Both the position numbers and the translations under genes were made by a program. From positions 1 through 64,000 of the forward strand of contig JAUYAK010000026.1 in assembly GCA_030693515.1 (NCBI GenBank): a stretch of DNA of 64,000 bases. The letters run 5' to 3'. Of this stretch, positions 1 to 64,000 are shown piece by piece. Source of the stretch: Opitutaceae bacterium (lineage in GTDB: Bacteria; Verrucomicrobiota; Verrucomicrobiia; Opitutales; Opitutaceae). The notes below the pieces were generated by a model, which ran no database searches, had not been told where the DNA came from, and saw only the letters and a program-made list of their open reading frames with translations. How positions within the stretch are numbered: the stretch's first letter is position 1; each line of letters opens with the position of its first letter.

Positions 1-1178
1 TCCGCTGGCCGAAAAAATTGATCAAGCTGCCCGAGGGCACCGATCTCAGCGTCTTCTACAACGAGTCCGCAAATTTCACCCCGTCTGGTGGCCGCGTCGA
101 CGGGTTTAATCAACCGCTCGCTTCTCCCAGCGGCAAAACCAAGGAATACGGTTTTAGCATCTCCGGTTTCCACGACAAACTCAGTCTCCGGGTGAACTGG
201 TTCCAGACGGACGTGCAGGGCCAGAGCTTCACGCCCGGCGTCTACAACACCACGATCAACAACGCCATTCTCCAAGCGGCCGACATCTGGGGAGTGGAGG
301 CCAACGTCAACCCGCAGCTCGCCGCTTCGCGCAATGCCGACATCGCACTGCTCTTCAGCCCGCTGCCCGCCAACTTCCGCCAGCTCTACGGCTGGGGGAT
401 TCTCGGCACCGCCCCGAGCCTCGCCGCCGCGGGCCGCCTCAACAATCTCAGCGGCGCCGGCGACACCACCGACTTCACCGCCAAGGGCACCGAGATCGAA
501 ATCGTCTACAACCCCACACGCAATTGGCGCATTTTGATGAATGTCGCCAAACAGGAATCGATACAGACAAACAGTCTGCCGTTTCTGAAAAACCTGATCG
601 GGCTGATGACACCCGTCTGGAATCAGCTCCGCGATCGCCCCCGCCTCGCCTATCCCGTCGGCTACCAGCCCACCGATCCGTTGCCCGTGCCGGCGCAGCT
701 CACCTACGGCGACTATCTCGACGCCAATGTGCTGGTGCCCTTCGCGACCGCGATCGCCACCGAGGGCTCCGCCTCCGCCGAACAACGCAAGTGGCGCGCG
801 AACCTCGTCACCAACTATACCTTCCGCCAGGACTCTCCCTTCGGCGACAAACTCAAGGGCTTCGGCCTCGGTGCCGCCGTGCGGTGGCAGGATAAGCTCG
901 GCATCGGCTACCCGACGACGCGCAATCCCAACCAGAGCGTCACGCTCGATCTCGCGCATCCCTTCTACGCTCCGGCCGAGACCAATTTCGACGCGTGGGT
1001 GAGCTTCGAGCGCAAACTCTGGCAGAACCGCATAAACTGGAAAGTGCAGCTCAACGCCCGCAATCTCCTCGGCGGCTCCGAACCCATCGCCATCGGCGCG
1101 CAGCCGTGGGGAGCCCCCTCGACCGTCCGCCTCGCCCCCGAACGCCGCTGGTATCTCACCAACACGTTCAGCTTCTGA
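1..1178 (+). CDS. TonB-dependent receptor, C-terminal part (5' end outside window)
   Basis: This is the C-terminal beta-barrel part of an outer-membrane TonB-dependent receptor for energised uptake of oligosaccharides or chelates. The frame is open to the first base of the window (reading R-W-P-K-K before the first possible TTG at 18), so the start and the plug domain lie outside. Typical barrel features are visible: alternating strands such as FYNESANF and GFHDKLSLRVNWFQT, a late 'NARNLLGG' type strand, and a terminal aromatic residue (NTFSF). Such receptors are common next to secreted polysaccharide-degrading enzymes, which follow directly. The substrate cannot be read from the sequence. 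Confidence 0.88.
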   Translation, partial: RWPKKLIKLPEGTDLSVFYNESANFTPSGGRVDGFNQPLASPSGKTKEYGFSISGFHDKLSLRVNWFQTDVQGQSFTPGVYNTTINNAILQAADIWGVEANVNPQLAASRNADIALLFSPLPANFRQLYGWGILGTAPSLAAAGRLNNLSGAGDTTDFTAKGTEIEIVYNPTRNWRILMNVAKQESIQTNSLPFLKNLIGLMTPVWNQLRDRPRLAYPVGYQPTDPLPVPAQLTYGDYLDANVLVPFATAIATEGSASAEQRKWRANLVTNYTFRQDSPFGDKLKGFGLGAAVRWQDKLGIGYPTTRNPNQSVTLDLAHPFYAPAETNFDAWVSFERKLWQNRINWKVQLNARNLLGGSEPIAIGAQPWGAPSTVRLAPERRWYLTNTFSF

Positions 1179-1204
1179 GCGCGCCCTGCTGCCCGCGAAT
1201 TCCA

Positions 1205-1275
1205 TCAGAAAAATTCCGTCGGGAATTTCGCCCTCGCACTCCTGCGGGCCGGGCTTCGCCCGACGCCCGCCCGCC
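1205..1275 (+). terminator. hairpin pair after the receptor gene, possible terminator
   Basis: In the 143-base gap after the receptor there is a 7-bp stem, AAATTCC (1211-1217) pairing with GGAATTT (1222-1228) around GTCG. A GC-rich stem-loop (GGGC...GCCC, about 1247-1272) follows. There is no clean U-tract, so factor-independent termination is only a possibility. Confidence 0.35.
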
Positions 1276-1321
1276 CCGCTTCGTTCTCTTTGTCCGCTCA
1301 AACCAACCCAAAAACATCACC

Positions 1322-4300
1322 ATGTTCCTCGCTGCCTCGGAGACTGGTCGCAAAGCGACTGCTCACCGCTCGATTCCTGCCTCCGTCCCCTCCGGAACGT
1401 TTCGTCAGTCGCTCCTCGTCCTCACACTGCTCGGTGCCTGCCTTCCGCAGGTGCAGGCGGTTATCCCCAACGGCACGACAGCGACTTCACTCTATAATCA
1501 GGGCTATCTGGATGTCACGCGCTACACTAGCGCCAATGGCACTCCTACTTCGCAGTGGGTGACCAAAGGGGATACCACAAACTCTACCACGATCACGCGC
1601 ACCACCGCCGGATTGAACCAAGCCATCAAGGACGCCTACGCCGCAAACCTCGCCCTCTACTTCCCTTCAGGCACCTACGTGGTGAACGACACCCTTAAAG
1701 CGTATACGGCCACCGGTGTCGCAGACGGCAACGGCTCATTGTTCACGGTGCCGCGCAATCATTTGGTCCTGATCGGTTCGACGTCTGGCGCTCGCCCAAA
1801 AATCAAGTTGGTGCCCAAGTTTGGAGACGTCACCTTCGACTCCACTACAACCCCCAAGCCTGTTCTTGAGTTCATGAATTTTGTCGTAGATTCGTTCACG
1901 AACTTTGTTCCAAATCTCACATGGGATCCCGCGACCGACGAAGACGCCTCGACCGGCTTCTTCCAGATGCTCCGCGGCATCGACATCGACTGCGGCCCGA
2001 ATGTTGGCGCCATCGGTCTTTACTTCAATCAGGCGCAAAACAGCTCGATCGAGAATGTCAAAATCACCGCCACGGGCGCGCACACCGGCATCCGGGGACT
2101 CCCCTCTCGCGGATGGGGTGCCGTGAATGTAGAAATCGAGGGAGGCCAATATGGCATCGATACCAAAGGCCTCGGGAATCCTGGGGCCGGCACCGTCATC
2201 GCCGGGGCCATCTTCAGAAACCAGACCGTCACTGCGGTGCGCCATACCGACTTTGTGCCGATGGTGATTGTGGGTTTCGAAATCACCACCTTCACAACTA
2301 CACAGGCCGCCGTGACGATCGAACCTTCATTTTCACTCGGGTCATCCAACCTCGCACTGATCGACGGCAAGATCACCCTCGCTGGCAGCCCGACCAGCGC
2401 CGCGATCGACAATACGGCAGGCAAAAGCATTTATGTGCGCAACGTCCATGTTTGGGGCCCTGACAATCTCAACCTCATTAAGAGCGGCGGCGTGACTCAC
2501 AGCAGCAATGGGCCTGGGTCCACCTCTTTCTGGAGGCGCATCAATGAATACAGTTATCGCGATGAATTCCTGAATGAAAAAGTCGATGACTGGCAACTAG
2601 ACCTCACAACTTCAGACCCAGATGATCGGATCAAAATTCCAAGGATCGCCCAGACCTTTATTGCCGGTGCCATTGGTAGCCCGCCTCAATTGCCCCCGTC
2701 CGTCGACACTGGGGCGGCTCCGCTTGATTTGGTAACACGCCACCGGTGGCTCGCTCTGCCCTCGGCCGATGATCCCGATGTGGTCGATGTGACAAAGGCT
2801 GCCGCTCTTGGCACGGGCTTGCAGAATATCATGCCCGGACAAACCGATGGTGATGGCACCTTAGTGGATGCCGGACATCTGCAGGCCATCATTAACGCTC
2901 ATCGTAAGGTTTTCCTGCCCAAAGGTATTTACCGTCTCAAATCCCCCGGGATCACCCTTCATGCGGACACGATATTGTTCGGGGCCGCGCGGAGCTTAAC
3001 CAGAATCGAAGCCGACCCATCGTGGACGATCGACAAGGAAACACCCATTATCCAGACGGACCCCAACGCGGATGCCACCACCTACCTCGGCGACCTGACG
3101 ATCGGGGTGAAGACTGACGTGCTGGCTTCCGATTACTTTACGGCACTCAACTGGAAGGCCGGCCGGAGCTCGATGGTCCATATGGGCCAGCCCTACCGTT
3201 TCCCCTACGATGGCAACATTAAATCGACGCAAGACCACAGCCTGCTGAAGATCGAAGGAACGGGCGGAGGCCGCTGGTATTTTGCGGGCAGCATCAAGAC
3301 GGGCCACGCGCAAAATTCCGGCTATCGCATCCTCGAGGTTACCGGCACCAGGCAGCCGCTTTGGTTTTATGGCCTGAACTTGGAACATGCGGTGGGCTGC
3401 GCCACCTTTAGCGAGTTCAACGACGCGCAAAATATCCGCATCTACGGTGTAAAGAGTGAATTCCAGAATAACGGTTCTCCTCCTTTGACCGAAAACACGA
3501 TGGTTCTCTACTTCTGGAACGTCAAAAACGTCGCCCTGTTTGGGCATGGAGCGATCCGCAACGCGGTGAAAAATCACGGCTGCATCGAGTTTAACGGCGA
3601 CAGCAATGATGTGCTCGCCGCCTTGATCAGCCCGCAGAACAACCGCGATGGGAGCGACTTGACTGTGAGTGACCATACACTGCGGGAAAATTGGAGCGCC
3701 AGTTCCCCCCAGATCAAAGGCGTAGCCTATCCAAATTGCGTAGCCTTGTTCAAGCGCGGCACGATCACCGACGCAGCCATGACTGCCCATATCGCCCCGT
3801 TCTACGGGCCGGAGGTCGTCTTCACTTCGATCGCAGCGGAGGATGGCTGGGTGCGGGAGGGCGCTACTGCGGGGCAGGGCGGAACATTCGATGCCGCCGG
3901 CGCCGGCGCTTTTGCTTTGCGCGTCGGCGATGAGGTCGGGAGCGGAAACAAACAATACAAGAGCATCCTGTCCTTCAACACCTCAACCTCACCGATCCCC
4001 GAAAGCGCTGTCATCCTCGTCGCCACGCTGGAACTGCGCCGGAGCGGCCTCGATGGAAACGTCACTGCCTTGGGAGCACTGCGGGCGTCTATCCGCACGG
4101 GTTATTTCGGTAGTAGCAGCTCGCTTGAGAACGCGGATTTCGAGGCGGGGGCCACCTTTTCCAACGTGGTTCAGGGCTTTAACATTCCCTCCACTAATGG
4201 CGATTGGGCCGTAGGATCGCTGAATTCGGCTGGGGTCTCCGCGATCAATCGCAATGGCCAGACACAGTTTCGCGTTTTTTTTGCCACCGCCACCAACGGT

Positions 4301-4390
4301 AACGACACCGCCGACATCCTTAGATTCTACAGCGGAGAAAACGCCACCGCCAACCGGCCCGTCCTTTGGGTGCGCTACACGCAGCCCTAA
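1322..4390 (+). CDS. secreted twin beta-helix polysaccharidase (pectate-lyase superfamily, GH55-like) with DNRLRE-type C-terminus
   Basis: This protein of about 1022 residues probably cleaves a polysaccharide outside the cell or at its surface. The ATG at 1322 gives a long N-terminus with a hydrophobic export segment ending near LPQVQA. Two pectate_lyase_3-type entry motifs are visible, each opening a right-handed beta-helix: one near residues 95-130 (ALYFPSGTYVVNDTL) and one near 520-545 (KVFLPKGIYRL). Two tandem helices are the hallmark of GH55 exo-beta-1,3-glucanases, but catalytic residues cannot be assigned by eye. The last 200 residues (from about 820) resemble a DNRLRE/CBM-like beta-sandwich. 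It is a close paralogue of the protein at 56438-59518, though the C-terminal modules differ. The upstream in-frame extension overlaps the receptor gene and is not coding-like. Confidence 0.8.
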   Translation: MFLAASETGRKATAHRSIPASVPSGTFRQSLLVLTLLGACLPQVQAVIPNGTTATSLYNQGYLDVTRYTSANGTPTSQWVTKGDTTNSTTITRTTAGLNQAIKDAYAANLALYFPSGTYVVNDTLKAYTATGVADGNGSLFTVPRNHLVLIGSTSGARPKIKLVPKFGDVTFDSTTTPKPVLEFMNFVVDSFTNFVPNLTWDPATDEDASTGFFQMLRGIDIDCGPNVGAIGLYFNQAQNSSIENVKITATGAHTGIRGLPSRGWGAVNVEIEGGQYGIDTKGLGNPGAGTVIAGAIFRNQTVTAVRHTDFVPMVIVGFEITTFTTTQAAVTIEPSFSLGSSNLALIDGKITLAGSPTSAAIDNTAGKSIYVRNVHVWGPDNLNLIKSGGVTHSSNGPGSTSFWRRINEYSYRDEFLNEKVDDWQLDLTTSDPDDRIKIPRIAQTFIAGAIGSPPQLPPSVDTGAAPLDLVTRHRWLALPSADDPDVVDVTKAAALGTGLQNIMPGQTDGDGTLVDAGHLQAIINAHRKVFLPKGIYRLKSPGITLHADTILFGAARSLTRIEADPSWTIDKETPIIQTDPNADATTYLGDLTIGVKTDVLASDYFTALNWKAGRSSMVHMGQPYRFPYDGNIKSTQDHSLLKIEGTGGGRWYFAGSIKTGHAQNSGYRILEVTGTRQPLWFYGLNLEHAVGCATFSEFNDAQNIRIYGVKSEFQNNGSPPLTENTMVLYFWNVKNVALFGHGAIRNAVKNHGCIEFNGDSNDVLAALISPQNNRDGSDLTVSDHTLRENWSASSPQIKGVAYPNCVALFKRGTITDAAMTAHIAPFYGPEVVFTSIAAEDGWVREGATAGQGGTFDAAGAGAFALRVGDEVGSGNKQYKSILSFNTSTSPIPESAVILVATLELRRSGLDGNVTALGALRASIRTGYFGSSSSLENADFEAGATFSNVVQGFNIPSTNGDWAVGSLNSAGVSAINRNGQTQFRVFFATATNGNDTADILRFYSGENATANRPVLWVRYTQP

Positions 4391-4762
4391 GCGCATGCCC
4401 ACCTATTCACAATAACACCTGCAAATCAGCCGCGCTCCACCGCGGCTGGCAGGTGAGACTCGGCAGCGCAGAACCGCCTCCGCGAGCCCAAACTCGTCGG
4501 GCTTGGCGACCAACCGCGAAGAAACGTCTCAACGGTTCATCTCGGCCCCCGCACTCCAGCGGTATTCGACGCCTACGTTTAACCCTCATCCAAGCGCACC
4601 GCCCCGAGGTCATACATTCGTGGCTTCGGGGCACCGCGCGCGCCTGCCCTTCCCGGTTCGCCCGCCTCAGAACATCGCCTGCGGCCAGCGCCGCCATCGC
4701 CCGCCGGTGTCCCGGCCCGCACCAAATCCCCCCTTTCCCTAAGCTCCACCAAGTCGCCTCCG
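4391..4762. other. 372-base intergenic region, nothing recognised
   Basis: This gap lies between two large secreted-enzyme genes. The short open frames in it lack homology that I can recognise and lie in GC-rich shadow frames. It presumably carries the promoter for the gene at 4763, but I cannot point to clear -35/-10 boxes. Confidence 0.4.
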
Positions 4763-7700
4763 ATGAAACTACGCCTGCCCATTATCCTTTCCTTGCTGCT
4801 CTCCCTGCTCCCGCTCGCTCGGGCGCAGGTTCCGTTCACCGGCGTAGACTACACCCAAAACTTCAACACCCTCGCCACCAGCGGTTCCGCGGTCGCGTGG
4901 AGCAATAACACGACGTTGCCGGGCTGGTTTTTGTTTGATCGCAATGCGGCCGCCCTCACCACCTACACCACGGCCAACGGCAATGCGGCCACCGTCATCG
5001 CCTTTGGCGCCGGCCCGGCGAGTGACCGGGCGCTGGGCGCAGTCGCCCTGGCCGGCGGCGGCGCGGCGATCGGGGCACCGGCGGCGTATTTCGCCGTGGC
5101 GCTCATTAACAACACGGGGCACCCGATCCCCACCTTCAATCTCAACTACACCGGGGAACAATGGCGGATCGGCACGGCAGTCGTCGCCAACACCACCTAC
5201 CTCGAATACGGTTTCGGTGCCACCTATGCAGCCGTGCCGACCTGGACTCGGCCGAGCGAGGCCAATTTCCATTTCACCAGCCCGATCACCACGAATGGGG
5301 GCGTTGCCCTGGCGATCGATGGCAACGCCCCCGCCAATTCGAGCGCCAATCTCGGCGGAGATATCACCGCCGCCTGGGCCAGCGGCACCACCCTCTGGTT
5401 CCGGTGGGTGGACCTCAACGACGCCGGTAACGACCACGGCCTCGCCATCGACAACGTCACCATCCATGAAGGCCCCGGAGCCGATCCTTGGGCGAACTTT
5501 GTGCTTTTCCCTGCGACGCAGGATACGTGGTCGGAATTCGAGAGTGCCACCAACCAAGGCGCGAATCCCGAACTCCGCACCCGCGGAGGTGCCACGCCCA
5601 AGGAGGCGTTCCTCCGTTTCAATGTCAAAGGCGTGCCCGGCTCCGTGATCGCCGCCAAGCTCCGGCTCTACCTCACGGCCAGTCAGGCAGGCACGAACAC
5701 GCAGGTTTATGCCGCCCATAACAACTGGAGCGAAACCGCGCTCGACTGGAACGCGCGGCCCGACCGCAAGACCCAACTCGTCGAGGTCAACAACCCCGAT
5801 CCCGCGGTCACCGGCACACTCAATAAATACATCGACTACGACGTCACCCCCTACCTCTCCGGCAGCGGCACGTTTACCTTCATCGTGAAGTCCTCGGGCA
5901 CGACCGATCTCACCTACCATTCCCGCGAAGGGGCCAACCCGCCGATCCTCGCGGTCAACTACCAGACCTCCCACGTCGCGGCGGACCACAATCGCCTCGT
6001 CACCACCGTGCTCGCCGCGGGCGAAACCTACAAGGAGCGTTATACCGCACCCGCCGACATCAGCAATGTCGGGATCTTCGACGTGACCAAACAGCCCTAC
6101 GGCGCGGACCCGACCGGTGCGACCGACTCAACCCTCGCCATCCAGCGCGCGGTCAACGAGGCCCGCGACGCCCGCGTCGTGGCCTATTTTCCCGCCGGCA
6201 CCTATCTCGTGTCCGATACGCTTAGCATGGTGCAGGGTATCGTCGGTTACCAAATCGTGCCCGCTTTGGGCGAACGCTGGGACGTCCGCGATTTCGCCTA
6301 CCACCTGGTGGGCCCCGCCAGCGGACCGCGGGCTAAGCTCGTGCTCGCACCAAATTCCCCCGGTTTCAACGACCAGACGAACCCCAAAAGACTCGCCTAC
6401 TTCTGGTCGCGCGGCGACGGCGCCACCGCGAACGAAAACCAACTGGGTGTCCACTATAACCAAACCCTTCGCAATCTCGACGTGGACCTCAACGGCGCGA
6501 GCGGCAACTCCGGGGCGATCGGAGTGGACATGGCCGCTGCGCAGGGCTCCTCCATCCACGATCTCACCATCAACGCCACGGGTGCCTACACCGGCGTGCA
6601 CGGCACGCCCGGACCTGGCGGCAGCCTGACTGGCGTCACGATCCAAGGCGGGCGCTATGGTATTTTCGCCAAGGATCTGCCCAGCGGTGCCACCAACTAT
6701 CCCCACGGGCATACCACGCTGGTCGGCCACTGCGTGCTACTCGGCCAGACGGAATCTTCCATCGTCTGGACCGGTCTCGGCACCATGACGCTGGTCGGCA
6801 CCCGCATCGAGGGGACGGGCATCGTCCTCAGCGGCACCAGCGCCACGTCAGGCCACCTGAGCATGGTCGATTCCATCATCCGGCTGAACGCCGGCGGAAC
6901 GGCGTTCAGCGGCACACGCTCGGTCTATCTGAACAACGTCTATGTCGAAAACGCCGACCTCATCGCCAACCTCACGACCATCGCTCCGCTCGCGGGTGCA
7001 CCCGGTGGGTGGGTGCGGGTCAAGGAATACGCCGGTGGCATCTCCACCCGGCAGTCCGCTACTTGGGATACCTACCGCGCGAACCTCGTGCCGCCGCTGC
7101 CGATCCACGGGATCACGCGAGTTCCGGGCTTTGTCGATGGCGTGCGTTACGAGACGCCGATCACCGACCTCGCCCTGGCCACCGCCGCAGATATTCCCGC
7201 CGATCTGCTCAGCCGCCATGCCATGCGCATCACGCCGAGTTGGAACGATGTCGACGTGATCAACGTCAAGACTGCGGCCGGGGCCAGCGGTGACAATGTC
7301 ACCGACGACTATGCCGCGCTGCAGGCCGCGATCGACACTGCCGCCGCGACCGGCCAAAAAGTCTTCCTGCCCAAGGGCGACTATCGCATTTCCGCCCCGC
7401 TGGTTCTGCGGGCCACCACCACGCTCTTTGGCGTGAACAAGAACATCGCGATCATCAAGCCGCTGATTGGGGCTCCGGCGTTTGCCCTTGCGGGCAATCC
7501 CAACCCGCTCGTCACCACGGTTGACGATGCCTCGGCCACCACCGCCATCGCCGAGATCAAACTATTCCAGCGCATGAACGACACCGGCGTCTATCTCCTG
7601 CAATGGCGCGCCGGTGCCGGCTCGCAAGTGAGGGATGTGAATTTCGACCGCCGCAACGTCGGCGCGGGCGTCACCATGCGTTTCCCGCTCACCCGCATTG

Positions 7701-10321
7701 AAGGCAACGGCGGTGGCAAGTGGAGCAACTTCTGGGCGGATAGCCCGGCCTTTCAAGGGAACGGGTATCGGCACATGCTGATCAGCGGCACCACGCAGCC
7801 GCTCGCCTTCTACATGTTCAATCCCGAGGCCGACCAAGACGGCATCTATAACGTCGAGATCCTCGGTGCGGCCAACATCAGCGTTTTCGCCTGTAAGCTG
7901 GAGGGTTATCACAACACCTCCATCCATATTGCCGACAGTCGCAACCTCCGTTTCTTTGGCTTCGGCGGCAACGCCCATCCTGACGCCGGAGAGGATCGTT
8001 TCCTCATCGAGAACAGCGAGGATTTTCTCTTCGCCATGGGTGTCAACCAGCAGGCCACGCCCACCGCCGATTTCACCGTCGATCCCAACCTCTACAACCA
8101 CCTGCGCGAAGTGCGCCCCGGCCAGTCCGACATCATCCTTCCCGGCTGGGAACAATTCACCCTCTACCGCCGCGGCCAGCCCGGCGCCAGCGCGCCCACC
8201 GTCGCCGTCACCCTGAACGCATCGCCGGTCACGGCCGGTGCCGCCGTAGTGTTCACCCCGACAATTACCGGCCCCGGCCCCTACGGCCATCAATGGTTCA
8301 AGAACGGTGCGCCGATTAGTGGCGCGACCGCGGCCACGCTCTCATTGCCGAGCGCTGTCGTCGCCGACACCGGCAGCTACGCCATCACCGTTACCAATAT
8401 CTACGGCAGCGCGACCAGCGCCCCCGTCGCGCTCATCGTCAACCAGGCCCCGGCCACGGTGACTCTCGGTGCTCTCAACCAAGTCTACGATGGCACGCCT
8501 CGCCTCGTCACCACTGCGACCAATCCCGTTGGCCTGACGGTCGACCTGACCTATAATGGCAGCACCTCGCTTCCGACAAACGCCGGCAGTTACGCTGTGG
8601 TGGCCACGATCAACAGCGCCAACTACGCCGGCACCTCCGCGGGCACGCTCATCGTTACCCCGGCCCCGGCCAGCATCACGCTCGGCGGTCTCAGCCAAGT
8701 CTACGCTGGCACGCCGCGGGTGGTGATTGCCACCACCAGTCCCGCCGGCCTCGGCGTCGTCCTGACCTACACCGGCTCCGCGACCGCGCCGACGAACGCC
8801 GGCTCGTATGCCGTCGTCGCGACGATTTCCAATGCCAACTACATTGGCTCCGTGACGGACACGCTCCTCGTGGCGAAAGCCGCCGCCACCATTGCGTTCA
8901 GCAACACGGCGCAGACCTACGACGGCACGGCTAAGTCGGTTACGATCACGACCACGCCGGCTGGCCTCGCTGCGACGGTGACCTACGACGGTAGTTCCAC
9001 CGCGCCGACGAACACCGGCACCTACGCCGTCACCGCGAACATCACCGACCCGAATTACTTTGGCTTGGCGTCTGGCTCGCTGACCATCGATCAGGCGGTC
9101 GCGCCCGTTGTCCTCGCCAACCTGAACCAGACCTACGACGGCACACCGAGGCCCGCCGCCGCAACGACGACTCCGGCCGGACTCACCGTTAACCTCACCT
9201 ACGACAGCGGCGCGACCGCGCCGACGAACGCCGGCGCGTATGCCGTCGTCGCGACGATTGCCAACGCCAACTACCGCGGCTCGACCTCCGGCACGCTGGT
9301 CATCGCGCCAGCGGCGGCGGCGATCACGCTCAGCGGACTCGCGCGAGCCTACGACGGCCTGCCGAAACCGGTCACGACGACAACTACGCCCGCCGACCTT
9401 GCGATGAGTGTCACCTACGACGGCAACACGACCCCGCCCACGAACCCCGGCTCGTATCTCATCGTCGCGACGACGACCGATCCCAATTACACCGGCTCCG
9501 CCTCCGGCACGCTCGTCGTCACCATCACCGCGCTGGTGCGCCATGCGCCTTCGCTCAGCGGCGGGCTCGACGGCTCGCTGCAAGTGCTCACCGGCGAGAG
9601 CTTCACCCTCAACGGCAATGCGTGGGTTTCTGGCGACCTGCTCGTGCCCGGCCTGCCGAGCGTCCGTCTCAATGGCCACCCGACCTACGGCGGCACGCAC
9701 GACAGCACGGGCAGCGCGTCACCCTCAAACTATCAGGTTACGCTCAACGGCAACGCCGTGCTCCGCACCCTCGTGCGTCGCACCGATCCCATCGCGCTCC
9801 CGACCGTGAGCGCGCCGCCGGCACCCACCGGCACCCGCAATGTCTCCATTCAGAACGCCGGCCAAAGCATCGGTGATCCCGCCACGCTGCGCCACCTCAC
9901 GCTCAACGGCAACGCCGGCAACTACGCCGTGCCTGCCGGCACCTACGGCAACTTCGTCGGCAACGGCACGAGCGGCTTCATTCTCGGTGAAGTCGGCGCG
10001 AGCACGCCCGCAGTGTATAACCTCCAAGGCCTCACGCTCAACGGTAACGCCCAACTCCAGGTCGTCGGTCCCGTCGTCCTTGTCCTTGCCCAAGGCGGGT
10101 CGGTCGACGGCGGCGCCACCGGCACGGGCGATCCCGCGTGGCTGACGCTGGCGGTCGCCTCCGGCGGCCTCACCCTCAACGGCAACACCAACTTCACCGG
10201 CACCATCCTCGCGCCGACCGGCACCGTGACTATCAACGGCAACGCCACGCTAACCGGCCGCGTCGCGAGCGACCGGTTGACGATCAACGGCAACGGCCTT
10301 CTGGAAGAAAATCCTCAATAA
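4763..10321 (+). CDS. giant secreted modular twin beta-helix protein with DNRLRE, Ig and five MBG repeats
   Basis: This 1852-residue exported protein starts with a clean signal peptide (hydrophobic residues 4-20, cut near ARA-Q). Rough order of modules: an N-terminal beta-sandwich (23-240); a DNRLRE domain (243-402); two pectate_lyase_3/GH55-like beta-helix modules beginning near 435 (VVAYFPAGTYLVSDTL) and 829 (KVFLPKGDYRIS); an Ig-like domain (about 1147-1228); five 72-residue MBG repeats (about 1228-1588, signature YDGTP...TNAGSYAV); and a C-terminal domain rich in LNGN/INGN motifs. The architecture fits a surface-attached enzyme or adhesin acting on an insoluble glycan. No LPXTG or PEP-CTERM tail is seen. 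The gene at 10323 starts 1 base after the stop, so the two are probably co-transcribed. Confidence 0.82.
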   Translation: MKLRLPIILSLLLSLLPLARAQVPFTGVDYTQNFNTLATSGSAVAWSNNTTLPGWFLFDRNAAALTTYTTANGNAATVIAFGAGPASDRALGAVALAGGGAAIGAPAAYFAVALINNTGHPIPTFNLNYTGEQWRIGTAVVANTTYLEYGFGATYAAVPTWTRPSEANFHFTSPITTNGGVALAIDGNAPANSSANLGGDITAAWASGTTLWFRWVDLNDAGNDHGLAIDNVTIHEGPGADPWANFVLFPATQDTWSEFESATNQGANPELRTRGGATPKEAFLRFNVKGVPGSVIAAKLRLYLTASQAGTNTQVYAAHNNWSETALDWNARPDRKTQLVEVNNPDPAVTGTLNKYIDYDVTPYLSGSGTFTFIVKSSGTTDLTYHSREGANPPILAVNYQTSHVAADHNRLVTTVLAAGETYKERYTAPADISNVGIFDVTKQPYGADPTGATDSTLAIQRAVNEARDARVVAYFPAGTYLVSDTLSMVQGIVGYQIVPALGERWDVRDFAYHLVGPASGPRAKLVLAPNSPGFNDQTNPKRLAYFWSRGDGATANENQLGVHYNQTLRNLDVDLNGASGNSGAIGVDMAAAQGSSIHDLTINATGAYTGVHGTPGPGGSLTGVTIQGGRYGIFAKDLPSGATNYPHGHTTLVGHCVLLGQTESSIVWTGLGTMTLVGTRIEGTGIVLSGTSATSGHLSMVDSIIRLNAGGTAFSGTRSVYLNNVYVENADLIANLTTIAPLAGAPGGWVRVKEYAGGISTRQSATWDTYRANLVPPLPIHGITRVPGFVDGVRYETPITDLALATAADIPADLLSRHAMRITPSWNDVDVINVKTAAGASGDNVTDDYAALQAAIDTAAATGQKVFLPKGDYRISAPLVLRATTTLFGVNKNIAIIKPLIGAPAFALAGNPNPLVTTVDDASATTAIAEIKLFQRMNDTGVYLLQWRAGAGSQVRDVNFDRRNVGAGVTMRFPLTRIEGNGGGKWSNFWADSPAFQGNGYRHMLISGTTQPLAFYMFNPEADQDGIYNVEILGAANISVFACKLEGYHNTSIHIADSRNLRFFGFGGNAHPDAGEDRFLIENSEDFLFAMGVNQQATPTADFTVDPNLYNHLREVRPGQSDIILPGWEQFTLYRRGQPGASAPTVAVTLNASPVTAGAAVVFTPTITGPGPYGHQWFKNGAPISGATAATLSLPSAVVADTGSYAITVTNIYGSATSAPVALIVNQAPATVTLGALNQVYDGTPRLVTTATNPVGLTVDLTYNGSTSLPTNAGSYAVVATINSANYAGTSAGTLIVTPAPASITLGGLSQVYAGTPRVVIATTSPAGLGVVLTYTGSATAPTNAGSYAVVATISNANYIGSVTDTLLVAKAAATIAFSNTAQTYDGTAKSVTITTTPAGLAATVTYDGSSTAPTNTGTYAVTANITDPNYFGLASGSLTIDQAVAPVVLANLNQTYDGTPRPAAATTTPAGLTVNLTYDSGATAPTNAGAYAVVATIANANYRGSTSGTLVIAPAAAAITLSGLARAYDGLPKPVTTTTTPADLAMSVTYDGNTTPPTNPGSYLIVATTTDPNYTGSASGTLVVTITALVRHAPSLSGGLDGSLQVLTGESFTLNGNAWVSGDLLVPGLPSVRLNGHPTYGGTHDSTGSASPSNYQVTLNGNAVLRTLVRRTDPIALPTVSAPPAPTGTRNVSIQNAGQSIGDPATLRHLTLNGNAGNYAVPAGTYGNFVGNGTSGFILGEVGASTPAVYNLQGLTLNGNAQLQVVGPVVLVLAQGGSVDGGATGTGDPAWLTLAVASGGLTLNGNTNFTGTILAPTGTVTINGNATLTGRVASDRLTINGNGLLEENPQ
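8453..9532 (+). repeat. five tandem 216-bp coding repeats (MBG domains)
   Basis: The conserved 'tacg' of the YDG/YAG motif recurs at 8486, 8702, 8918, 9134 and 9350, exactly 216 bases (72 residues) apart. These are in-frame protein repeats of the MBG type (bacterial Ig-like stalk domains) within the large secreted protein. The strict spacing with diverged bases indicates purifying selection on length. Confidence 0.9.
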
Positions 10322-10322
10322 C

Positions 10323-11402
10323 ATGAAAACACTCCTCCTCTTCCTCCTCGTGGCCACCGCGCTCCGCGCCGCCGCTCCGGCCGTCGTGAAATGGCACCCC
10401 GGTCACTACGTTTTTGTCGCGCACCGCGCAGTGACCCCGGAGGTGCTGACGCTGCCGCATTTTCGCGGTGTGCAGAAAATTTATTCGTGGCGGGAGTTTG
10501 AGCCGGAGAAAGGCCGCTACGATTTCTCCACGCTGAAGGCCGATCTCGCCCTGGCGAAAAAGCACGACCGGCAATTGGTCGTGCAGTTTACGTTCATTGC
10601 CTTCGCCGCGGGCACCCGCAGTGTGCCCGACTATATCCGAGGGCCGGAGTTCGGTGGCGGCGTATATGTGACCGTGAAAGGCGCCTTCAATCCGGTCATC
10701 TGGAACCGCAAGGTGGCCGAGCGGTTGGACGCACTCCTGATCGCGTTTGGCCGCGAATTCGACCGCGATCCGAATCTGGAGGCCGTGAACCTGCCGGAGA
10801 CATCAACGAGCGCCTACCTGGACCGGACACCGCAAGAGGGTGTCGAGGCTTACACCGATGCGATCTATTTCGAGGCGCTCAAGCGAAGCATGACTACTTT
10901 GCGCCACGCGTTTCCGAACACCGTCGTCATCCAATACACTAATTTCCCGACGAAACTGCTGCCTCAGCTGACCGACTACGAAAAAGAAATCGGCGTCGGC
11001 ATGGGTGGACCGGATGTCTATCCGCGCCCAGACGCGGTCAACCATCCGGAAAAAGGGGTCTATCGTCTCTACGCCAAACTCGCTGGCACGGTGCCGATGG
11101 GCGCAGCGGTGCAGCAATCGAACTATGCTGTCGCCTATAAGAAGCGCAGCGCCCTGAAGCGCGGCCAGACGATGATGAACGGCATGCCGATCGTGATCAC
11201 GCCCGAAGATGAAGTCCCCATCCCGGTCCGTGAGCACCTGCAACTCGCCCGGGAAAAGCTGAAACTCAACTATCTGTTCTGGGCCGACAGCCCTAAGAAG
11301 GATTTTGCGAACGTGAAAAAAATGCTGGCCGAGCCGGACCTCGCCGGCGATCCGGCAGGCGGCCTCGAAGCCAAGCTGCCGCCCAAGGCCTTCCTGCGGT
11401 GA
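10323..11402 (+). CDS. secreted putative (beta/alpha)8 glycoside hydrolase
   Basis: The protein is 359 residues long with a short signal peptide (MKTLLLFLLVATALRAAA). The layout looks like a clan GH-A barrel: an early YSWREFEPEKGRYDF stretch, which is typical of GH42/GH5-like proteins where strand 1-2 tracks 'W..iEP..G.ydf', then VVQFTFIAF and a LEAVNLPETS segment where the acid/base Glu is expected. The usual Asn-Glu pair is not seen; NLPE is the nearest candidate. The ATG lies 1 base after the preceding stop, so translation is probably coupled. The family assignment is inference and the substrate is unknown. Confidence 0.6.
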   Translation: MKTLLLFLLVATALRAAAPAVVKWHPGHYVFVAHRAVTPEVLTLPHFRGVQKIYSWREFEPEKGRYDFSTLKADLALAKKHDRQLVVQFTFIAFAAGTRSVPDYIRGPEFGGGVYVTVKGAFNPVIWNRKVAERLDALLIAFGREFDRDPNLEAVNLPETSTSAYLDRTPQEGVEAYTDAIYFEALKRSMTTLRHAFPNTVVIQYTNFPTKLLPQLTDYEKEIGVGMGGPDVYPRPDAVNHPEKGVYRLYAKLAGTVPMGAAVQQSNYAVAYKKRSALKRGQTMMNGMPIVITPEDEVPIPVREHLQLAREKLKLNYLFWADSPKKDFANVKKMLAEPDLAGDPAGGLEAKLPPKAFLR

Positions 11403-11485
11403 CGCCCCGCCGTGTTTGCCTCATCCCGGGTGCCCGCTCCCGAGGGAAAGTTTTCTCCGCAGCGCCATCACTCTCCATTCTCCCG

Positions 11486-12865
11486 ATGATGAAATCCATC
11501 CGTATAAAATCATTTCTCCCCATCCTAGCATCAGCCTGCATTTTGGCGCCGGCGTTCGCCGAAGCGCCCCGGCCGAACATCCTGCTCATCGTGTCCGACG
11601 ATCAGGGTTACGCCGACGCCGGGTTTCAAGGCTCACCCGACATCCCGACACCGCACCTCGACCGGCTCGCCGCCGCGGGGATTCGTTTCACCAATGGCTA
11701 CGTGACTCATGCCTATTGCAGTCCATCGCGGGCGGGACTGTTGACGGGGCGCTACCAGCAGCGCTTCGGCCACGAACAGAATCCGTTCTACGATCCCGCC
11801 GATCATCGCGAGGGGCTGCCAATGACTGAGACCCTGCTTCCGGCGCGGCTGCAGCCGGCAGGTTACGCGACGGGCTGGGTGGGCAAGTGGCACCTCGGGG
11901 CGGCGCCGGAGTTCGCACCGCAGAAGCGGGGTTTTGCGGAGACGTTCGGCTTCGTTGCCGGCGGGCACCGCTATCGCGACTGGAAAGTGAATACAGCGGT
12001 CGGAAACACTGCGCCCATCGAGCGCAACGGCGCGGCCGTCGAGGAGCCGGCCCACCTGACGGCGGCCTTCGGTCGTGAGGCGGCGGCGTTCGCGCGCCGG
12101 CATCGGGACGAACCGTGGTTCCTCTACCTCGCGTTCAACGCGCCCCATAATCCGATGGAGCCGACGCCCGAGCGCCTGGCGCGTTTTGCTTCGATCAAGG
12201 ATCCGCTCCGGCAGAAATACGCGGCTCAAGTCAGTCTGATGGACGACGCGATCGGCGAGACCTTGGCGGCGTTGCGCGAGAGCGGGCAGGAGAGACGCAC
12301 GCTGGTGATTTTCTTCAGCGACAACGGCGGGCCGGCGGCGGCCATCAACGGGGCGGACAACACCCCGTTGCGCGGCACCAAGGGTTCTCCCTACGAGGGC
12401 GGAATCCGCGTGCCCTTTCTGATGGCGTGGCCGGGCCGTCTCGCCGCCGGCACCACCGACGACCGGCCGGTGAGCGCGATTGATGTGTTTGCGACGACTC
12501 TGGGAGTGGCCGGAGTCGCGATGCCCACAGATCGAAAATACGACAGCGTTGATCTCATGCCCTTCCTCACCGGCGCTAAAACTGGCGCGCCGCACGAACG
12601 GCTGTTCTGGCGCAACGGCGGACAGTTCGCGATCCGAGAAGGCGATTGGAAACTCGTGCGCGTGGATGGCAAACCGGATGAACTCTACCATCTCGCGCAG
12701 GACATCGGGGAAACGAAGAATCTCTCACGCGCCCAACCGGCGGTCGCCGCCCGGCTCGCCGCCGCGCTCAACGCTTGGAACAAGGAACTGATCGATCCGG
12801 TGTTCCCGGGGGACGCCGGACGCAACGTGAACGTCAAAAAAAGCGCGACCAAATCAATCCGCTGA
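11486..12865 (+). CDS. secreted sulfatase (arylsulfatase family S1)
   Basis: This 459-residue type I sulfatase hydrolyses sulfate esters, probably on a sulfated glycan. It has a signal peptide (cut near AFA-E), the metal-binding DDQGY (D38, D39), the maturation motif C78-S-P-S-R-A-G-L-L-T-G (Cys converted to formylglycine by the FGE enzyme) and a FSDNGG motif (D279, N280) completing the calcium site. The ATG at 11486 is preferred; an in-frame GTG at 11399 overlaps the preceding gene and would bury the signal peptide. It sits between two putative glycosidases, consistent with desulfation during polysaccharide breakdown. No anaerobic-maturase gene is in the window. Confidence 0.93.
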   Translation: MMKSIRIKSFLPILASACILAPAFAEAPRPNILLIVSDDQGYADAGFQGSPDIPTPHLDRLAAAGIRFTNGYVTHAYCSPSRAGLLTGRYQQRFGHEQNPFYDPADHREGLPMTETLLPARLQPAGYATGWVGKWHLGAAPEFAPQKRGFAETFGFVAGGHRYRDWKVNTAVGNTAPIERNGAAVEEPAHLTAAFGREAAAFARRHRDEPWFLYLAFNAPHNPMEPTPERLARFASIKDPLRQKYAAQVSLMDDAIGETLAALRESGQERRTLVIFFSDNGGPAAAINGADNTPLRGTKGSPYEGGIRVPFLMAWPGRLAAGTTDDRPVSAIDVFATTLGVAGVAMPTDRKYDSVDLMPFLTGAKTGAPHERLFWRNGGQFAIREGDWKLVRVDGKPDELYHLAQDIGETKNLSRAQPAVAARLAAALNAWNKELIDPVFPGDAGRNVNVKKSATKSIR

Positions 12866-12946
12866 AATCCATTGCAGTCCGCAATCCCTCACCGCGTGTG
12901 CTCCCACTCGCAGCGCGCCCGCACTCCTTCCCTCTTTCGAGCCAAC

Positions 12947-15595
12947 ATGAACCATCGCGGTGTCTTTGTAGCCCTGCTTTTTTTGCTCGGAATTTCGCCG
13001 TCGACTGCCGATGCCGCTCAGTCCGTCGCCCCCCCCCCCGTCCGCCTCTATTTGGCGAACGACGACCACACGGACTATATGTGGACGGCCGATGCCGACA
13101 CCTATGGCCGGGTCTTCGTCGAGCTGCTCGACTTCCATGCGAAGCTGACGGACGAAACCATCGGCAACCCACCGCCGTTTCAAAACCGCTTCAACGCCGA
13201 CGGCAGCCTCTGGCTGTGGGAATACGAGCGCCGCAAGACTCCCGCCGAATTCGCGCGATTGATCGACCGCATCAAGAGCGGCCACCTGAGCGCGCCGCTC
13301 AACGCCGCCGTCTCGTGCTACGGCGCACAACCAACCGAGGCTGTGCTCCGGGGCATGTATTACTCCGGCCGCTTGGAGCGACGCTTCGGCCTGCGGTTCA
13401 CGCAGGCCGTCGCCATGGAGAATCAGTCTTTCCCGCTTGGGCTCGCTTCGCTCTGGGCGGGGGCCGGGGCTAAATTTAGTTGGCGGGGCGTGTGCGGCTG
13501 CGCGAGCAAACTCCGCAACGCATCGCTCGCGGACCGTGAACACGAGATTTATTGGTGCGCCGGGCTCGACGGCCAACGCGTGCTGATGAAGTGGCACTCG
13601 TTCGTGCCCGGCGGCAGCAAGCGGAGCGGGGGCTACGCGGAGGCCTTCGATCCCGTGAAGGCGGTCCGTTTCCTCGCCGGCGACGCAAAGTTCCTGTCCC
13701 GCTATCGCGTCCCCGGCGCCGCCGCACCCTACGGCGTCCGCGCCGCGTTCGGCTTCGGCTGGGATGCGCTCGATCGCAAAACCGGTGTGCCCTACGCCGC
13801 CGATCCGAAGACCTACCCGCTCGCCGATCATTTCCATGTTGTCGCGCAGGCCGAGACCACCCCCGACCGCCAGGTGATCGTTTCTAACCAGGAGGACTTC
13901 TTCCGCGATTTCGAAAAACACCACGGCACACAGCTCCCGACCGAGTCCCTCACCTATGGCAACGAGTGGGATCTCTACAGCGCATCGATGGCCGAAACAT
14001 CCGCGCGCGTGCGCCGCTCCGTCGAACAACTCCGCACCGCGGAGGCGCTCGCCACGGTCGTCACCCTGCGCGATCCCACTGCGCTGCGCGGACGTGAGGC
14101 GGCCCGCGACCAGGCCTTCATGGACCTCGGCCTCTACTGGGAACACGACTGGACCGCCGACGGCCCCGTCTCGCGCGCCGCCCGCGCCGCCTGGCAGGAC
14201 ACCCTTGCCGGTCGCATCGCACACTACGTCGACGACCTGCAACGGGACGCCGCCGCGCACCTGTCCACTCTCATCCCCCGCTCCGCCCCGCAGCCGCGCT
14301 TCTACGCCTTCAATCCCCTCGGCTGGTCGCGCACCGACGCCGCTGATTTTTCCTACGACGGCTCCGAGGACGTCCACGTGCATGACCTCACCGCCGCCAC
14401 CGACACGCCCCACCAATTCGTCACGCTCTCCGGAGGGAAGCATCTGCGTATCCTCGCCCGCGATTTGCCGCCGGTGGGCTACAAGATCTTCGAATTACGC
14501 CCCGGCCCAGGCAGCGCCCCTCGCGATGCCGCCGCGACGCTTTCCGCCCGTGTGTTTGAAAACTCCCGCGTGAAACTCGCCCTCGATCGCGACGGTGCCA
14601 TCGCCAGCCTGATCGACAAACGCGAGCCATCTGTCGAACTCGCCGCCACGATTGGCGGACTGAAAATCAACGATCTCGCGGCCCATGAAGCCGGCGGCAA
14701 AAGCATCGTCGTGGAAAACAGCGGCCCCGTGGGCGTCACAGTAAGCGTCACCAGCGGCGCCGCTCGCAACCACGTCACCCGCATCACGCTCTACCGCGAT
14801 TCCGACCGCATCGACCTGCGCAACGAGATCACCGAAAACTTCGGCGATGTGCGCCACTGGGCGTTCAGCTTCAATCTCGCCTCGCCCGATGTGCACACGG
14901 AGGAGCTCGGTGCGATCCTTCGATTGAAAAAAAAGCCCGACGGCGGCCACTACGCCGAGCGCAACGCTCGCTACGACTACGCCACGCTCAATCATTTCGC
15001 CGACATCGCGGACGGCACCAACACCCGCGGTGTCACCCTCTCCAACTGGGATTGCGCTTTCATGCGCCTCGGCAAAAGCACGCCCGACTCCCTCGACACC
15101 GCGACCGCGCAACTGCACGTGCTCGCCGGCGGCCAGATCGACGGCGACCAGCTCGGCATCCGCAATCAAAACGGGGCGACGCATTTTCTCCAGCGCTTCG
15201 CGCTCCGCGCGCATCGCGGCTACGACCCCGTCGCGGCGATGCGTTTCGCCCTCGAACATCAGAACCCGCCCGTCACCGGCGTGGTGAGCGGTCCATCCGC
15301 CGCACCGCTGCCCGCCAGCTCATATTCGCTCCTGACGGTGAGCGATCCTAGTGTGCTCCTGTGGGCCGTGAAACCCGCCGACGAAGGCATCCAACGCGGC
15401 ATCATCGCCCGCCTGTGGAATGTCTCCGACGCCCCGGCCAATGCCACGCTCACGCTGCAGATGGGCCTCTCCTCCGCGCAGCGGACGACGCACATCGAAA
15501 CCGATCTTGAGACCGTTCCGCTCGACCGCGCGGCGGCGCTGCCCACGACCTTCGCCCGGCAGCAACTCCAGACTTACCGCCTCCTGCCCAAGTAA
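12947..15595 (+). CDS. GH38-like secreted glycosidase with atypical active site
   Basis: The protein is 882 residues long with a signal peptide (MNHRGVFVALLFLLG). Its layout follows alpha-mannosidase family GH38: an N-terminal HTD motif (H41, D43) in place of the HxDxGW metal site, a helix with RLIDRIKSGHLSAPLN, then PTEAVLRGMYYSGRLERRFGL, and a C-terminal GH38C-like part from about 525 (RVFENSRVKLALDRDGAIASLIDK). The stretch that normally carries the nucleophile (WxxDxFGH) reads A-M-E-N-Q-S-F-P-L-G near 156-165, so the usual Asp is not evident. It could be a related family or use another residue. A run of nine C bases at about 13030 is a possible sequencing weak spot, but the frame stays open. 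Confidence 0.65.
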   Translation: MNHRGVFVALLFLLGISPSTADAAQSVAPPPVRLYLANDDHTDYMWTADADTYGRVFVELLDFHAKLTDETIGNPPPFQNRFNADGSLWLWEYERRKTPAEFARLIDRIKSGHLSAPLNAAVSCYGAQPTEAVLRGMYYSGRLERRFGLRFTQAVAMENQSFPLGLASLWAGAGAKFSWRGVCGCASKLRNASLADREHEIYWCAGLDGQRVLMKWHSFVPGGSKRSGGYAEAFDPVKAVRFLAGDAKFLSRYRVPGAAAPYGVRAAFGFGWDALDRKTGVPYAADPKTYPLADHFHVVAQAETTPDRQVIVSNQEDFFRDFEKHHGTQLPTESLTYGNEWDLYSASMAETSARVRRSVEQLRTAEALATVVTLRDPTALRGREAARDQAFMDLGLYWEHDWTADGPVSRAARAAWQDTLAGRIAHYVDDLQRDAAAHLSTLIPRSAPQPRFYAFNPLGWSRTDAADFSYDGSEDVHVHDLTAATDTPHQFVTLSGGKHLRILARDLPPVGYKIFELRPGPGSAPRDAAATLSARVFENSRVKLALDRDGAIASLIDKREPSVELAATIGGLKINDLAAHEAGGKSIVVENSGPVGVTVSVTSGAARNHVTRITLYRDSDRIDLRNEITENFGDVRHWAFSFNLASPDVHTEELGAILRLKKKPDGGHYAERNARYDYATLNHFADIADGTNTRGVTLSNWDCAFMRLGKSTPDSLDTATAQLHVLAGGQIDGDQLGIRNQNGATHFLQRFALRAHRGYDPVAAMRFALEHQNPPVTGVVSGPSAAPLPASSYSLLTVSDPSVLLWAVKPADEGIQRGIIARLWNVSDAPANATLTLQMGLSSAQRTTHIETDLETVPLDRAAALPTTFARQQLQTYRLLPK

Positions 15596-15605
15596 CTCTC
15601 CCACC

Positions 15606-16649
15606 ATGTCCCTCTATCTCTCAGTCGTCGAAGGCGCTTATCTCCGCGATCTCCTTGCCCAGCCCCAAGCCGTGGCCGATACCGTGGCCGGCCTGCGCTC
15701 TTTGCCGCCGCTGCCAGGCCGCGCCGAAGCCTGCCACCGCATCGTGCTCACCGGTATCGGTTCATCGCTGCACGCATTGTATCCGCTGCAACTCCGGCTG
15801 GTGCGTGCCGGGCACACCGCGCACATGGTCGAAACGGGGGAACTCGTGCACTCGCAGTCCGCGCTCCTCGACGGACGCACACTCCTCGTCGCCGTGTCTC
15901 AATCCGGCCGTAGCGTGGAGATGGTGCAGTTGCTCGATCTGATCACGACGCTCCCGTCCCGTCCCTTCGTGGTCGGCGTCACCAATACCGCGGATTCGCC
16001 GCTCGCGCTCCAGGCCGATGCGCTGGTGCCCCTGCGCGCCGGTCCGGAGTTTTCCGTTTCCTGCAAAACCTACCTCGCCACATTGGTTGCCCTCGACTGG
16101 CTGGGTGGCGCCCTGTGCGGGGACGATTTGCCCGGGATTCTCCAGGAACTCGATCAGGCCGCGCCCATCATGGAAGATTACCTCGTTCGATGGCGCACCC
16201 ATGTCGCACAACTCACCGGCCAGTTCACCCGGCTCCGGCATCTTTTTCTCTTGGGGCGCGGCGCCTCGCTCGCCACCGCCGGCACGGGCGCGCTGATCCT
16301 CAAGGAGTCCACCCGCATGCACGCCGAGGGGATGAGCAGTCCGGCGTTTCGCCACGGCCCGCTCGAAATGGTCGGCCTGGGCTTTTTCGCCATCGTGTTC
16401 TCGGGAGCGCCCGCGACCGCCGCGCTCAACGAAACGCTGGTGCGCGACATCCGCGCCGCCGGCGGCTGCGCCGCGCTGGTTGGCGCGGACAGCGATCTGA
16501 GTCCTTTCCGCCTGCCGGCTGCACCGACGCGGTTGCTGCCCGTCTTGGAGATGCTCCCGGTGCAGATGGTTTCCCTCGCGCTCGCCGCGATCGCCGGCCG
16601 CGAGCCCGGCCGCTTCGAACGCGCCACCAAAATCACGGTCGTCGCGTGA
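15606..16649 (+). CDS. SIS-domain sugar isomerase/deaminase (AgaS/GlmS-type)
   Basis: This 347-residue cytoplasmic protein has two SIS (sugar isomerase) domains. The first has GIGSSLHAL and VAVSQSGRSVEM, the Ser-rich phosphosugar-binding loop. The second carries GRGASLATAGTGALILKE and the GlmS-like helix MHAEG...FRHGPLE. There is no glutaminase domain, so it probably isomerises or deaminates an aminosugar or ketose phosphate released by the upstream enzymes. The ATG at 15606 lies 10 bases after the GH38-like gene, suggesting one transcript. Alternatives are a FrlB-type fructosamine deglycase or an AgaS-type deaminase. Confidence 0.8.
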   Translation: MSLYLSVVEGAYLRDLLAQPQAVADTVAGLRSLPPLPGRAEACHRIVLTGIGSSLHALYPLQLRLVRAGHTAHMVETGELVHSQSALLDGRTLLVAVSQSGRSVEMVQLLDLITTLPSRPFVVGVTNTADSPLALQADALVPLRAGPEFSVSCKTYLATLVALDWLGGALCGDDLPGILQELDQAAPIMEDYLVRWRTHVAQLTGQFTRLRHLFLLGRGASLATAGTGALILKESTRMHAEGMSSPAFRHGPLEMVGLGFFAIVFSGAPATAALNETLVRDIRAAGGCAALVGADSDLSPFRLPAAPTRLLPVLEMLPVQMVSLALAAIAGREPGRFERATKITVVA

Positions 16650-16659
16650 GTCCACTGCC

Positions 16660-17205
16660 ATGAAAAACGTCATCGCCCTGAAACCGGTTCCCATGACGCC
16701 GGCCGTGATGGCCGACCTAGAGCGGCGCAAACTGATCATCCGCCTCGGCGCCCGCCGGCACGACCTCCCGGCCGCGCCGGGACAAACCCTCGACCACCCC
16801 CTCTACCGTTCGGCCGAACACTACGGTCCGCACATGCTCATCTCGGTCACGGTGAACCGCGTGCCCTTCGTCGAGTTTGCGACCCATCCCGACAACGAGG
16901 AATTCCTGCTCCTTGGCGATCCCGACACCAAGCCGCTCTACCTCGTCGTGGCCCTGATGCGCCGGCCCGAGTTCGCCGTCAAAGTCGCCGCCGGCACCGT
17001 GTCGACGGCCGATTTTGTCTGTCTCCGCGTGAAATGGAACGACCCGGAGGTGAGTTTCTTTACCATGCTCGCCGAGGTGCCGCACGGCGAAGCCATCACC
17101 GCCACCGAGGGGCGCAGTCCCACGTTCTATGTCACGGAGAGCGGCGATCTCCCCAATGATCTTTTCGACCTCGGCACCTACGAACTCACCGTCGCCCCGG
17201 ACTGA
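16660..17205 (+). CDS. unknown cupin-like protein
   Basis: A 181-residue soluble protein that I cannot assign with certainty. It has no signal peptide or membrane segment. The middle (EHYGPHMLISVTVNRVPFVEFATHPDNEEFLLLGDP) recalls the cupin-like fold of ureidoglycolate lyase and related sugar-binding proteins, with His and Glu residues that could bind metal. It starts 10 bases after the SIS gene and precedes a transporter, so it probably works in the same sugar pathway, for example as a lyase, an isomerase or a substrate-binding accessory. Confidence 0.55.
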   Translation: MKNVIALKPVPMTPAVMADLERRKLIIRLGARRHDLPAAPGQTLDHPLYRSAEHYGPHMLISVTVNRVPFVEFATHPDNEEFLLLGDPDTKPLYLVVALMRRPEFAVKVAAGTVSTADFVCLRVKWNDPEVSFFTMLAEVPHGEAITATEGRSPTFYVTESGDLPNDLFDLGTYELTVAPD

Positions 17206-17232
17206 CTTCCCCCCCCACTCTTCCCCTCCTCC

Positions 17233-18165
17233 ATGCCCGCCACCAAATCACCGCTCCTTCCTCCCTGGCTGCTCTACACCCTCACCGCCGCCACGTGCTG
17301 GGGCATCTGGGGCGTGCTCTCCAAAGGCCCGAGCCGTGAACTCTCCGGCTGGATGACGCAGATGCTCTTCACCTTCGCCCTTGTGCCATCGGTCGTTTTC
17401 GCGGCCCGCTCGAAAAACGTCCGCACTGGCACCGACAAACCCCGCGGTCTTTTTTGGGGCTTCGTCTCCGGTCTCATCGCGGCGGCGGGCAATATCTTTT
17501 TCTACCTCGCGCTCGAAGCCGGCGCCGACACCGCTATCGCCGTCCCGCTCACGAACGTCTACCCGCTCGTCACCATCGTGCTCGCGTATTTTTGGTTCAA
17601 AGAACGCCTCAACCTCATCCAAGGCGCGGGCATCCTGATCGCCGTAGCCGCGATCATTCTCCTCAGTGGCGAGGCGAAAAACCTCGGCGACCCGCTTGCG
17701 ATTCTCCGCCGCATCGGCCTCACCCCGTGGATGCTCTACTCGCTCGGCGCGATGGTCTGCTGGGGCGTCTTCAGCGCGACACAGAAAGTCTCCACCAATC
17801 ACGTCTCCGCGGAGCTTTCGTATCTCGCGTGGTGCGCCGCGTTCATTCCGATCGCCGTGTGGATCGTCGCGACCAAGCCGCTCAACTGGTCGATGTCCGC
17901 ACCCATGGCCTGGTCCGGCCTCGCCGCCGGCGCGCTCAACAGCTTCGGCGTCATCGCCGCGTTCGCGGCCTATCGCTACGAAGGCAAAGCCGCCATCGTC
18001 ACCCCGCTCGCCGCCGCGCTCCAACCCATCGTCACGATCATCCTCGCCCTCATCTTCCTCGGCGAGAAAATCGGCCTGCTCGAAGGCGCCGGCATCGTCC
18101 TCGCCATTCTCGCCGCCGTGGCCCTCTCTTGCGAGACCAGACCCGCCGCCTCCTTGGCAAAGTGA
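17233..18165 (+). CDS. EamA/DMT-family transporter
   Basis: A 310-residue integral membrane protein with about ten transmembrane segments in two EamA repeats: one from WLLYTLTAATCWGIWGVLSK, the other from MLYSLGAMVCWGVFSATQK. Each repeat ends in the typical P-L-x-P...EK/ER pattern (WFKERLNLIQGAGI; FLGEKIGLLEGAGI). It probably moves a sugar or sugar derivative across the inner membrane. It is the last gene of the plus-strand run beginning near 4763. Confidence 0.88.
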   Translation: MPATKSPLLPPWLLYTLTAATCWGIWGVLSKGPSRELSGWMTQMLFTFALVPSVVFAARSKNVRTGTDKPRGLFWGFVSGLIAAAGNIFFYLALEAGADTAIAVPLTNVYPLVTIVLAYFWFKERLNLIQGAGILIAVAAIILLSGEAKNLGDPLAILRRIGLTPWMLYSLGAMVCWGVFSATQKVSTNHVSAELSYLAWCAAFIPIAVWIVATKPLNWSMSAPMAWSGLAAGALNSFGVIAAFAAYRYEGKAAIVTPLAAALQPIVTIILALIFLGEKIGLLEGAGIVLAILAAVALSCETRPAASLAK

Positions 18166-18231
18166 CCGACGATGCGCCGCAACGACACGCCCCGCTGCCC
18201 TAACAAATCAACCATCCGCAGCATCCGCTTT

Positions 18232-18366
18232 ATGTTGTTCTCCAAAACCCTTTCCATCCTCCCGTTGCTCGCTCTCGCCACCGCAGGATGCCGGCTATTT
18301 TACTGCCAACATTCGCACGTTCCCTGGACGATCACGTTCAAAGACGCGGGCAAAACCGATTTGTAA
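18232..18366 (+). CDS. possible 44-residue lipoprotein-like small protein
   Basis: A short frame with a Lys-containing n-region, hydrophobic stretch LSILPLLALA and a T-A-G-C box that resembles a lipobox, although position -3 is Thr rather than Leu. If lipidated, the mature part would be only about 25 residues (CRLFYCQHSHVPW...). Its stop codon lies in the centre of a 15-bp palindrome. It may be a real small envelope protein or chance coding. Confidence 0.35.
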   Translation: MLFSKTLSILPLLALATAGCRLFYCQHSHVPWTITFKDAGKTDL

Positions 18367-18372
18367 CAAATC
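18358..18372. repeat. 15-bp perfect palindrome
   Basis: GATTTG (18358-18363) TAA CAAATC (18367-18372) is a perfect inverted repeat with a 3-base centre. It lies in the convergent gap between the plus-strand run and the minus-strand regulator gene. It is short for a terminator and could be a protein-binding site; its role is unknown. Confidence 0.4.
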
Positions 18373-18429
18373 ACAGTTCGCCTGCTGTTGCGTTGCCCAA
18401 TTTCAGCGGGTGCGAGGGGGCGAACGGGT

Positions 18430-19188
18430 TCAGTCTTCGCCGAGGTGGCGGCGCAGGATGGCGACGAGGGCGGCGTGGTCGCAGACCGCGATGGATTTTG
18501 GGGCGACGGCGATCAGGCGCCGGTCACGGAGTTTGGCCAGCGTGCGAGAGAGGGTCTCGCTGCTCGTGCCAAGTTCGGCGGCGAGCACACGTTTCGTGGA
18601 TCCGAGTTCGACGACGGTGGCGCCACCGGCTACCGACGGGCACCGCTTGAGCAGCCAGTTGAGGAAGCGCGTCTCCACGTCCTTCAACGTGAGATCGTCG
18701 AGCATGCCGACGAGCACGCGCAGGTGGCTGCTCATCGAGCCGAGCATCCGCAGCGCCAGGTCGGGCCGGCGGCCGATCAGCGCGAGGATCGGTGCCTTGG
18801 GGATGAGCAGCACCGTGGTCGCCTCGACCGCGCGGGCGTTGGCCGGGTAGCCGGTCGGCGAGGCGAGCGAAGCCTCGGCGAACGATTCGCCCGCACGAAA
18901 GATATGGATGACCTGCTCCTTGCCGGCGACGCTCACGCGATGCACGTTGATCGCGCCGCTTTGCACGAGATAACAGCCGCGCGCGGGTTCGCCTTCGCGA
19001 AAGAGGCAGCCGCCATTCGCCAGTTTCTGCGAGACGGTGAACGCCGCGATCGCGGCGAGATCCTCCGTCGGCAGCCCGGAAAAAAGCTGACTGCTGCGCA
19101 GCGAACCCATGAGCCCGATGAGTTTCAAATCGGCGGCGTGCGCGGCGGGAATCATGCGCAGGAAATTGATAGGGCACGCGCGCCGCAA
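18430..19188 (-). CDS. Crp/Fnr-family regulator, DNR/NNR-like
   Basis: A 252-residue regulator with a cyclic-nucleotide-binding-type sensor fold (about 35-150, with REGEPARGCYLVQSGAINVH) and a C-terminal winged helix. Recognition-helix residues E211, S214 and R215 (S-E-T-L-S-R) match those of FNR/DNR, which read TTGAT-N4-ATCAA. The N-terminal cysteine cluster of FNR is absent, so a DNR/NNR-like nitric-oxide or haem-linked sensor is more likely than an oxygen-sensing iron-sulfur protein (inference). The TTG start at 19188 is chosen because a second, truncated copy at 25254-25610 has the same leader bases, a TTG at the same place and the same spacing to ADLKL. An ATG at 19155 is the alternative. 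An imperfect FNR box lies upstream at 19237-19250. Confidence 0.9.
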   Translation of the reverse strand: MRRACPINFLRMIPAAHAADLKLIGLMGSLRSSQLFSGLPTEDLAAIAAFTVSQKLANGGCLFREGEPARGCYLVQSGAINVHRVSVAGKEQVIHIFRAGESFAEASLASPTGYPANARAVEATTVLLIPKAPILALIGRRPDLALRMLGSMSSHLRVLVGMLDDLTLKDVETRFLNWLLKRCPSVAGGATVVELGSTKRVLAAELGTSSETLSRTLAKLRDRRLIAVAPKSIAVCDHAALVAILRRHLGED

Positions 19189-19236
19189 GTCGCGTGAAAA
19201 AACACCGCAAAATCATGCGGCAAATTTTGGCGGACC

Positions 19237-19250
19237 TTGATCCACGTCAT
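19237..19250. promoter_or_regulatory. imperfect FNR/DNR box between regulator and nrdJ
   Basis: TTGATCCACGTCAT matches the TTGAT-N4-ATCAA consensus at 8 of 10 fixed positions. It lies in the divergent gap. For the minus-strand regulator a class II start (-41.5) would be near 19202, 14 bases before the TTG. For nrdJ it would be near 19285, just before the second ATG at 19295. The -10 matches are weak in both directions. Confidence 0.45.
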
Positions 19251-19267
19251 GGTTCGCCGCCACGGGC

Positions 19268-21784
19268 ATGCTACCTTCCGCACTCATCGTTCCCATGAGC
19301 ACCGTCCTTTCGCCCGTCCGTTTCACCTCGCGTCCTCCGTCCCTTGCCATCCCTCCGTCCGCACGCAGTGTCATCAAACGCGATGGCAGCACCGTCGCCT
19401 GGGACGCCGCCAAGATTAACCGCGCCATCGCGCTCGCCTTCTACGAAGTGCAGCACGGCAACACGCCCAACCCCGACCGCGACAACGCCGCCGCCCGCCA
19501 CGGCGTCGATGCGGCGACGTTTCAAAAGGCGCGGCACATCACCACCCGGGTCGCGCATATGCTGGAGCTTTTCTACCGCGCCGGCCGGCATCCGACCATC
19601 GAGCAGGTGCAGGACAATGTGGAAAAGGCCATCGCCGCCGAGGGCGAATGGCCCGTGGCCCGCGCCTACATTCTCTACCGCGCCGCGCAGAATGCCCGGC
19701 GGCTCTATCACCACGCGGAAAACGGACTCGGCGACTATATCGCCATCGCCAAATACGCGCGCTACCGCGCCGACCTCGGCCGGCGCGAGCTCTTCGTGGA
19801 GGCGGCGCAACGCGTTCACGCCATGCACCGCGAATTCTTCCGCGCCCGCCTCCGGCAGCCGCTGCCCGCGCCCCACCGCGACTCCCCGGTCGCACGGGAA
19901 GACCGGTCGCGCCTCATCCAATGGCTGGCCGAGAACCGCACGCTCGGAGACGCGCTCGACCGGGCCTTCGCCGCCGTGGGCGAAAAACGGGTGCTGCCTT
20001 CGATGCGTTCGCTGCAGTTCGGCGGCGAGGCCATCCTCCGGAACCACGCGCGGCTTTTCAACTGCGCGTTCAGCCCCGTGGACCGCCTGGAATTTTTCCG
20101 CGAATATCTCTTCCTCCTGCTCGCCGGCACCGGCTGCGGCTTTTCCGTGCAGCGCCACCACGCCAATCGCCTGCCACCGCTCCCGCCTCGCGAAGCCAAG
20201 CTGGATCTGCCGGCGGTCCACCACTCGATCGCGGACACCATCGAGGGCTGGGCCGACGCGCTCCACGCGCTCGTGCGGAGCCACTGGGAAAGCTTCATGG
20301 TCGAGTTCAATTTTTCCGCGGTGCGCCCGCGCGGCAGCGCGCTGCGAACCTCCGGCGGAAAAGCCCCGGGACATCTCCCGCTGAAGCAGGCGCTGGTCGA
20401 CATCGAGGCCGTGCTGTCCGGCGCCGCCGGCCGCAAGCTGCGCCCGATCGAGATCTATGACATCTGCATGTTCGCCGCGCGCTCCGTGCTCAGCGGCGGC
20501 ATCCGGCGCTCGGCGACCATCTGCCTGTTCTCGCCCGACGACCAAGAGATGATGGATGCCAAGACCGGCGACTGGTTCGAAAAAAATCCCCAGCGCTCCG
20601 CCTCCAACAACTCCGCGGTCGTGCCGCGCGCCGCAGGCGACGACACGCTTTTCCGCCGGCTCTTCGCCGCGCAACGCGAGTTTGGCGAGCCTGGCTTCTA
20701 CTTTGCCGACGACCCCGATCACGGGTGCAATCCGTGCTGCGAGATCGGCCTGCATCCCGTCGTGGCGGGTGAGCTGGACGACGCGGCCGAGGTCGCGAAG
20801 CTCCGGGCCTGCGGCTACACCGGCCCGACCGAACCCGGCACGCGGCTCAGCGGCTGGCAGATGTGCAACCTGAGCACGATCAACGGCGCGGCGGTGGAGA
20901 ATGCGGAGGATTTCCTCACGGCCTGCTTCGACGCCGCCATCCTCGGCACCGTGCAGGCGGCCTACACGGATATTCCTTATCTCGGTCCGGTCACCCGCTA
21001 CCTCAATGAGCGTGATGCGTTGCTCGGCGTCTCAATCTGCGGGTTTATGGACAACCCGGATCTGCTGTTCGATCCGATGCTGTTGGAGCGGGGCGCCCGG
21101 CTCGTGCGCGCGACAAACCAGATCGTCGCGGAGGCCATCGGCATCCGGCCCGCGGCGCGCGTGACGTGTGTGAAACCCGAGGGCACGGCTTCTTTGCTAC
21201 TGGGTGCGGCCTCAGGCATCCACCCTCACCACGCCCGGCATTACTTCCGTCGTGTGCAGGCCAACCGCCGCGATCCCGTTTACCGGCATTTTGCCGCGGC
21301 CAACCCTCACCTGACCGAGACCTCGGTTTACCGTCCCGACACGGACGACGTCATTATCTTCGCCGTCGAGGCACCGCCGCATGCCATCCTGCGCGACGAG
21401 ATCGGGGCGGTGGAATTCCTACGGCTGGTGCAGAGGGTGCAGCGGCACTGGGTGCTGGTGGGCGAAGCGGAAACCACCCGGTCACCCGGTCTGCACCACA
21501 ACGTCTCCCACACTTGCACGGTCAAGCCCGACGAGTGGGAGGCGGTCGCGGACTTCATCTGGCGGCACCGGGCGGGCTTCACCGGCGTCGCGCTGCTCGG
21601 CCACGACGGCGACAAGCGTTACGCGCAGGCACCCCGCGAAGCCGTGGTGACAGAGGCGGACATCGCGAAGTGGAACCAGTTGAAATACCACCGGGCGGAC
21701 TACACGCAGCTCGCGGAAAAATCTGACGAGACTGCGCTGAAGGAAGTGGCCGCCTGTGCGGGCGGCGCCTGCGAACTCGTCTGA
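19268..21784 (+). CDS. nrdJ: adenosylcobalamin-dependent ribonucleoside-diphosphate reductase (class II)
   Basis: This 838-residue enzyme converts ribonucleotides to deoxyribonucleotides without oxygen by using coenzyme B12. An ATP-cone is visible at about 33-135 (SVIKRDGSTVAWDAAKI...). The catalytic part carries an LFNC motif near residue 266, the NPCCEIGLHP motif near 488, and the redox-active C-terminal pair C830/C835 (C-A-G-G-A-C). No NrdB-type radical subunit gene is nearby, consistent with class II. ATG at 19268 or 19295 are both possible; an FNR-type promoter would favour 19295. It is divergent from the DNR-like regulator, which suits oxygen-independent dNTP supply. pdxH follows 7 bases later. 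Confidence 0.93.
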   Translation: MLPSALIVPMSTVLSPVRFTSRPPSLAIPPSARSVIKRDGSTVAWDAAKINRAIALAFYEVQHGNTPNPDRDNAAARHGVDAATFQKARHITTRVAHMLELFYRAGRHPTIEQVQDNVEKAIAAEGEWPVARAYILYRAAQNARRLYHHAENGLGDYIAIAKYARYRADLGRRELFVEAAQRVHAMHREFFRARLRQPLPAPHRDSPVAREDRSRLIQWLAENRTLGDALDRAFAAVGEKRVLPSMRSLQFGGEAILRNHARLFNCAFSPVDRLEFFREYLFLLLAGTGCGFSVQRHHANRLPPLPPREAKLDLPAVHHSIADTIEGWADALHALVRSHWESFMVEFNFSAVRPRGSALRTSGGKAPGHLPLKQALVDIEAVLSGAAGRKLRPIEIYDICMFAARSVLSGGIRRSATICLFSPDDQEMMDAKTGDWFEKNPQRSASNNSAVVPRAAGDDTLFRRLFAAQREFGEPGFYFADDPDHGCNPCCEIGLHPVVAGELDDAAEVAKLRACGYTGPTEPGTRLSGWQMCNLSTINGAAVENAEDFLTACFDAAILGTVQAAYTDIPYLGPVTRYLNERDALLGVSICGFMDNPDLLFDPMLLERGARLVRATNQIVAEAIGIRPAARVTCVKPEGTASLLLGAASGIHPHHARHYFRRVQANRRDPVYRHFAAANPHLTETSVYRPDTDDVIIFAVEAPPHAILRDEIGAVEFLRLVQRVQRHWVLVGEAETTRSPGLHHNVSHTCTVKPDEWEAVADFIWRHRAGFTGVALLGHDGDKRYAQAPREAVVTEADIAKWNQLKYHRADYTQLAEKSDETALKEVAACAGGACELV

Positions 21785-21791
21785 CCCGGCC

Positions 21792-22388
21792 ATGAGCGAT
21801 CCACCGTCCATCGCAACGGATCCCTTCGTGCAGTTCGCCGAATGGCTCAAGCTGGCGACGCAATCGGACCTGCCGGAGCCCACGGCGATGGCCGTGGCCA
21901 CTGCCGATGCGGGCGGCGTGCCCAATGTGCGCATGCTCCTCCTCAAGGGCGTCGATGAGCGCGGTTTTGTCTTCTATACGAATCTGGCCAGCCCCAAGGC
22001 CGCCGAACTCACGGTCAATCCCCACGCCGCGCTCTGCTTCTATTGGGACCGGATCAAGCGGCAGGTGCGAGTGTCAGGTCCGGTGGTCCGGGTCACCGAC
22101 ACAGAGGCCGACGCTTATTTCGCCACGCGCCCGCGGCTCAGCCAGATCGGGGCCTGGGCCTCGCACCAGTCGCAGCCGATGACCGACCGTTTCGAACTCG
22201 AGCGCAACTGCGCGTCCGAGGCCCTGCGTTTTGGCCTCGCCGCAGTGCCCCGCCCGCCCAGCTGGTCCGGCTACCGCGTGGTGCCGGACACGATGGAGTT
22301 CTGGCAGGAGAAACCGTTTCGGCTGCACGAGCGCGTGCGGTTCACCCGGACCGGAGGGACCTGGGCGGCGCAGCGGATCTTTCCCTGA
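21792..22388 (+). CDS. pdxH: pyridoxamine/pyridoxine 5'-phosphate oxidase
   Basis: A 198-residue FMN-dependent enzyme making pyridoxal 5'-phosphate. Family motifs are seen: VPNVRMLLLKGVDERGFVFYTN (FMN and substrate binding), ALCFYWDRIKRQVRVSG, the SQIGAWASHQSQP segment, and a C-terminal ERVRFTR...QRIFP that replaces the common R-L-x-P ending. The ATG at 21792 gives a normal family length; the in-frame ATG inside nrdJ at 21756 would add a non-conserved extension. Probably co-transcribed with nrdJ. Confidence 0.94.
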   Translation: MSDPPSIATDPFVQFAEWLKLATQSDLPEPTAMAVATADAGGVPNVRMLLLKGVDERGFVFYTNLASPKAAELTVNPHAALCFYWDRIKRQVRVSGPVVRVTDTEADAYFATRPRLSQIGAWASHQSQPMTDRFELERNCASEALRFGLAAVPRPPSWSGYRVVPDTMEFWQEKPFRLHERVRFTRTGGTWAAQRIFP

Positions 22389-22410
22389 CTCCGACCACGG
22401 GCTCGGCGTT

Positions 22411-23811
22411 TCAACTGCGGAATGCCAGTTCAATCGGCCCGACCCGTGTTGCGACCTCGCTCGCGAGGCGGCGGCCCGACTCGATGCAATGGGCGAGCGA
22501 GATGCCGTCGCGGGCGTTGCCGCCAATGAAAAGGTCGGGCGCGGCGGCCTCCACGTCAGCAAAGATTTTTTTGAAGCGCGCGTAGCCGAGGGCGTATTGC
22601 GGGATGGCACGCGGCCAGCAGCGAACGCGGTAATGAACGGGTTCGCCCCGCACGCCGAGGAGTGCGCCGAGTTCCTCGCGGACGAGTTGCCGCAGCCCGT
22701 CGTCGTCGAGCGCAGCCAGCGCGGGCGAGCGCACGCCGCCGACAAACGTAGTGAGCGCGACATGTCCTTCGGGGGCGCGGCCGGGAAAGAGTGAGCTCGA
22801 AAACAGCACGCCGAGCACGCGCCGCCGCTCCACCTCCGGCACGAGCACCCCGAAGCCATCGAGCGGGTGGGCCACATCCGCGCGCCGGAATCCGGCAAGG
22901 ACGGACACGACCGGCGGGTGTTCGATTTCGCGGAGCGCGCTGAATTGCGCGGCGGCGGGGACGCCGGAAAACTCCAGTTTCGCGAGAGCGTCGGCCGGCA
23001 GCGCACACACGACGGCGGAGAACGGCTCGGCGCGGCGCGGGCCACCCGATTCGAACGCGATTTCCCACGCGCCGTCGGTCCGGCGGACGGAGTCCACGCG
23101 ATGCGAGAGCCGGAGCGAGCCGCCGAGGGAGTGCGCGAGTGCGCGGGGCAATTCGGCGAGGCCGTCGGGAAACGAAAATATCCGGCCCTTCGGACCGCCG
23201 CTCGCGTTGCGGCGCTTCAGCGCGCCAAGCAGGAGCGAACCGTGTTCCTGTTCGAGCGCGTGCAGCTTAGGAAACGCGTGTCGCACGGAGAGCTGGCGCC
23301 GGTCGCCGGCATAGACGCCGCCGACGAACGGGTTCACCGCGTAGTCGAGAAATTCCGGGCCGAGGCGCCGCTCGACAAACTCGGCCACGCTTTCCTCCGC
23401 GTCGGCCGGACTGCGGGCGCGAAACGGTTCGCCGAGGAGGCCGAGCTTGGCGCGAAGCGAAAAGAGCGGCGTGCGCAGGAAGGAGAACGGCGAGGTCGGC
23501 ATCGCGATCAACCGTCCGGCGCGGACGACGTAGCGGCTTTTCGCGGACGCGGCGGCGTAGAGACGGTGCGGGCCGAGGCCGACGGCGTCGATGAACGCCG
23601 CGACGTCGGCGGAACCTTCGAGGAGGGAGTTGGGGCCGGCCTCGTGAAGCCAGCCGTCAGCGCGCGCGGATGTGACCACGCCGCCGGCGACCGGAGCCGT
23701 CTCGAAAACCACGACCGGCACACCGGCGCGTTGCAGGTGCCAGGCCGCCGTGAGCCCGGTGATTCCTCCGCCAAGGATAGCGACCGGAAGCGCGGCGGTG
23801 GTTGGCGACAT
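22411..23811 (-). CDS. hemY: protoporphyrinogen oxidase (HemY/HemG type, FAD)
   Basis: A 466-residue FAD-dependent oxidase of the late haem pathway, oxidising protoporphyrinogen IX (or coproporphyrinogen III). The Rossmann motif is at the N-terminus (ILGGGITGLTAAWHLQRAG), followed by the VFETAPVAGGVV and EAGPNSLLEG motifs typical of the family and a C-terminal FAD motif (IGGNARDGISLAHCIESGRRLA). It lies 21 bases downstream of hemN on the same strand, an operon pairing that links porphyrin steps. Confidence 0.92.
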   Translation of the reverse strand: MSPTTAALPVAILGGGITGLTAAWHLQRAGVPVVVFETAPVAGGVVTSARADGWLHEAGPNSLLEGSADVAAFIDAVGLGPHRLYAAASAKSRYVVRAGRLIAMPTSPFSFLRTPLFSLRAKLGLLGEPFRARSPADAEESVAEFVERRLGPEFLDYAVNPFVGGVYAGDRRQLSVRHAFPKLHALEQEHGSLLLGALKRRNASGGPKGRIFSFPDGLAELPRALAHSLGGSLRLSHRVDSVRRTDGAWEIAFESGGPRRAEPFSAVVCALPADALAKLEFSGVPAAAQFSALREIEHPPVVSVLAGFRRADVAHPLDGFGVLVPEVERRRVLGVLFSSSLFPGRAPEGHVALTTFVGGVRSPALAALDDDGLRQLVREELGALLGVRGEPVHYRVRCWPRAIPQYALGYARFKKIFADVEAAAPDLFIGGNARDGISLAHCIESGRRLASEVATRVGPIELAFRS

Positions 23812-23832
23812 GGCAATCTTCCTCCGGCAGGC

Positions 23833-25198
23833 TCAGACGGAGCGCGAATGTCGGTTCGACCCAGCCGAATGGCGGGCGTCGAAGCAGACGGCGGTGCTGC
23901 GCAGAAAAAGCCGGCCAAGGTCGGTGACGCGCAGGCCGCCGGGGGAGAGTTGCACGAGACCGCCGTCGGCGAGCGGCCGAAGCTGCGCGAGTTCGGCCGC
24001 GTAGCGGGTGGCGAAATCGAAGCCGAACTCGCGCGAGAGCGCGGCGTAGTCGAGGGCAAGGTGGCACATGACGCGCATGATGATCTCGCGGCGGCGATGG
24101 TCCTCCTCCGTGAGCTCGAGACCGCGGTCGACGGGTGCCTCGCCGCGATCGAGCGCTGCATAGTAGGGCACGAGGGTCTTGTGATTCTGGCGGTAGCTGA
24201 ACGGCGTCTGCGAAATCGCGGATATGCCGACGGCAAGAATCTCCGCGCCGGCACGCGTGCTGTAACCCTGGAAATTCCGCTGGAGGGTGCGCGCGGCCTG
24301 CGCGACGGCGAGTTCATCGGTCGCGCGGGCAAAGTGGTCCATGGCGATGTAATCGTAGCCCCGGCTCGTGAGCGTCTCGGTGATGAGCTTGAGCATCGCG
24401 AGCCTGGCCTCGGGCGAGGGCAGCGCGGATTCGCGCTCGAAAAATTTCTGGGCGGGTTTCATCCAGGACACGTGCGCATAGCTGAAAACGGCGAAGAGGT
24501 CCGGGTGGTTCGAGCACCTGCTCGAGGGTGTCGCGGAACGTGTCCACGGTCTGATGCGGCAGGCCGTAGATGAGATCGAGGTTGATGGAGGTGAAGCCCT
24601 CGTCACGCAACCGGGCGATGGCCTGTTCGGTCATGGCGCGCGGCTGGATGCGATGGACGGCGAGCTGCACCTGCGGATCGAAATCCTGCTCGCCGAGGGA
24701 GGCGCGCGTGAAACCGCCCTCACGGAGGGCGGCGATCTGCGCATGCGAGAACCGCCGCGGGTCGATTTCGACGCAATGCTCCGCCTCGGGCGAGAAACGA
24801 AAATGCCGGCGGGTGATCGCGGCGAGGCGCGCGAGCTGTGGCGGCTGGAAAAACGTGGGCGTGCCGCCGCCGTAGTGGAGCTGCACGACGCGACGGTCCG
24901 CATGGACGCGCGGGGCGAGGAGCGCGACCTCCTTTTCGAGGTAGTCGAGGTAGGTGTCCGACGATTGATGGTTGAGCGTGATGACGGTCGTGCAGCCGCA
25001 GAACCAGCAGAGCGTTTCGCAGAACGGGAGATGGAAGTAGAGCGAGAGCGGGAGGAAAGCGTCGGCGTTGGATTGATCGACGTGCTGGAGGAGCGGCGCG
25101 GGGGAGCCGAAATCCCGAAACTCCACCGCCGTGGGATAGAAGGTGTAGCGCGGAGCGGAGGTGTCGTATTTCCGGACGAGTGCGAGGTCGCACGGTGA
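23833..25198 (-). pseudogene. hemN: oxygen-independent coproporphyrinogen III oxidase, frameshifted and lacking a start codon
   Basis: Radical-SAM enzyme HemN of haem synthesis. The first part (25198-about 24515) reads DLALVRKYDTSAPRYTFYPT..., with the CETLCWFCGC iron-sulfur motif (CX3CX2CXC), HYGGGTPTF and YGLPHQTVDTF. The second part (about 24514-23833) continues as HPDLFAVFSYAHVSWMKPAQKF in another frame. Joining them gives about 455 residues, the normal HemN length, with a net 1-base shift near 24507-24515. The alignment length suggests two missing bases. In addition a TGA directly precedes the codon at 25198 and no ATG/GTG/TTG is in frame before the conserved YDTSAPRYT; the first in-frame GTG (25126) would cut this motif off. 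Either a real pseudogene or two sequence errors. Confidence 0.8.
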
Positions 25199-25253
25199 TC
25201 AAGGCGCAGGGAGTGGGCCGGTATTTACGCGGGCGGAGGACGCGAACGGAAGA

Positions 25254-25610
25254 TCATTTCCGCGCGCCCGGACCGGCCTGCCGCGCACGGCGAAACTGTA
25301 CAGTCCCGTGAAAGAGATCAGACTCGGGCGGCGCAGACGCATCGTTGAAGCAGGTCAAGACTCGCCACACGGCCGCCTCCGCTTCGCCGAGGTAACACCC
25401 GCGGGCCGGCTCGCCTTCGTGGAACAGGTAGTCGCCCTTTGCCAACGTCTGCCGAACGACAAAGGCCGCGATGGCGGACAGATCTTCGGGAGGCAGGCCC
25501 GAGAAAAATTGGCTGCACCGCCGCGAACCCATGAGTCCGGCAAGTTTGAGATCGGCCGAGCGCGACGTCGAAGGCCTCACGCGAAAACTCAAAGCCGTCG
25601 GACGCGACAA
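25254..25610 (-). pseudogene. truncated Crp/Fnr-family regulator (second DNR-like copy)
   Basis: A 118-residue frame whose first part matches the intact regulator at 18430-19188: ADLKLAGLMGSRRCSQFFSG against ADLKLIGLMGSLRSSQLFSG, continuing to EGEPARGCYL. After that the similarity stops and a 45-residue unrelated tail follows, so most of the sensor domain and the whole DNA-binding domain are gone. The 20 or so bases in front of its TTG are nearly identical to those in front of the intact gene (25608-25628 against 19186-19207). It is probably the leftover of a duplicated regulator, located just upstream of the damaged hemN. Confidence 0.7.
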
Positions 25611-25631
25611 GTCGCGTGCAAAACACCGGGC

Positions 25632-27089
25632 TCAACACGCCGGAACGAGGCCGGTGAGCATGAATCGCAGCACGTCCGCCGCGCCGTAGGATTGTTCGCC
25701 GTCGGCCAGGAATCGGCGCAGAACCCGGACGTCCTCGCCGGCAGTCACAATCGCGGGTTCCGCGACGCCGGCCACGAGCGACTGGCCGAGGCCGATGGCG
25801 GCCATGAGGCCGTTGCAGAGACATTTTCGGCCGACGGCATCGGCGGGGTCGCCGCCCTTGCGGACAAAATCGCCGACGGGTTCGGCGGGGCAACGGTAGC
25901 CGACGGAGCCATCGGGGTTTTCGTAGGGCTGGCGCAGAAATCCGAGATCGCAGACGCGGGCCCGATGTTCGTAAACCGCCGGGACAGAAACGGTGCCGGA
26001 AAGGTCAACGACCTTAAAAGGCATGCCCGTGGGAGAAGCGCGCGGATCAGTCCGGAGTTCAACCGTGCCGGACGCACTTTGGCGCAACACCTCCCGCTTT
26101 GATTCCGGTCGCAGTCCCGACTCCTCGCAAAACGCGAAGGCCGTCCCGATCTGCACCCCGGTCGCGCCAAGGGCGAGCGCCGCCCGCAACTGAGTCGGAT
26201 GAGCATAGGAGCCGGCCAGCCAAAACGGCAGGCCGAGCGCGCGAATCACCCCGAGATCCGCCGAGTCGCGCGGGCTGTAGATCGGTTCGCCGAGCGCGTT
26301 GAACTGCGGGGCGCCGCGCGGGGGCGCGTTGTGACCGCCGGCAGTCGCTCCTTCAATGACGAGGCCATCGATCTTGCCACTGGCCTTGCGAGCGAGGGTT
26401 GTGGCGAGCGCGGAGGACGAGACGATCGCCAGAAATTGCGGGCGACGCAAGGCGGGCACGGGCGTGCCGGTGAAGTGCGCCGGATCAAATCCGATCCGGT
26501 GCTCGACGCCGGGCGTCTCCCCGGCGACGGCGATGCGCAGTTCCACCTTTTGTCCGCGCGCGAGTTGGTCGAGAATGCCGGGGATGGCGCGCGGGATACC
26601 CGCGCCCATCAGCACATAGTTCACGTCGGCAAGCATCGCGCCATAGAGCGATGCGAGCGTGGGCAGCTGGATCTTCTCGAGGAGATTGAGGCCGACGACG
26701 CCCGCGTGGCCCTCCTTGGCGAGCCAAACTTCCACGAAGTTGGCCACGATGGTCAGTGCCACGAGGTCGTCCGGTGGAGCGACCGAATACATCGGCGCGA
26801 GACGGTAGGGCTGGCCCGGAGACCGGCCGCCGGCGAGGAAGTAGCGCGCCGCGATCGCCTGCGCTGCGGCTTGCAGCGGACAATGCGCAAGGGCGCGGCG
26901 GATGTCTCCGCCGGGGTCGCCGTCCTGCAACCGACGCACGAGCACCGCGGCCAGGGCCGTGCCGGAAACGACACCGAGGTGGCCACCCGCAGCGACGGCG
27001 CGGGCGAGTTTCCAGTTGGAAACGGCGACGCCCATGCCGCCTTGGATGATCACGGGGAGCGCACGGGCCGGAGGGTGGGAATTTTCCAT
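25632..27089 (-). CDS. nitronate monooxygenase / 2-nitropropane dioxygenase family
   Basis: A 485-residue FMN-dependent TIM-barrel enzyme. It opens with VIIQGGMGVAVSNWKLARAVAAGGHLGVVSGTAL, the classical NMO start, and has IVSSSALATTLARKA, the phosphate-binding IEGATAGGHNAPP and LALGATGVQIGTAFAFCEESG. It is longer than usual (about 330-370), with a C-terminal Cys-rich stretch YRCPAEP...GRKCLCNGLMAA. The ATG at 27089 is chosen since the longer frame overlaps the preceding gene. NMOs detoxify alkyl nitronates; its place in an FNR/DNR-controlled run suggests a role under nitrosative or anaerobic conditions (inference). Confidence 0.85.
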   Translation of the reverse strand: MENSHPPARALPVIIQGGMGVAVSNWKLARAVAAGGHLGVVSGTALAAVLVRRLQDGDPGGDIRRALAHCPLQAAAQAIAARYFLAGGRSPGQPYRLAPMYSVAPPDDLVALTIVANFVEVWLAKEGHAGVVGLNLLEKIQLPTLASLYGAMLADVNYVLMGAGIPRAIPGILDQLARGQKVELRIAVAGETPGVEHRIGFDPAHFTGTPVPALRRPQFLAIVSSSALATTLARKASGKIDGLVIEGATAGGHNAPPRGAPQFNALGEPIYSPRDSADLGVIRALGLPFWLAGSYAHPTQLRAALALGATGVQIGTAFAFCEESGLRPESKREVLRQSASGTVELRTDPRASPTGMPFKVVDLSGTVSVPAVYEHRARVCDLGFLRQPYENPDGSVGYRCPAEPVGDFVRKGGDPADAVGRKCLCNGLMAAIGLGQSLVAGVAEPAIVTAGEDVRVLRRFLADGEQSYGAADVLRFMLTGLVPAC

Positions 27090-27120
27090 GAGGGAAGTTG
27101 CGCGGTGCGGGGGGACGGAC

Positions 27121-27564
27121 TCACGGCTCGGAATACTCGGCCCAGCTGCTGCTGGTTTCCGTGATGCGCACGCGTTCGAGGCGCACGCCCGCGGCAATGC
27201 GCGGGGTTTCACGCGACCTGAGCCGCCGCTGCAACTCCGCGAAAATAGTTTGGGCCATGACCTCGCTCGTCGGATCGCAACCCGCAAAGGGGATGATTCG
27301 GGGGCCGTAAGTTTTTTGATAGAAGGAAAACTCCGGGTCGGCGGTGTTGAGGCAGAGCGCGTGATCCCACGCCTCCAGGAAACCCTGCAGCGACTCTTTG
27401 ACCGCCTTGAAGTCGCAAACCATGTCGTTCGCATCAAGGGCCTCGGCCGCGAGAATCACGTCAACGCGGCGGCTGTGACCGTGCGGGAAACGGCATTTGC
27501 CAAGGTGCTTCGACAGCATGTGGCCGCTCTCAATTTCGAAACTTTTGCAAATCCGGAAGGGCAT
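27121..27564 (-). CDS. 6-pyruvoyl-tetrahydropterin synthase / QueD-like
   Basis: A 147-residue tunnelling-fold pterin enzyme. Zinc ligands H15 (ESGHML), H28 and H30 (CRFPHGHSRRVDV) and the catalytic-type C24 are in the expected order, followed by MVCDFKAVKE and LDHALCLN-like WDHALCLN. The family includes queuosine precursor synthase QueD and PTPS homologues. No other queuosine gene is nearby and the neighbours are cupin, DUF2249 and NMO genes, so a dedicated pterin role for this operon is possible. The ATG at 27564 is preferred over an upstream start that adds eight residues. Confidence 0.85.
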   Translation of the reverse strand: MPFRICKSFEIESGHMLSKHLGKCRFPHGHSRRVDVILAAEALDANDMVCDFKAVKESLQGFLEAWDHALCLNTADPEFSFYQKTYGPRIIPFAGCDPTSEVMAQTIFAELQRRLRSRETPRIAAGVRLERVRITETSSSWAEYSEP

Positions 27565-27590
27565 GGTTGTGGGCGAGCGCAGGCGCAAAG

Positions 27591-27938
27591 CTAGGCTTTC
27601 GGCGGCGCCGCTTGCGTGATAAGAAGCGTGAGGTCGGCCGTGGCGCGGACCGCGTGAGAAAGCTTCGGCGGCATATGCAGCAGATCGCCGGCGGTGAGGT
27701 GGCGCGTCTCGCCATTGAGATTGAAGTCACAACTGCCGGCGAGCACCTGGACCAGCGCGCGAGCGGACGTGGTGTGTTCGGACAACTCCTGGCCCGTAGC
27801 AAATCGAAACAAAGTCACGCGGAGGCCGGGCGCGGTGAGCACCGCCTGGCTCACAATCCCGTGCGCGACGCCGCCGGGGGCGGCCAGCAGCGGGCAGACG
27901 TCCGCCGTGTCGGAGGGGAGGAGTGCCGCGGCCTTCAT
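27591..27938 (-). CDS. small cupin-domain protein
   Basis: A 115-residue single-domain cupin. The two cupin boxes are visible: G-x-x-L-x-x-H-x-T-S-A-R-A-L-V-Q-V-L-x-G (a His-containing motif 1) and L-T-A-G-D-L-L-H-M-P-P-K-L-S-H-A (motif 2, typical metal-binding His). Its ATG overlaps the stop of the DUF2249 gene by 4 bases (ATGA), so translation is coupled. Such small cupins beside DUF2249 proteins are frequent in FNR/DNR-regulated, denitrification-linked clusters (family knowledge); the ligand is unknown. Confidence 0.82.
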   Translation of the reverse strand: MKAAALLPSDTADVCPLLAAPGGVAHGIVSQAVLTAPGLRVTLFRFATGQELSEHTTSARALVQVLAGSCDFNLNGETRHLTAGDLLHMPPKLSHAVRATADLTLLITQAAPPKA

Positions 27939-28177
27939 GCGTGATCCTTGCGCCAGAAACCCACGGCCCAGGCCCCGTCATGCCGGCGCTCGATCGAGGC
28001 CTCGAAACCCTCGCTCTTCAGCAACTCGATGAGGGGCGCCGGCAGGAAGGGCGCGAGGACGGTCAACCCCTGGCCGGCCGCCAGCGCACCGATCCGCGCG
28101 CGGATGACGCCACAGGGCTCCTCCCCTCGCGCGAGATACGGGCGGACATCAAGCGTATTGAAGGAGTCCGGTTTCAT
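27935..28177 (-). CDS. DUF2249 domain protein
   Basis: An 80-residue protein made of one DUF2249 domain (LDVRPYLARGEEPCGVIRARIGALAAGQGLTVLAPFLPAPLIELLKSEGFEA), a TusA-like fold often found with nitric-oxide and haem-related genes. The ATG at 28177 is the first start inside the conserved domain; it lies 20 bases after the predicted FNR-dependent transcription start at 28197. It is the first gene of the minus-strand run and overlaps the cupin gene by 4 bases. The biochemical role is not established. Confidence 0.85.
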   Translation of the reverse strand: MKPDSFNTLDVRPYLARGEEPCGVIRARIGALAAGQGLTVLAPFLPAPLIELLKSEGFEASIERRHDGAWAVGFWRKDHA

Positions 28178-28196
28178 GTTCGGTCGGCAAAAGATG

Positions 28197-28245
28197 TGGC
28201 GGGAAGATACCTGGTAAAGGCGGGTTGCGCCTTGATCCAAATCAA
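28197..28245 (-). promoter_or_regulatory. class II FNR/DNR-dependent promoter
   Basis: TTGATCCAAATCAA at 28232-28245 is a perfect match to TTGAT-N4-ATCAA. On the minus strand a -10-like TATCTT occupies 28209-28204, predicting transcription start at 28197. The box centre (28238.5) then falls at exactly -41.5, the class II activation distance known for FNR. The first codon of the DUF2249 gene follows after 20 bases. The DNR-like protein at 18430-19188 has the matching recognition residues. Confidence 0.8.
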
Positions 28246-28278
28246 GGGGAGCGAGAACCGCATGAGTTGGACGACCGC

Positions 28279-28518
28279 TAAAGGCGCAAAGGCACAGCCC
28301 CCGGCCGCGTCGAGCGAAAGAACCGCGAGCCGGCCGGGTTGTGCCGTCACCTCGGCGGTCCAAGTTTGGCGCGGTGCGGCGGGATCGCGGTGCGTGGCAA
28401 CGCGGTGCGTGCCTGGCGCTAGCGGGACGCGGAACTCACCGACGGAGGCTCCGTCGGACGTGAAACCCTTGGGGCGGAAAATGCGTTCCTCAACGCGACC
28501 GAGTGCTCCGCTTGCAAC
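28279..28518 (-). pseudogene. C-terminal remnant of a periplasmic-type protein, no start codon
   Basis: In a frame different from the overlapping HxlR gene the minus strand reads like real protein: LGRVEERIFRPKGFTSDG, then SVGEFRVPLAPGTHRV, WTAEVTAQPGRLAVLSLDAAG and GCAFAPL. This G-D-G-x-S...VPxGxHR...pattern is typical of the C-terminal end of a small exported protein family I associate with denitrification and haem gene clusters (recollection, unverified). No start codon lies in frame far enough upstream, and coding character fades before 28518. The frame stays open through the promoter to a TGA at 28174-28176 that overlaps the DUF2249 start. Confidence 0.45.
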
Positions 28519-28817
28519 GCGTGCAGTTGCTCGATCACACCCGCGAGTTTTGCGCCCGTGGGCGTGAGCCGATACTCGACGTGCAACGACGTGGCCGAAT
28601 GATCTGCGCGCGTGGCCAGACCGTAGGCGAGCAGCTTGCGCAGGCGCTCGTTGAGAATTTTAGTCGAGATACCGGGGATGTAGCGCTCCAGTTGACCCGG
28701 CCGCGTGATGCCGCGCTGAAGCGCGCCCACGACGGCGGCTGACCACTTGCACCCCACCACATCCTCCAATCCTCGGTAGGCGGTGCGTTCGCTGAGCGTG
28801 AGGTGTTTCGATTTCAT
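28419..28817 (-). CDS. HxlR-family transcriptional regulator
   Basis: A 132-residue winged-helix regulator: VVGCKWSAAVVGALQRGITRPGQLERYIPGISTKILNERLRKLLAYGLATR...VEYRLTPTGAKLAGVI matches the HxlR fold. Its only cysteine, C23, replaces the Gly in the common GGKW motif and could serve as a thiol sensor, as cysteines do in YodB/QsrR-type members (inference). The last 25 residues (after HSVA) are not conserved-looking and overlap a remnant gene in another frame. The start at 28817 is the ATG in front of the conserved fold. A long inverted repeat lies 36 bases upstream, between it and the divergent thioredoxin-like gene. Confidence 0.88.
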   Translation of the reverse strand: MKSKHLTLSERTAYRGLEDVVGCKWSAAVVGALQRGITRPGQLERYIPGISTKILNERLRKLLAYGLATRADHSATSLHVEYRLTPTGAKLAGVIEQLHALQAEHSVALRNAFSAPRVSRPTEPPSVSSASR

Positions 28818-28852
28818 GGCGCACAAGTATGCGCCGTCCCGGGCCTGCGTCC

Positions 28853-28876
28853 AGTAGGCACCAAACGGTGCCCACT
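28853..28876. promoter_or_regulatory. inverted-repeat operator, probably for the HxlR regulator
   Basis: Arms AGTAGGCACC (28853-28862) and GGTGCCCACT (28867-28876) flank AAAC and pair at 9 of 10 positions. It is placed between divergent genes, 36 bases from the regulator start and 110 bases from the thioredoxin-like start, as expected for a site controlling both. Confidence 0.65.
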
Positions 28877-28986
28877 CTCCGAATCGTGCCCTCTGTGAGC
28901 ATGCGCCCGGATGCGTTATCTTCATGCCGTGCGAGGCATCCCGTCTCGCACTTTATCAACAACCATCCACTGCAAAAGAAAATCCC

Positions 28987-29226
28987 ATGAGCAAAACCAC
29001 CGCCACCTTCTATCACGCCGGCTGCCCTGTCTGTCTCGACGCCGAGAGCGCCGTCTCACGCTACCTCGACATTGGCAAGGTCAACCTTGAGATCGTCCAC
29101 CTTGGCACGGCCAAGAACCGCGTCGCCGAAGCCGAGGCCGCCGGCGTCAAATCTGTCCCGGCCCTCGTCGTCGGCGGGCAGACGCTGCACCTCAACTTTG
29201 GCGCGCCGATGAGCGCGTTGAAGTAA
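28987..29226 (+). CDS. small thioredoxin-like protein (CPVC)
   Basis: A 79-residue thioredoxin/glutaredoxin-fold protein with C13-P-V-C16 at the first strand-helix junction (YHAGCPVCLDAESAV) and the cis-Pro segment SVPALVVGGQTLHLN. It probably reduces disulfides in the cytoplasm as no signal peptide is present. It is divergent from the HxlR regulator and followed by a terminator. Confidence 0.85.
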   Translation: MSKTTATFYHAGCPVCLDAESAVSRYLDIGKVNLEIVHLGTAKNRVAEAEAAGVKSVPALVVGGQTLHLNFGAPMSALK

Positions 29227-29249
29227 TTTCACACCCTGCACCGCGTTTC

Positions 29250-29303
29250 GGAGGAAGGCCACCGCCGCACGTCGGGCGGACACCTTCCTCCTTTCTTGTT
29301 TTC
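29250..29303 (+). terminator. intrinsic terminator after the thioredoxin-like gene
   Basis: GGAGGAAGG (29250-29258) pairs with CCTTCCTCC (29283-29291), enclosing an inner CCGCC/GGCGG stem, and is followed by a T-rich stretch (TTTCTTGTTTT). This is the best-formed terminator in the window. It separates the first thioredoxin-like gene from the redoxin gene at 29320, perhaps partially. Confidence 0.75.
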
Positions 29304-29319
29304 AAATTTATCTCGCCCG

Positions 29320-29850
29320 ATGTCCGCAAACCCTTCCGCGCTCGCCGCCGCTCCCGCCTCCTCCTGCATTGCGCCGCCCATCTCCGCCTCGCTCTGGCTC
29401 AACACGCCCGCACCCGTCACGCTCGATCAACTGCGCGGCCGCGTCGTGGTGTTGCACGCGTTCCAAATGCTTTGCCCCGGCTGCGTCTCCCACGGTCTGC
29501 CGCAGGCGATGGAGATTCAACGCACGTTCGACCCACAAACGCTCGCGGTGATCGGATTGCACAGCGTATTCGAACACCACGACGTGATGACGCCGGCGGC
29601 CTTGCGCGTGTTCGTGCACGAATACCGCCTCCCCTTCCCGATCGCCGTGGATCTGCCCTCCGAAACCCGGTCCTTGCCCCGGACCATGCAAGCCTACGCG
29701 ATGCAAGGCACCCCGACGCTGGTGCTGATCGACGCGCTCGGCCGGATTCGCACGCAGCACTTTGGTGCGGTCGCCGATCTACTGCTGGGCGCGGAGATCG
29801 GCCGGTTGCTGGCGGAGCGCAACGGCACCACCGATCCGGACCGTGATTGA
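29320..29850 (+). CDS. redoxin / TlpA-like thiol-disulfide protein (CPGC)
   Basis: A 176-residue protein of the AhpC/TSA-redoxin family. Features: LRGRVVVLHAFQMLCPGC with C52 and C55, then QTLAVIGLHSVFEHHDVM, and the cis-Pro region MQGTPTLVLIDALGRIR. No signal peptide, so probably a cytoplasmic peroxide or disulfide-handling enzyme. The ATG at 29320 follows the terminator by about 17 bases; readthrough from the upstream thioredoxin-like promoter is possible. Together with the HxlR gene it forms a small thiol-stress unit. Confidence 0.82.
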   Translation: MSANPSALAAAPASSCIAPPISASLWLNTPAPVTLDQLRGRVVVLHAFQMLCPGCVSHGLPQAMEIQRTFDPQTLAVIGLHSVFEHHDVMTPAALRVFVHEYRLPFPIAVDLPSETRSLPRTMQAYAMQGTPTLVLIDALGRIRTQHFGAVADLLLGAEIGRLLAERNGTTDPDRD

Positions 29851-29874
29851 CCGCGGCAAATTGCGCGCAGGCAA

Positions 29875-30531
29875 CTAATCGCCGGGCGTAAGCGTGGATT
29901 TCCACGCCGCGCAGAAACTCTCCGCCCGCTGCCGCAGCCAAGCCCAGTCTCCGGCCGACAGCCGTTCCGGCGTCAGCAGCGGACTGCCGAGGCCAAATCC
30001 TTCGGCGCCGGCGCGCGCATACTCGGGGAGCGTCTCGGGCGTGATGCCGCCGGTGGCAAGCAGCCGCACGGAAGACAACGGCGCCTTCAAGTCGCGCACG
30101 TAGCCGGGTCCGAGGCGGTGGGCGGGAAACAGTTTCACCATCGTCGCGCCGAGCCGGTGAGCTTGATGCACCTCGGTGGGGGTGAACGCGCCCGGAAATA
30201 CCGGCAATCCGCGCCGCACACATTCGCCAATTACATCCGGCACGATCACCGGTGTGACGATGAAACTGGCCCCGGCTGACGCAGCCTCGTCGAGTTCGGC
30301 CAAGGTGGTCACGGTGCCGGCACCGATGTTCAGGCGACCTTGCGAGTGCGCGACGGCGGCTCGGATTTGGGCCACGGCTCCCGGCGAGTTCATCGTGATT
30401 TCCAAGGCGGTGAAACCGCCTTCGGACAACGCCTGCACCACCGGTTCGATCACCTGCACAGGCTGGCCGCGCAGGATCGCGATCAGCGGCATGGTCGCAA
30501 AACGGGTGGCGTTGAAGGCCGTGGCGCTCAT
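29875..30531 (-). CDS. dgoA: 2-keto-3-deoxy-6-phosphogluconate/galactonate aldolase
   Basis: A 218-residue class I aldolase splitting KDPGal or KDPG into pyruvate and glyceraldehyde 3-phosphate. E44 (ALEITMNSP) and the Schiff-base K133 (ATMVKLFPA) are present, with the phosphate-binding LLATGGITPETLPEYARAGAEGFGLGS. Its ATG overlaps the kinase stop by 4 bases. Being next to dgoK and dgoD genes, the galactonate branch is more likely than gluconate (inference from context). Last gene of the operon. Confidence 0.88.
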   Translation of the reverse strand: MSATAFNATRFATMPLIAILRGQPVQVIEPVVQALSEGGFTALEITMNSPGAVAQIRAAVAHSQGRLNIGAGTVTTLAELDEAASAGASFIVTPVIVPDVIGECVRRGLPVFPGAFTPTEVHQAHRLGATMVKLFPAHRLGPGYVRDLKAPLSSVRLLATGGITPETLPEYARAGAEGFGLGSPLLTPERLSAGDWAWLRQRAESFCAAWKSTLTPGD

Positions 30532-31457
30532 GGGAGAGACAGAATCGTGGCCTGACCCATCACGATTGCCGTGGCCAAGTCGGCCGGGGAAATTTGCACG
30601 ACGACGGCATCCGGGGAGAGTTCCCCCAAAGCCAGGGCATACTGACGCGCAAACGAATCCGCCGCGGCCAGCACGATCTGTCCCGCAGAGGCCCCATTCA
30701 AGGTGGCTACTTCGGCACCGATCAACACGCCGCTGAGAAACGCGCGGCTGTGTTCAGCGGCCACGTGCCCGAGCAAGGTGCGCGCTCGGGTTTGAAAGAG
30801 TGCTGCGCTCATACTCAAGCTTCGCGTGGTGCGCACCCCCGCGACAAACGCGGCCTCATCGAAGATTACTTCGTCCGGAGTTGCCAGCGTGCTGTTTTGG
30901 CTGAGCAGACCGTAGAGTTCGCCCGTGAGATAAGTGGCAAATTCCACAATCATACCGGCGCGCAACCGCACGTGCTTAGAATGGCTGCCAGGCAGCACAA
31001 CCGTGCAGTTCTCCCGCAAGTGGTGTCGGGCGGGATCGGCAAGAAGGCCGATCAATTCCGTTTCCTCCCCACGCATGACATCACTCGCGGCCCGGAGTCC
31101 GGAAACCAAACGCACTCTGCGTCCAGCTTGGACAAAATCGACAAACTGCAGCGTGCTGCCGTCGACTGGCGCCGGCAATGACGCGTAGGGGAGCGCCTGC
31201 CAGCCCAAGGTGGACGAGGCCATGCCGGAAATCACCACAGGAATATCGGGTTGGCCAACGACGCCCAGTGCGGCGATACCACGCTCAAGCACTGCGGCAA
31301 GGAACTCACGGCGTCCGTGCTGGGCGGGGTGAATTTGGGCCAAATGCTGGATACCTTCGTCGGTCGCGTGCTCGGCCAGAATCCGGCGCTGCGTCAGTTC
31401 GATCAATCGAAGCCGCAGGCGCGAAGTGCCCCAGTCGCAGGAAATAAATTGAGTCAT
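30528..31457 (-). CDS. dgoK: 2-dehydro-3-deoxygalactonokinase
   Basis: A 309-residue DgoK-family kinase phosphorylating 2-keto-3-deoxygalactonate. N-terminal phosphate-binding motif FISCDWGTSRLRLRL, then VVISGMASSTLGW, RGEETELIGLL, VVLPGSHSKHVRL and ATYLTGELYGLL are all typical of the family. The ATG at 31457 leaves an 11-base gap to the upstream dehydratase stop; a GTG at 31475 would overlap that gene. Translation coupling to the aldolase is shown by the ATGA overlap. Confidence 0.92.
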   Translation of the reverse strand: MTQFISCDWGTSRLRLRLIELTQRRILAEHATDEGIQHLAQIHPAQHGRREFLAAVLERGIAALGVVGQPDIPVVISGMASSTLGWQALPYASLPAPVDGSTLQFVDFVQAGRRVRLVSGLRAASDVMRGEETELIGLLADPARHHLRENCTVVLPGSHSKHVRLRAGMIVEFATYLTGELYGLLSQNSTLATPDEVIFDEAAFVAGVRTTRSLSMSAALFQTRARTLLGHVAAEHSRAFLSGVLIGAEVATLNGASAGQIVLAAADSFARQYALALGELSPDAVVVQISPADLATAIVMGQATILSLP

Positions 31458-31468
31458 GGTTCGTGGGA

Positions 31469-32587
31469 TCACCACTCAGCGAAGCCACCATCCTCCGCCG
31501 TGAAACGTGGAGTGTCCCACACGCCATCAAACCCTTCCGCGGCGAGTTTTTGCTCATCCAACTCGATCCCGAGACCGGGACGAACCGGCACCCTGATATG
31601 GCCCGCTTCAATGACGAAGGGCTCAGCAAGCAGGGTCTCGCCGAGCGTCACGTGTTCTTGGATGAGGAAATTCGGGCAGGCGGCATCGAGCTGCAGGCTG
31701 GCGGCGAGAGCCACCGGACTCAGCGGGCAGTGCGGAGCAATAAGAATGTCACGCGATTCCGCCATGGCCGCGATGCGCCGCACCTCGGAAATTCCTCCCG
31801 CGTGCGCCACATCGGGTTGCACGATGCGCACCGCGCGTTTCTCGATCAGTTCTTGAAATTGCCAGCGGGTGAAAAGCCTTTCACCGGCCGCAATGGGAAT
31901 GGTGGTGGAATCCGCGATCTCCCGCAGTCCGTCGGCGTCCCCGGGCAGAATCGGTTCCTCGATGAACATCGGCTGGTGCGGCTCCAGCAATTTGGCCAGG
32001 CGCTTGGCGCCGGGAAAAGTCAGGCGGCCGTGAAAGTCTGCGCCGATGTCCACGTGTGCGCCGGCGGCTTGCCTCAAGGAGCCGAGGCGATCGGCCGCCG
32101 CTTGCAGGGCCGCCGGGACAGAGAGCGGGCGCATCATGCCGGTGGCGTTGTATTTGAAGGCCGTGAGCCCGCGGGTGTCACGCAGGTCGCGCACCGAGTT
32201 GACGTAGTCGTCGGCCGTGCCGGCGTCGGTCCAGGCATACATCCGAATCCGATCGCGCACGCGTCCACCGAGCAACTGATGCACCGGAACGCCGAGGGAT
32301 TTTCCGAGGATGTCCCAGAGTGCCATGTCGATGCCGGAAAGGGCGGAGCAATGAACCGGCCCGCCGCGGTAGAATCCCCCACGGTAGAGATGCTGCCAGA
32401 TGTATTCGATGCGCCGCGGATCCTGACCGATCAGCCAGCGACTCATTTCACGCAGCATCGTTTCCACCGTGAGCGAGGCACCTTCGAGCGTGGCCTCGCC
32501 GAGGCCGGTCAAACCCGTGTCGGTATGCACACGCAGAATCAGCCATCGTGGGCGCACATGAAATGTTTCAAGCCGCGATATTTTCAT
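31469..32587 (-). CDS. dgoD: D-galactonate dehydratase (enolase superfamily)
   Basis: A 372-residue mandelate-racemase-subgroup dehydratase that makes 2-keto-3-deoxygalactonate. Metal ligands D184, E210 and E236 and the catalytic H186 and H286 fall within one residue of the E. coli DgoD numbering (ADFHG, FIEEPI, AAGERLF, APHCP). The N-terminal capping domain is complete. Specificity for related aldonates cannot be excluded by sequence reading alone. It lies between the hydroxyacid dehydrogenase and the kinase in one minus-strand operon. Confidence 0.92.
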   Translation of the reverse strand: MKISRLETFHVRPRWLILRVHTDTGLTGLGEATLEGASLTVETMLREMSRWLIGQDPRRIEYIWQHLYRGGFYRGGPVHCSALSGIDMALWDILGKSLGVPVHQLLGGRVRDRIRMYAWTDAGTADDYVNSVRDLRDTRGLTAFKYNATGMMRPLSVPAALQAAADRLGSLRQAAGAHVDIGADFHGRLTFPGAKRLAKLLEPHQPMFIEEPILPGDADGLREIADSTTIPIAAGERLFTRWQFQELIEKRAVRIVQPDVAHAGGISEVRRIAAMAESRDILIAPHCPLSPVALAASLQLDAACPNFLIQEHVTLGETLLAEPFVIEAGHIRVPVRPGLGIELDEQKLAAEGFDGVWDTPRFTAEDGGFAEW

Positions 32588-32613
32588 TCAGGGAGAAGTG
32601 GCGGAGGTGCGTG

Positions 32614-33591
32614 TCAGCCGTGCAGTGGCACCATGGGCGCATTGAGCGGATTGAGCGGATGTTGCCCTGCCAGAACCCGGGCGACGTCATTCACGCAGTG
32701 GAGGCGGGCCCGGTGGCGGCTTTCGCGGGTGCCACCACCGATGTGGGGAGTGAGCACGACGTTGCGCAGGACAAGCAACGCGGGATGAACTTGGGGCTCG
32801 TTCTCGAAGACGTCCAGTGCAGCGCCCCCGAGATGGCCGGACTCGAGCGCCGCGACCAGGGCCGATTCATCCACGATGCGACCACGCGACGCGTTGATGA
32901 GGAGGGCACCACGCTTCATCTGCGCCAAGCGGGCCGCACTGATCAGTCCCTCGGAATCGCGGTTGAGAGGCAGATGCAACGAGACTACGTCGGCCTCGTG
33001 CAACAACCGGTCGAGCGGAGCATAGTCGGCATGCTCCACCGGCGTGCGCTGATGAAACAGGATGCGCAGCCCGAAGCCCCGCGCCCGTCGCGCGACCGCC
33101 TGACCGATTGCGCCGTAGCCAACGAGGCCGAGCGTTTTGCCATCAAGCAGCGCCCCATCCCAAACTCCGGGCTGAAAGCTACGCCATCCGCCCGCCCGCA
33201 CATAGCTATCGGCCTCATGAATCCTTCGGGCGACAGCCAGCAAAGCCCCGAGAGTGAAGTCGGCGGTGGACTCGACGAACGCATGCGGGACGTTGGTGGC
33301 AAAAACCCCGCGCCTCTGCATGAGCAGTATATCCAGATTGTTTACGCCAATCGAAACATTGGCGACGACCTTCAATTTCGGCGCACGTTCCAAGAGTTCG
33401 GAGTCCACCCGCAGCTCCGCCTGATTTACGATGCCGGCGAGTTCTGGCGCAAGCCGCAGCACTTCGGCCCGAGACATCAAGTCACCGCCGGCGGGACCGA
33501 GCACCACTCGGGCGAGTCCGTTGAGCGGGACAAGGACCTCGTCGGGCACCGCGTTGGTGATCAGGACCAAAGGCGTAGGCAGAGATGACAT
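32614..33591 (-). CDS. D-isomer-specific 2-hydroxyacid dehydrogenase
   Basis: A 325-residue NAD(P)-dependent dehydrogenase. The Rossmann motif GLVGYGAIGQAVA (about 155-167) and catalytic residues R236 (NASRG), E265 (FENEP) and H283 (TPHIGGGT) are intact. It resembles glyoxylate/hydroxypyruvate or 2-keto-gluconate reductases. As the first gene of the sugar-acid operon it may reduce or oxidise an intermediate around keto-aldonate formation. The ATG at 33591 is the first start before the conserved N-terminus; the long upstream extension would overlap the regulator and its operator. Confidence 0.85.
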   Translation of the reverse strand: MSSLPTPLVLITNAVPDEVLVPLNGLARVVLGPAGGDLMSRAEVLRLAPELAGIVNQAELRVDSELLERAPKLKVVANVSIGVNNLDILLMQRRGVFATNVPHAFVESTADFTLGALLAVARRIHEADSYVRAGGWRSFQPGVWDGALLDGKTLGLVGYGAIGQAVARRARGFGLRILFHQRTPVEHADYAPLDRLLHEADVVSLHLPLNRDSEGLISAARLAQMKRGALLINASRGRIVDESALVAALESGHLGGAALDVFENEPQVHPALLVLRNVVLTPHIGGGTRESRHRARLHCVNDVARVLAGQHPLNPLNAPMVPLHG

Positions 33592-33656
33592 TGAAGGGCG
33601 CCGGGGCGCGGCGGTATGTCCAAACAATGCGGCAGATGGCGCAACCATCGCGCATC

Positions 33657-33669
33657 TGTTATTGTAACA
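33657..33669. promoter_or_regulatory. LacI-type operator, copy 1 (operon promoter)
   Basis: TGTTATTGTAACA, a 13-bp palindrome, is located 66 bases upstream of the hydroxyacid dehydrogenase start and just beyond the 3' end of lacI. It is the exact reverse complement of the second copy at 34753-34765. Confidence 0.75.
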
Positions 33670-33703
33670 TGCGCAACGCCAAACGCCCTCGCACTCGCGC
33701 GCT

Positions 33704-34750
33704 TCAGCGTTGGCGGATACTCGGACCGTCAACCCATGCGGGAGGCGTCAGCGTCTGGCGCGGAATATCCGGCACGCCGCGTTCGTTGTGCATAAGAAGC
33801 GTCGCCAGCATATCGACCGCCGCGGAGGCGACCTGGGCCCGGCGATGATGGATGCCGGCGAAGTTCCGATGGCGCTCCGCCCAATCATGCACGACCATCC
33901 CGACCTGTTCGGGAATACTGCGCCCCAGCTTTTCGGTCAGCCACTCCGGGACGTAGGAATCGAATGAAATGACGACATCCGGACGATGTCGCAGAAACCA
34001 CCCGCGGAAGATTTCGTATTCTTGGGCGAGATTGTTCTCCGGGAACAATAGCAACGGCACGCGATCGCGCAGCGGGATTTGCTGCTGATAGGTCAGCATG
34101 GCGCCTTGATAGGCGTGGTCGGAGCGGTTGTCGATCCACTGAGTGATCGCCAAGCCGATCCGCCGGTAGCCCCGTGCGGCCAATTCCGCCGTCGCCTGCT
34201 GAATGCCACGCGTCATGTGCGTGCTCGCCCGGTGGAGCGCCGGTTGGGTGAGGCCATAGCCCAGCGTCACCGCCGCGAACCTTGAGTAGTCGAGTTCCGT
34301 GCCGATGCTGTGCGAGGATTGCGGCGAAATAATCAGGCCCTCGATGCCGCGCGTCTCAAGAATCTGCGCTAGGCGAGCAGCCGACATCCGCGTGCGATCA
34401 AACCGAAACTCCTCGGCCCGGTAGCCATGGCGCGCAGCCCGCGTGCGGATGTCATCAAGTGAGACATATTGATAAGCGTGATCGAGTAATTCGTCCCCCG
34501 GAATCTCGTCGCGCACCAGCGCGATAACCGCCGCGGCACGCCGCCGTCGGTAGCTGCGGATTCGAGCCATTAGCCGCGCCATGTGCGGATCGGGCGCATA
34601 GCCGAGTTTCTTTGCGGCCGATAGCACCCTGCGGCGGGTATCGGCTGACACGTTTGGGAAATTCCGCAGCACGCGGGAAACGGTCATGGCCGAGACACCG
34701 CAATTGTCAGCGATCGTGCGAAGGTTTTTCTGCGAGGTCGGGCTTGCCAT
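33704..34750 (-). CDS. LacI-family repressor of the galactonate-type operon
   Basis: A 348-residue regulator with the N-terminal LacI helix-turn-helix (LRTIADNCGVSAMTVSRVLRNFPNVSADTRRRVLSAAKKLGY) and a periplasmic-binding-like effector domain. It probably senses an intermediate of sugar-acid breakdown. The ATG at 34750 is taken because a longer frame would translate through the operator. The operator copy at 34753-34765 is 2 bases upstream of this start, implying autorepression, and a second copy controls the downstream operon. Confidence 0.9.
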   Translation of the reverse strand: MASPTSQKNLRTIADNCGVSAMTVSRVLRNFPNVSADTRRRVLSAAKKLGYAPDPHMARLMARIRSYRRRRAAAVIALVRDEIPGDELLDHAYQYVSLDDIRTRAARHGYRAEEFRFDRTRMSAARLAQILETRGIEGLIISPQSSHSIGTELDYSRFAAVTLGYGLTQPALHRASTHMTRGIQQATAELAARGYRRIGLAITQWIDNRSDHAYQGAMLTYQQQIPLRDRVPLLLFPENNLAQEYEIFRGWFLRHRPDVVISFDSYVPEWLTEKLGRSIPEQVGMVVHDWAERHRNFAGIHHRRAQVASAAVDMLATLLMHNERGVPDIPRQTLTPPAWVDGPSIRQR

Positions 34751-34752
34751 AC

Positions 34753-34765
34753 TGTTACAATAACA
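34753..34765. promoter_or_regulatory. LacI-type operator, copy 2 (lacI / receptor divergent region)
   Basis: TGTTACAATAACA is the reverse complement of copy 1. It lies 2 bases before the lacI start and 282 bases before the divergent TonB-dependent receptor at 35048. The rest of this 297-base gap shows no gene. Confidence 0.75.
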
Positions 34766-35047
34766 CGGCAACCCCATTGCACGTCAACCCGCACGAACTT
34801 TAGGTCACGTTCTTGAACGGCGTCCCCCGCGCTGTTCACCGCCCACCCTCTTTCCCTCCCACGGTGCCCTTCTACCCTGCGCAATTTCGTCCGCGTTATT
34901 GCCTATCGGACCTGACCCGAAGTAAGCACTCAATCCGTCACCGACTTTCATCTGCTGTGGCGCCCAATAGGGAGCGCGAGGATTCACAGACGGCAGCGCC
35001 CTCTCCGCCTCGGTAGTCAATCCACGAACCCTGCAACCATCCTCCGT

Positions 35048-37360
35048 ATGCCAAACGTCCGTCCCTACTCCCGTATCACCACCGTCGTGGCTTTCTTGTC
35101 TGCCGGCCTGCCGGTTTGGGCTCAGTCGGTGCAACCGCCGCCTGCCGGAGAAAAAGAAGTTCTGGTCCTTGCCCCGTTTTCCGTGGAGGCCAAGGAGGAC
35201 GCCAGCGGCTACGGCGTCACCTCCTCGACTTCGCTTACCCGCCTCAACACGCCGCTGCGCGATGTGCCCCAGACGGTGAACATCGTCTCCGAGCGCATGA
35301 TCAAGGAATTGGCGGCTCCCACCTTGGGTGAGGCGGTGGCCTTTCTGCCTGGGGTGACGGTGCGCAACGGCGGACAGGACCAGTTCCAAGTCCGTTCGAT
35401 CGATGTATTCAGCCAGTTCCGGAACAGTTTTCGCTATACGACCGGCTCGTCGCTGCATTTCCGTAAGGACATGTCCAACATCGCGCGCATCGAAGTCATC
35501 AAGGGCCTGGGTTCCGCCACCACCGGCCGCGGCGAGGCCGGCGGCGTAGTGAACCTGATCACCAAGAAGCCCCAGGCCAAGCAGGCGACCTCGATGAGAT
35601 TCACGGTCGATGACTTCGGTTATTATAAGGCCGAGGTGGATAACACCGGCCCGCTCAAGGCGGACGGCTCCGTGCTTTACCGGGCGATCGCGGCTTACAC
35701 CGGGGGCGAAATTTATCTGCCCAACGAAAAGTATGATACGATCAGCTTTTTCCCCTCTGTCGAATTCCGCTTCAATGAGCGCACCAACCTGCTGATCGAA
35801 GGCAGCCTCCAGTCCGGCCGGACGCCTTCGGCGGAATTTTTCGAGATTCAGGACGAGTTTCAATTCTTCACCCGTGCCGCCAACGGCGCCGTCGTGCGCA
35901 CTTTCCCACAGGACGGCGCGCTGCACAAAACCCGAATGCTTCCGCTCGACACCCCCCAAACGGCCTCCTTCGTCAAGCCCGATGCCCAGGCTTACGAAGT
36001 CCTGAGCATATTGAATCACAAATTCTCAGACTGGTTCTCCACCCGGCAGGGACTGCTGTGGGTCAAGACCGAGGTGGACCGCGAACTGACCCGCCTTCGG
36101 GGTTTCGGCAGCTATATATTCGCCCCCAACAATCCCCTGGGACCGCCGATCGACTGGACGATGGCGTTGCGACACGACACGACGGAAAGGGACATCGAGT
36201 TCGTGTCCTACCAGGGAGATTTCCTGCTGGAGTATGACTTCGCAAAAATGACCCATCAGACCCTGCTCGGCTATGAGTTTACCTGGCGGGATATCTTCGA
36301 CCGGTTCAAGCGTGCCAACACCGGCGGCATCTTCCGCATCCTGGATAACAGCGCGTTTCTGAACCTGAAGCGCGGCGATCTGCCGGCTCAAACCGTGAGC
36401 ACCTTCGAGACTCGCGACGTCGAGGAGACGTCCTACTACGTGCAGCACACGGCCAAAGCTTGGCAGAACCGGCTCCAGCTTACCGGCGGCTGGCGCTACG
36501 ATAAGATCGAGGAGGATATCCGGAACCGGAGGACCAACACTTTCACCGCCTCGCGGCCCGAACCCACGGATAAGACTTGGCGACTCGGCGCCGGCTTCCG
36601 GGTCTTCCCTTGGGCGACGCTTTTCGCCGTCCACGCCGAGCAGCAGGATCCGACTCGAAACGTTCTCCGGTTTCCCGAGGGCACCTTCGGGGTGGCGGGA
36701 CGGGATCCGTCGGAACGGGTCTCCGCTGCGCGCACGGTGGAACTCGATGAAATCGGCCTGAAGTCGGAACTGCTCAACGGCCGACTCACGTTCAATGTGT
36801 CGTATTACAAAATCCAGGAGGGAAGCGATATTCGCTCGGTGAACTTCCGGACCAATCGCAACGACGAGTTGAGTCCGCAGTTCAACTGGCGCGAAAACGT
36901 CGTGGATCCCAGCGCCACGGCGGAAGGCGTGGAGGTCGAGATTTCCGGCGCCCCGACCGACCGGTTTTCTTTCTACGCGTCAGGTGCATTTGCACACACC
37001 GCCATCTTCGCCGTGCAATCGGATCGGTCGGTGGTGAAGCGGCGGCAGCGCGGCGACACTCCCGTGCGGCTTAATTTCGTCGGTAACTATCTGGTTCACC
37101 GGAGCAGCCAGTGGGCGTTTTACGCGCAGAACGCCTTCGGCTACACCGACGACGTCGTCTTGAATCCGGACAATATCGTGCTGCAAAGCTCCAGCCTCCG
37201 CTGGGATGTCGGCGTTCGGGCGGTGCGGCGAGTCGGGGCCGGAGCTTGGGAGGCGCAGTTCCGCGTGCAGAATGTCCTCGACCAGCGCGTGACCACGGGC
37301 ACCGGTAACAGCGGCACCATGCCCCGGCGCTTTTCCTTCACCGTCGAGCGGCGCTTCTGA
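35048..37360 (+). CDS. TonB-dependent siderophore-type outer-membrane receptor
   Basis: A 770-residue outer-membrane receptor. Signal peptide (cut near VWA-Q); plug domain with TRLNTPLRDVPQTVNIVSERMI, TLGEAVAFLPGVTVRNGG and IEVIKGLGSATTGRGEAGGVVNLITKKP; beta-barrel ending in an aromatic residue (SFTVERRF). The plug wording is of the FhuA/FpvA 'siderophore' subtype, which in this kind of organism is often used for glycan pieces too. Divergent from lacI, it may import the substrate of the galactonate-type pathway (inference). Confidence 0.92.
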   Translation: MPNVRPYSRITTVVAFLSAGLPVWAQSVQPPPAGEKEVLVLAPFSVEAKEDASGYGVTSSTSLTRLNTPLRDVPQTVNIVSERMIKELAAPTLGEAVAFLPGVTVRNGGQDQFQVRSIDVFSQFRNSFRYTTGSSLHFRKDMSNIARIEVIKGLGSATTGRGEAGGVVNLITKKPQAKQATSMRFTVDDFGYYKAEVDNTGPLKADGSVLYRAIAAYTGGEIYLPNEKYDTISFFPSVEFRFNERTNLLIEGSLQSGRTPSAEFFEIQDEFQFFTRAANGAVVRTFPQDGALHKTRMLPLDTPQTASFVKPDAQAYEVLSILNHKFSDWFSTRQGLLWVKTEVDRELTRLRGFGSYIFAPNNPLGPPIDWTMALRHDTTERDIEFVSYQGDFLLEYDFAKMTHQTLLGYEFTWRDIFDRFKRANTGGIFRILDNSAFLNLKRGDLPAQTVSTFETRDVEETSYYVQHTAKAWQNRLQLTGGWRYDKIEEDIRNRRTNTFTASRPEPTDKTWRLGAGFRVFPWATLFAVHAEQQDPTRNVLRFPEGTFGVAGRDPSERVSAARTVELDEIGLKSELLNGRLTFNVSYYKIQEGSDIRSVNFRTNRNDELSPQFNWRENVVDPSATAEGVEVEISGAPTDRFSFYASGAFAHTAIFAVQSDRSVVKRRQRGDTPVRLNFVGNYLVHRSSQWAFYAQNAFGYTDDVVLNPDNIVLQSSSLRWDVGVRAVRRVGAGAWEAQFRVQNVLDQRVTTGTGNSGTMPRRFSFTVERRF

Positions 37361-37535
37361 GCGCAGGCTGCCAAGCAGACCCAACGTGCGTTCAAATCAA
37401 CGGCTCGGAATGTTCCCGCCCGCAGGCCTGCGCAATCCACCCCTCTCCGTTTCGCTTCCCCCCAAAGTGCGTCTGCGCTGACCGCAAACTGCGCTCTGGT
37501 TAACCTGACCGCGCCCCGTCCAAGCTGTCCGACCT

Positions 37536-40500
37536 ATGAACACCCAACATACATTAATCATTCGCCTGCTTATCGGCGGAGTCCTGCCGCTTGCGCTCCT
37601 GTCCGACCTCACCGCCCAGACCGCGCCGACCCGCCTCGGCGCCGCCAAAATCGACGATGAAACGGTGGCGCTCCAGCAATTTATCGTGACGGGTTCCAAC
37701 ATCAAGCGCCTCGACATGGAGAAAATCGTCCCTGTCACCGTGCTGGACCAGACCGCGATGGAGGTCCGCAACGCCGTGCTGCCGGTGGATCTGCTCACCT
37801 CCTTGCCGTCAGTGGTAAACCTGCCGGAAAACGAAACCCGTCTGGGCTCGTCCGGTGCCCGCGGCGACAATGCCAATGTCAATTTGCGCAACATGGGCGC
37901 CACCGCCACGCTCATCCTCGTGAACGGCCGGCGCATGGCGATCAACCCCATGACCGCCGGCCTCACTCAGGCGGTGAATGTCAACCAACTCCCCACGGCA
38001 GGCGTTGACCGCATCGAGGTGCTGCGCGACGGAGCTTCGTCGATCTACGGGTCCGACGCTGTCGGCGGAGTCATCAACTACGTGCTGAAGCGCGAGTTTA
38101 ACGGCGCGGAGGCTTCCCTCCGCTACGGCTGGCCCGAGCATGGAGGCGGCGAGAGCGTGCAGGGCACGTTCACCTTCGGTTCCAGTTTCGCGGCCGGCCG
38201 CGGTCGCATCTTCGGCACGCTCGAAGCCCTCTATCGCGACGCGATTCAGCTCTCGCAACGTGATTTCAGCCGCTCAGCCCTCAATGTGGATCGCGCGCCA
38301 GCGCCATTCAATAACCTCGGCGGTTCCTTCGACGGCCGCTCCGCGCGCGGCTACTGGCCGACCTTCCGCATCGGCACCGCGACCGCCAATAACTATTTTC
38401 GCCCCGTCAACGGCACGCCGACGCTCACCAACGTCGCGCCCACGCGGGCCGCCAATCCGGAATTTTTCCTCGATCTCAACCAGTTTGGCTTTTCTTCGCC
38501 CCGCGTGCGTCGTGGTAACACGTTTCTCTCGGCCGAGTTCGACTTGAGCCAACGCATCACCGCCTTTGGCGATCTGGGCTACTACAAGGCGGTCTCCACG
38601 ATGCGCCGGCAGCCGCTCCCGCTCAACGCACCGACCTCCGACCAACTCATGGTCATGGCCATCGACAATCCCTACAATCCCTACGGATCGCGCTTCTATC
38701 ATGCGACCGGGGCGGCGAATGCCGACGGCACGCCGCGCGTCACCGGCGCGCCCCGCACCACCACTCTCACGCAGTTGACCATCGCGGATCTGGCACCCGA
38801 GACTGTCGAGACCAGAGCCGATGTGGTCCGACTCACCGGCGGTCTCCGTGGCAAGCTGGGCGACATGTGGACTTGGGAGACCTCAGCCTTTTATAATCAG
38901 GTCAAGGGCAGCGACGGGGCCTATCCCGACGTGCGCGAGAGCCTCCTGCAAAAGTCGCTCCAGCGCACCGATGCCTCCGCCTTCAACCCCTTCGGCTACA
39001 CTTTCAAGGTGGTGGGCGGCGCCGTCGTCGTCGACAAGCCCTACACCAATCCCGCCTCCGTGGTGGATTCTTTCGCGGAGACCTTTGCCCGCAACGCCCG
39101 CAGTTCTATCGCCAGCGGCGACCTCCGCGCGGCGGGCCGTCTCTTCTCGTTTTGGGGCATCGACGCGCAGGCCGCCGCCGGCCTCGAGCACCGGCGCGAG
39201 GACCTCAAGGATTTGCGCCCGCCTTTCAGCGGCGAAAACCCAGCCAGCTCGGGCCTCGATCCCACCAACAACGATTTCCTGCTGCACCCTCCACGGCCCG
39301 ATGTCATCGGCAACCGCGATGTCACGAGTGTCTACGCGGAGGCGGTCCTGCCTCTGGTCACCGCCGAGCGGCGCTGGACGCTGGTCAATACCTTCGAGAT
39401 CAGCGCCTCGGCCCGTTTTGAAAACTACAGCGATTTCGGCACCACGACCAAGCCCAAGGTTGGCGCCAATTGGCGCCCGGTTTCATGGCTGATGCTGCGC
39501 GCCTCCTATAACGAGGGTTTCATGGCTCCCAGCCTCGCGGCGCTCTACACCAGCCCCCGCTGGACCAACAGCGCGGGCGCCGGCGAAATCGACACCTACC
39601 GCAACCCTTTCCTCAACGAAGGACCGTATGTGCAACGCACCTATTTTGGCGGCAATCCCAAACTCAAAGCCCAGGAGTCGGAGGGCAAAACCTACGGCGT
39701 CGTCGTCGATGTGCCGGATCTGAAGGGCCTCAGCCTGACCGCCGATGTATGGCGCATCAGCCGCACCAATCTGCTCGGCCAGCGCAGTCCGGACCAGATC
39801 CGCGCCAGCGACACCGCCCTGTTGCGCGCCTACACCGTGCAACGCACCGCCGCAGGCACGCCCGTCGGTTCGGTCGATGTGGGCAGCGGCACCTCCAGTT
39901 ATAAAGGCGACCCGGACGTCCAGCGTCTGCCGCTGACCGCCGAGGATATCGCGGTGTTTGCCACCTACAACGCCGCCAACTCCCGCAACCCCGCCGCACC
40001 CGCCGGCCGGGTCTTTTCGCTCAACCGGCCGTTTGTGAACATTTCGACCAGCGAACACGCGGGCATCGATTTTGGCTTCCGCTATGCGCTCCCGCGCTTG
40101 GCTTGGGGGCATGTCACGCTGAGTTCCGATTGGGCTTATCTCAGGAAATCCTCTTCGGTGCTCGCCCCACCCAATCTCCCCCCGACCTTGAACGATGAAC
40201 TCCTCGGCAACGGCGCGGCCAAGTGGCGCAGCACAAGTAGCATCGCTTGGCGCAACGGTCCTTGGAGCGGCGCGCTCGGCATCTACCATATTGCCACGAC
40301 GCACGACACCGGCGCGACCACCACCGCGGCCACCTACGAATCCTTGGGCCGGCCCTCCTACATCGCGCCGTTCTTCACGGGCGGACAGACCGTCTATCGC
40401 TTGGTGATCGATCCCGTCGTCAGCTACAACCTTTCGGTCGGCTATCGCTTCTCGTCCACCGCTCGCCACTGGCTGCGCAATTCGCGCGTGCGTCTCGGCG

Positions 40501-40622
40501 TCATCAACCTCACCGACGAGACGCCGCCCTTGTCGTCCGGCAGTTTCGGTTACGATCCCTCGGTCAGCCAGTCGCTCCTCAACGGCCGCTCTTGGACCTT
40601 CGAGATCAGCCGCCCATTCTAA
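37536..40622 (+). CDS. TonB-dependent receptor
   Basis: A 1028-residue outer-membrane receptor with signal peptide, a TonB-box-like region (ALQQFIVTGSNIKR), plug motif GDNANVNLRNMGATATLILVNGRR and IEVLRDGASSIYGSDAVGGVINYVLKR, and a long barrel ending RSWTFEISRPF. The wording is that of the 'iron complex / oligosaccharide' receptors abundant in Opitutaceae-like and sphingomonad genomes. A secreted GH-like gene follows 19 bases downstream, so the two are probably one transcript. Confidence 0.92.
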   Translation: MNTQHTLIIRLLIGGVLPLALLSDLTAQTAPTRLGAAKIDDETVALQQFIVTGSNIKRLDMEKIVPVTVLDQTAMEVRNAVLPVDLLTSLPSVVNLPENETRLGSSGARGDNANVNLRNMGATATLILVNGRRMAINPMTAGLTQAVNVNQLPTAGVDRIEVLRDGASSIYGSDAVGGVINYVLKREFNGAEASLRYGWPEHGGGESVQGTFTFGSSFAAGRGRIFGTLEALYRDAIQLSQRDFSRSALNVDRAPAPFNNLGGSFDGRSARGYWPTFRIGTATANNYFRPVNGTPTLTNVAPTRAANPEFFLDLNQFGFSSPRVRRGNTFLSAEFDLSQRITAFGDLGYYKAVSTMRRQPLPLNAPTSDQLMVMAIDNPYNPYGSRFYHATGAANADGTPRVTGAPRTTTLTQLTIADLAPETVETRADVVRLTGGLRGKLGDMWTWETSAFYNQVKGSDGAYPDVRESLLQKSLQRTDASAFNPFGYTFKVVGGAVVVDKPYTNPASVVDSFAETFARNARSSIASGDLRAAGRLFSFWGIDAQAAAGLEHRREDLKDLRPPFSGENPASSGLDPTNNDFLLHPPRPDVIGNRDVTSVYAEAVLPLVTAERRWTLVNTFEISASARFENYSDFGTTTKPKVGANWRPVSWLMLRASYNEGFMAPSLAALYTSPRWTNSAGAGEIDTYRNPFLNEGPYVQRTYFGGNPKLKAQESEGKTYGVVVDVPDLKGLSLTADVWRISRTNLLGQRSPDQIRASDTALLRAYTVQRTAAGTPVGSVDVGSGTSSYKGDPDVQRLPLTAEDIAVFATYNAANSRNPAAPAGRVFSLNRPFVNISTSEHAGIDFGFRYALPRLAWGHVTLSSDWAYLRKSSSVLAPPNLPPTLNDELLGNGAAKWRSTSSIAWRNGPWSGALGIYHIATTHDTGATTTAATYESLGRPSYIAPFFTGGQTVYRLVIDPVVSYNLSVGYRFSSTARHWLRNSRVRLGVINLTDETPPLSSGSFGYDPSVSQSLLNGRSWTFEISRPF

Positions 40623-40641
40623 GAACGGAGGCATACGCTCC

Positions 40642-42303
40642 ATGGCTCATATTTCGATGCAATCACGCTCCAAAACCTTTCGCCTGCAAACTCTGCTGTT
40701 TCTCGCGGCCGCAACCATCGGTGCCGCGGCGCAGCCGGCTCCAGCCAGCGGGAGCGCGCCGCCTGCCGGAGCGACCAAGCCCGTCTCGACGCGCCTGCCG
40801 CTGCTGATGCCCGATGATTTCGTCTCGCTGCAACTCGTCTCATGGCGGGTGGAGACCGGCACGCCCGATCCACGCAATCCCCTCCTCGAGCCCGCCATGC
40901 CGTGGGACTCCGGCGGCATCATGTCCCACGGCACCGTGCTGCACGACCCGATCGACGGACTCTGGAAAGCCTGGCAGGTGTCCACCCCCGGCGAGGAGAA
41001 ACTGGACGGCCTGAAAACCGTGCACGAGCACCAGCGCCGGCTGACGTATCTGGAAAGCAAAGACGGCGTGAACTGGTATCGCCCTCTGCTCCCTTTCGTC
41101 CGCTGGCCCGGCCATGACCGGACCAACATCCTGCTCGACCTCGATTCGGGCGGCACCTCGGTCTATGCGTCCGTCTTCGTGGACCCGGCCAACACCGCCT
41201 GGCCGTATGTGATGTTTGTCATGCGCGGGCCGCTTTACGGCGGGCAGAAAGAAAACAAGGTCGGACATCTGCCCGGCCCCACAGAGCGTTTGGGCACCTA
41301 CCGCTATCGCTCCAAGGACGGCAAGGACTGGAAATTGATCGAAGGCCCCATCCATCCTTCGGTCGGCGGCGGCGGCGACGTTTCCTTTGTCTATCGCGAG
41401 CCGGACGGATCGTTCGTTTCGTATTTCAAAACCTATCCCAAGGCTCGTGACGGTGATCGCCTCATCCCTTACGACAACAATTCCCGCGGCGGTCTGCGCA
41501 GTATTTCGCGACGCACCAGCCGGGACGGCAGCGACTGGGGCGGCGAGCAACTGGTGCTCACGCGTGACTGGCGCGATCCCGATTTCACCCAGTTCTTGGA
41601 AATCTGCCCGGTCCCCGTGGACGGGGGCTACATCGCTCTGATCAATTACTACGACGCCGTGATCCAGACGATGAGCCTGCAACTGGCCGCCTCGCGCGAC
41701 GGCGTGAATTGGTGGCGGCCCGACCGCCGTCCCGCTCTCGCCAATCCGCCCCTCGGCGACTGGGGCGGCGGCATGATCTGGCAAATGCACCATCCCGTCG
41801 TCGAGGGCGGGCGCATGCATGTCTACTACGCCGGCTCGGAGGGCCTTCACGGCGAAATATTCGACACCCGCTTCGGTCCGCGTTTGAAAGTCGGCAGCGA
41901 AACCGTGATCGGGGTCAACACTCCCACCTTGCCCTTCAACACCGCCTTGTGCCGGGCAACCTGGGAATTTGACCGGCTCTACGCGCTCGCGCCGTCGGCC
42001 GGTGGAATCACCCCGGGGGAGGCTGTCACCAAAGCAACGGCGCTCGGCGAGCGCTCCATCGTTGCGAATGTTCTCGTCAAGAAGGGCGGCGCGCTCCGCG
42101 CCGAGCTCCTCGACGGCGAGTGCCGGCCGCTGCCGGGATTTGCACTCTCTGACTGCACCGCCGTCACCGGCGACCAGCGCCGCATCGGGTTACACTGGAC
42201 CGGTGGCAAGATCGCCCCCGCCGCCGCGCGGCAAATTCGATTCCATCTGCATCGCGCCTTTCTCTACGGCTACGCGGCGGAAACGCCGGCTCCCCGTTCG
42301 TGA
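40642..42303 (+). CDS. secreted GH32/43-like (five-bladed propeller) protein
   Basis: A 553-residue protein with an N-terminal export segment (TLLFLAAATIGAAAQ). Repeated blade-like pieces are seen: MSHGTVLHDPIDGLWKAWQ, LTYLESKDGVNWYRP, RYRSKDGKDWKLIEG, ISRRTSRDGSDWGGEQ, LQLAASRDGVNWWRP, MHVYYAGSEG. The S-x-D-G-x-x-W repeat is typical of glycosidase-like propellers (GH32/43/130 relatives), although I cannot place the catalytic acids. It follows a receptor gene and precedes a permease gene, so it probably processes the substrate before import. Confidence 0.65.
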   Translation: MAHISMQSRSKTFRLQTLLFLAAATIGAAAQPAPASGSAPPAGATKPVSTRLPLLMPDDFVSLQLVSWRVETGTPDPRNPLLEPAMPWDSGGIMSHGTVLHDPIDGLWKAWQVSTPGEEKLDGLKTVHEHQRRLTYLESKDGVNWYRPLLPFVRWPGHDRTNILLDLDSGGTSVYASVFVDPANTAWPYVMFVMRGPLYGGQKENKVGHLPGPTERLGTYRYRSKDGKDWKLIEGPIHPSVGGGGDVSFVYREPDGSFVSYFKTYPKARDGDRLIPYDNNSRGGLRSISRRTSRDGSDWGGEQLVLTRDWRDPDFTQFLEICPVPVDGGYIALINYYDAVIQTMSLQLAASRDGVNWWRPDRRPALANPPLGDWGGGMIWQMHHPVVEGGRMHVYYAGSEGLHGEIFDTRFGPRLKVGSETVIGVNTPTLPFNTALCRATWEFDRLYALAPSAGGITPGEAVTKATALGERSIVANVLVKKGGALRAELLDGECRPLPGFALSDCTAVTGDQRRIGLHWTGGKIAPAAARQIRFHLHRAFLYGYAAETPAPRS

Positions 42304-42318
42304 ACCTCCCGTCATCGC

Positions 42319-43572
42319 GTGTCCGCCATCTCCCGATTTTTCCCGCATCCGAGCCGGTGGCTCATGCTGGTGATGCCAGGCCTGTTCTGCGCGGGATACA
42401 CCATCGGTCCCGGTGCCGTCACGAAACTGGCAGCGGCCGGTGCGCAAGGCGGAGCATCCCCCCTGTGGCTGCTGGCGGCAGGCGGACTGCTAAGTTGGGC
42501 GCTGCTGGAGGCCGGCGGCCGCTACACGGTGGCCACCGGGGAGACCGCATTGCACGGTTTCCGCAATCATCTGCGCGGCGGCCGGTGGCTGGCGTTACTT
42601 GTTCTCGCCGGGGTCGTGTTGGGCCAATGGTCGGGATTGCCGGTGCTGGTCGGCGTGGTCGCGCGTTTGATTCATACCGGCTGGGAGCCGACGCAAAGCC
42701 CGGCCGGTGAAATGGCGGTCGCCGCCGTCATGCTGGGCGGTGTTTACGCGCTGCTGGCGACCGGCCGCTTTTCCGTGCTGATGCTGTTGGTGGCGGGATC
42801 AGCCGCATTGATGGCGATCGGTTTCTTAGGGGCTCTGTCGATCGTTGGGCCCGCGCCTGAGCTGCTCGCGCGGGGCTTGGTCCCGTCCCTCCCGGCGACG
42901 GAGGATGGGCTGCGGCCCGTCGTGGCCGTGCTCGGCATCGCTTTGGCGGCGCCGACATTCCTCGTGCGCTCCCTCGTGGTGAAACGCGCGAGGTGGAGTG
43001 AGGCCAACGCAAGAGAACAACGGCGAGACGCGGCGCTCTCCGCCCTCGTGATGCTGGTGGTAACCGTCTCTGTTCTGTCCTGCACCGCCGCTGCGCTGTA
43101 TCCGAAGTCGCTTCCTATTCGCGATGTTTTCGAGGCCGCTCAAGGACTGGACCAGATCGCCGGCCGGCGCGCGGCAGGGTGGTTCCGGCTGGGCGCGATC
43201 GGAGCCGGACTTTCCTCGATCATTCCGATGATCGTAGTCCTGCCGCTGCTGATCGCGGACTTCCTTGGCGAGGGAGTCCAGCTCCGCGGACCGCGGTTTT
43301 TCGTTCTGACTGCGCTCGCTTGCGGGATTGGCTGGTTGGGCACGTTGCCTGGAGGACCCTTGGTCTCAATCCACCGCACGGCGAGCTTGGTCGCACAGGT
43401 TTTCATGCTGCCCGCGGTCGTCGCGGGAATTTTTTTGCTCCTGAACCGCGGCGACCTGATGGGCGGAGAGCGCGCGGGTCTTTGTCTGAATACCGGGCTG
43501 TCACTCGCGTTCGCCTTTTCCCTGGCAACATCATGGCTGGCCGTCACCGGCTTGTGGGCCCGATTGGCCTGA
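42319..43572 (+). CDS. Nramp-related permease lacking the DPGN metal motif
   Basis: A 417-residue protein with about 11 hydrophobic segments. The arrangement GYTIGPGAVTKLAAAGAQGGASPLWLL...RYTVATGETALHGFR is that of Nramp (MntH) relatives, but the metal-binding DPGN of helix 1 is G30-P-G-A33 and the helix 6 Met-Pro-His motif is not seen. The gene sits among sugar genes, so transport of something other than manganese is likely (inference). The start is GTG at 42319, 15 bases after the preceding stop; an ATG at 42364 would remove part of helix 1. Confidence 0.65.
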   Translation: MSAISRFFPHPSRWLMLVMPGLFCAGYTIGPGAVTKLAAAGAQGGASPLWLLAAGGLLSWALLEAGGRYTVATGETALHGFRNHLRGGRWLALLVLAGVVLGQWSGLPVLVGVVARLIHTGWEPTQSPAGEMAVAAVMLGGVYALLATGRFSVLMLLVAGSAALMAIGFLGALSIVGPAPELLARGLVPSLPATEDGLRPVVAVLGIALAAPTFLVRSLVVKRARWSEANAREQRRDAALSALVMLVVTVSVLSCTAAALYPKSLPIRDVFEAAQGLDQIAGRRAAGWFRLGAIGAGLSSIIPMIVVLPLLIADFLGEGVQLRGPRFFVLTALACGIGWLGTLPGGPLVSIHRTASLVAQVFMLPAVVAGIFLLLNRGDLMGGERAGLCLNTGLSLAFAFSLATSWLAVTGLWARLA

Positions 43573-43602
43573 GCCCGAAACCGCGCCGAAACGCTCCCTC
43601 TT

Positions 43603-44079
43603 ATGATCTGCGGAAAACTGAGTGATTTTGAAACGATGCGCCTCGCCCCATTGGGTGGAGCGGTGATACAGGCCGTCGCCTGGATCAGGAGTCTCCCTGC
43701 CAACCCCAAGGAAGGACGCTACACGTTGAATGAAGACGGGCTGTATGCCTTGGTGCTTTCTTACGACACAGGCCCGGCGCGATCGTCGCGCTTTGAAACC
43801 CATCGGAAATACGCCGACCTGCAATACACCGTGTCTGGCGCCGAGAGCATCGACTGGGCCCCTCGCGAGAGCCTGGCTTTCGACGGAGACTACGATGCGG
43901 AGAAGGATCTGCTTTTCCACCGCGCCGGCCCCGCCTTCGGACGCGTGGTCAACGCCGCGGGTTTTTTCTCCTTCTATACACCGGTGGACGCGCACCGCCC
44001 GAAAATTCGGACCACGGATCACACGAGCGTGCTGAAAGTCGTCGTCAAAATCCCCGTCGCCCGCCTTTCCCTCGCGTGA
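43603..44079 (+). CDS. YhcH/YjgK/YiaL family protein
   Basis: A 158-residue cupin-fold protein of the family first seen in sialate and ketogulonate operons. Diagnostic segments are FETHRKYADLQYTVSGAESI (E, H and D/Q metal site) and GFFSFYTPVDAHRPKI with the conserved His. Members have been proposed to act as sugar anomerases or N-glycolylneuraminate processing enzymes. It overlaps the next gene by 4 bases (GTGA), pointing to a shared step in sugar-acid breakdown. Confidence 0.88.
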   Translation: MICGKLSDFETMRLAPLGGAVIQAVAWIRSLPANPKEGRYTLNEDGLYALVLSYDTGPARSSRFETHRKYADLQYTVSGAESIDWAPRESLAFDGDYDAEKDLLFHRAGPAFGRVVNAAGFFSFYTPVDAHRPKIRTTDHTSVLKVVVKIPVARLSLA

Positions 44080-44909
44080 AGCCCTCGGACGAAAACTCCC
44101 GCCCTCACTCTCTCCGGCAGCGGCTGCTCGCCGGGGATACCGTCGTGGGCAGTTGGATTAACAGCGGCAGTCCCATGGTCGCCGAACTGATGGCGACGAC
44201 GGGCTTCGATTTTCTCTGCGTGGACATCGAGCATTCGGCGATCGACGTGCCGCAAGCGCAGCAAATCTTCCAAGCCATCCGCTCCGGCCGGCGTGACTGC
44301 GCGGCGGTGGCACGTGTGCACGGGGTGGACTATGCCTTCGTCAAACGCTACCTCGATGCCGGCGCCGACGGGATCGTGGCTCCACTCGTGCGCACGCGCG
44401 AGGAAGCGCTCCTTCTGGTTCAAGCCGCGAAATACCCGCCGCTCGGCCTGCGTGGCGTCGGTTTCTGCCGGGCCAACGCCTACGGCCTGCGGCTGGCCGA
44501 CGAATGCGCCCGCGCCAACGAGGAGATTTTTCTGGCCGTGCAGATCGAACACATCGCGGCCGTGCGCAACATCGACTCGATCCTCAGCGTGCCGGGCATC
44601 GACGCGGCATTTATCGGCCCCTACGATCTCACGGCCTCGATGGGAATCACCGGTCAGTTTGAGCACCCCGACTATCTTACGGCAAGCGCGACCATCCTCG
44701 CGGCGTGCCAACGGCACGGCATCGCGCCCGGCATCCATGTGGTGTCACCCGTGCCGGGCGAGGTGCAGGCACGCATGATCGAAGGCTATCGCTTCATCGC
44801 CTACAGCCTCGACATCACCATGCTGACCACCGCCTGCGTCGCGGGCTTGGCCGCGATCCGGGATGCGCAGAAATCGATCCAGCCCGCAGGCGTGCTCGAA
44901 AATGCCTGA
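44076..44909 (+). CDS. HpcH/HpaI-family aldolase (2-keto-3-deoxy-sugar-acid type)
   Basis: A 277-residue class II (metal-dependent) aldolase of the GarL/RhmA/HpaI group, which cleaves 2-keto-3-deoxy acids to pyruvate and an aldehyde. Motifs: FDFLCVDIEHSAID (catalytic His and Asp/Glu), GADGIVAPLVRTREEA, GVGFCRANAYG, IEHIAAVRNIDSIL and FIGPYDLTASMG. The start is GTG at 44076, overlapping the YhcH gene stop. It gives a second aldolase route in addition to the DgoA-like enzyme. Confidence 0.88.
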   Translation: MKPSDENSRPHSLRQRLLAGDTVVGSWINSGSPMVAELMATTGFDFLCVDIEHSAIDVPQAQQIFQAIRSGRRDCAAVARVHGVDYAFVKRYLDAGADGIVAPLVRTREEALLLVQAAKYPPLGLRGVGFCRANAYGLRLADECARANEEIFLAVQIEHIAAVRNIDSILSVPGIDAAFIGPYDLTASMGITGQFEHPDYLTASATILAACQRHGIAPGIHVVSPVPGEVQARMIEGYRFIAYSLDITMLTTACVAGLAAIRDAQKSIQPAGVLENA

Positions 44910-45012
44910 CCGCACGGAACGCCCCATTCTAAATTCGATGACGCCCCCGGGTTTCCTCCACCTCTCACCGCCACCGCGTATCGTAGCGTAACACCAGCCC
45001 CGTCGCTCCCCC

Positions 45013-46314
45013 ATGCCCACCCCTACCCCGACTTTCCAAGCGGAGACCATCAGTCTCATCACGCGGCGGCTGCTGCCCTTCCTGATGCTGCTGTATTTGA
45101 TCGCCTACGTGGATCGAGCCAACATCTCCGTCGCCGCGTTGACGATGAACGCCGACCTCGGGCTGTCCACGCAGATGTATGGACTGGGTGCAGGCCTGTT
45201 CTATGTCACCTACATCCTCTTTGAGGTGCCCAGCAATATCATCCTCGCGCGGGTGGGCGCACGACGCTGGATCGCCCGGATTATGGTGACCTGGGGGTTC
45301 GTGGCGTGCGGCATGGCCTTCATTCAGTCTGCCAACCAGCTTTACGGCATGCGCCTGCTGCTCGGTGCCGCAGAGGCCGGGTTCACTCCCGGCATCATCT
45401 ATTATCTCAGCCGGTGGTTTCCCACCAGCAATCGCGCGCGCGCGATGTCGTTTTTCTACATCGCCGCAGCCCTCGCTTCGGTGATCGGTCTTCCCTTGTC
45501 GGGCGCGTTGCTGCACATGGATGGAGCGCTCGGGTTTTCCGGCTGGCGCTGGCTGTATTTTGTCGAAGGTGTGCCGGCGGTGGTGCTGGGGTTCGTCGTG
45601 CTTCGCATCCTCCCCGACACCCCGCGCGACGCCCCGTGGCTGTCGGCCGCGCAAGCCGACTGGCTGTCCGGCACCATCGCGGCCGAAACGGCTGCTGCAC
45701 CGGCGGCCCATTCCTCCGGCTGGCGCCAGGCATTCACCGACAGCAAGGTCTGGCTGCTGGCTCTGTTTTGGCTGTTGCAGGCCTTCGGCACGATTGGGGT
45801 GACCCTGTTCCTGCCTCAGATCCTCAAGGGCCTCTCGGGCGAATCGAATTTTGTGGTCACCCTGTTGTCCGCCCTGCCGTTCCTGCTGGCCTGCGCCTTG
45901 ATGTATCTGAACGGCCACCACTCCGACGCCCGACGCGAGCGTCGCTTGCACCTAGGGCTGCCGCTGCTCGCTTCCGGCATCGCCCTGGCGGCGAGCCTCG
46001 CCGCGGGCCATCCGGTGGCCACTTACGCGTTGCTGCTGTTGGCCGTGGGGCTGAACTGGGCGGTCACGCCGGTGTTCTGGGCGGTGACCACCGAGTATCT
46101 CGCGGGCGGCGCAGCCGCTGCCGGCGCTATCGCCCTGATCAACGCGGTAGCCAATTTCGCCGGCGTGGGTCTGCCACCGACGCTCGGCTTCATTCGCGAC
46201 CGGACCGGCAGTTACAATGCCGGCTTACTGCTGATTGCCGGCGCGCTCATTCTAGGTGGCTTCCTCGGACTTTTCCTGGCCCGCAAACCTGCCGGCTCTC
46301 CCCTGCCCCGTTAA
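45013..46314 (+). CDS. MFS transporter, anion:cation symporter (ACS) family
   Basis: A 433-residue, 12-helix permease. Helix 1 reads LPFLMLLYLIAYVDRANISVAALTMNADLGLS, the hallmark of ACS-type symporters for hexuronates, galactonate or glucarate, and LFEVPSNIILARVGARRWIARIMVTWGF is the conserved loop 2-3. Next to aldolase and sugar-acid genes, a hexuronate or aldonate substrate is likely. Preceded by a 103-base gap. Confidence 0.92.
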   Translation: MPTPTPTFQAETISLITRRLLPFLMLLYLIAYVDRANISVAALTMNADLGLSTQMYGLGAGLFYVTYILFEVPSNIILARVGARRWIARIMVTWGFVACGMAFIQSANQLYGMRLLLGAAEAGFTPGIIYYLSRWFPTSNRARAMSFFYIAAALASVIGLPLSGALLHMDGALGFSGWRWLYFVEGVPAVVLGFVVLRILPDTPRDAPWLSAAQADWLSGTIAAETAAAPAAHSSGWRQAFTDSKVWLLALFWLLQAFGTIGVTLFLPQILKGLSGESNFVVTLLSALPFLLACALMYLNGHHSDARRERRLHLGLPLLASGIALAASLAAGHPVATYALLLLAVGLNWAVTPVFWAVTTEYLAGGAAAAGAIALINAVANFAGVGLPPTLGFIRDRTGSYNAGLLLIAGALILGGFLGLFLARKPAGSPLPR

Positions 46315-46374
46315 CCACGCCGCTTCTCATCGGAGAATCGCGGTGTCGCTTCGTTCCTCACACCAAACCAACCT

Positions 46375-49182
46375 ATGAACCCCAAAATACGCCTCTTGAT
46401 TGCGAACCTCACCGGGCTCTTGTGCAGTGCCAGCAGTCTCCTCGCCGCGTCGATTTCCGGCTACGTCCGTGAAACCAGCAGCGGCACACCGTTGCCCAAC
46501 GCTTCCGTGTCGATCGTGGAACTCTCGCGCGAGACGACCACGGCCGCCGGCGGCAAATACCTGCTCGGCGATGTGCCGCCCGGAAACTATACGCTCAAAG
46601 TTTCCTACTCTGGCTACGACGACGGCACTCAGACCGTGCAGGTGACGGGAGACAGCGAAGCTCAAGCCGACTTCAAGCTCGGCGCGGACGTGGTGAAACT
46701 GGGCGCCTACGTCGTCGAAGGAGAACGCCAAGGCCAAGCGCGCGCGCTCCAGCAAAAACGCACCGCCGCCGGCATCATGGACGCCGTCTCCGCTGACGCG
46801 ATGGGCAAGTTTCCCGACGGCAACGCCGCCGAAGCCTTGCGCCGTATGCCCGGCGTCTCGGTCGAGATCGACCAAGATGAGGGCCGCTACGTCGTCATCC
46901 GGGGCATCGACTCCGCGTTGAACAACGTCACGCTCAACAACCAGCTGGTGGGCACGCCCTCGGAGCAAGGCAATCGCGGCGTGGCGATGGACTCCGTGCC
47001 CGCCGATTTGATCGCGCGGCTCGAAGTGACCAAGGCCGTTACGCCCGACATGGACGCCACGGCCATCGGCGGCTCGATCAATATTGTCACGCATAGCGCC
47101 TTCGACCGCCCCGAGGGATTTCTCTTCGGCAGCGTCAGTGGCTTCTACGACAACTTCGGCGGGCACACTTCCCCCAATGGCAGCCTCACTTTCGGCCGGG
47201 TTCTGGACAAGGGCGGAAAATGGGGCGTGGTCGTGGGCGCGAGTTATTCTAAAAAGGAGTTCCAATCGCAGACCTCGGATACGCCGGCTTGGACGCAGCT
47301 GAACGGAATCTGGACTCCGCTGACCCAGGAATCGTTCGACTACGACATCATGCGCGAACGGATCGGCGCCAATCTCGCCCTGCAATTTCGTCCGTCCGCC
47401 GGCCACGAGCTGGCGCTGCGCCTGAATCACAACGAATTCACCGACGAGGAAGGTCGCCAGAAATCGAACTTCGAGCACGTGCTCGGCGTGCGCACCAACC
47501 ACACCGCCACCGGCGCCACCAACAGCCAGGGGCGATCCACTCGCGAATTTCGCGCTTACCATCAAACCGGCACCATCGATGCCGCTTCGATCGAGGGTAA
47601 ACACGCTCTCGGCTCGGGCTATCAGTTCAACTGGCAGGCCGGTGCCAGCCAGGGCGAACGCGACGTGCCGAAGCGCGACGATTGGGAATACCGCTCCGCC
47701 GCCGGTGCGTTTCCCAACAGCTACGATCTCACGAGCGGACACCTGGTCATCACCCCCAATGCGGCCTTCTACAATCCCGCGAGCTATCCTTTCCGGCGCG
47801 TGCGCTTCCGCTCCGATTTGGAGCGGGAAAAGGTGTTTTCCGCCCAAGCGGATCTTCGTCGCGACACCCAAATCGGCGGACAAAACGGCTACTGGAAAAC
47901 CGGCATCAAATACGTGACGCGCGACAAGGCGGATGATCGCAATAATCGAAATTACAACTTGCTGGGAACCGCGTGGACCCTGGCGGAGCCTAGCTTAGCC
48001 GGCACCGAGCCGACCAACTATCTCGACGGGCGGTATCGCTTCGGTCCCACCATCGACCTGTCGGCCAACGAGAAATTCTTCGCCGCCAACCCGGCCCGCT
48101 TCGCCTTCGATCCGCTCGGCTCGCTTAATAACTCAATCGCCGGCGACTTCGATGCCTCCGAGGACGTTTTTGCCACCTACGCCATGGCCGGTGTGAATCT
48201 GACTCCCGCTTGGACCGCACTTGCCGGCGTCCGCTACGAGCGCACCGAGGCGACCTATGGGGCTAACGCGCTCAGCACTCCCCGCGGCGTCTTTTCCGGC
48301 GTCTTCAGGCGGGTAACGGGCCGCAGCACCTACGACAACCTCATGCCCGGTCTCCATCTTGTCTGGCGGCCGACCAAGCGCTTCGTGGGTCGCGTCGCGT
48401 GGACCAACACCATGGCACGGCCCAACTATGCCGACCTCGCTCCCCGCCGGACCGTGGACGATGTCGAAACCACCGTCGGCAGCGGGCGCTACACGGGCAA
48501 TATCAGCACCGGCAACTCCAACTTGAAGCCCTACAAATCGTCCAACGTGGATCTCACCCTCGAATACTACATGAAGGGTGGCGGGATCGTCTCGGTGGGA
48601 GCTTTCCACAAGGATATCGACAATCCCATTTACACCGGGAGCTTCACTCAGACCAACGTCAACATCGACGGTCGGAACTACGATCGGGTGGGCCTCTCGC
48701 AACCGGAGAATGCGAAGAAGGGCCGCATCACCGGCGTGGAATTCAACTACCAGCAGTTCTTCACGTGGCTGCCTTCGCCCTTCAACGGACTGGGCGTGAA
48801 CCTCAATTACACCGTCACGGATTCCTCCGCCACGTTGTTCACCCGCGCCGACAAACTGCCGTTCTTCAAGCAATCCGATGAAATCGGCAACGTCGCCCTC
48901 ATGTTCGAGAAATTCGGCTTCGAGGCCAGGGTGGCGATGGCGTTCAACAGCCCCTATCTCAACGCCGTCGGTGCCAACGCTGAGACCGACACGTTTAGCG
49001 ATCGTCGGCGGCCGATCGACGCCAAGGTCAGCTATCGTATCAACAAGAATTTTCGGATTTTCGCCGAATTCCTGAACCTCAGCGAGGAACCGCTGAATGA
49101 ATATACCGGCGTCGCCGCCCGGAGTTCGGGGAACGAGATCTATCACTGGAAGTCGCGCTTCGGCGTGAATTTCAACTTCTGA
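46375..49182 (+). CDS. TonB-dependent receptor with carboxypeptidase-regulatory-like N-terminal domain
   Basis: A 935-residue receptor: signal peptide (cut near LLA-A), a CarboxypepD_reg-like domain at about 25-100 (GYVRETSSGTPLPNASVSIV...GKYLLGDVPPGNYTLKVSYSGY), plug domain with GKFPDGNAAEALRRMPGVSVEIDQDEGRYVVIRGID and ARLEVTKAVTPDMDATAIGG, and a barrel ending in FGVNFNF. This design is typical of glycan-related receptors. It lies between two transporter genes, probably acting with them in successive membrane crossings. Confidence 0.93.
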   Translation: MNPKIRLLIANLTGLLCSASSLLAASISGYVRETSSGTPLPNASVSIVELSRETTTAAGGKYLLGDVPPGNYTLKVSYSGYDDGTQTVQVTGDSEAQADFKLGADVVKLGAYVVEGERQGQARALQQKRTAAGIMDAVSADAMGKFPDGNAAEALRRMPGVSVEIDQDEGRYVVIRGIDSALNNVTLNNQLVGTPSEQGNRGVAMDSVPADLIARLEVTKAVTPDMDATAIGGSINIVTHSAFDRPEGFLFGSVSGFYDNFGGHTSPNGSLTFGRVLDKGGKWGVVVGASYSKKEFQSQTSDTPAWTQLNGIWTPLTQESFDYDIMRERIGANLALQFRPSAGHELALRLNHNEFTDEEGRQKSNFEHVLGVRTNHTATGATNSQGRSTREFRAYHQTGTIDAASIEGKHALGSGYQFNWQAGASQGERDVPKRDDWEYRSAAGAFPNSYDLTSGHLVITPNAAFYNPASYPFRRVRFRSDLEREKVFSAQADLRRDTQIGGQNGYWKTGIKYVTRDKADDRNNRNYNLLGTAWTLAEPSLAGTEPTNYLDGRYRFGPTIDLSANEKFFAANPARFAFDPLGSLNNSIAGDFDASEDVFATYAMAGVNLTPAWTALAGVRYERTEATYGANALSTPRGVFSGVFRRVTGRSTYDNLMPGLHLVWRPTKRFVGRVAWTNTMARPNYADLAPRRTVDDVETTVGSGRYTGNISTGNSNLKPYKSSNVDLTLEYYMKGGGIVSVGAFHKDIDNPIYTGSFTQTNVNIDGRNYDRVGLSQPENAKKGRITGVEFNYQQFFTWLPSPFNGLGVNLNYTVTDSSATLFTRADKLPFFKQSDEIGNVALMFEKFGFEARVAMAFNSPYLNAVGANAETDTFSDRRRPIDAKVSYRINKNFRIFAEFLNLSEEPLNEYTGVAARSSGNEIYHWKSRFGVNFNF

Positions 49183-49318
49183 GTCGCGTGCGCCGCGTCG
49201 GCGACAGCCTCGTCGCTGTTCTGACGCTGCCCTCGGCCGAAGCGGACTGCTCCTGCGGCGCAGCGTGCGCCGGCGAGTTCCGTTTCGCCTCGCTGCGTCC
49301 CCTCCCGCCCATCGCATC

Positions 49319-50662
49319 ATGCTCAAGCCCCTCATCGCCTACTTCAGGAGCGGTCCTGACCGTCCTCTCCTGCCAAACGCCGCGGCCATCGCATCCCTCT
49401 ATGAGCGCAAGCGGTGGAGCATTTTTTTGTCACTCATCGCCGGCTACGGTTTTTTCTACACCTGCCGCTTGGGCCTCTCGGTGACCAAGAAACCGCTGCT
49501 CGATGCCGGCGTGCTGACGGCAGCGGAAATGGGTGTCGTCGGATCGGTCCTCCTGTATGTCTATGCGATCGGAAAATTCGTGAACGGCATGTTCTCCGAC
49601 CACGCGAACATCCGCCGCTTCATGTCGTGGGCGCTGCTGTTGTCCGCCTTGGCCAATCTCGCGTTCGGGTTCACGAGTGTGTTCATCGGCTTCGTCATCC
49701 TGTGGGGACTCAACGGCTGGTTTCAGTCCATCGGTTCCGCCCCCAGCGTCGTCTCCATCTGCCAGTGGTTCAGCAACCGCGAGCGCGGCACCCGCTATGG
49801 CATCTGGGCGGGCGCGCACAATCTCGGCGAGGGCATGACATTTATTTTCGTGGCGTGGCTCGTGAACCACTTCGGCTGGCGGGCGGGATTTGTCGGCCCC
49901 GGAATTTTTTGCCTCTTCGTCGCGTTCACGCTGTTCCGGACGCTCGGTGATCGGCCGCAGACCTACGGGTTGCCACACGTCTCGGACTACAAGAACGATC
50001 ATTCCGCCGGCCCACCACCGCCGGGCACGACCGCGGAACTGCAACGGCAGGTTTTCCGCAACCCGTGGGTGTGGGTCCTGGCGATCAGTTGCGCGCTGAT
50101 GTATGTCGCCCGCTACGCGATCAACAATTGGGCCATGCTCTTCCTACAGGAGACCAAGCACTATTCGCTCACCGATGCGGGATTCGTGATGGCCGGCTAC
50201 CCCGTGATGGGGTTCGTGGGCGCAGCCGTGTCGGGCTGGATTTCCGACCGGTTTTTTGCGTCGCGGCGCAATCTCCCGACCCTGATCTACGGCCTGCTCC
50301 AGACCGGGGGCATCGTGCTGCTCTTTCTCGCTCCGCCGGGACACCGCTGGATCGATGCGGTCGCCATGGGGCTTTTCGGCTTTGGCGTCGGCGGGTTGAT
50401 CGTGTTCCTCGCCGGTCTCATCGCCGTCGACATCATGCCCAAGGCCGCCGCCGGCACGGTCAAGGGTCTGATTGGGATGTTCGCCTACGTCGGAGCCGGC
50501 ACGCAGGACTGGATCAGCGGCTTCCTCCTTGACGCCTACAAGACCGTGGACGGAGGACGAAAAATCTACGACTTTGCGCCCGTATTCTACTTCTGGATCG
50601 GTGCGTCGATCCTGTCCATGGTCCTCGCCGCCACCGCTTGGAACGTGAAACCTCGCGAGTAG
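49319..50662 (+). CDS. MFS transporter, organophosphate:phosphate antiporter (OPA) type
   Basis: A 447-residue permease with a GlpT/UhpT-like pattern: YGFFYTCRLGLSVTKKPLLDAG, SVLLYVYAIGKFVNGMFSDHANIRRFMSWALLLSALANL, GWFQSIGSAPSVVSICQWFSNRERGTRYGIWAGAHNLGE. OPA members exchange sugar phosphates or glycerol 3-phosphate for phosphate. The ATG at 49319 begins the cytosolic N-terminus; the longer in-frame start is in a region without conserved features. Confidence 0.9.
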   Translation: MLKPLIAYFRSGPDRPLLPNAAAIASLYERKRWSIFLSLIAGYGFFYTCRLGLSVTKKPLLDAGVLTAAEMGVVGSVLLYVYAIGKFVNGMFSDHANIRRFMSWALLLSALANLAFGFTSVFIGFVILWGLNGWFQSIGSAPSVVSICQWFSNRERGTRYGIWAGAHNLGEGMTFIFVAWLVNHFGWRAGFVGPGIFCLFVAFTLFRTLGDRPQTYGLPHVSDYKNDHSAGPPPPGTTAELQRQVFRNPWVWVLAISCALMYVARYAINNWAMLFLQETKHYSLTDAGFVMAGYPVMGFVGAAVSGWISDRFFASRRNLPTLIYGLLQTGGIVLLFLAPPGHRWIDAVAMGLFGFGVGGLIVFLAGLIAVDIMPKAAAGTVKGLIGMFAYVGAGTQDWISGFLLDAYKTVDGGRKIYDFAPVFYFWIGASILSMVLAATAWNVKPRE

Positions 50663-50687
50663 TTCTTCGCCACGACCCACCCTTGCC

Positions 50688-51536
50688 ATGAATGCCGCAT
50701 TGAAATCCATCACGCTTCTCTTGATCGCCACCCTCGCGAACGCAGCCGATCCAATCCCGCCAGCGCCTGCGGCGCCCCCGACCGCCGGCGAGTGGCGGTA
50801 TGCCGATCTTCGCCGCATCGCCGCCCCCGAAGCGCGGCAGGGCGTGGCGGCGGACAACGAGTTCCTCTACGTCATCTCCAACCACGCCCTCGGCAAATAT
50901 CGTAAGGATACCGGTGTGCGCGTCGCGAGCTGGGAATGTCCGTTGGGCGAGCCGCTCATTCATCTCAACGCCGGCATCGTGCATGAAGGCCGGCTTTATT
51001 GCGCGCACTCCAACTACCCCGGTGTGCCCAATCTCAGCTCCGTCGAGATTTGGGATACGGCGACATTGAAACATATCGGCACCCGTAGCTTCGGCCGGGC
51101 CGACGGCTCCTTCACCTGGCTGGATCGGCGCAACGGCCGATGGATTGCCTGCTTCGTGCACTACGGCGGCAAGGGTGGTGAACCCGGCCGCAGCCCCGAG
51201 TGGACTCGCCTCGTCGAGTTCGACGATGAATGGCGGCAGACGGGCGGCTGGGCATTCCCCGCCGACCTTACGAAGAAACTCGCCGTGCGTGGCTTCAGCG
51301 TGTCCGGCGGAGCCTTTGGTCCGGACGGTTTGCTTTTCGTGACCGGCCACGACGACACCGCGCTCTTTGTGCTGACGATGCCCACAGCCGGTCCGACGCT
51401 GAAGTGGGTGGCCACCATTCCGATCACGGCGCAGGGGCAGGCATTCAGTTGGGATCCACGTGACCCCACGCTGCTCTACACCCTCAGCAAAGCCGGCCGC
51501 GAAATCATCGTCGGCCGTGTGACACGGACGCCGTAG
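50688..51536 (+). CDS. secreted propeller-like protein of unknown function
   Basis: A 282-residue exported protein (MNAALKSITLLLIATLANAA). Blade-like repeats are visible (QGVAADNEFLYVISNHALGKY, LNAGIVHEGRLYCAHSNY, GSFTWLDRRNGRWIACFVHY, SVSGGAFGPDGLLFVTGHDDTALFVL, GQAFSWDPRDPTLLYTLSK), so a beta-propeller is likely. I do not recognise a catalytic motif. It starts 25 bases after the transporter and ends the plus-strand run. Confidence 0.7.
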   Translation: MNAALKSITLLLIATLANAADPIPPAPAAPPTAGEWRYADLRRIAAPEARQGVAADNEFLYVISNHALGKYRKDTGVRVASWECPLGEPLIHLNAGIVHEGRLYCAHSNYPGVPNLSSVEIWDTATLKHIGTRSFGRADGSFTWLDRRNGRWIACFVHYGGKGGEPGRSPEWTRLVEFDDEWRQTGGWAFPADLTKKLAVRGFSVSGGAFGPDGLLFVTGHDDTALFVLTMPTAGPTLKWVATIPITAQGQAFSWDPRDPTLLYTLSKAGREIIVGRVTRTP

Positions 51537-51989
51537 CGCCGATTCGCACAACAAATCAAACGGCGCAGCCGCCACCTCAACGCGGCGCCGCACGCTCGGC
51601 GCCGGGCATAGAGCCCCTCCCACAATGCACAATGTTGCGCGCGTAGTTTCATGAGCTTGAAAATACTCCCTGGCCCGCGGCTGAATCGCATGTAGCACGT
51701 CGCGCAGAAATAGCGCGAACCACACCACGGCGTCGCGCATTCACGCTCCGACAACTTCGCCCGAGCATCTTCCCCCCTTGATTACGGGGGTTGTTGGATG
51801 TGGCTGCGTCGGCTAGTCTAGCCGCAGCATGACGCCGGTTCTCCCTCAGTTTTCCTTTGGCCTCGCCAAAGGAAACTCATCGGGCTGTCGCCGACTGGTT
51901 TGCTGCGTGGCCGCCATCCTGCCCTGCGCCACAATCGAGCACATCATGGCAGTCAATCATCTTGTCGCAGGATCATCCCTACCCTCCCC
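51537..51989. other. 453-base intergenic region with a strong hairpin
   Basis: No convincing gene lies here. A minus-strand frame (Cys- and Arg-rich) overlaps the end of the preceding gene but has no recognised match. The part at about 51580-51625 ('...gggcatagagcccctcccac') looks like short dispersed intergenic repeats I have seen described for Opitutaceae, though this is unverified recollection. A perfect hairpin is at 51851-51875. Confidence 0.4.
51851..51875. repeat. 11-bp perfect hairpin with 3-base loop
   Basis: TTTCCTTTGGC (51851-51861), loop CTC, GCCAAAGGAAA (51865-51875). There is no T-run after it on either strand, so it is not a standard terminator. It is 115 bases upstream of the oxidoreductase start at 51990 and could be a leader structure, or a repeat unit. 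Confidence 0.55.
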
Positions 51990-53093
51990 GTGAAATCCCC
52001 CGTTAACGTCGGCCTCATCGGCTCGCAGTTTATTTCCGCGATTCACGCGGAAGCGTTGAAACACTGCGCACACGCGCACCTCGCCGCCGTGGCCTCGCCC
52101 ACGCCGGGCAATGCCCAGGCCTTCGCCCAACGCTTCGGGATTCCGGCCGCGTTCACGGATTACCGCGCGTTGCTCGCCCAACCCGAAATCCAGATGGTCG
52201 TCGTCGGGGTGCCCAATCACCTGCACTGCCAAGTCGTCCTCGACGCCGCCGCGGCAGGCAAACACGTCGTAATCGAGAAGCCGCTTTGCCTGAACCTCGC
52301 CGAGGCCGACCGGATGATCGCGGCCTGCCGGGAAAATAGCGTGAAGCTCATGTATGCCGAGGAGCTGTGCTTCGCGCCAAAGTACGTCCGCTTGAAACAA
52401 CTGCTCGACTCCGGCGCCGTGGGCCGGCCCACGCTGCTCAAGCAAATGGAAAAGCACGACGGCCCGCACGCCGCGCATTTCTGGGATGTCGAACGCTCCG
52501 GCGGCGGCGTCACGATGGACATGGGTTGCCACGCGATTGAGTTCTTCCGCTGGATGCTCGGCCGGCCACCCATCAAGTCCGTTTACGCGCAAATGGACAC
52601 ACTGGTGCATGGCGACAAAACGCGGGGCGACGACAACGCGATTTTGATTCTCGAGTTTGCCAACGGCGTCACCTGCGTCGCCGAGGAGAGCTGGACGAAG
52701 CTCGGCGGGATGGACGACCGCGCCGAGGTCTACGGCACCGGCGGCGTCGCCTACGCGGATTTGCTGCACGGCAACTCCATCGAGACCTACAGCGTGAAGG
52801 GCTACGACTACGCTGTGGAGAAATCCGGCCCGACCACCGGCTGGAGTTTCACCATCTACGAAGAGGCTTGGAACTACGGTTTCCACGCCGAGATGGCGCA
52901 CTTCGTCGATTGCGTCCAAAATGACAAAGCACCGCTCGTCACCGGCGAAGACGCCCGCGCGGTCCTCGAAGTCATCTTTGCCGCCTACGAATCCGCCCGC
53001 ACCGGACGCAAGGTCGCGCTGCCCTTTCCGACCACCGCCGCGCGCCCCATCGACCTCTGGCGGCCCGCACCCGCGGTCCCGACCGCACTTTGA
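51990..53093 (+). CDS. Gfo/Idh/MocA-family oxidoreductase (cytoplasmic)
   Basis: A 367-residue NAD(P)-dependent sugar oxidoreductase. N-terminal Rossmann: VNVGLIGSQFISAIHAEAL; the EKP motif (HVVIEKPLCLNLAEAD) carries the catalytic Lys; the second domain has GGGVTMDMGCHAIEFFRWMLG with the conserved Asp/His pair. Unlike the paralogue at 54105 it has no export signal. The start is GTG at 51990, the first start before the Rossmann strand. It probably oxidises or re-reduces a 3-keto or keto sugar together with the barrel proteins downstream. Confidence 0.88.
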   Translation: MKSPVNVGLIGSQFISAIHAEALKHCAHAHLAAVASPTPGNAQAFAQRFGIPAAFTDYRALLAQPEIQMVVVGVPNHLHCQVVLDAAAAGKHVVIEKPLCLNLAEADRMIAACRENSVKLMYAEELCFAPKYVRLKQLLDSGAVGRPTLLKQMEKHDGPHAAHFWDVERSGGGVTMDMGCHAIEFFRWMLGRPPIKSVYAQMDTLVHGDKTRGDDNAILILEFANGVTCVAEESWTKLGGMDDRAEVYGTGGVAYADLLHGNSIETYSVKGYDYAVEKSGPTTGWSFTIYEEAWNYGFHAEMAHFVDCVQNDKAPLVTGEDARAVLEVIFAAYESARTGRKVALPFPTTAARPIDLWRPAPAVPTAL

Positions 53094-53193
53094 ATTCAGA
53101 CACTCCTACCGCGGCATCCCCGATCAGATGCAACGCACGACCTTTAACTGCGCGACCTTTACCTTTGGCGCGAACGGGCGTTTTTGATTCCCC

Positions 53194-54099
53194 ATGAATC
53201 GTCGTCTCTTTCTCAAGTCCTCCGCCGCGCTTGCCGCCCTCGCGCCGCTTGGCGTCCGGGCCGCCGCCCAACCCGCGCGCGCGCATCGCAAGGCCTTCAT
53301 GCTTTCCACGCTGCAAAGTCCCACTGCGGACCGCCTCGGTGTCATTGAAAAATTCAAATTGATTCGCGAGGCGGCCTTCGCGGGCGTCGAGGTGACCAGT
53401 GCGATGAATCAAAAGGACGTGCTCGCCGCGCAGGATGCGACCGGCCTGGCGATCCCCAGCGTGGTCATCGCCACCCACGGAAGCCATCCGCTCACGGCAC
53501 CCAATCCCACGACGCGCGAGACTGGACTCAACGGCCTGAAACAAGGCCTGCGCGATGCGAAAGCCTACGGTGCAAGTTCGGTCCTCCTCGTGCCGGGCTT
53601 CGTCCGAAAAGACGTCCCCTACGCCACGGCCTACACCCGTTCGCTCGCCGAAATCGCGAAAGCCGTTCCGCTCGCCGAAGAACTCGGCGTCGCCATCGCG
53701 GTCGAGAATATCCAAGCAAATCAGTTTCTCCTCAGTCCGCTGGAGGCGGCGGCGTTCGTCGACGCGTTCAAGTCCAGGGCCGTGCGCTGGCACCTTGATA
53801 TCGGCAACGTGGTGCCCGTCGGCTGGCCCGAACATTGGGTGCAGATCCTCGGTCCGCGCATCGCCCAAATTCACATCAAGGAATACAGCCGCAAAGTGCG
53901 CGACGAGCGCGGCCCGAAGGCCGGCTCCCAAGTCGACTTGCTGACCGGCGACAACGATTGGCCGACCGTGATGCGCGCGCTGGATGCCGTCGGTTATGCC
54001 GGCTGGCTCATCGCCGAACAATTCAGAATCCCCGACCTCTCCGATGCCGCGTGGCTTTCCCACGTCTCCGGGAAAATGGACCAGATCATCGCCTCATAA
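53194..54099 (+). CDS. sugar phosphate isomerase/epimerase-type TIM barrel, Tat-like signal
   Basis: A 301-residue AP-endonuclease-2-fold barrel (xylose-isomerase-like). N-terminal NRRLFLKSSAALAALAP resembles a twin-arginine signal, so it probably acts in the periplasm. Metal-site residues are seen in VAIAVENIQ (Glu), WHLDIGNVVPVGWPEHW (Asp, His) and IHIKEYSRK (His, Glu), with LIAEQF near the end. It lies between two Gfo/Idh/MocA genes, the known pairing for epimerisation or dehydration of keto-sugars. Confidence 0.85.
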   Translation: MNRRLFLKSSAALAALAPLGVRAAAQPARAHRKAFMLSTLQSPTADRLGVIEKFKLIREAAFAGVEVTSAMNQKDVLAAQDATGLAIPSVVIATHGSHPLTAPNPTTRETGLNGLKQGLRDAKAYGASSVLLVPGFVRKDVPYATAYTRSLAEIAKAVPLAEELGVAIAVENIQANQFLLSPLEAAAFVDAFKSRAVRWHLDIGNVVPVGWPEHWVQILGPRIAQIHIKEYSRKVRDERGPKAGSQVDLLTGDNDWPTVMRALDAVGYAGWLIAEQFRIPDLSDAAWLSHVSGKMDQIIAS

Positions 54100-54104
54100 A
54101 TTTC

Positions 54105-55406
54105 ATGAACACCACTCAGCCTCCCGCCGCCCCGACTCTGCCGCCCCCGATGCCGCGCCGTGATTTCCTCAAGACCACCGCCAGCCTCGCGGTCGCCGCC
54201 GCCATCGGCAGCCGCCCGCTCACCGCCGCCGAACGGACTCGCTCGGTGGGCGCCAACAGCCGCATCCGCATCGCCCAAATCGGCTGCGGCAGCCGCGGAC
54301 GCACCGCGCACATGGAAGGCATTTACAAGCACGTCGCCTCGACGAATTTCGAGATCGTCGCCCTTGCCGATCCGTGGAGCAAGGCCCGCGAAGAGGCAAA
54401 CGGCATGGTGAAAAAATGGTTTGGCCGCGACGCGAAGCAGTTCGTTTCCCACCGGGACTTGCTGGCCATGGACGGCATCGACGCGGTGATGATCGCGTCG
54501 CCCGATCACCAGCACACCGATCAACTCGAAGCGGCTGCGCGGGCTGGCAAACACATCTACGTCGAGAAACCGCTCGCCACCGAACTCGACAAATTGAAGC
54601 GCTCGGTGGACGCCGTGAAGGCCGCCGGCACCGTTGTCCAAGTCGGCACGCAATGGCGCAGCTATCCCGGCGTCGGCGGCGCACGCGCCGTGATGAAGAG
54701 CGGGCTCCTCGGAAAAATCTCCCGCATTGAAGAAGCCCGCAACAGCGAGCGGCCCTATTGGTATACTTATCTCGGGCGCGATGTGAAAGAGGCCGACGTC
54801 GACTGGAAGGAATTCCTCGGTGATCGGCCGATGCGGCCGTTCACCCCCGACCAATACGAGGCGTGGTATGGGTTCTACGAGTTCAGCCACGGCCCCACGG
54901 CGCAATGGGCCGCGCACTTCCTCGACTGTTCGCACTACATCATGGGTTGCGGCTTTCCCACCTCGTGCGTCTCCACCGGCGGTATCTTCACCTGGAAGGA
55001 CGAACACAAATTCACGACGCCCGACTGCGTCCAGGCGACGTGGATTTACCCGGAAGGCTTCATGCTCACGAGCTCGACCAATTTCGGCAACAGCTCGGGC
55101 AATACCCGCAAGTATTTCGGCACGAAAGGCACGCTCTCGTTGGACAACGCCAACGCGCCGAGCTACAGCGCCGACGGCGGCCCGAAGCGCGACGGCAAAA
55201 TCCGCGGCAAGATCGACGTCACTCCCGTCGAGTGCCCCGATCACTTCCTGAACTGGCTGCAGTGCATGCGCACCGGTGAGACACCCAACGCTTCAATCGA
55301 CGACGGCTACAAACATGCAGTCGCGGTCTTGATGGCCGCCAAGGCCTACGAGACCGGCCGGAAGACCATCTACGATCACGCGCAGCGCGCGATCCGCACG
55401 GTTTGA
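54105..55406 (+). CDS. Tat-exported Gfo/Idh/MocA-family oxidoreductase
   Basis: A 433-residue oxidoreductase with a twin-arginine signal (MPRRDFLKTTASLAVAAAIG) and the Rossmann strand RIRIAQIGCGSRGRTAHMEG, then IYVEKPLATELDKLK with the catalytic Lys. Exported members carry their NAD(H) tightly bound and swap hydride between sugars, as in glucose-fructose oxidoreductase (family knowledge). C-terminal domain contains HFLDCSHYIMGCGFPTSCVSTGG. The ATG at 54105 is 5 bases after the upstream stop, so the genes are co-transcribed. Confidence 0.92.
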   Translation: MNTTQPPAAPTLPPPMPRRDFLKTTASLAVAAAIGSRPLTAAERTRSVGANSRIRIAQIGCGSRGRTAHMEGIYKHVASTNFEIVALADPWSKAREEANGMVKKWFGRDAKQFVSHRDLLAMDGIDAVMIASPDHQHTDQLEAAARAGKHIYVEKPLATELDKLKRSVDAVKAAGTVVQVGTQWRSYPGVGGARAVMKSGLLGKISRIEEARNSERPYWYTYLGRDVKEADVDWKEFLGDRPMRPFTPDQYEAWYGFYEFSHGPTAQWAAHFLDCSHYIMGCGFPTSCVSTGGIFTWKDEHKFTTPDCVQATWIYPEGFMLTSSTNFGNSSGNTRKYFGTKGTLSLDNANAPSYSADGGPKRDGKIRGKIDVTPVECPDHFLNWLQCMRTGETPNASIDDGYKHAVAVLMAAKAYETGRKTIYDHAQRAIRTV

Positions 55407-55487
55407 CCGCGCCCTCGCTCGCCGAGGCGTGCGCATATTGCCGCTACCTGCCCGCTCGTGACATCCCCGATCTGGGAACAACCACCT

Positions 55488-56408
55488 ATGAACAATCCTA
55501 AACCAATCGTCCCGCAAGGACGTTTGGCGATCCTCACCCGCCGCAAGTTTGTCGGCGGCGCCTTGCTTGCGATGGCTGGTGCAAGCGGCCTCCGCGCCGC
55601 GGGAGAGTCGCCGTGGCAGGTCGGGTGCTACACACGCCCGTGGAACAAGCACGACTACCGTGTGGCGCTTGATGCGATTGCCGCTGCCGGATTCAAGTTC
55701 GCCGGCCTGATGACGGCGAAAACGGGGATGCTCCTCACCCCGGACACCACTCTCGAACAATCGGCCAAGATGGCGGCGGAGGCGAAGACCCGCGGTTTGA
55801 GCATCGCGTCCGCTTTCGGGGCCGACTTCATGAAGAAGTCTTCCGTCGCCGAAAGCATTGTTCGCCTCCGGCGATTGGTGGACAACGTTGCAGCCTGCGG
55901 CTGCCCTGGCCTTCTTCTCGGCGGAGCAGGATATCCCGAAGCAGTCGATGACTACTACAAGGTCGTCGCGGAATGCTGCGACTATGCGGAGGCCAAGCGC
56001 GTGGGGCTCACCATCAAGCCTCACAACGGACCCAGTTCTACCGGCGCATTGTGCCGCCGCCTCATCGACCAGGTCGGCCACAAAAATTTCCGGCTCACCT
56101 ACGATCCCGGCAACGTCTGCAAACATTCGGGCAACACCGTCAATCCCACCGACGACGCGGCCACCGTCGACGGGATCGTCGCCGGAATGTGCGTGAAAGA
56201 TTTCCGCCTGCCGAACGACGTAGAAATCACGCCGGGCACCGGCCAGGTGGACTTCGCGCGCGTGACGGCCCGGCTCCGTCGCGGCGGATTCACGCGTGGT
56301 CCCGTCGTGATCGAATGCCTCGACGCGGGCGACATCGCGCACGTCACGGCGGAGGCGAAAAAGACCCGTCTCTTCATTGAAGCGTTACTGGCCCGTGGGC
56401 TGACATAA
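55488..56408 (+). CDS. Tat-exported sugar isomerase/epimerase-type TIM barrel
   Basis: A 306-residue barrel protein of the xylose-isomerase-like family. The N-terminus has TRRKFVGGALLAMAGASGLRAA, a twin-arginine-like signal. Metal-site pieces: GLTIKPHNGPSST (His), FRLTYDPGNVCKHSG (Asp, His), CVKDFRLP and VVIECLDAGD (Glu). The ATG at 55488 follows an 81-base gap after the oxidoreductase gene. Probably processes the same keto-sugar as its neighbours. Confidence 0.83.
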   Translation: MNNPKPIVPQGRLAILTRRKFVGGALLAMAGASGLRAAGESPWQVGCYTRPWNKHDYRVALDAIAAAGFKFAGLMTAKTGMLLTPDTTLEQSAKMAAEAKTRGLSIASAFGADFMKKSSVAESIVRLRRLVDNVAACGCPGLLLGGAGYPEAVDDYYKVVAECCDYAEAKRVGLTIKPHNGPSSTGALCRRLIDQVGHKNFRLTYDPGNVCKHSGNTVNPTDDAATVDGIVAGMCVKDFRLPNDVEITPGTGQVDFARVTARLRRGGFTRGPVVIECLDAGDIAHVTAEAKKTRLFIEALLARGLT

Positions 56409-56437
56409 ATCGTTTCCGCCGCCGGACCCTTCGTCGC

Positions 56438-59400
56438 GTGCTCCCCTCCTCCGTCCTCAGTCGCCGCTTTCGCCTGCCGCTCCTGTTCGTAGCGCTGCTC
56501 GGCACCGTCCTTCCCCGTGCGCGCGCTACCATACCTGCCGCTGCCCGGAGCGACGCGCTGTATGCCAAGGGCTATCTGGTGGTCACCCACTATCCGGGCG
56601 TGTTCACCAACGAGACCAGCGCGACCACGACGACCGCCGGCTTGAACGAGGCCATCGACGATGCCTACACCAACAACCTGCTCGCCTACTTCCCACCGGG
56701 CACCTACCTCGTCAATGACACGCTCACGGCCCATACGGCGACGGGGGTTCCCACGAATGCTCCGGGCTATACCAGCGCGACGCCGAGAAATCACATTGCC
56801 ATAATCGGCGCCACCACGGGCAGCAGCCGTCCGGTGATCAAACTGGCAGCCAGTGCCGCCGGTTTCGGCAATGCGGGCAGCCCGAAACCGATGCTGGAGT
56901 TCAAGAACTTCGACCTCGCGGATCTGACCCTCGAACAGGAAGGCGCGGGCTATTACCAGATGCTGCGAGGCGTGGACTTGAATTGTAACGGCGGCAACGG
57001 CAATTCCGGGGCCATCGGCCTCTACTTTAACCAAAGCCAGGACAGTTCCATCGAGAACGTGAAGGTCACCGCCACCGGGGCCTTTGCCGGATTCAAAGGC
57101 TTGCCCCGCGCTGCGGGTGTCGTGGTGAACATCGAGGTCGAAGGTGGCCAATACGGCATTGACGCGCTTGCCACCCGCACGGCGGGCAGTGTGGTCGCCG
57201 GAGCCGTGCTGAGGAACCAGACGGTCAGTGCGGTGCGCTACGACGGCTATGTGCCGCTGGTCCTCGTGGGGTTCGAGATCGTCACTCCGAGCGGTTCGCC
57301 CCAAGCGGCCTTGACCATCACGGCGCACAACCGGGCGAATAACTCATGTGTGAATCTCATCGACGGCCGTATCACGCTGGGCGCTGAACCGACGGTGGCG
57401 GCGATCAACAATTCGGCGGGGATGAATTTCTACGCGCGCAATGTGTATGTCACCGGCGGCAACAAGCTGCTCAAGAGCGGAACCAACGCCACCGTCAGCG
57501 GCACGGGCACCTGGAAACGCATCGAAGAATACAGCTATTGCAGCCAGGCCGCCGTGGATGCGGATGGGAAAACTTCCTGGACGCTGATTGACGGCACCGC
57601 GACCAGAGCTCCGGCGCCCCTGAACAATGGCGCGGTTTCCTCCATCACCAACAACGCCGCGCCGCCGCCCGCCGACCTCCTCACCCGCCACGTCTGGACG
57701 GCCCTGCCCTCGGTGACGGATGCCGACGCTGTTGACGCTTACGCCCTGGGCATCCAGCCGGGGAACGTGTCCAGCGCCGCGTTTCAGAGTGTGATTGACA
57801 GCCATCGGAAGATTTTTCTGCGCAAGGGCATCTATTTCCTAAATGGCACGATCACTCTCCGCAAAGACACGATTCTGTTTGGAGCGGACCGGAACTTGAC
57901 GCGCATCGAGGTCCAGCCCGGTTGGAACCCGACCAGCGAGACGGCGATGATCACCACGGTCAACGATGCCACCGCCACCACCTATCTGGGCGAGTTGAGC
58001 ATTGGTGTGGATGCCACCGACCTGGCCAACGACTGGTTCGTGGCGCTGGACTGGCAGGCGGGCCGCAACTCCATGGTCCACATGGGGCAGATTTACCGTG
58101 AACCGGCGTTGACGACACCGATCAATCGACTGCCGACCAATCCCCATAGCCTCATCAAAATCCGGAACGCCGGCGGCGGCCGGTGGTATTCCACCGGGTC
58201 CAGAAAAAACTTCACGTCGCAACATCCCGCTTTCCGCATTCTCAAAGTCGAAGGCACGACCGAGCCGTTGTGGTTCTACGGCCTGAATCCGGAGCACCCT
58301 GCGGGTTGCGAGGCCTACGTCCAGTTCACCAACGCCAGCAACATCCGCATCTACGCCGTGAAGAGCGAGTTCAGCGGCAATACCAACTGGGAGGATCAGA
58401 GCATCCTGCTCCGGTTCTACAACGCCACCAACGTCGCCCAGTTCGGGCACGGCGCGATCCGCAACGCCGTGGCCGGCAAAGGAACCATCGAATTCCACAA
58501 CTCCGACCGGGTGCTGGCGACCTTGATCGCACCGCAATTTGACAACGGCACCGCGACGGGCGACACGCTGCGGGAATATGTCGGAACCACCAACGCGGGG
58601 ATCGCCTACCCGAACGTCGTATCCCTCTACAAGCGCGGCGTGATCACCGCCGCCGACGAAGCGGCGATGACCCTCACCGAGGTCCCATCGACTCCCGGCG
58701 GCACCGAATCCCCGCAGCTTTCCAATCTGGCCACCCGCGGCTCCGTCAATCCGGGCGATGAAACCCTCATCGCCGGGTTTGCCGTGTCAGGCCCGGGAGC
58801 AAAGACCGTGCTGCTGCGTGGAATTGGCCCCGGCCTCGCCTCGTTTGGCGTGCCCGGCTCGCTCGCCAATCCCAAGCTCATTCTCTTCGACGCCAACGGC
58901 GCCACGCTCGCAGAAAACGACGACTGGGGCTCGGGCAGCAGCAACGCCACCGCGACCGCCTTCGCGGCGGTGGGAGCCTTCGCACTGAATGCGGGCAGCC
59001 TCGATGCCGCACTCGTGACGACCGTAAATTCCGGGGCCTACACCGTGCGATTGTCAGGGGTCGGCGACGCGAGCGGCGTCGGTTTGGTCGAAGTATATGA
59101 GCTCGATCACGGGTCCGCTCGGCTTGTCAATCTGTCGTCCCGGCTTACGGTCGGCAGCGGTGCCAGCGTCGGCATCGCAGGTTTCGTCGTGAGCGGTCCG
59201 GTGCCAAAAAAATTCCTCATTCGCGGTATCGGGCCAACCTTGGCCCAGTTTGGTGTGCCCGACCCGCTCGCCGATCCCAAGCTCAGTGTCGTTGGTCCCG
59301 CCAGCACCGTTGTAGCTGCTAACGACAACTGGGGCACCGCGAGCAATGCCGCCGACATCGTCATCGCCTCCGCGGGCGTCGGCGCATTTGCGCTGCCGGC

Positions 59401-59518
59401 GTCATCGAGTGACGCCGCAGTGCTCGTGACGCTCCCGCCCGGCGCCTACACCGCGTCCGTCAGCGGCGCGAACGGCACCCGGGGCGCCGCTCTCATCGAA
59501 GTTTACGAGGTTCCGTAA
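56438..59518 (+). CDS. secreted twin beta-helix polysaccharidase (GH55-like) with two C-terminal GIGP repeats
   Basis: A 1026-residue exported protein (GTG start at 56438; export segment LPLLFVALLGTVLPRARA). The two beta-helix entry motifs LLAYFPPGTYLVNDTL (near 85) and KIFLRKGIYFLNGTI (near 458) and long collinear stretches such as GLYFNQSQDSSIENVKVTATGA mark it as a paralogue of the protein at 1322-4390. Instead of a DNRLRE module it ends in two about 125-residue repeats (766-891 and 897-1026), each with AGFxVSGPxxKxxLIRGIGPxLxxFGVP, then N-D-D/N-W-G, then a terminal VEVYE. The repeat looks like a beta-sandwich for surface attachment or glycan binding, but I do not recognise a named family. 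Confidence 0.82.
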   Translation: MLPSSVLSRRFRLPLLFVALLGTVLPRARATIPAAARSDALYAKGYLVVTHYPGVFTNETSATTTTAGLNEAIDDAYTNNLLAYFPPGTYLVNDTLTAHTATGVPTNAPGYTSATPRNHIAIIGATTGSSRPVIKLAASAAGFGNAGSPKPMLEFKNFDLADLTLEQEGAGYYQMLRGVDLNCNGGNGNSGAIGLYFNQSQDSSIENVKVTATGAFAGFKGLPRAAGVVVNIEVEGGQYGIDALATRTAGSVVAGAVLRNQTVSAVRYDGYVPLVLVGFEIVTPSGSPQAALTITAHNRANNSCVNLIDGRITLGAEPTVAAINNSAGMNFYARNVYVTGGNKLLKSGTNATVSGTGTWKRIEEYSYCSQAAVDADGKTSWTLIDGTATRAPAPLNNGAVSSITNNAAPPPADLLTRHVWTALPSVTDADAVDAYALGIQPGNVSSAAFQSVIDSHRKIFLRKGIYFLNGTITLRKDTILFGADRNLTRIEVQPGWNPTSETAMITTVNDATATTYLGELSIGVDATDLANDWFVALDWQAGRNSMVHMGQIYREPALTTPINRLPTNPHSLIKIRNAGGGRWYSTGSRKNFTSQHPAFRILKVEGTTEPLWFYGLNPEHPAGCEAYVQFTNASNIRIYAVKSEFSGNTNWEDQSILLRFYNATNVAQFGHGAIRNAVAGKGTIEFHNSDRVLATLIAPQFDNGTATGDTLREYVGTTNAGIAYPNVVSLYKRGVITAADEAAMTLTEVPSTPGGTESPQLSNLATRGSVNPGDETLIAGFAVSGPGAKTVLLRGIGPGLASFGVPGSLANPKLILFDANGATLAENDDWGSGSSNATATAFAAVGAFALNAGSLDAALVTTVNSGAYTVRLSGVGDASGVGLVEVYELDHGSARLVNLSSRLTVGSGASVGIAGFVVSGPVPKKFLIRGIGPTLAQFGVPDPLADPKLSVVGPASTVVAANDNWGTASNAADIVIASAGVGAFALPASSSDAAVLVTLPPGAYTASVSGANGTRGAALIEVYEVP

Positions 59519-59702
59519 ACAAGGCCTCGCTTCACAGAGCATGTTTCAGAGTTCGGGTGGAGGCAACGGAGCCAACGAACTGCACCTCGAACCCGAGCGT
59601 ATGACGGCCCGACGCGACACGTTTCCCTCACCGCACGCGGCCGGTCCCATCGAGTTGCGGCCACAGCAAGAATCCGCAATCCGCGTCCATGAGTTTTTTG
59701 AA

Positions 59703-60521
59703 TTATTTCCCGGAGGTTCGCGTCTCGAAAACCGCGATGGCCGCGGCCACCTGCGTGTCCGGATTGGCCGTCAGCGGTTTGCGGCCGGTTTCGACCGCCA
59801 TGACACCGCTCCAGTTCGTCTCTTTGATCGCAGCGAAGAGTCCCGCGAAGTTCGTCGCACCGGTTCCGACCACGGTGTCGATCACCACCGTCACTCCATC
59901 GACGGCGATTTCGATTTTCTTATCCTTGAGGTGAATGTCGAAGACCCGATCGCCGTAGCTGCGAAATACTTCGGCGGCATCGAACCCGGCGCCCGTCACC
60001 CAGCCGACATCCAGACACACGCCAATACGCCGGTCGCGTTTCGCCAGCACCGCTCTCACAGTGGCGGGGTCGCCATAGACCGTGCCGGTTCCATGATTGT
60101 GGATCGCGAGCTTGATGTCGTATTCACGCACCAGTTCCTCGAGATTATCCCACTCGGCGGGGTTCCGCGGCTCGACTACGATCAGTTTCGCTCCAATCAG
60201 CTTCGCAAACTCGAAGAGCTTCCGGTTTTCCTCCTTGTCGAGGGAGGTCGCATTGACGCCGAAGGTGTAAATTTTGAGGCCATTCTTTTTGAGCACCGCT
60301 AATTTGCGCAACGTTTCCTCCTTCGATCCCTTCGGGTTGAAGTGCCCGTCGTAGAATTGCAGATTCGTGATGCGATGGCGCACGGCGAATTCGACGGTTT
60401 GCTCGAATGTCATCGCCGTGCAGGTCCACGATTGCAGTCCAAGTTGCGGTGCGGCACGGAGCGAGAGAGTGAGCGCAGAGGCGAGAGCCATCACGCGCAA
60501 CACAGCGAAAACGATTTTCAT
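59703..60521 (-). CDS. secreted sugar isomerase/epimerase-type TIM barrel
   Basis: A 272-residue barrel protein with signal peptide (MKIVFAVLRVMALASALTLSLRAAP). Motifs: LGLQSWTCTAMTFEQTVEFAV, IKLAIHNHGTGTVYG (His), IGVCLDVGWVTGAG (Asp), VFDIHLKDKK (His) and GVMAVETGRKP (Glu), the metal ligands of this family. It is on the opposite strand to the preceding enzyme gene and convergent with it. The ATG at 60521 starts the signal peptide. Similar to, but not interchangeable with, the barrels at 53194 and 55488. Confidence 0.85.
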   Translation of the reverse strand: MKIVFAVLRVMALASALTLSLRAAPQLGLQSWTCTAMTFEQTVEFAVRHRITNLQFYDGHFNPKGSKEETLRKLAVLKKNGLKIYTFGVNATSLDKEENRKLFEFAKLIGAKLIVVEPRNPAEWDNLEELVREYDIKLAIHNHGTGTVYGDPATVRAVLAKRDRRIGVCLDVGWVTGAGFDAAEVFRSYGDRVFDIHLKDKKIEIAVDGVTVVIDTVVGTGATNFAGLFAAIKETNWSGVMAVETGRKPLTANPDTQVAAAIAVFETRTSGK

Positions 60522-60650
60522 GGGTTGAGCCCCATCATGCCGAGTTACGCAGACGGTCACAATCCCCGGAAACTAGGGGGATGACTCCACCGGTGACTTG
60601 TCTGCCGCTGCGGCGCGCGAGCTCGCGGAAGCACACGAAGAGCCACGCGC

Positions 60651-61307
60651 TCAAAACAGCCGGTGGCGCATCGCCTTGGCGACGGCCCCGCTGCGCGTGT
60701 TCACGTGCAGCTTTTCGTAGATGTTCCGGGTGTAGTCTTCCGTCGTGTGTGGACTGAGGCCGAGGCGTGCGGCGATCTGCTTGTTGCTCAGTCCGTCGGC
60801 CATGCCTTCGACGATTTGGCGCTCGCGTGGCGTGAGCACGGACGAATCGGTCGCCCGCGGAGCGAGCCGGGAAAACATTTCGAGCACGCGGCGCGCGACT
60901 CGCGGCGCCATTGGCGAGCCGCCGCGGCTCACCTCGTGCAGCGCCGTAGCGAGTTCGTCCAGCAGGGAGTCCTTGAGGAGGTAACCGGAAGCGCCGGCGC
61001 AGACGGCGCGGTAGATTTTGTCGTCGTCGTCGAATACCGTCAGGATCACGACCTGCGTGCCAGGCGCGGCCTGTTTGATCAGGGCGATGCCATCGAGGCC
61101 GCTCATGCCGGGCAGGCCGACGTCGAGTAAAACGATCTCCGGTGCCGCTTCCGGCTGATCGCTAAGTCGCGCGAGTGCATCCTCGCAGCACTGAAATTGC
61201 GCGGCGCAACGAAAGCCCGCGAGGGTGCCGATCGCGCGCGCGACAGTCTGGCGCAAGGTGGCGTTGTCTTCGATCAACCAGACTTGTTGTGAAATGGCAG
61301 TGCTCAT
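60651..61307 (-). CDS. NarL/FixJ-type response regulator
   Basis: A 218-residue regulator: receiver domain with phosphoacceptor D62 (VLLDVGLPGMSGLDG), T90 and K112 (GYLLKDS), and a LuxR-type DNA-binding domain at about 155-212 (LTPRERQIVEGMADGLSNKQIAARLGLSPHTTEDYTRNIYEKL). Its ATG overlaps the kinase stop by 4 bases, so the pair is coupled. Its target genes are unknown; the polysaccharide genes next to it are plausible. Confidence 0.94.
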   Translation of the reverse strand: MSTAISQQVWLIEDNATLRQTVARAIGTLAGFRCAAQFQCCEDALARLSDQPEAAPEIVLLDVGLPGMSGLDGIALIKQAAPGTQVVILTVFDDDDKIYRAVCAGASGYLLKDSLLDELATALHEVSRGGSPMAPRVARRVLEMFSRLAPRATDSSVLTPRERQIVEGMADGLSNKQIAARLGLSPHTTEDYTRNIYEKLHVNTRSGAVAKAMRHRLF

Positions 61308-63391
61308 TTGGTTTCGCGCAGGGTCGGTTCACCTGCGGTGCGCAGTAAACCCGTGAGCGCCACGCGGGTGCCGTGGCCGGGCCGGCTTTCGAGGGTGAAT
61401 TGCCCCTGCAGGAGGGTGGCACGGTGGCGCAAGCTCGTAAAACCATGCCCACCGCCCGGGCCGGAGACATCGAAACCCCGGCCATCGTCACGCACCTCAA
61501 GCGTGAACTGGCCGGCGCGCACGGTGAGATGAATTTCAACCTGCCGGGCACCCGCGTGGCGCAGGACATTGTGAAGCATTTCCTTCAAAGCGAGGAGCAG
61601 GTGGCGTTGCACGTCGAGGGAAGGAGCGGCGTCCATGCCCGAAATCTCGAACTGCCATTCGAGGCCGCTGAGCAGACGGCGCGCTGCGGCGCGGAGCCGG
61701 TCCGCTAGGCGCGGCGCATCGTGCGGCCCGGGTTGGATGAGCCACACCAAGTCCCGCATGGCGGCGGATGACTCCTTCGCCAATCGGCGAATCTCCCCCA
61801 GGTCGCGGGCCGCGCCGACGACGTCCTGCCGCTCGCCCAACTCGGAGAGCATCGCGATACTGGCGAGATTGCTGCCGATCTCATCGTGCAGATCCCCGGC
61901 GATCCGCCGCTGTAGCGCCGCCACCGCAAGGGATTGGGCCCGGCGGGCGCGATAGAACGCAAGGATCGCCCCGGCCACCACCAGAGTCACCACGCTGGAG
62001 AGCGTCCACCCGAGCACGCGCACCAAACCGGGTTGGATTTCGGCCTGGCGCGCGCGGACGCCAGCGATTTCGTAGAGGAGCTCCCGGCGACGTGACAGCA
62101 TGCCGAGCCACACCGGCCACTCGATTAATTCCAATGCCCCGCGCATACCGTCGGTCAGATAGTCGGGGCGGAAGTTAGAAGATTCTCCAGTCGGGGCACC
62201 TGAGGCTGTGACTGGGGCCCTGAACGCCACGTTCTTGTCGCCCTGATAAACCTGCAACTCGGCCAGCGCGAACACCCAGGCATTCTCCGCGCGCGGCCAA
62301 AGTTCCGTCGCCGTCACCCGCACGTAGCGCGCCGGGATGCCATCGCCGGGCACCGTGACGGGATTGAACGCGGGGTTGTCGAGCACTCGAGCCGTCCAAT
62401 CGGCCAGCACGCGCGACGAAACGAACGCCGCGTCATCCGCGACTTCGACGCGAATCTTTCCGGGAAAGCCGTAGCCTTGATGGACGGAATAATGGGTCAG
62501 CTTCGTCGGCAGCAGACGCACTTCGTCAAAGCGTCGAATTTCGCCGAGATCGATTTGCGCCCACGCGACCGCCGTGGGGCTGGGAAATTGGGCCGACTGC
62601 CAGCCGTGGGCGAGTTTGTTCCCGCTCTTGCGCAGGGGCGCACCGACGGTGCTTTGTCCGTCGATCAGATTTTCCCGGCTCCAAGCCGGAGCGCTCTCAA
62701 GCGAACCGCTGGTCCGCACCGTCACACCGGTGAGGCCCGTCGCGAGGTTTCGATTGCCATTTAGCACCATGATTTCGCCGAGGGCATAGGTGTAGTATTG
62801 GTTCCGCCCCCATGGTTTGCTCATGACGACGCGCACCCGCCGCGCCATGGTGCCGCGCGCGGGCAGGAGCACGGGCAGAATGCCGGGGTTGGGAAAATCG
62901 GCCCCGGTGAAATCCGCGATCACGGCCAGCGATCCGCCGTCATCCTCCAGTTCGACGCGAAACCGGCGCGGAAAACCGACGCCGGGCTCGCTGGCACTGT
63001 TCGTCGGCGCATCGACCGGGATGAGCGCAATCGCATCGATCGCTTGCGCGCTGCCCAGGTCGATTTCTACCCATTGCCGAACGGGCAAAGCGTCACCGAA
63101 CCCAAATACTTTCCACCCGATACGAGCGCTCTGCTCGTTTTGCGGTGCCGACGGCAACTCCAACAACGCGGCCTCCAACCGGTGACGTGCGCCGTCGAGT
63201 TTGCGATACTCGGGACTAATCATACGTGCTATCCTGTCGGGCACGGAAAACTTCCCCTCCTCTAAACCGGTGTCCTGTGCCCGCAAGCCGACGGCAAGGG
63301 CGAGCGCGGCAACCGCTAGGCCGACCCGCCGGCTGTCGCCCACAATCGGCCCTCCGAGGAAGACGTGCGCGTGTGAAGGGCGATTCAGCAT
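61304..63391 (-). CDS. sensor histidine kinase with two discoidin-like (F5/8 type C) sensor domains
   Basis: A 695-residue kinase. After an export segment (VGLAVAALALAVGLRAQ) come two predicted extracytoplasmic galactose-binding-like domains, about 92-212 (WVEIDLGSAQAIDAIALIP...VRVVMSKPW) and 237-384 (AQIDLGEIRRFDEVRLLP...ARYVRVTATELW). A helix-rich linker follows, then a transmembrane helix (about 459-480), a HisKA_3 domain with phosphoacceptor H502 (GDLHDEIGSNLASIAMLSELG) and an ATPase domain with N608 (MLHNVLRHA) and DDGRGF (635-640). The ATG at 63391 gives a sensible export signal; the longer frame has an unconserved N-terminus. The domain layout implies direct sensing of a glycan in the periplasm. 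Confidence 0.88.
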   Translation of the reverse strand: MLNRPSHAHVFLGGPIVGDSRRVGLAVAALALAVGLRAQDTGLEEGKFSVPDRIARMISPEYRKLDGARHRLEAALLELPSAPQNEQSARIGWKVFGFGDALPVRQWVEIDLGSAQAIDAIALIPVDAPTNSASEPGVGFPRRFRVELEDDGGSLAVIADFTGADFPNPGILPVLLPARGTMARRVRVVMSKPWGRNQYYTYALGEIMVLNGNRNLATGLTGVTVRTSGSLESAPAWSRENLIDGQSTVGAPLRKSGNKLAHGWQSAQFPSPTAVAWAQIDLGEIRRFDEVRLLPTKLTHYSVHQGYGFPGKIRVEVADDAAFVSSRVLADWTARVLDNPAFNPVTVPGDGIPARYVRVTATELWPRAENAWVFALAELQVYQGDKNVAFRAPVTASGAPTGESSNFRPDYLTDGMRGALELIEWPVWLGMLSRRRELLYEIAGVRARQAEIQPGLVRVLGWTLSSVVTLVVAGAILAFYRARRAQSLAVAALQRRIAGDLHDEIGSNLASIAMLSELGERQDVVGAARDLGEIRRLAKESSAAMRDLVWLIQPGPHDAPRLADRLRAAARRLLSGLEWQFEISGMDAAPSLDVQRHLLLALKEMLHNVLRHAGARQVEIHLTVRAGQFTLEVRDDGRGFDVSGPGGGHGFTSLRHRATLLQGQFTLESRPGHGTRVALTGLLRTAGEPTLRETK

Positions 63392-63500
63392 CGGGTCGGA
63401 TGACGACTTGCGGCGACGGAGATCACCGCGCAACAGACATCTCTTGGGTAGAACTTCATGACGATGAGGCTGAAGGTTCCCCAAACGTGCGGCGACGACA

Positions 63501-64000
63501 TTAGCGGCGGGCGGCGTCCAGCAATTTCTTGCCCTCGACGCGCAGGATGACGAGCGCGTGTGAATTCTGAGCCGTGACGAAAAGATGGCCGTCGGCGTAA
63601 ACGAGATCGTGCCCGTCATCGCCCGAACCTGGAAACGCCGCCAGCGCAGTCACAAAAGCGAGTTCGCGCGGAGCGTCAGGGTCGGACACATCGATGGCCT
63701 GCACCGACTGGCCTCCGGCGACGAACACGACGCGACCGGAAATCTCCATACCGTTGGGTCCGCGTCCTTCTGAAAACGCGACGCTCCCGCGGAGGCGCGG
63801 CTTCACCGGATCGGACAGGTCGACGACGGTCAGATTGTTCTGCAGGCCGGTGTGGCGCGGACTCTCGCCCGCGAGCGACGAAGCGACATACGCGAAGCGA
63901 CCGCGGGTCCGCACGCGGTTGGCGCCCGCGAAGCGCAGGTCGGTGATGACCGCCGGTGCATTCCATCGATCAGGCGCTAGCGGCGCGTGGGTCGCAGGAT
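63501..64000 (-). CDS. LVIVD-type beta-propeller protein, C-terminal part (5' end outside window)
   Basis: The minus-strand frame is open through the window end (reading LAPDRWNAPAVITDLRFAGANR before the possible GTG at 63914). LVIVD repeats are visible: NLTVVDLSDPVKPRLRGSV, VFVAGGQSVQAIDVSDPDAPRELAF, HLFVTAQNSHALVILRVEG. These proteins are usually secreted propellers of unknown catalytic role. The gene lies upstream of the kinase on the same strand, 109 bases away. Confidence 0.8.
   Translation of the reverse strand, partial: PATHAPLAPDRWNAPAVITDLRFAGANRVRTRGRFAYVASSLAGESPRHTGLQNNLTVVDLSDPVKPRLRGSVAFSEGRGPNGMEISGRVVFVAGGQSVQAIDVSDPDAPRELAFVTALAAFPGSGDDGHDLVYADGHLFVTAQNSHALVILRVEGKKLLDAARR

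Follow-up and report, generated by a model that had tools for sequence, protein, structure and literature searches.

The palindrome upstream of a DUF2249-cupin-PTPS-NMO gene run in an Opitutaceae genome is very likely a class II activator site for one or more DNR-like Crp/Fnr regulators, which would drive expression of the four genes. It lies at 28232-28245 of the window, the term used here for the whole 64,000-nucleotide stretch of DNA that was analysed. The operon is very probably, on the basis of gene order and sequence likeness, a rearranged part of the nitrite/nitric oxide (NO) cassette of the Opitutaceae, the cassette of the nitrite reductase gene nirK, with a QueD-type gene (PTPS) and the NMO gene recruited to it. 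In the mechanism proposed, a regulator active most likely on NO at low oxygen, as DNR is, would bind as a dimer to TTGAT-N4-ATCAA centred at -41.5 and touch RNA polymerase at a promoter that has no -35 box, so that DUF2249, cupin, the QueD-type PTPS and NMO would be transcribed from about 28197. The same regulator family would turn on a nirK-nirV-SCO-DUF2249-regulator operon on another contig of the same genome (C94) via a promoter of the same kind. DUF2249 and cupin would act as accessory genes of the nitrite/NO pathway, whilst the QueD-type gene and NMO would be later recruits.

The operon and its predicted promoter

The DUF2249-cupin-PTPS-NMO run had been named as such in a first-pass annotation made from the DNA of the window, and it was borne out here with Pfam support for genes that all lie on the minus strand (Table 1). 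The NMO product also resembles, weakly, solved structures of FabK and of 2-nitropropane dioxygenase. The genes are tightly packed: DUF2249 and cupin overlap by 4 nt, cupin and PTPS are separated by 26 nt, and PTPS and NMO by 31 nt. A terminator scan found none from DUF2249 to the start of the NMO gene; one weak site lies inside the NMO gene and another 22 nt past its end, and these two are fewer than the 3.9 found in shuffled sequences. The four genes would be carried on one transcript, and induction of the operon by anoxia or NO is predicted.

Table 1. Positions of the genes and of the predicted promoter elements in the window
Feature	Position	Strand	Basis
DUF2249 gene (COG4309-type)	27935..28177	-	Pfam PF10006, E 1.4e-12
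Cupin gene (Cupin_2), in relatives repeatedly found with DUF2249, nirK and the regulator	27591..27938	-	Pfam
PTPS-fold gene, QueD-type (6-carboxytetrahydropterin synthase) subfamily	27121..27564	-	PF01242, E 7.5e-29
NMO/FabK-like flavin enzyme gene	25632..27089	-	PF03060, E 7.2e-17
Truncated Crp/Fnr regulator gene, third copy; remnant where L110 has an intact regulator	25254..25610	-	
hemN (oxygen-independent coproporphyrinogen oxidase), broken across two frames; in relatives it accompanies the window's PTPS subfamily	23833..25126	-	
Intact DNR-like Crp/Fnr regulator gene, with E-T-L-S-R in the recognition helix; may read the box	18430..19155	-	Pfam
DNR/FNR-type activator box TTGATTTGGATCAA (orientation toward the operon), then GGC	28232..28245	-	Sequence scan
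-10 hexamer TATCTT at the class II distance from the box (32 nt between centres)	28204..28209	-	
Predicted transcription start, 20 nt ahead of the DUF2249 ATG	28197	-	Inferred from spacing
Near-match TTGATCCACGTCAT, between the regulator and the B12-dependent ribonucleotide reductase gene	19237..19250	.	Box scan

Upstream of 28177 the minus strand runs TTGATTTGGATCAA-GGC...-TATCTT-...-ATG, with the box centre 61.5 nt from the DUF2249 ATG. The box, TTGATCCAAATCAA, has 0 mismatches and is the sole exact match to TTGATNNNNATCAA in the 64 kb of the window. Its centre (28238.5) and that of the hexamer (28206.5) are 32 nt apart, which places the box at -41.5 given a start at 28197. Both elements had been proposed beforehand, the first as a perfect 14-mer and the second as a TATCTT -10 box at 28209-28204 with the box centre at -41.5 from the predicted start, and both are upheld, the 14-mer being one of three perfect sites in the genome. 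The same class II spacing of 32 nt is found at nirK of the same genome and in the relative L110 described below. A simple sigma-70 scan found no promoter at the DUF2249 promoter, as is expected of an activator-dependent promoter that has no -35 box. Weak box matches alone say little, since at up to two mismatches the window holds 18 compared with 11 expected. The box-like TTGATCCACGTCAT at 19237, a possible site for nrdJ or for the regulator gene, has no -10 hexamer at the exact class II spacing on either side, the nearest being one base off.

Two observations concern the surrounding genes. The split in hemN reflects either decay of the gene or a fault in the assembly: by eye, no clear start codon can be made out in its start region, and the hemN genes found beside PTPS in relatives are unsplit. 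The regulator, the B12-dependent ribonucleotide reductase and pdxH lie together at 18430-22388, and the same trio adjoins DUF2249-cupin at two loci of relatives (L272 and L097).

A promoter family in the genome and its relatives

Perfect TTGATNNNNATCAA sites number three in the 6,646,699 bases (6.65 Mb) of the window's own genome, and the relaxed palindrome TTGAYNNNNRTCAA occurs at 10 sites, three of which have TANNNT 22 nt after the box when both orientations are considered. The exact box-N22-TANNNT arrangement is accordingly found at three places; allowing one mismatch adds one more, and a reversed control of the same arrangement gave one match at the one-mismatch looseness. The three exact full promoters precede DUF2249 in the window, nirK on C94 and a gene on C38 near a cbb3-type oxidase. 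The nirK promoter reads TTGACTTGGATCAAGGC...TAGAGT, with its box at G000:C94:18473-18486 (= L055:13474-13487), whilst the C38 promoter stands before the gene of a 432-aa protein that has no Pfam match, some 1.1 kb ahead of a fused cbb3-type oxidase gene (COX1 + FixO). Two further sites were not accepted as clear members of the regulon. The perfect TTGATNNNNATCAA at C33:142934-142947 has no class II -10, with TAGGGT following 17 nt after the box, and the perfect site at C118:16667 lies at the junction of two genes that resemble parts of an ABC transporter. The C33:142934 site stands directly before a gene that by eye resembles a sigma factor.

Related genomes were examined through 83 cupin loci from 82 genomes (1,048,010 bases; G234 counted twice), with cupin matches down to E 8.7e-20. 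The set excludes the window's own genome and weaker matches as well as L348, which has no cupin, and it counts once L110 and L270 (G225:C69), which are the same contig by sequence. These loci contain 105 exact TTGAYNNNNRTCAA sites compared with 0 of the reversed pattern, and for 57 of the 105 a query-set gene begins 15-260 nt downstream, compared with 7.5 expected; the sites come from related genomes and are not independent, so these counts are not numbers of independent events. At 40 of 59 distinct sites, which include those of the window and of its own nirK, TANNNT stands 22 nt beyond the box (32 nt between centres), compared with four cases in all at the 44 other offsets. When up to one box mismatch is allowed before nirK, DUF2249, cupin or regulator, the 22-nt spacing accounts for 58 gene-site pairs and all other spacings from 12 to 44 for seven; these are pairs, so one box may count for two neighbouring genes. 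A full promoter at that looseness precedes at least one of these four genes in 49 of the 83 loci, and nirK carries the same promoter type in 23 of the 33 relatives' loci that contain it. The 34 loci without a full promoter before any of the four genes include some that end at contig ends and one, L093, from the window's own genus.

Further regularities are seen around these promoters. All 58 distinct full promoters have G as the second base past the box, and in 43 the box is followed by GGC, a feature that was not a selection criterion. Promoters in which DUF2249 is the first gene number 14 in the 83 loci, the contig of L110 included; the box lies 56-65 nt from the start in 12 of them, at 72 nt in one and at 237 nt in one. 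In our reading the box/-10 set marks a genuine family of class II promoters, with the window's promoter as a typical member. That the palindrome arose by chance and has no function is very improbable. TTGAYNNNNRTCAA does occur 10 times in the genome, with seven of these sites falling outside the full promoter model, but the exact -10 spacing, the GGC extension, the conservation in L110 and the family-wide enrichment all tell against coincidence, and with three perfect genome sites, three exact full promoters and the enrichment in relatives this explanation was rejected. The box, its spacing, the promoter family, the gene linkage and the conservation in one relative all come from comparison of sequences, and on that footing the promoter reading is right, with comparative support. 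It provides a precise promoter model, TTGAYNNNNRTCAAGGC-N19-TANNNT, for presumed nitrite/NO control in a family for which most of what is known comes from metagenome assemblies.

At 13 of the 58 distinct full promoters the first ATG lies exactly 6 nt after the -10 hexamer, that is, at the predicted +1, and leaderless transcripts are predicted for these. Seven of the 13 stand before cupin (examples of such cupin promoters are L316, L331, L332, L337, L340 and L342), one before nirK and five before other sequence.

Linkage to nirK and a DNR-like regulator

Cupin relatives were found in 101 of 252 genomes of the family and regulator matches in 169 of 252, weak matches included. Within reach of the cupin in the 83 loci, DUF2249 is present in 49 (within 1.5 kb), the regulator in 46 (6 kb) and nirK in 33 (7 kb), and nirK or the regulator is near the cupin in 58 of the 83; many loci end at contig ends. 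At a limit of 6 kb, PTPS neighbours the cupin in only one of the 83 loci and NMO in three. The fullest order in relatives is nirK-nirV-SCO-(often another gene)-DUF2249-cupin-regulator. In the window's own genome the usual unit is split: C94 carries nirK-nirV-SCO-DUF2249-regulator, and the window carries DUF2249-cupin together with PTPS, NMO and the regulator remnant. The C94 nirK encodes a copper nitrite reductase (TIGR02376, above the curated cut-off), and downstream of it lie a gene with an FGE-sulfatase domain, which we take to be nirV, then SCO1/SenC, DUF2249 and a Crp/Fnr regulator. The C94 copies of DUF2249 and of the regulator are 68% and 70% identical, respectively, to those of the window. 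The DUF2249-cupin pair is a recurrent, uncharacterised part of the nirK clusters of the Opitutaceae, and any part that cupin, DUF2249, QueD or NMO would play in the response is presumptive.

Several observations were made beside this linkage. The NirK encoded on C94 has a cytochrome c domain at its C-terminal end; a haem domain in that position is already known from verrucomicrobial NirK (PMC4770552). The cassette neighbourhood of one relative includes a bacterial-type globin (L282:8202-8603). Downstream of the cupin at L322 lies a protein whose first 100 residues are like the YtfE/RIC iron-sulphur repair proteins, below the curated cut-off, and between DUF2249 and cupin at L273:3732-5198 lies a protein like ammonia-forming cytochrome c nitrite reductase, again below the curated cut-off.

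The gene order of the window operon recurs in one relative, Opitutus sp. GAS368 (L110), where DUF2249-cupin-PTPS-NMO is followed by an intact regulator that is 80% identical to that of the window. The four-gene order is shared despite protein drift to 66-86% identity. Upstream of DUF2249, L110 has TTGACCTATGTCAA and TAGTGT at the same spacing, with the box centre 60.5 nt from the ATG. Compared with the window, the L110 box carries a paired change from TTGAT/ATCAA to TTGAC/GTCAA, in both half-sites, and its spacer has diverged. The first-pass annotation had named a search of related genomes for the four-gene order and the box as a check on its reading, and L110 supplies both, with a covarying box at a near-equal distance from the ATG. 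At another locus with DUF2249-cupin-NMO (L269, genome G268) there is no box at the expected place; a one-mismatch site lies about 140 nt upstream and does not have the -10 spacing.

A regulator at 18430-19188 with the E-x-x-S-R residues had likewise been put forward, and its identity is confirmed as a Crp/Fnr protein with an ETLSR helix: the frame begins at a TTG, with an alternative ATG at 19155, and carries S-S-E-T-L-S-R-T. E-x-x-S-R is present in 46 of 46 regulator stretches (45 from the loci and that of the window), and the C94 copy also has ETLSR. As the reader of the box, the window's regulator is of the right family, but the genome has a second intact copy, in the nirK operon, besides the fragment at 25254-25610, and either intact copy may be the one that binds.

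FNR has four cysteines that ligate its [4Fe-4S] cluster, three of them near the N terminus. This oxygen-sensing set is not found in the regulator family: all 46 aligned stretches have at most four cysteines, with at most two in the first 40 aligned residues, and the cysteines of the window's regulator are only at 50, 61, 172 and 225. When solved structures were searched with the regulator, DNR (3dkw) was third at E 2.2e-21, slightly below 3h3z and 3fx3 (each a 'cyclic nucleotide-binding protein'), and FNR-type entries scored E 3e-12 and weaker. Because of the few cysteines and the rank of DNR above the FNR-type entries, the regulator is taken to be DNR-like, most likely with a response to NO, the signal that we infer for the operon. 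FNR/DNR-type control had been suggested for the box; the box and the regulator family agree with this, but FNR-like sensing does not, the regulator being closer to DNR and without the FNR cysteine set. Oxygen control through an FNR-type iron-sulphur regulator, in place of NO, is unlikely. It would accommodate three genes suited to low oxygen, those of the B12-dependent ribonucleotide reductase, hemN and the cbb3-type oxidase, which are found close to such sites or within the cluster, and the DNR motif is itself similar to the FNR consensus box (PMC1274295). However, the linkage is to nirK, and just two proteins of the genome score above the cut-off of HTH_Crp_2, the Crp-type model searched, in a family with the low cysteine counts given above.

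A DNR-like, NO-responsive reading places the operon beside known systems. In the DNR/NnrR regulons of denitrifying Proteobacteria, an NO-responsive activator of the DNR type acts with the FNR-like box TTGATnnnnATCAA (Rodionov et al. 2005, PMC1274295). Features of these regulons seen here are an FNR-like palindrome upstream, an E-x-x-S-R regulator and the same promoter on nirK, and the nir genes, with COG4309 (DUF2249) and hemN as extra members, are shared (PMC1274295). The Opitutaceae case differs in its host phylum (Verrucomicrobiota), in the frequent cupin, in the QueD-type PTPS and NMO and in the TTGAYNNNNRTCAAGGC-N19-TANNNT promoter. DUF2249 (COG4309) and hemN have been in print since 2005 as members of DNR/NnrR/NsrR regulons (PMC1274295), and hemN is reported as a member of an NnrR regulon (PMC6710368); the word 'cupin' is absent from the main text of PMC1274295. 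In the DrpAB system of Thermus thermophilus, DrpA is a protein of the DUF2249 type and DnrT is required for drp expression, but in contrast to the window operon no cupin is named in the parts of that paper drawn on here, and DrpA is proposed to be a nitrate sensor (PMC6282519). Haloferax mediterranei has four DUF2249 genes, two of which lie near nirK and nor, and denitrifying conditions activate every one of the four; these genes are archaeal and have another promoter motif (PMC11218638). The literature searched, at the level of titles and abstract openings, yielded no description of the window operon or of a cupin-DUF2249 regulon. The cupin as a frequent member of a DNR-type regulon was not found described there, and we class the operon with the DNR-type regulons, as a variant form. 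The suggestion that it may be an undescribed stress operon therefore holds in part: the recruitment of PTPS and NMO, with PTPS at this place in one other genome, stands apart, but the remainder is a variant of a known nitrite/NO cassette.

The QueD-type gene under the predicted promoter

Nine of the 132 genomes sampled from the order, the window's own among them, encode the distinct subfamily to which the window's PTPS belongs (E < 1e-40). When named genomes were scanned, a PTPS relative was encoded in 326 stretches, of which the best 80 were examined: a queC, queE, queF or folE2 gene lies within 4 kb on the same strand in 28, hemN in 21, both in none and neither in 31. The queuosine-gene linkage in 28 of these best 80 loci identifies the subfamily as QueD-type. 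QueD (6-carboxytetrahydropterin synthase) shares this linkage, but the window's gene sits in a DNR-type operon. The window PTPS scores 77.8 bits against NCBIfam TIGR03367 (QueD), below the curated cut-off of 89.25, and three scanned members from que-linked loci also fall below it. The best solved match of the subfamily profile is 7v0f, a 6-carboxytetrahydropterin synthase. The hallmark residues of QueD (HxH, a Cys four residues before it, D-H and E) are present, and C24, H28, H30, D67, H68 and E143 are invariant in nine of nine aligned sequences. These conserved residues have catalytic roles in QueD.

Elsewhere in the genome queC-queE lie on C75, and a second PTPS protein is encoded on C94 beside folE2 and an SDR gene; it matches structures of 6-pyruvoyl tetrahydropterin synthase (1b66, E 2.3e-34) better than those of QueD. 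With queC-queE present and the second PTPS nearer the 6-pyruvoyl type, the window PTPS may be the QueD of its own genome. PTPS proteins outside the subfamily may also serve as QueD, since a QueC match occurs with a single PTPS outside the subfamily in five of 16 genomes searched (G035, G050, G066, G102 and G126).

Control of PTPS by the box as a general trait was rejected. An exact TTGAYNNNNRTCAA within 400 nt before hemN was found in none of the 20 examined of the 21 hemN-PTPS loci (at L125 the start is off the contig), one locus having a one-mismatch box within that distance, and none of the 28 que-linked loci has an exact TTGAYNNNNRTCAA within 300 nt before PTPS. With no exact box at hemN-linked or que-linked loci, DNR-type control of PTPS looks peculiar to the window's lineage. 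The same results, together with the rarity of PTPS and NMO near the cupin, make it quite possible, if short of probable, that the NO response comprises DUF2249 and cupin only, with PTPS and NMO as read-through passengers that have no function in it. Against this stand the four-gene order kept in L110 at 66-86% protein identity, the tight spacing in the window and the NMO found near the cupin also in G268 (L269) and G149 (L339). A more far-reaching proposal is that QueD, apparently the genome's only QueD-type protein, has moved under a DNR-type promoter with DUF2249-cupin, tying a queuosine step to NO or denitrifying conditions; we offer this tentatively and consider it rather doubtful. If true, a step of tRNA queuosine modification would be coupled to NO or denitrifying conditions, and the proposal would join NO signalling to a QueD-type tRNA-modification enzyme in a form open to testing.

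A TTGATTTACGTCAA site also occurs at L048:13722 and at L050:9616, each in another genome of the order, between the PTPS-like gene and a divergent operon that by eye resembles one for a heme-copper oxidase.
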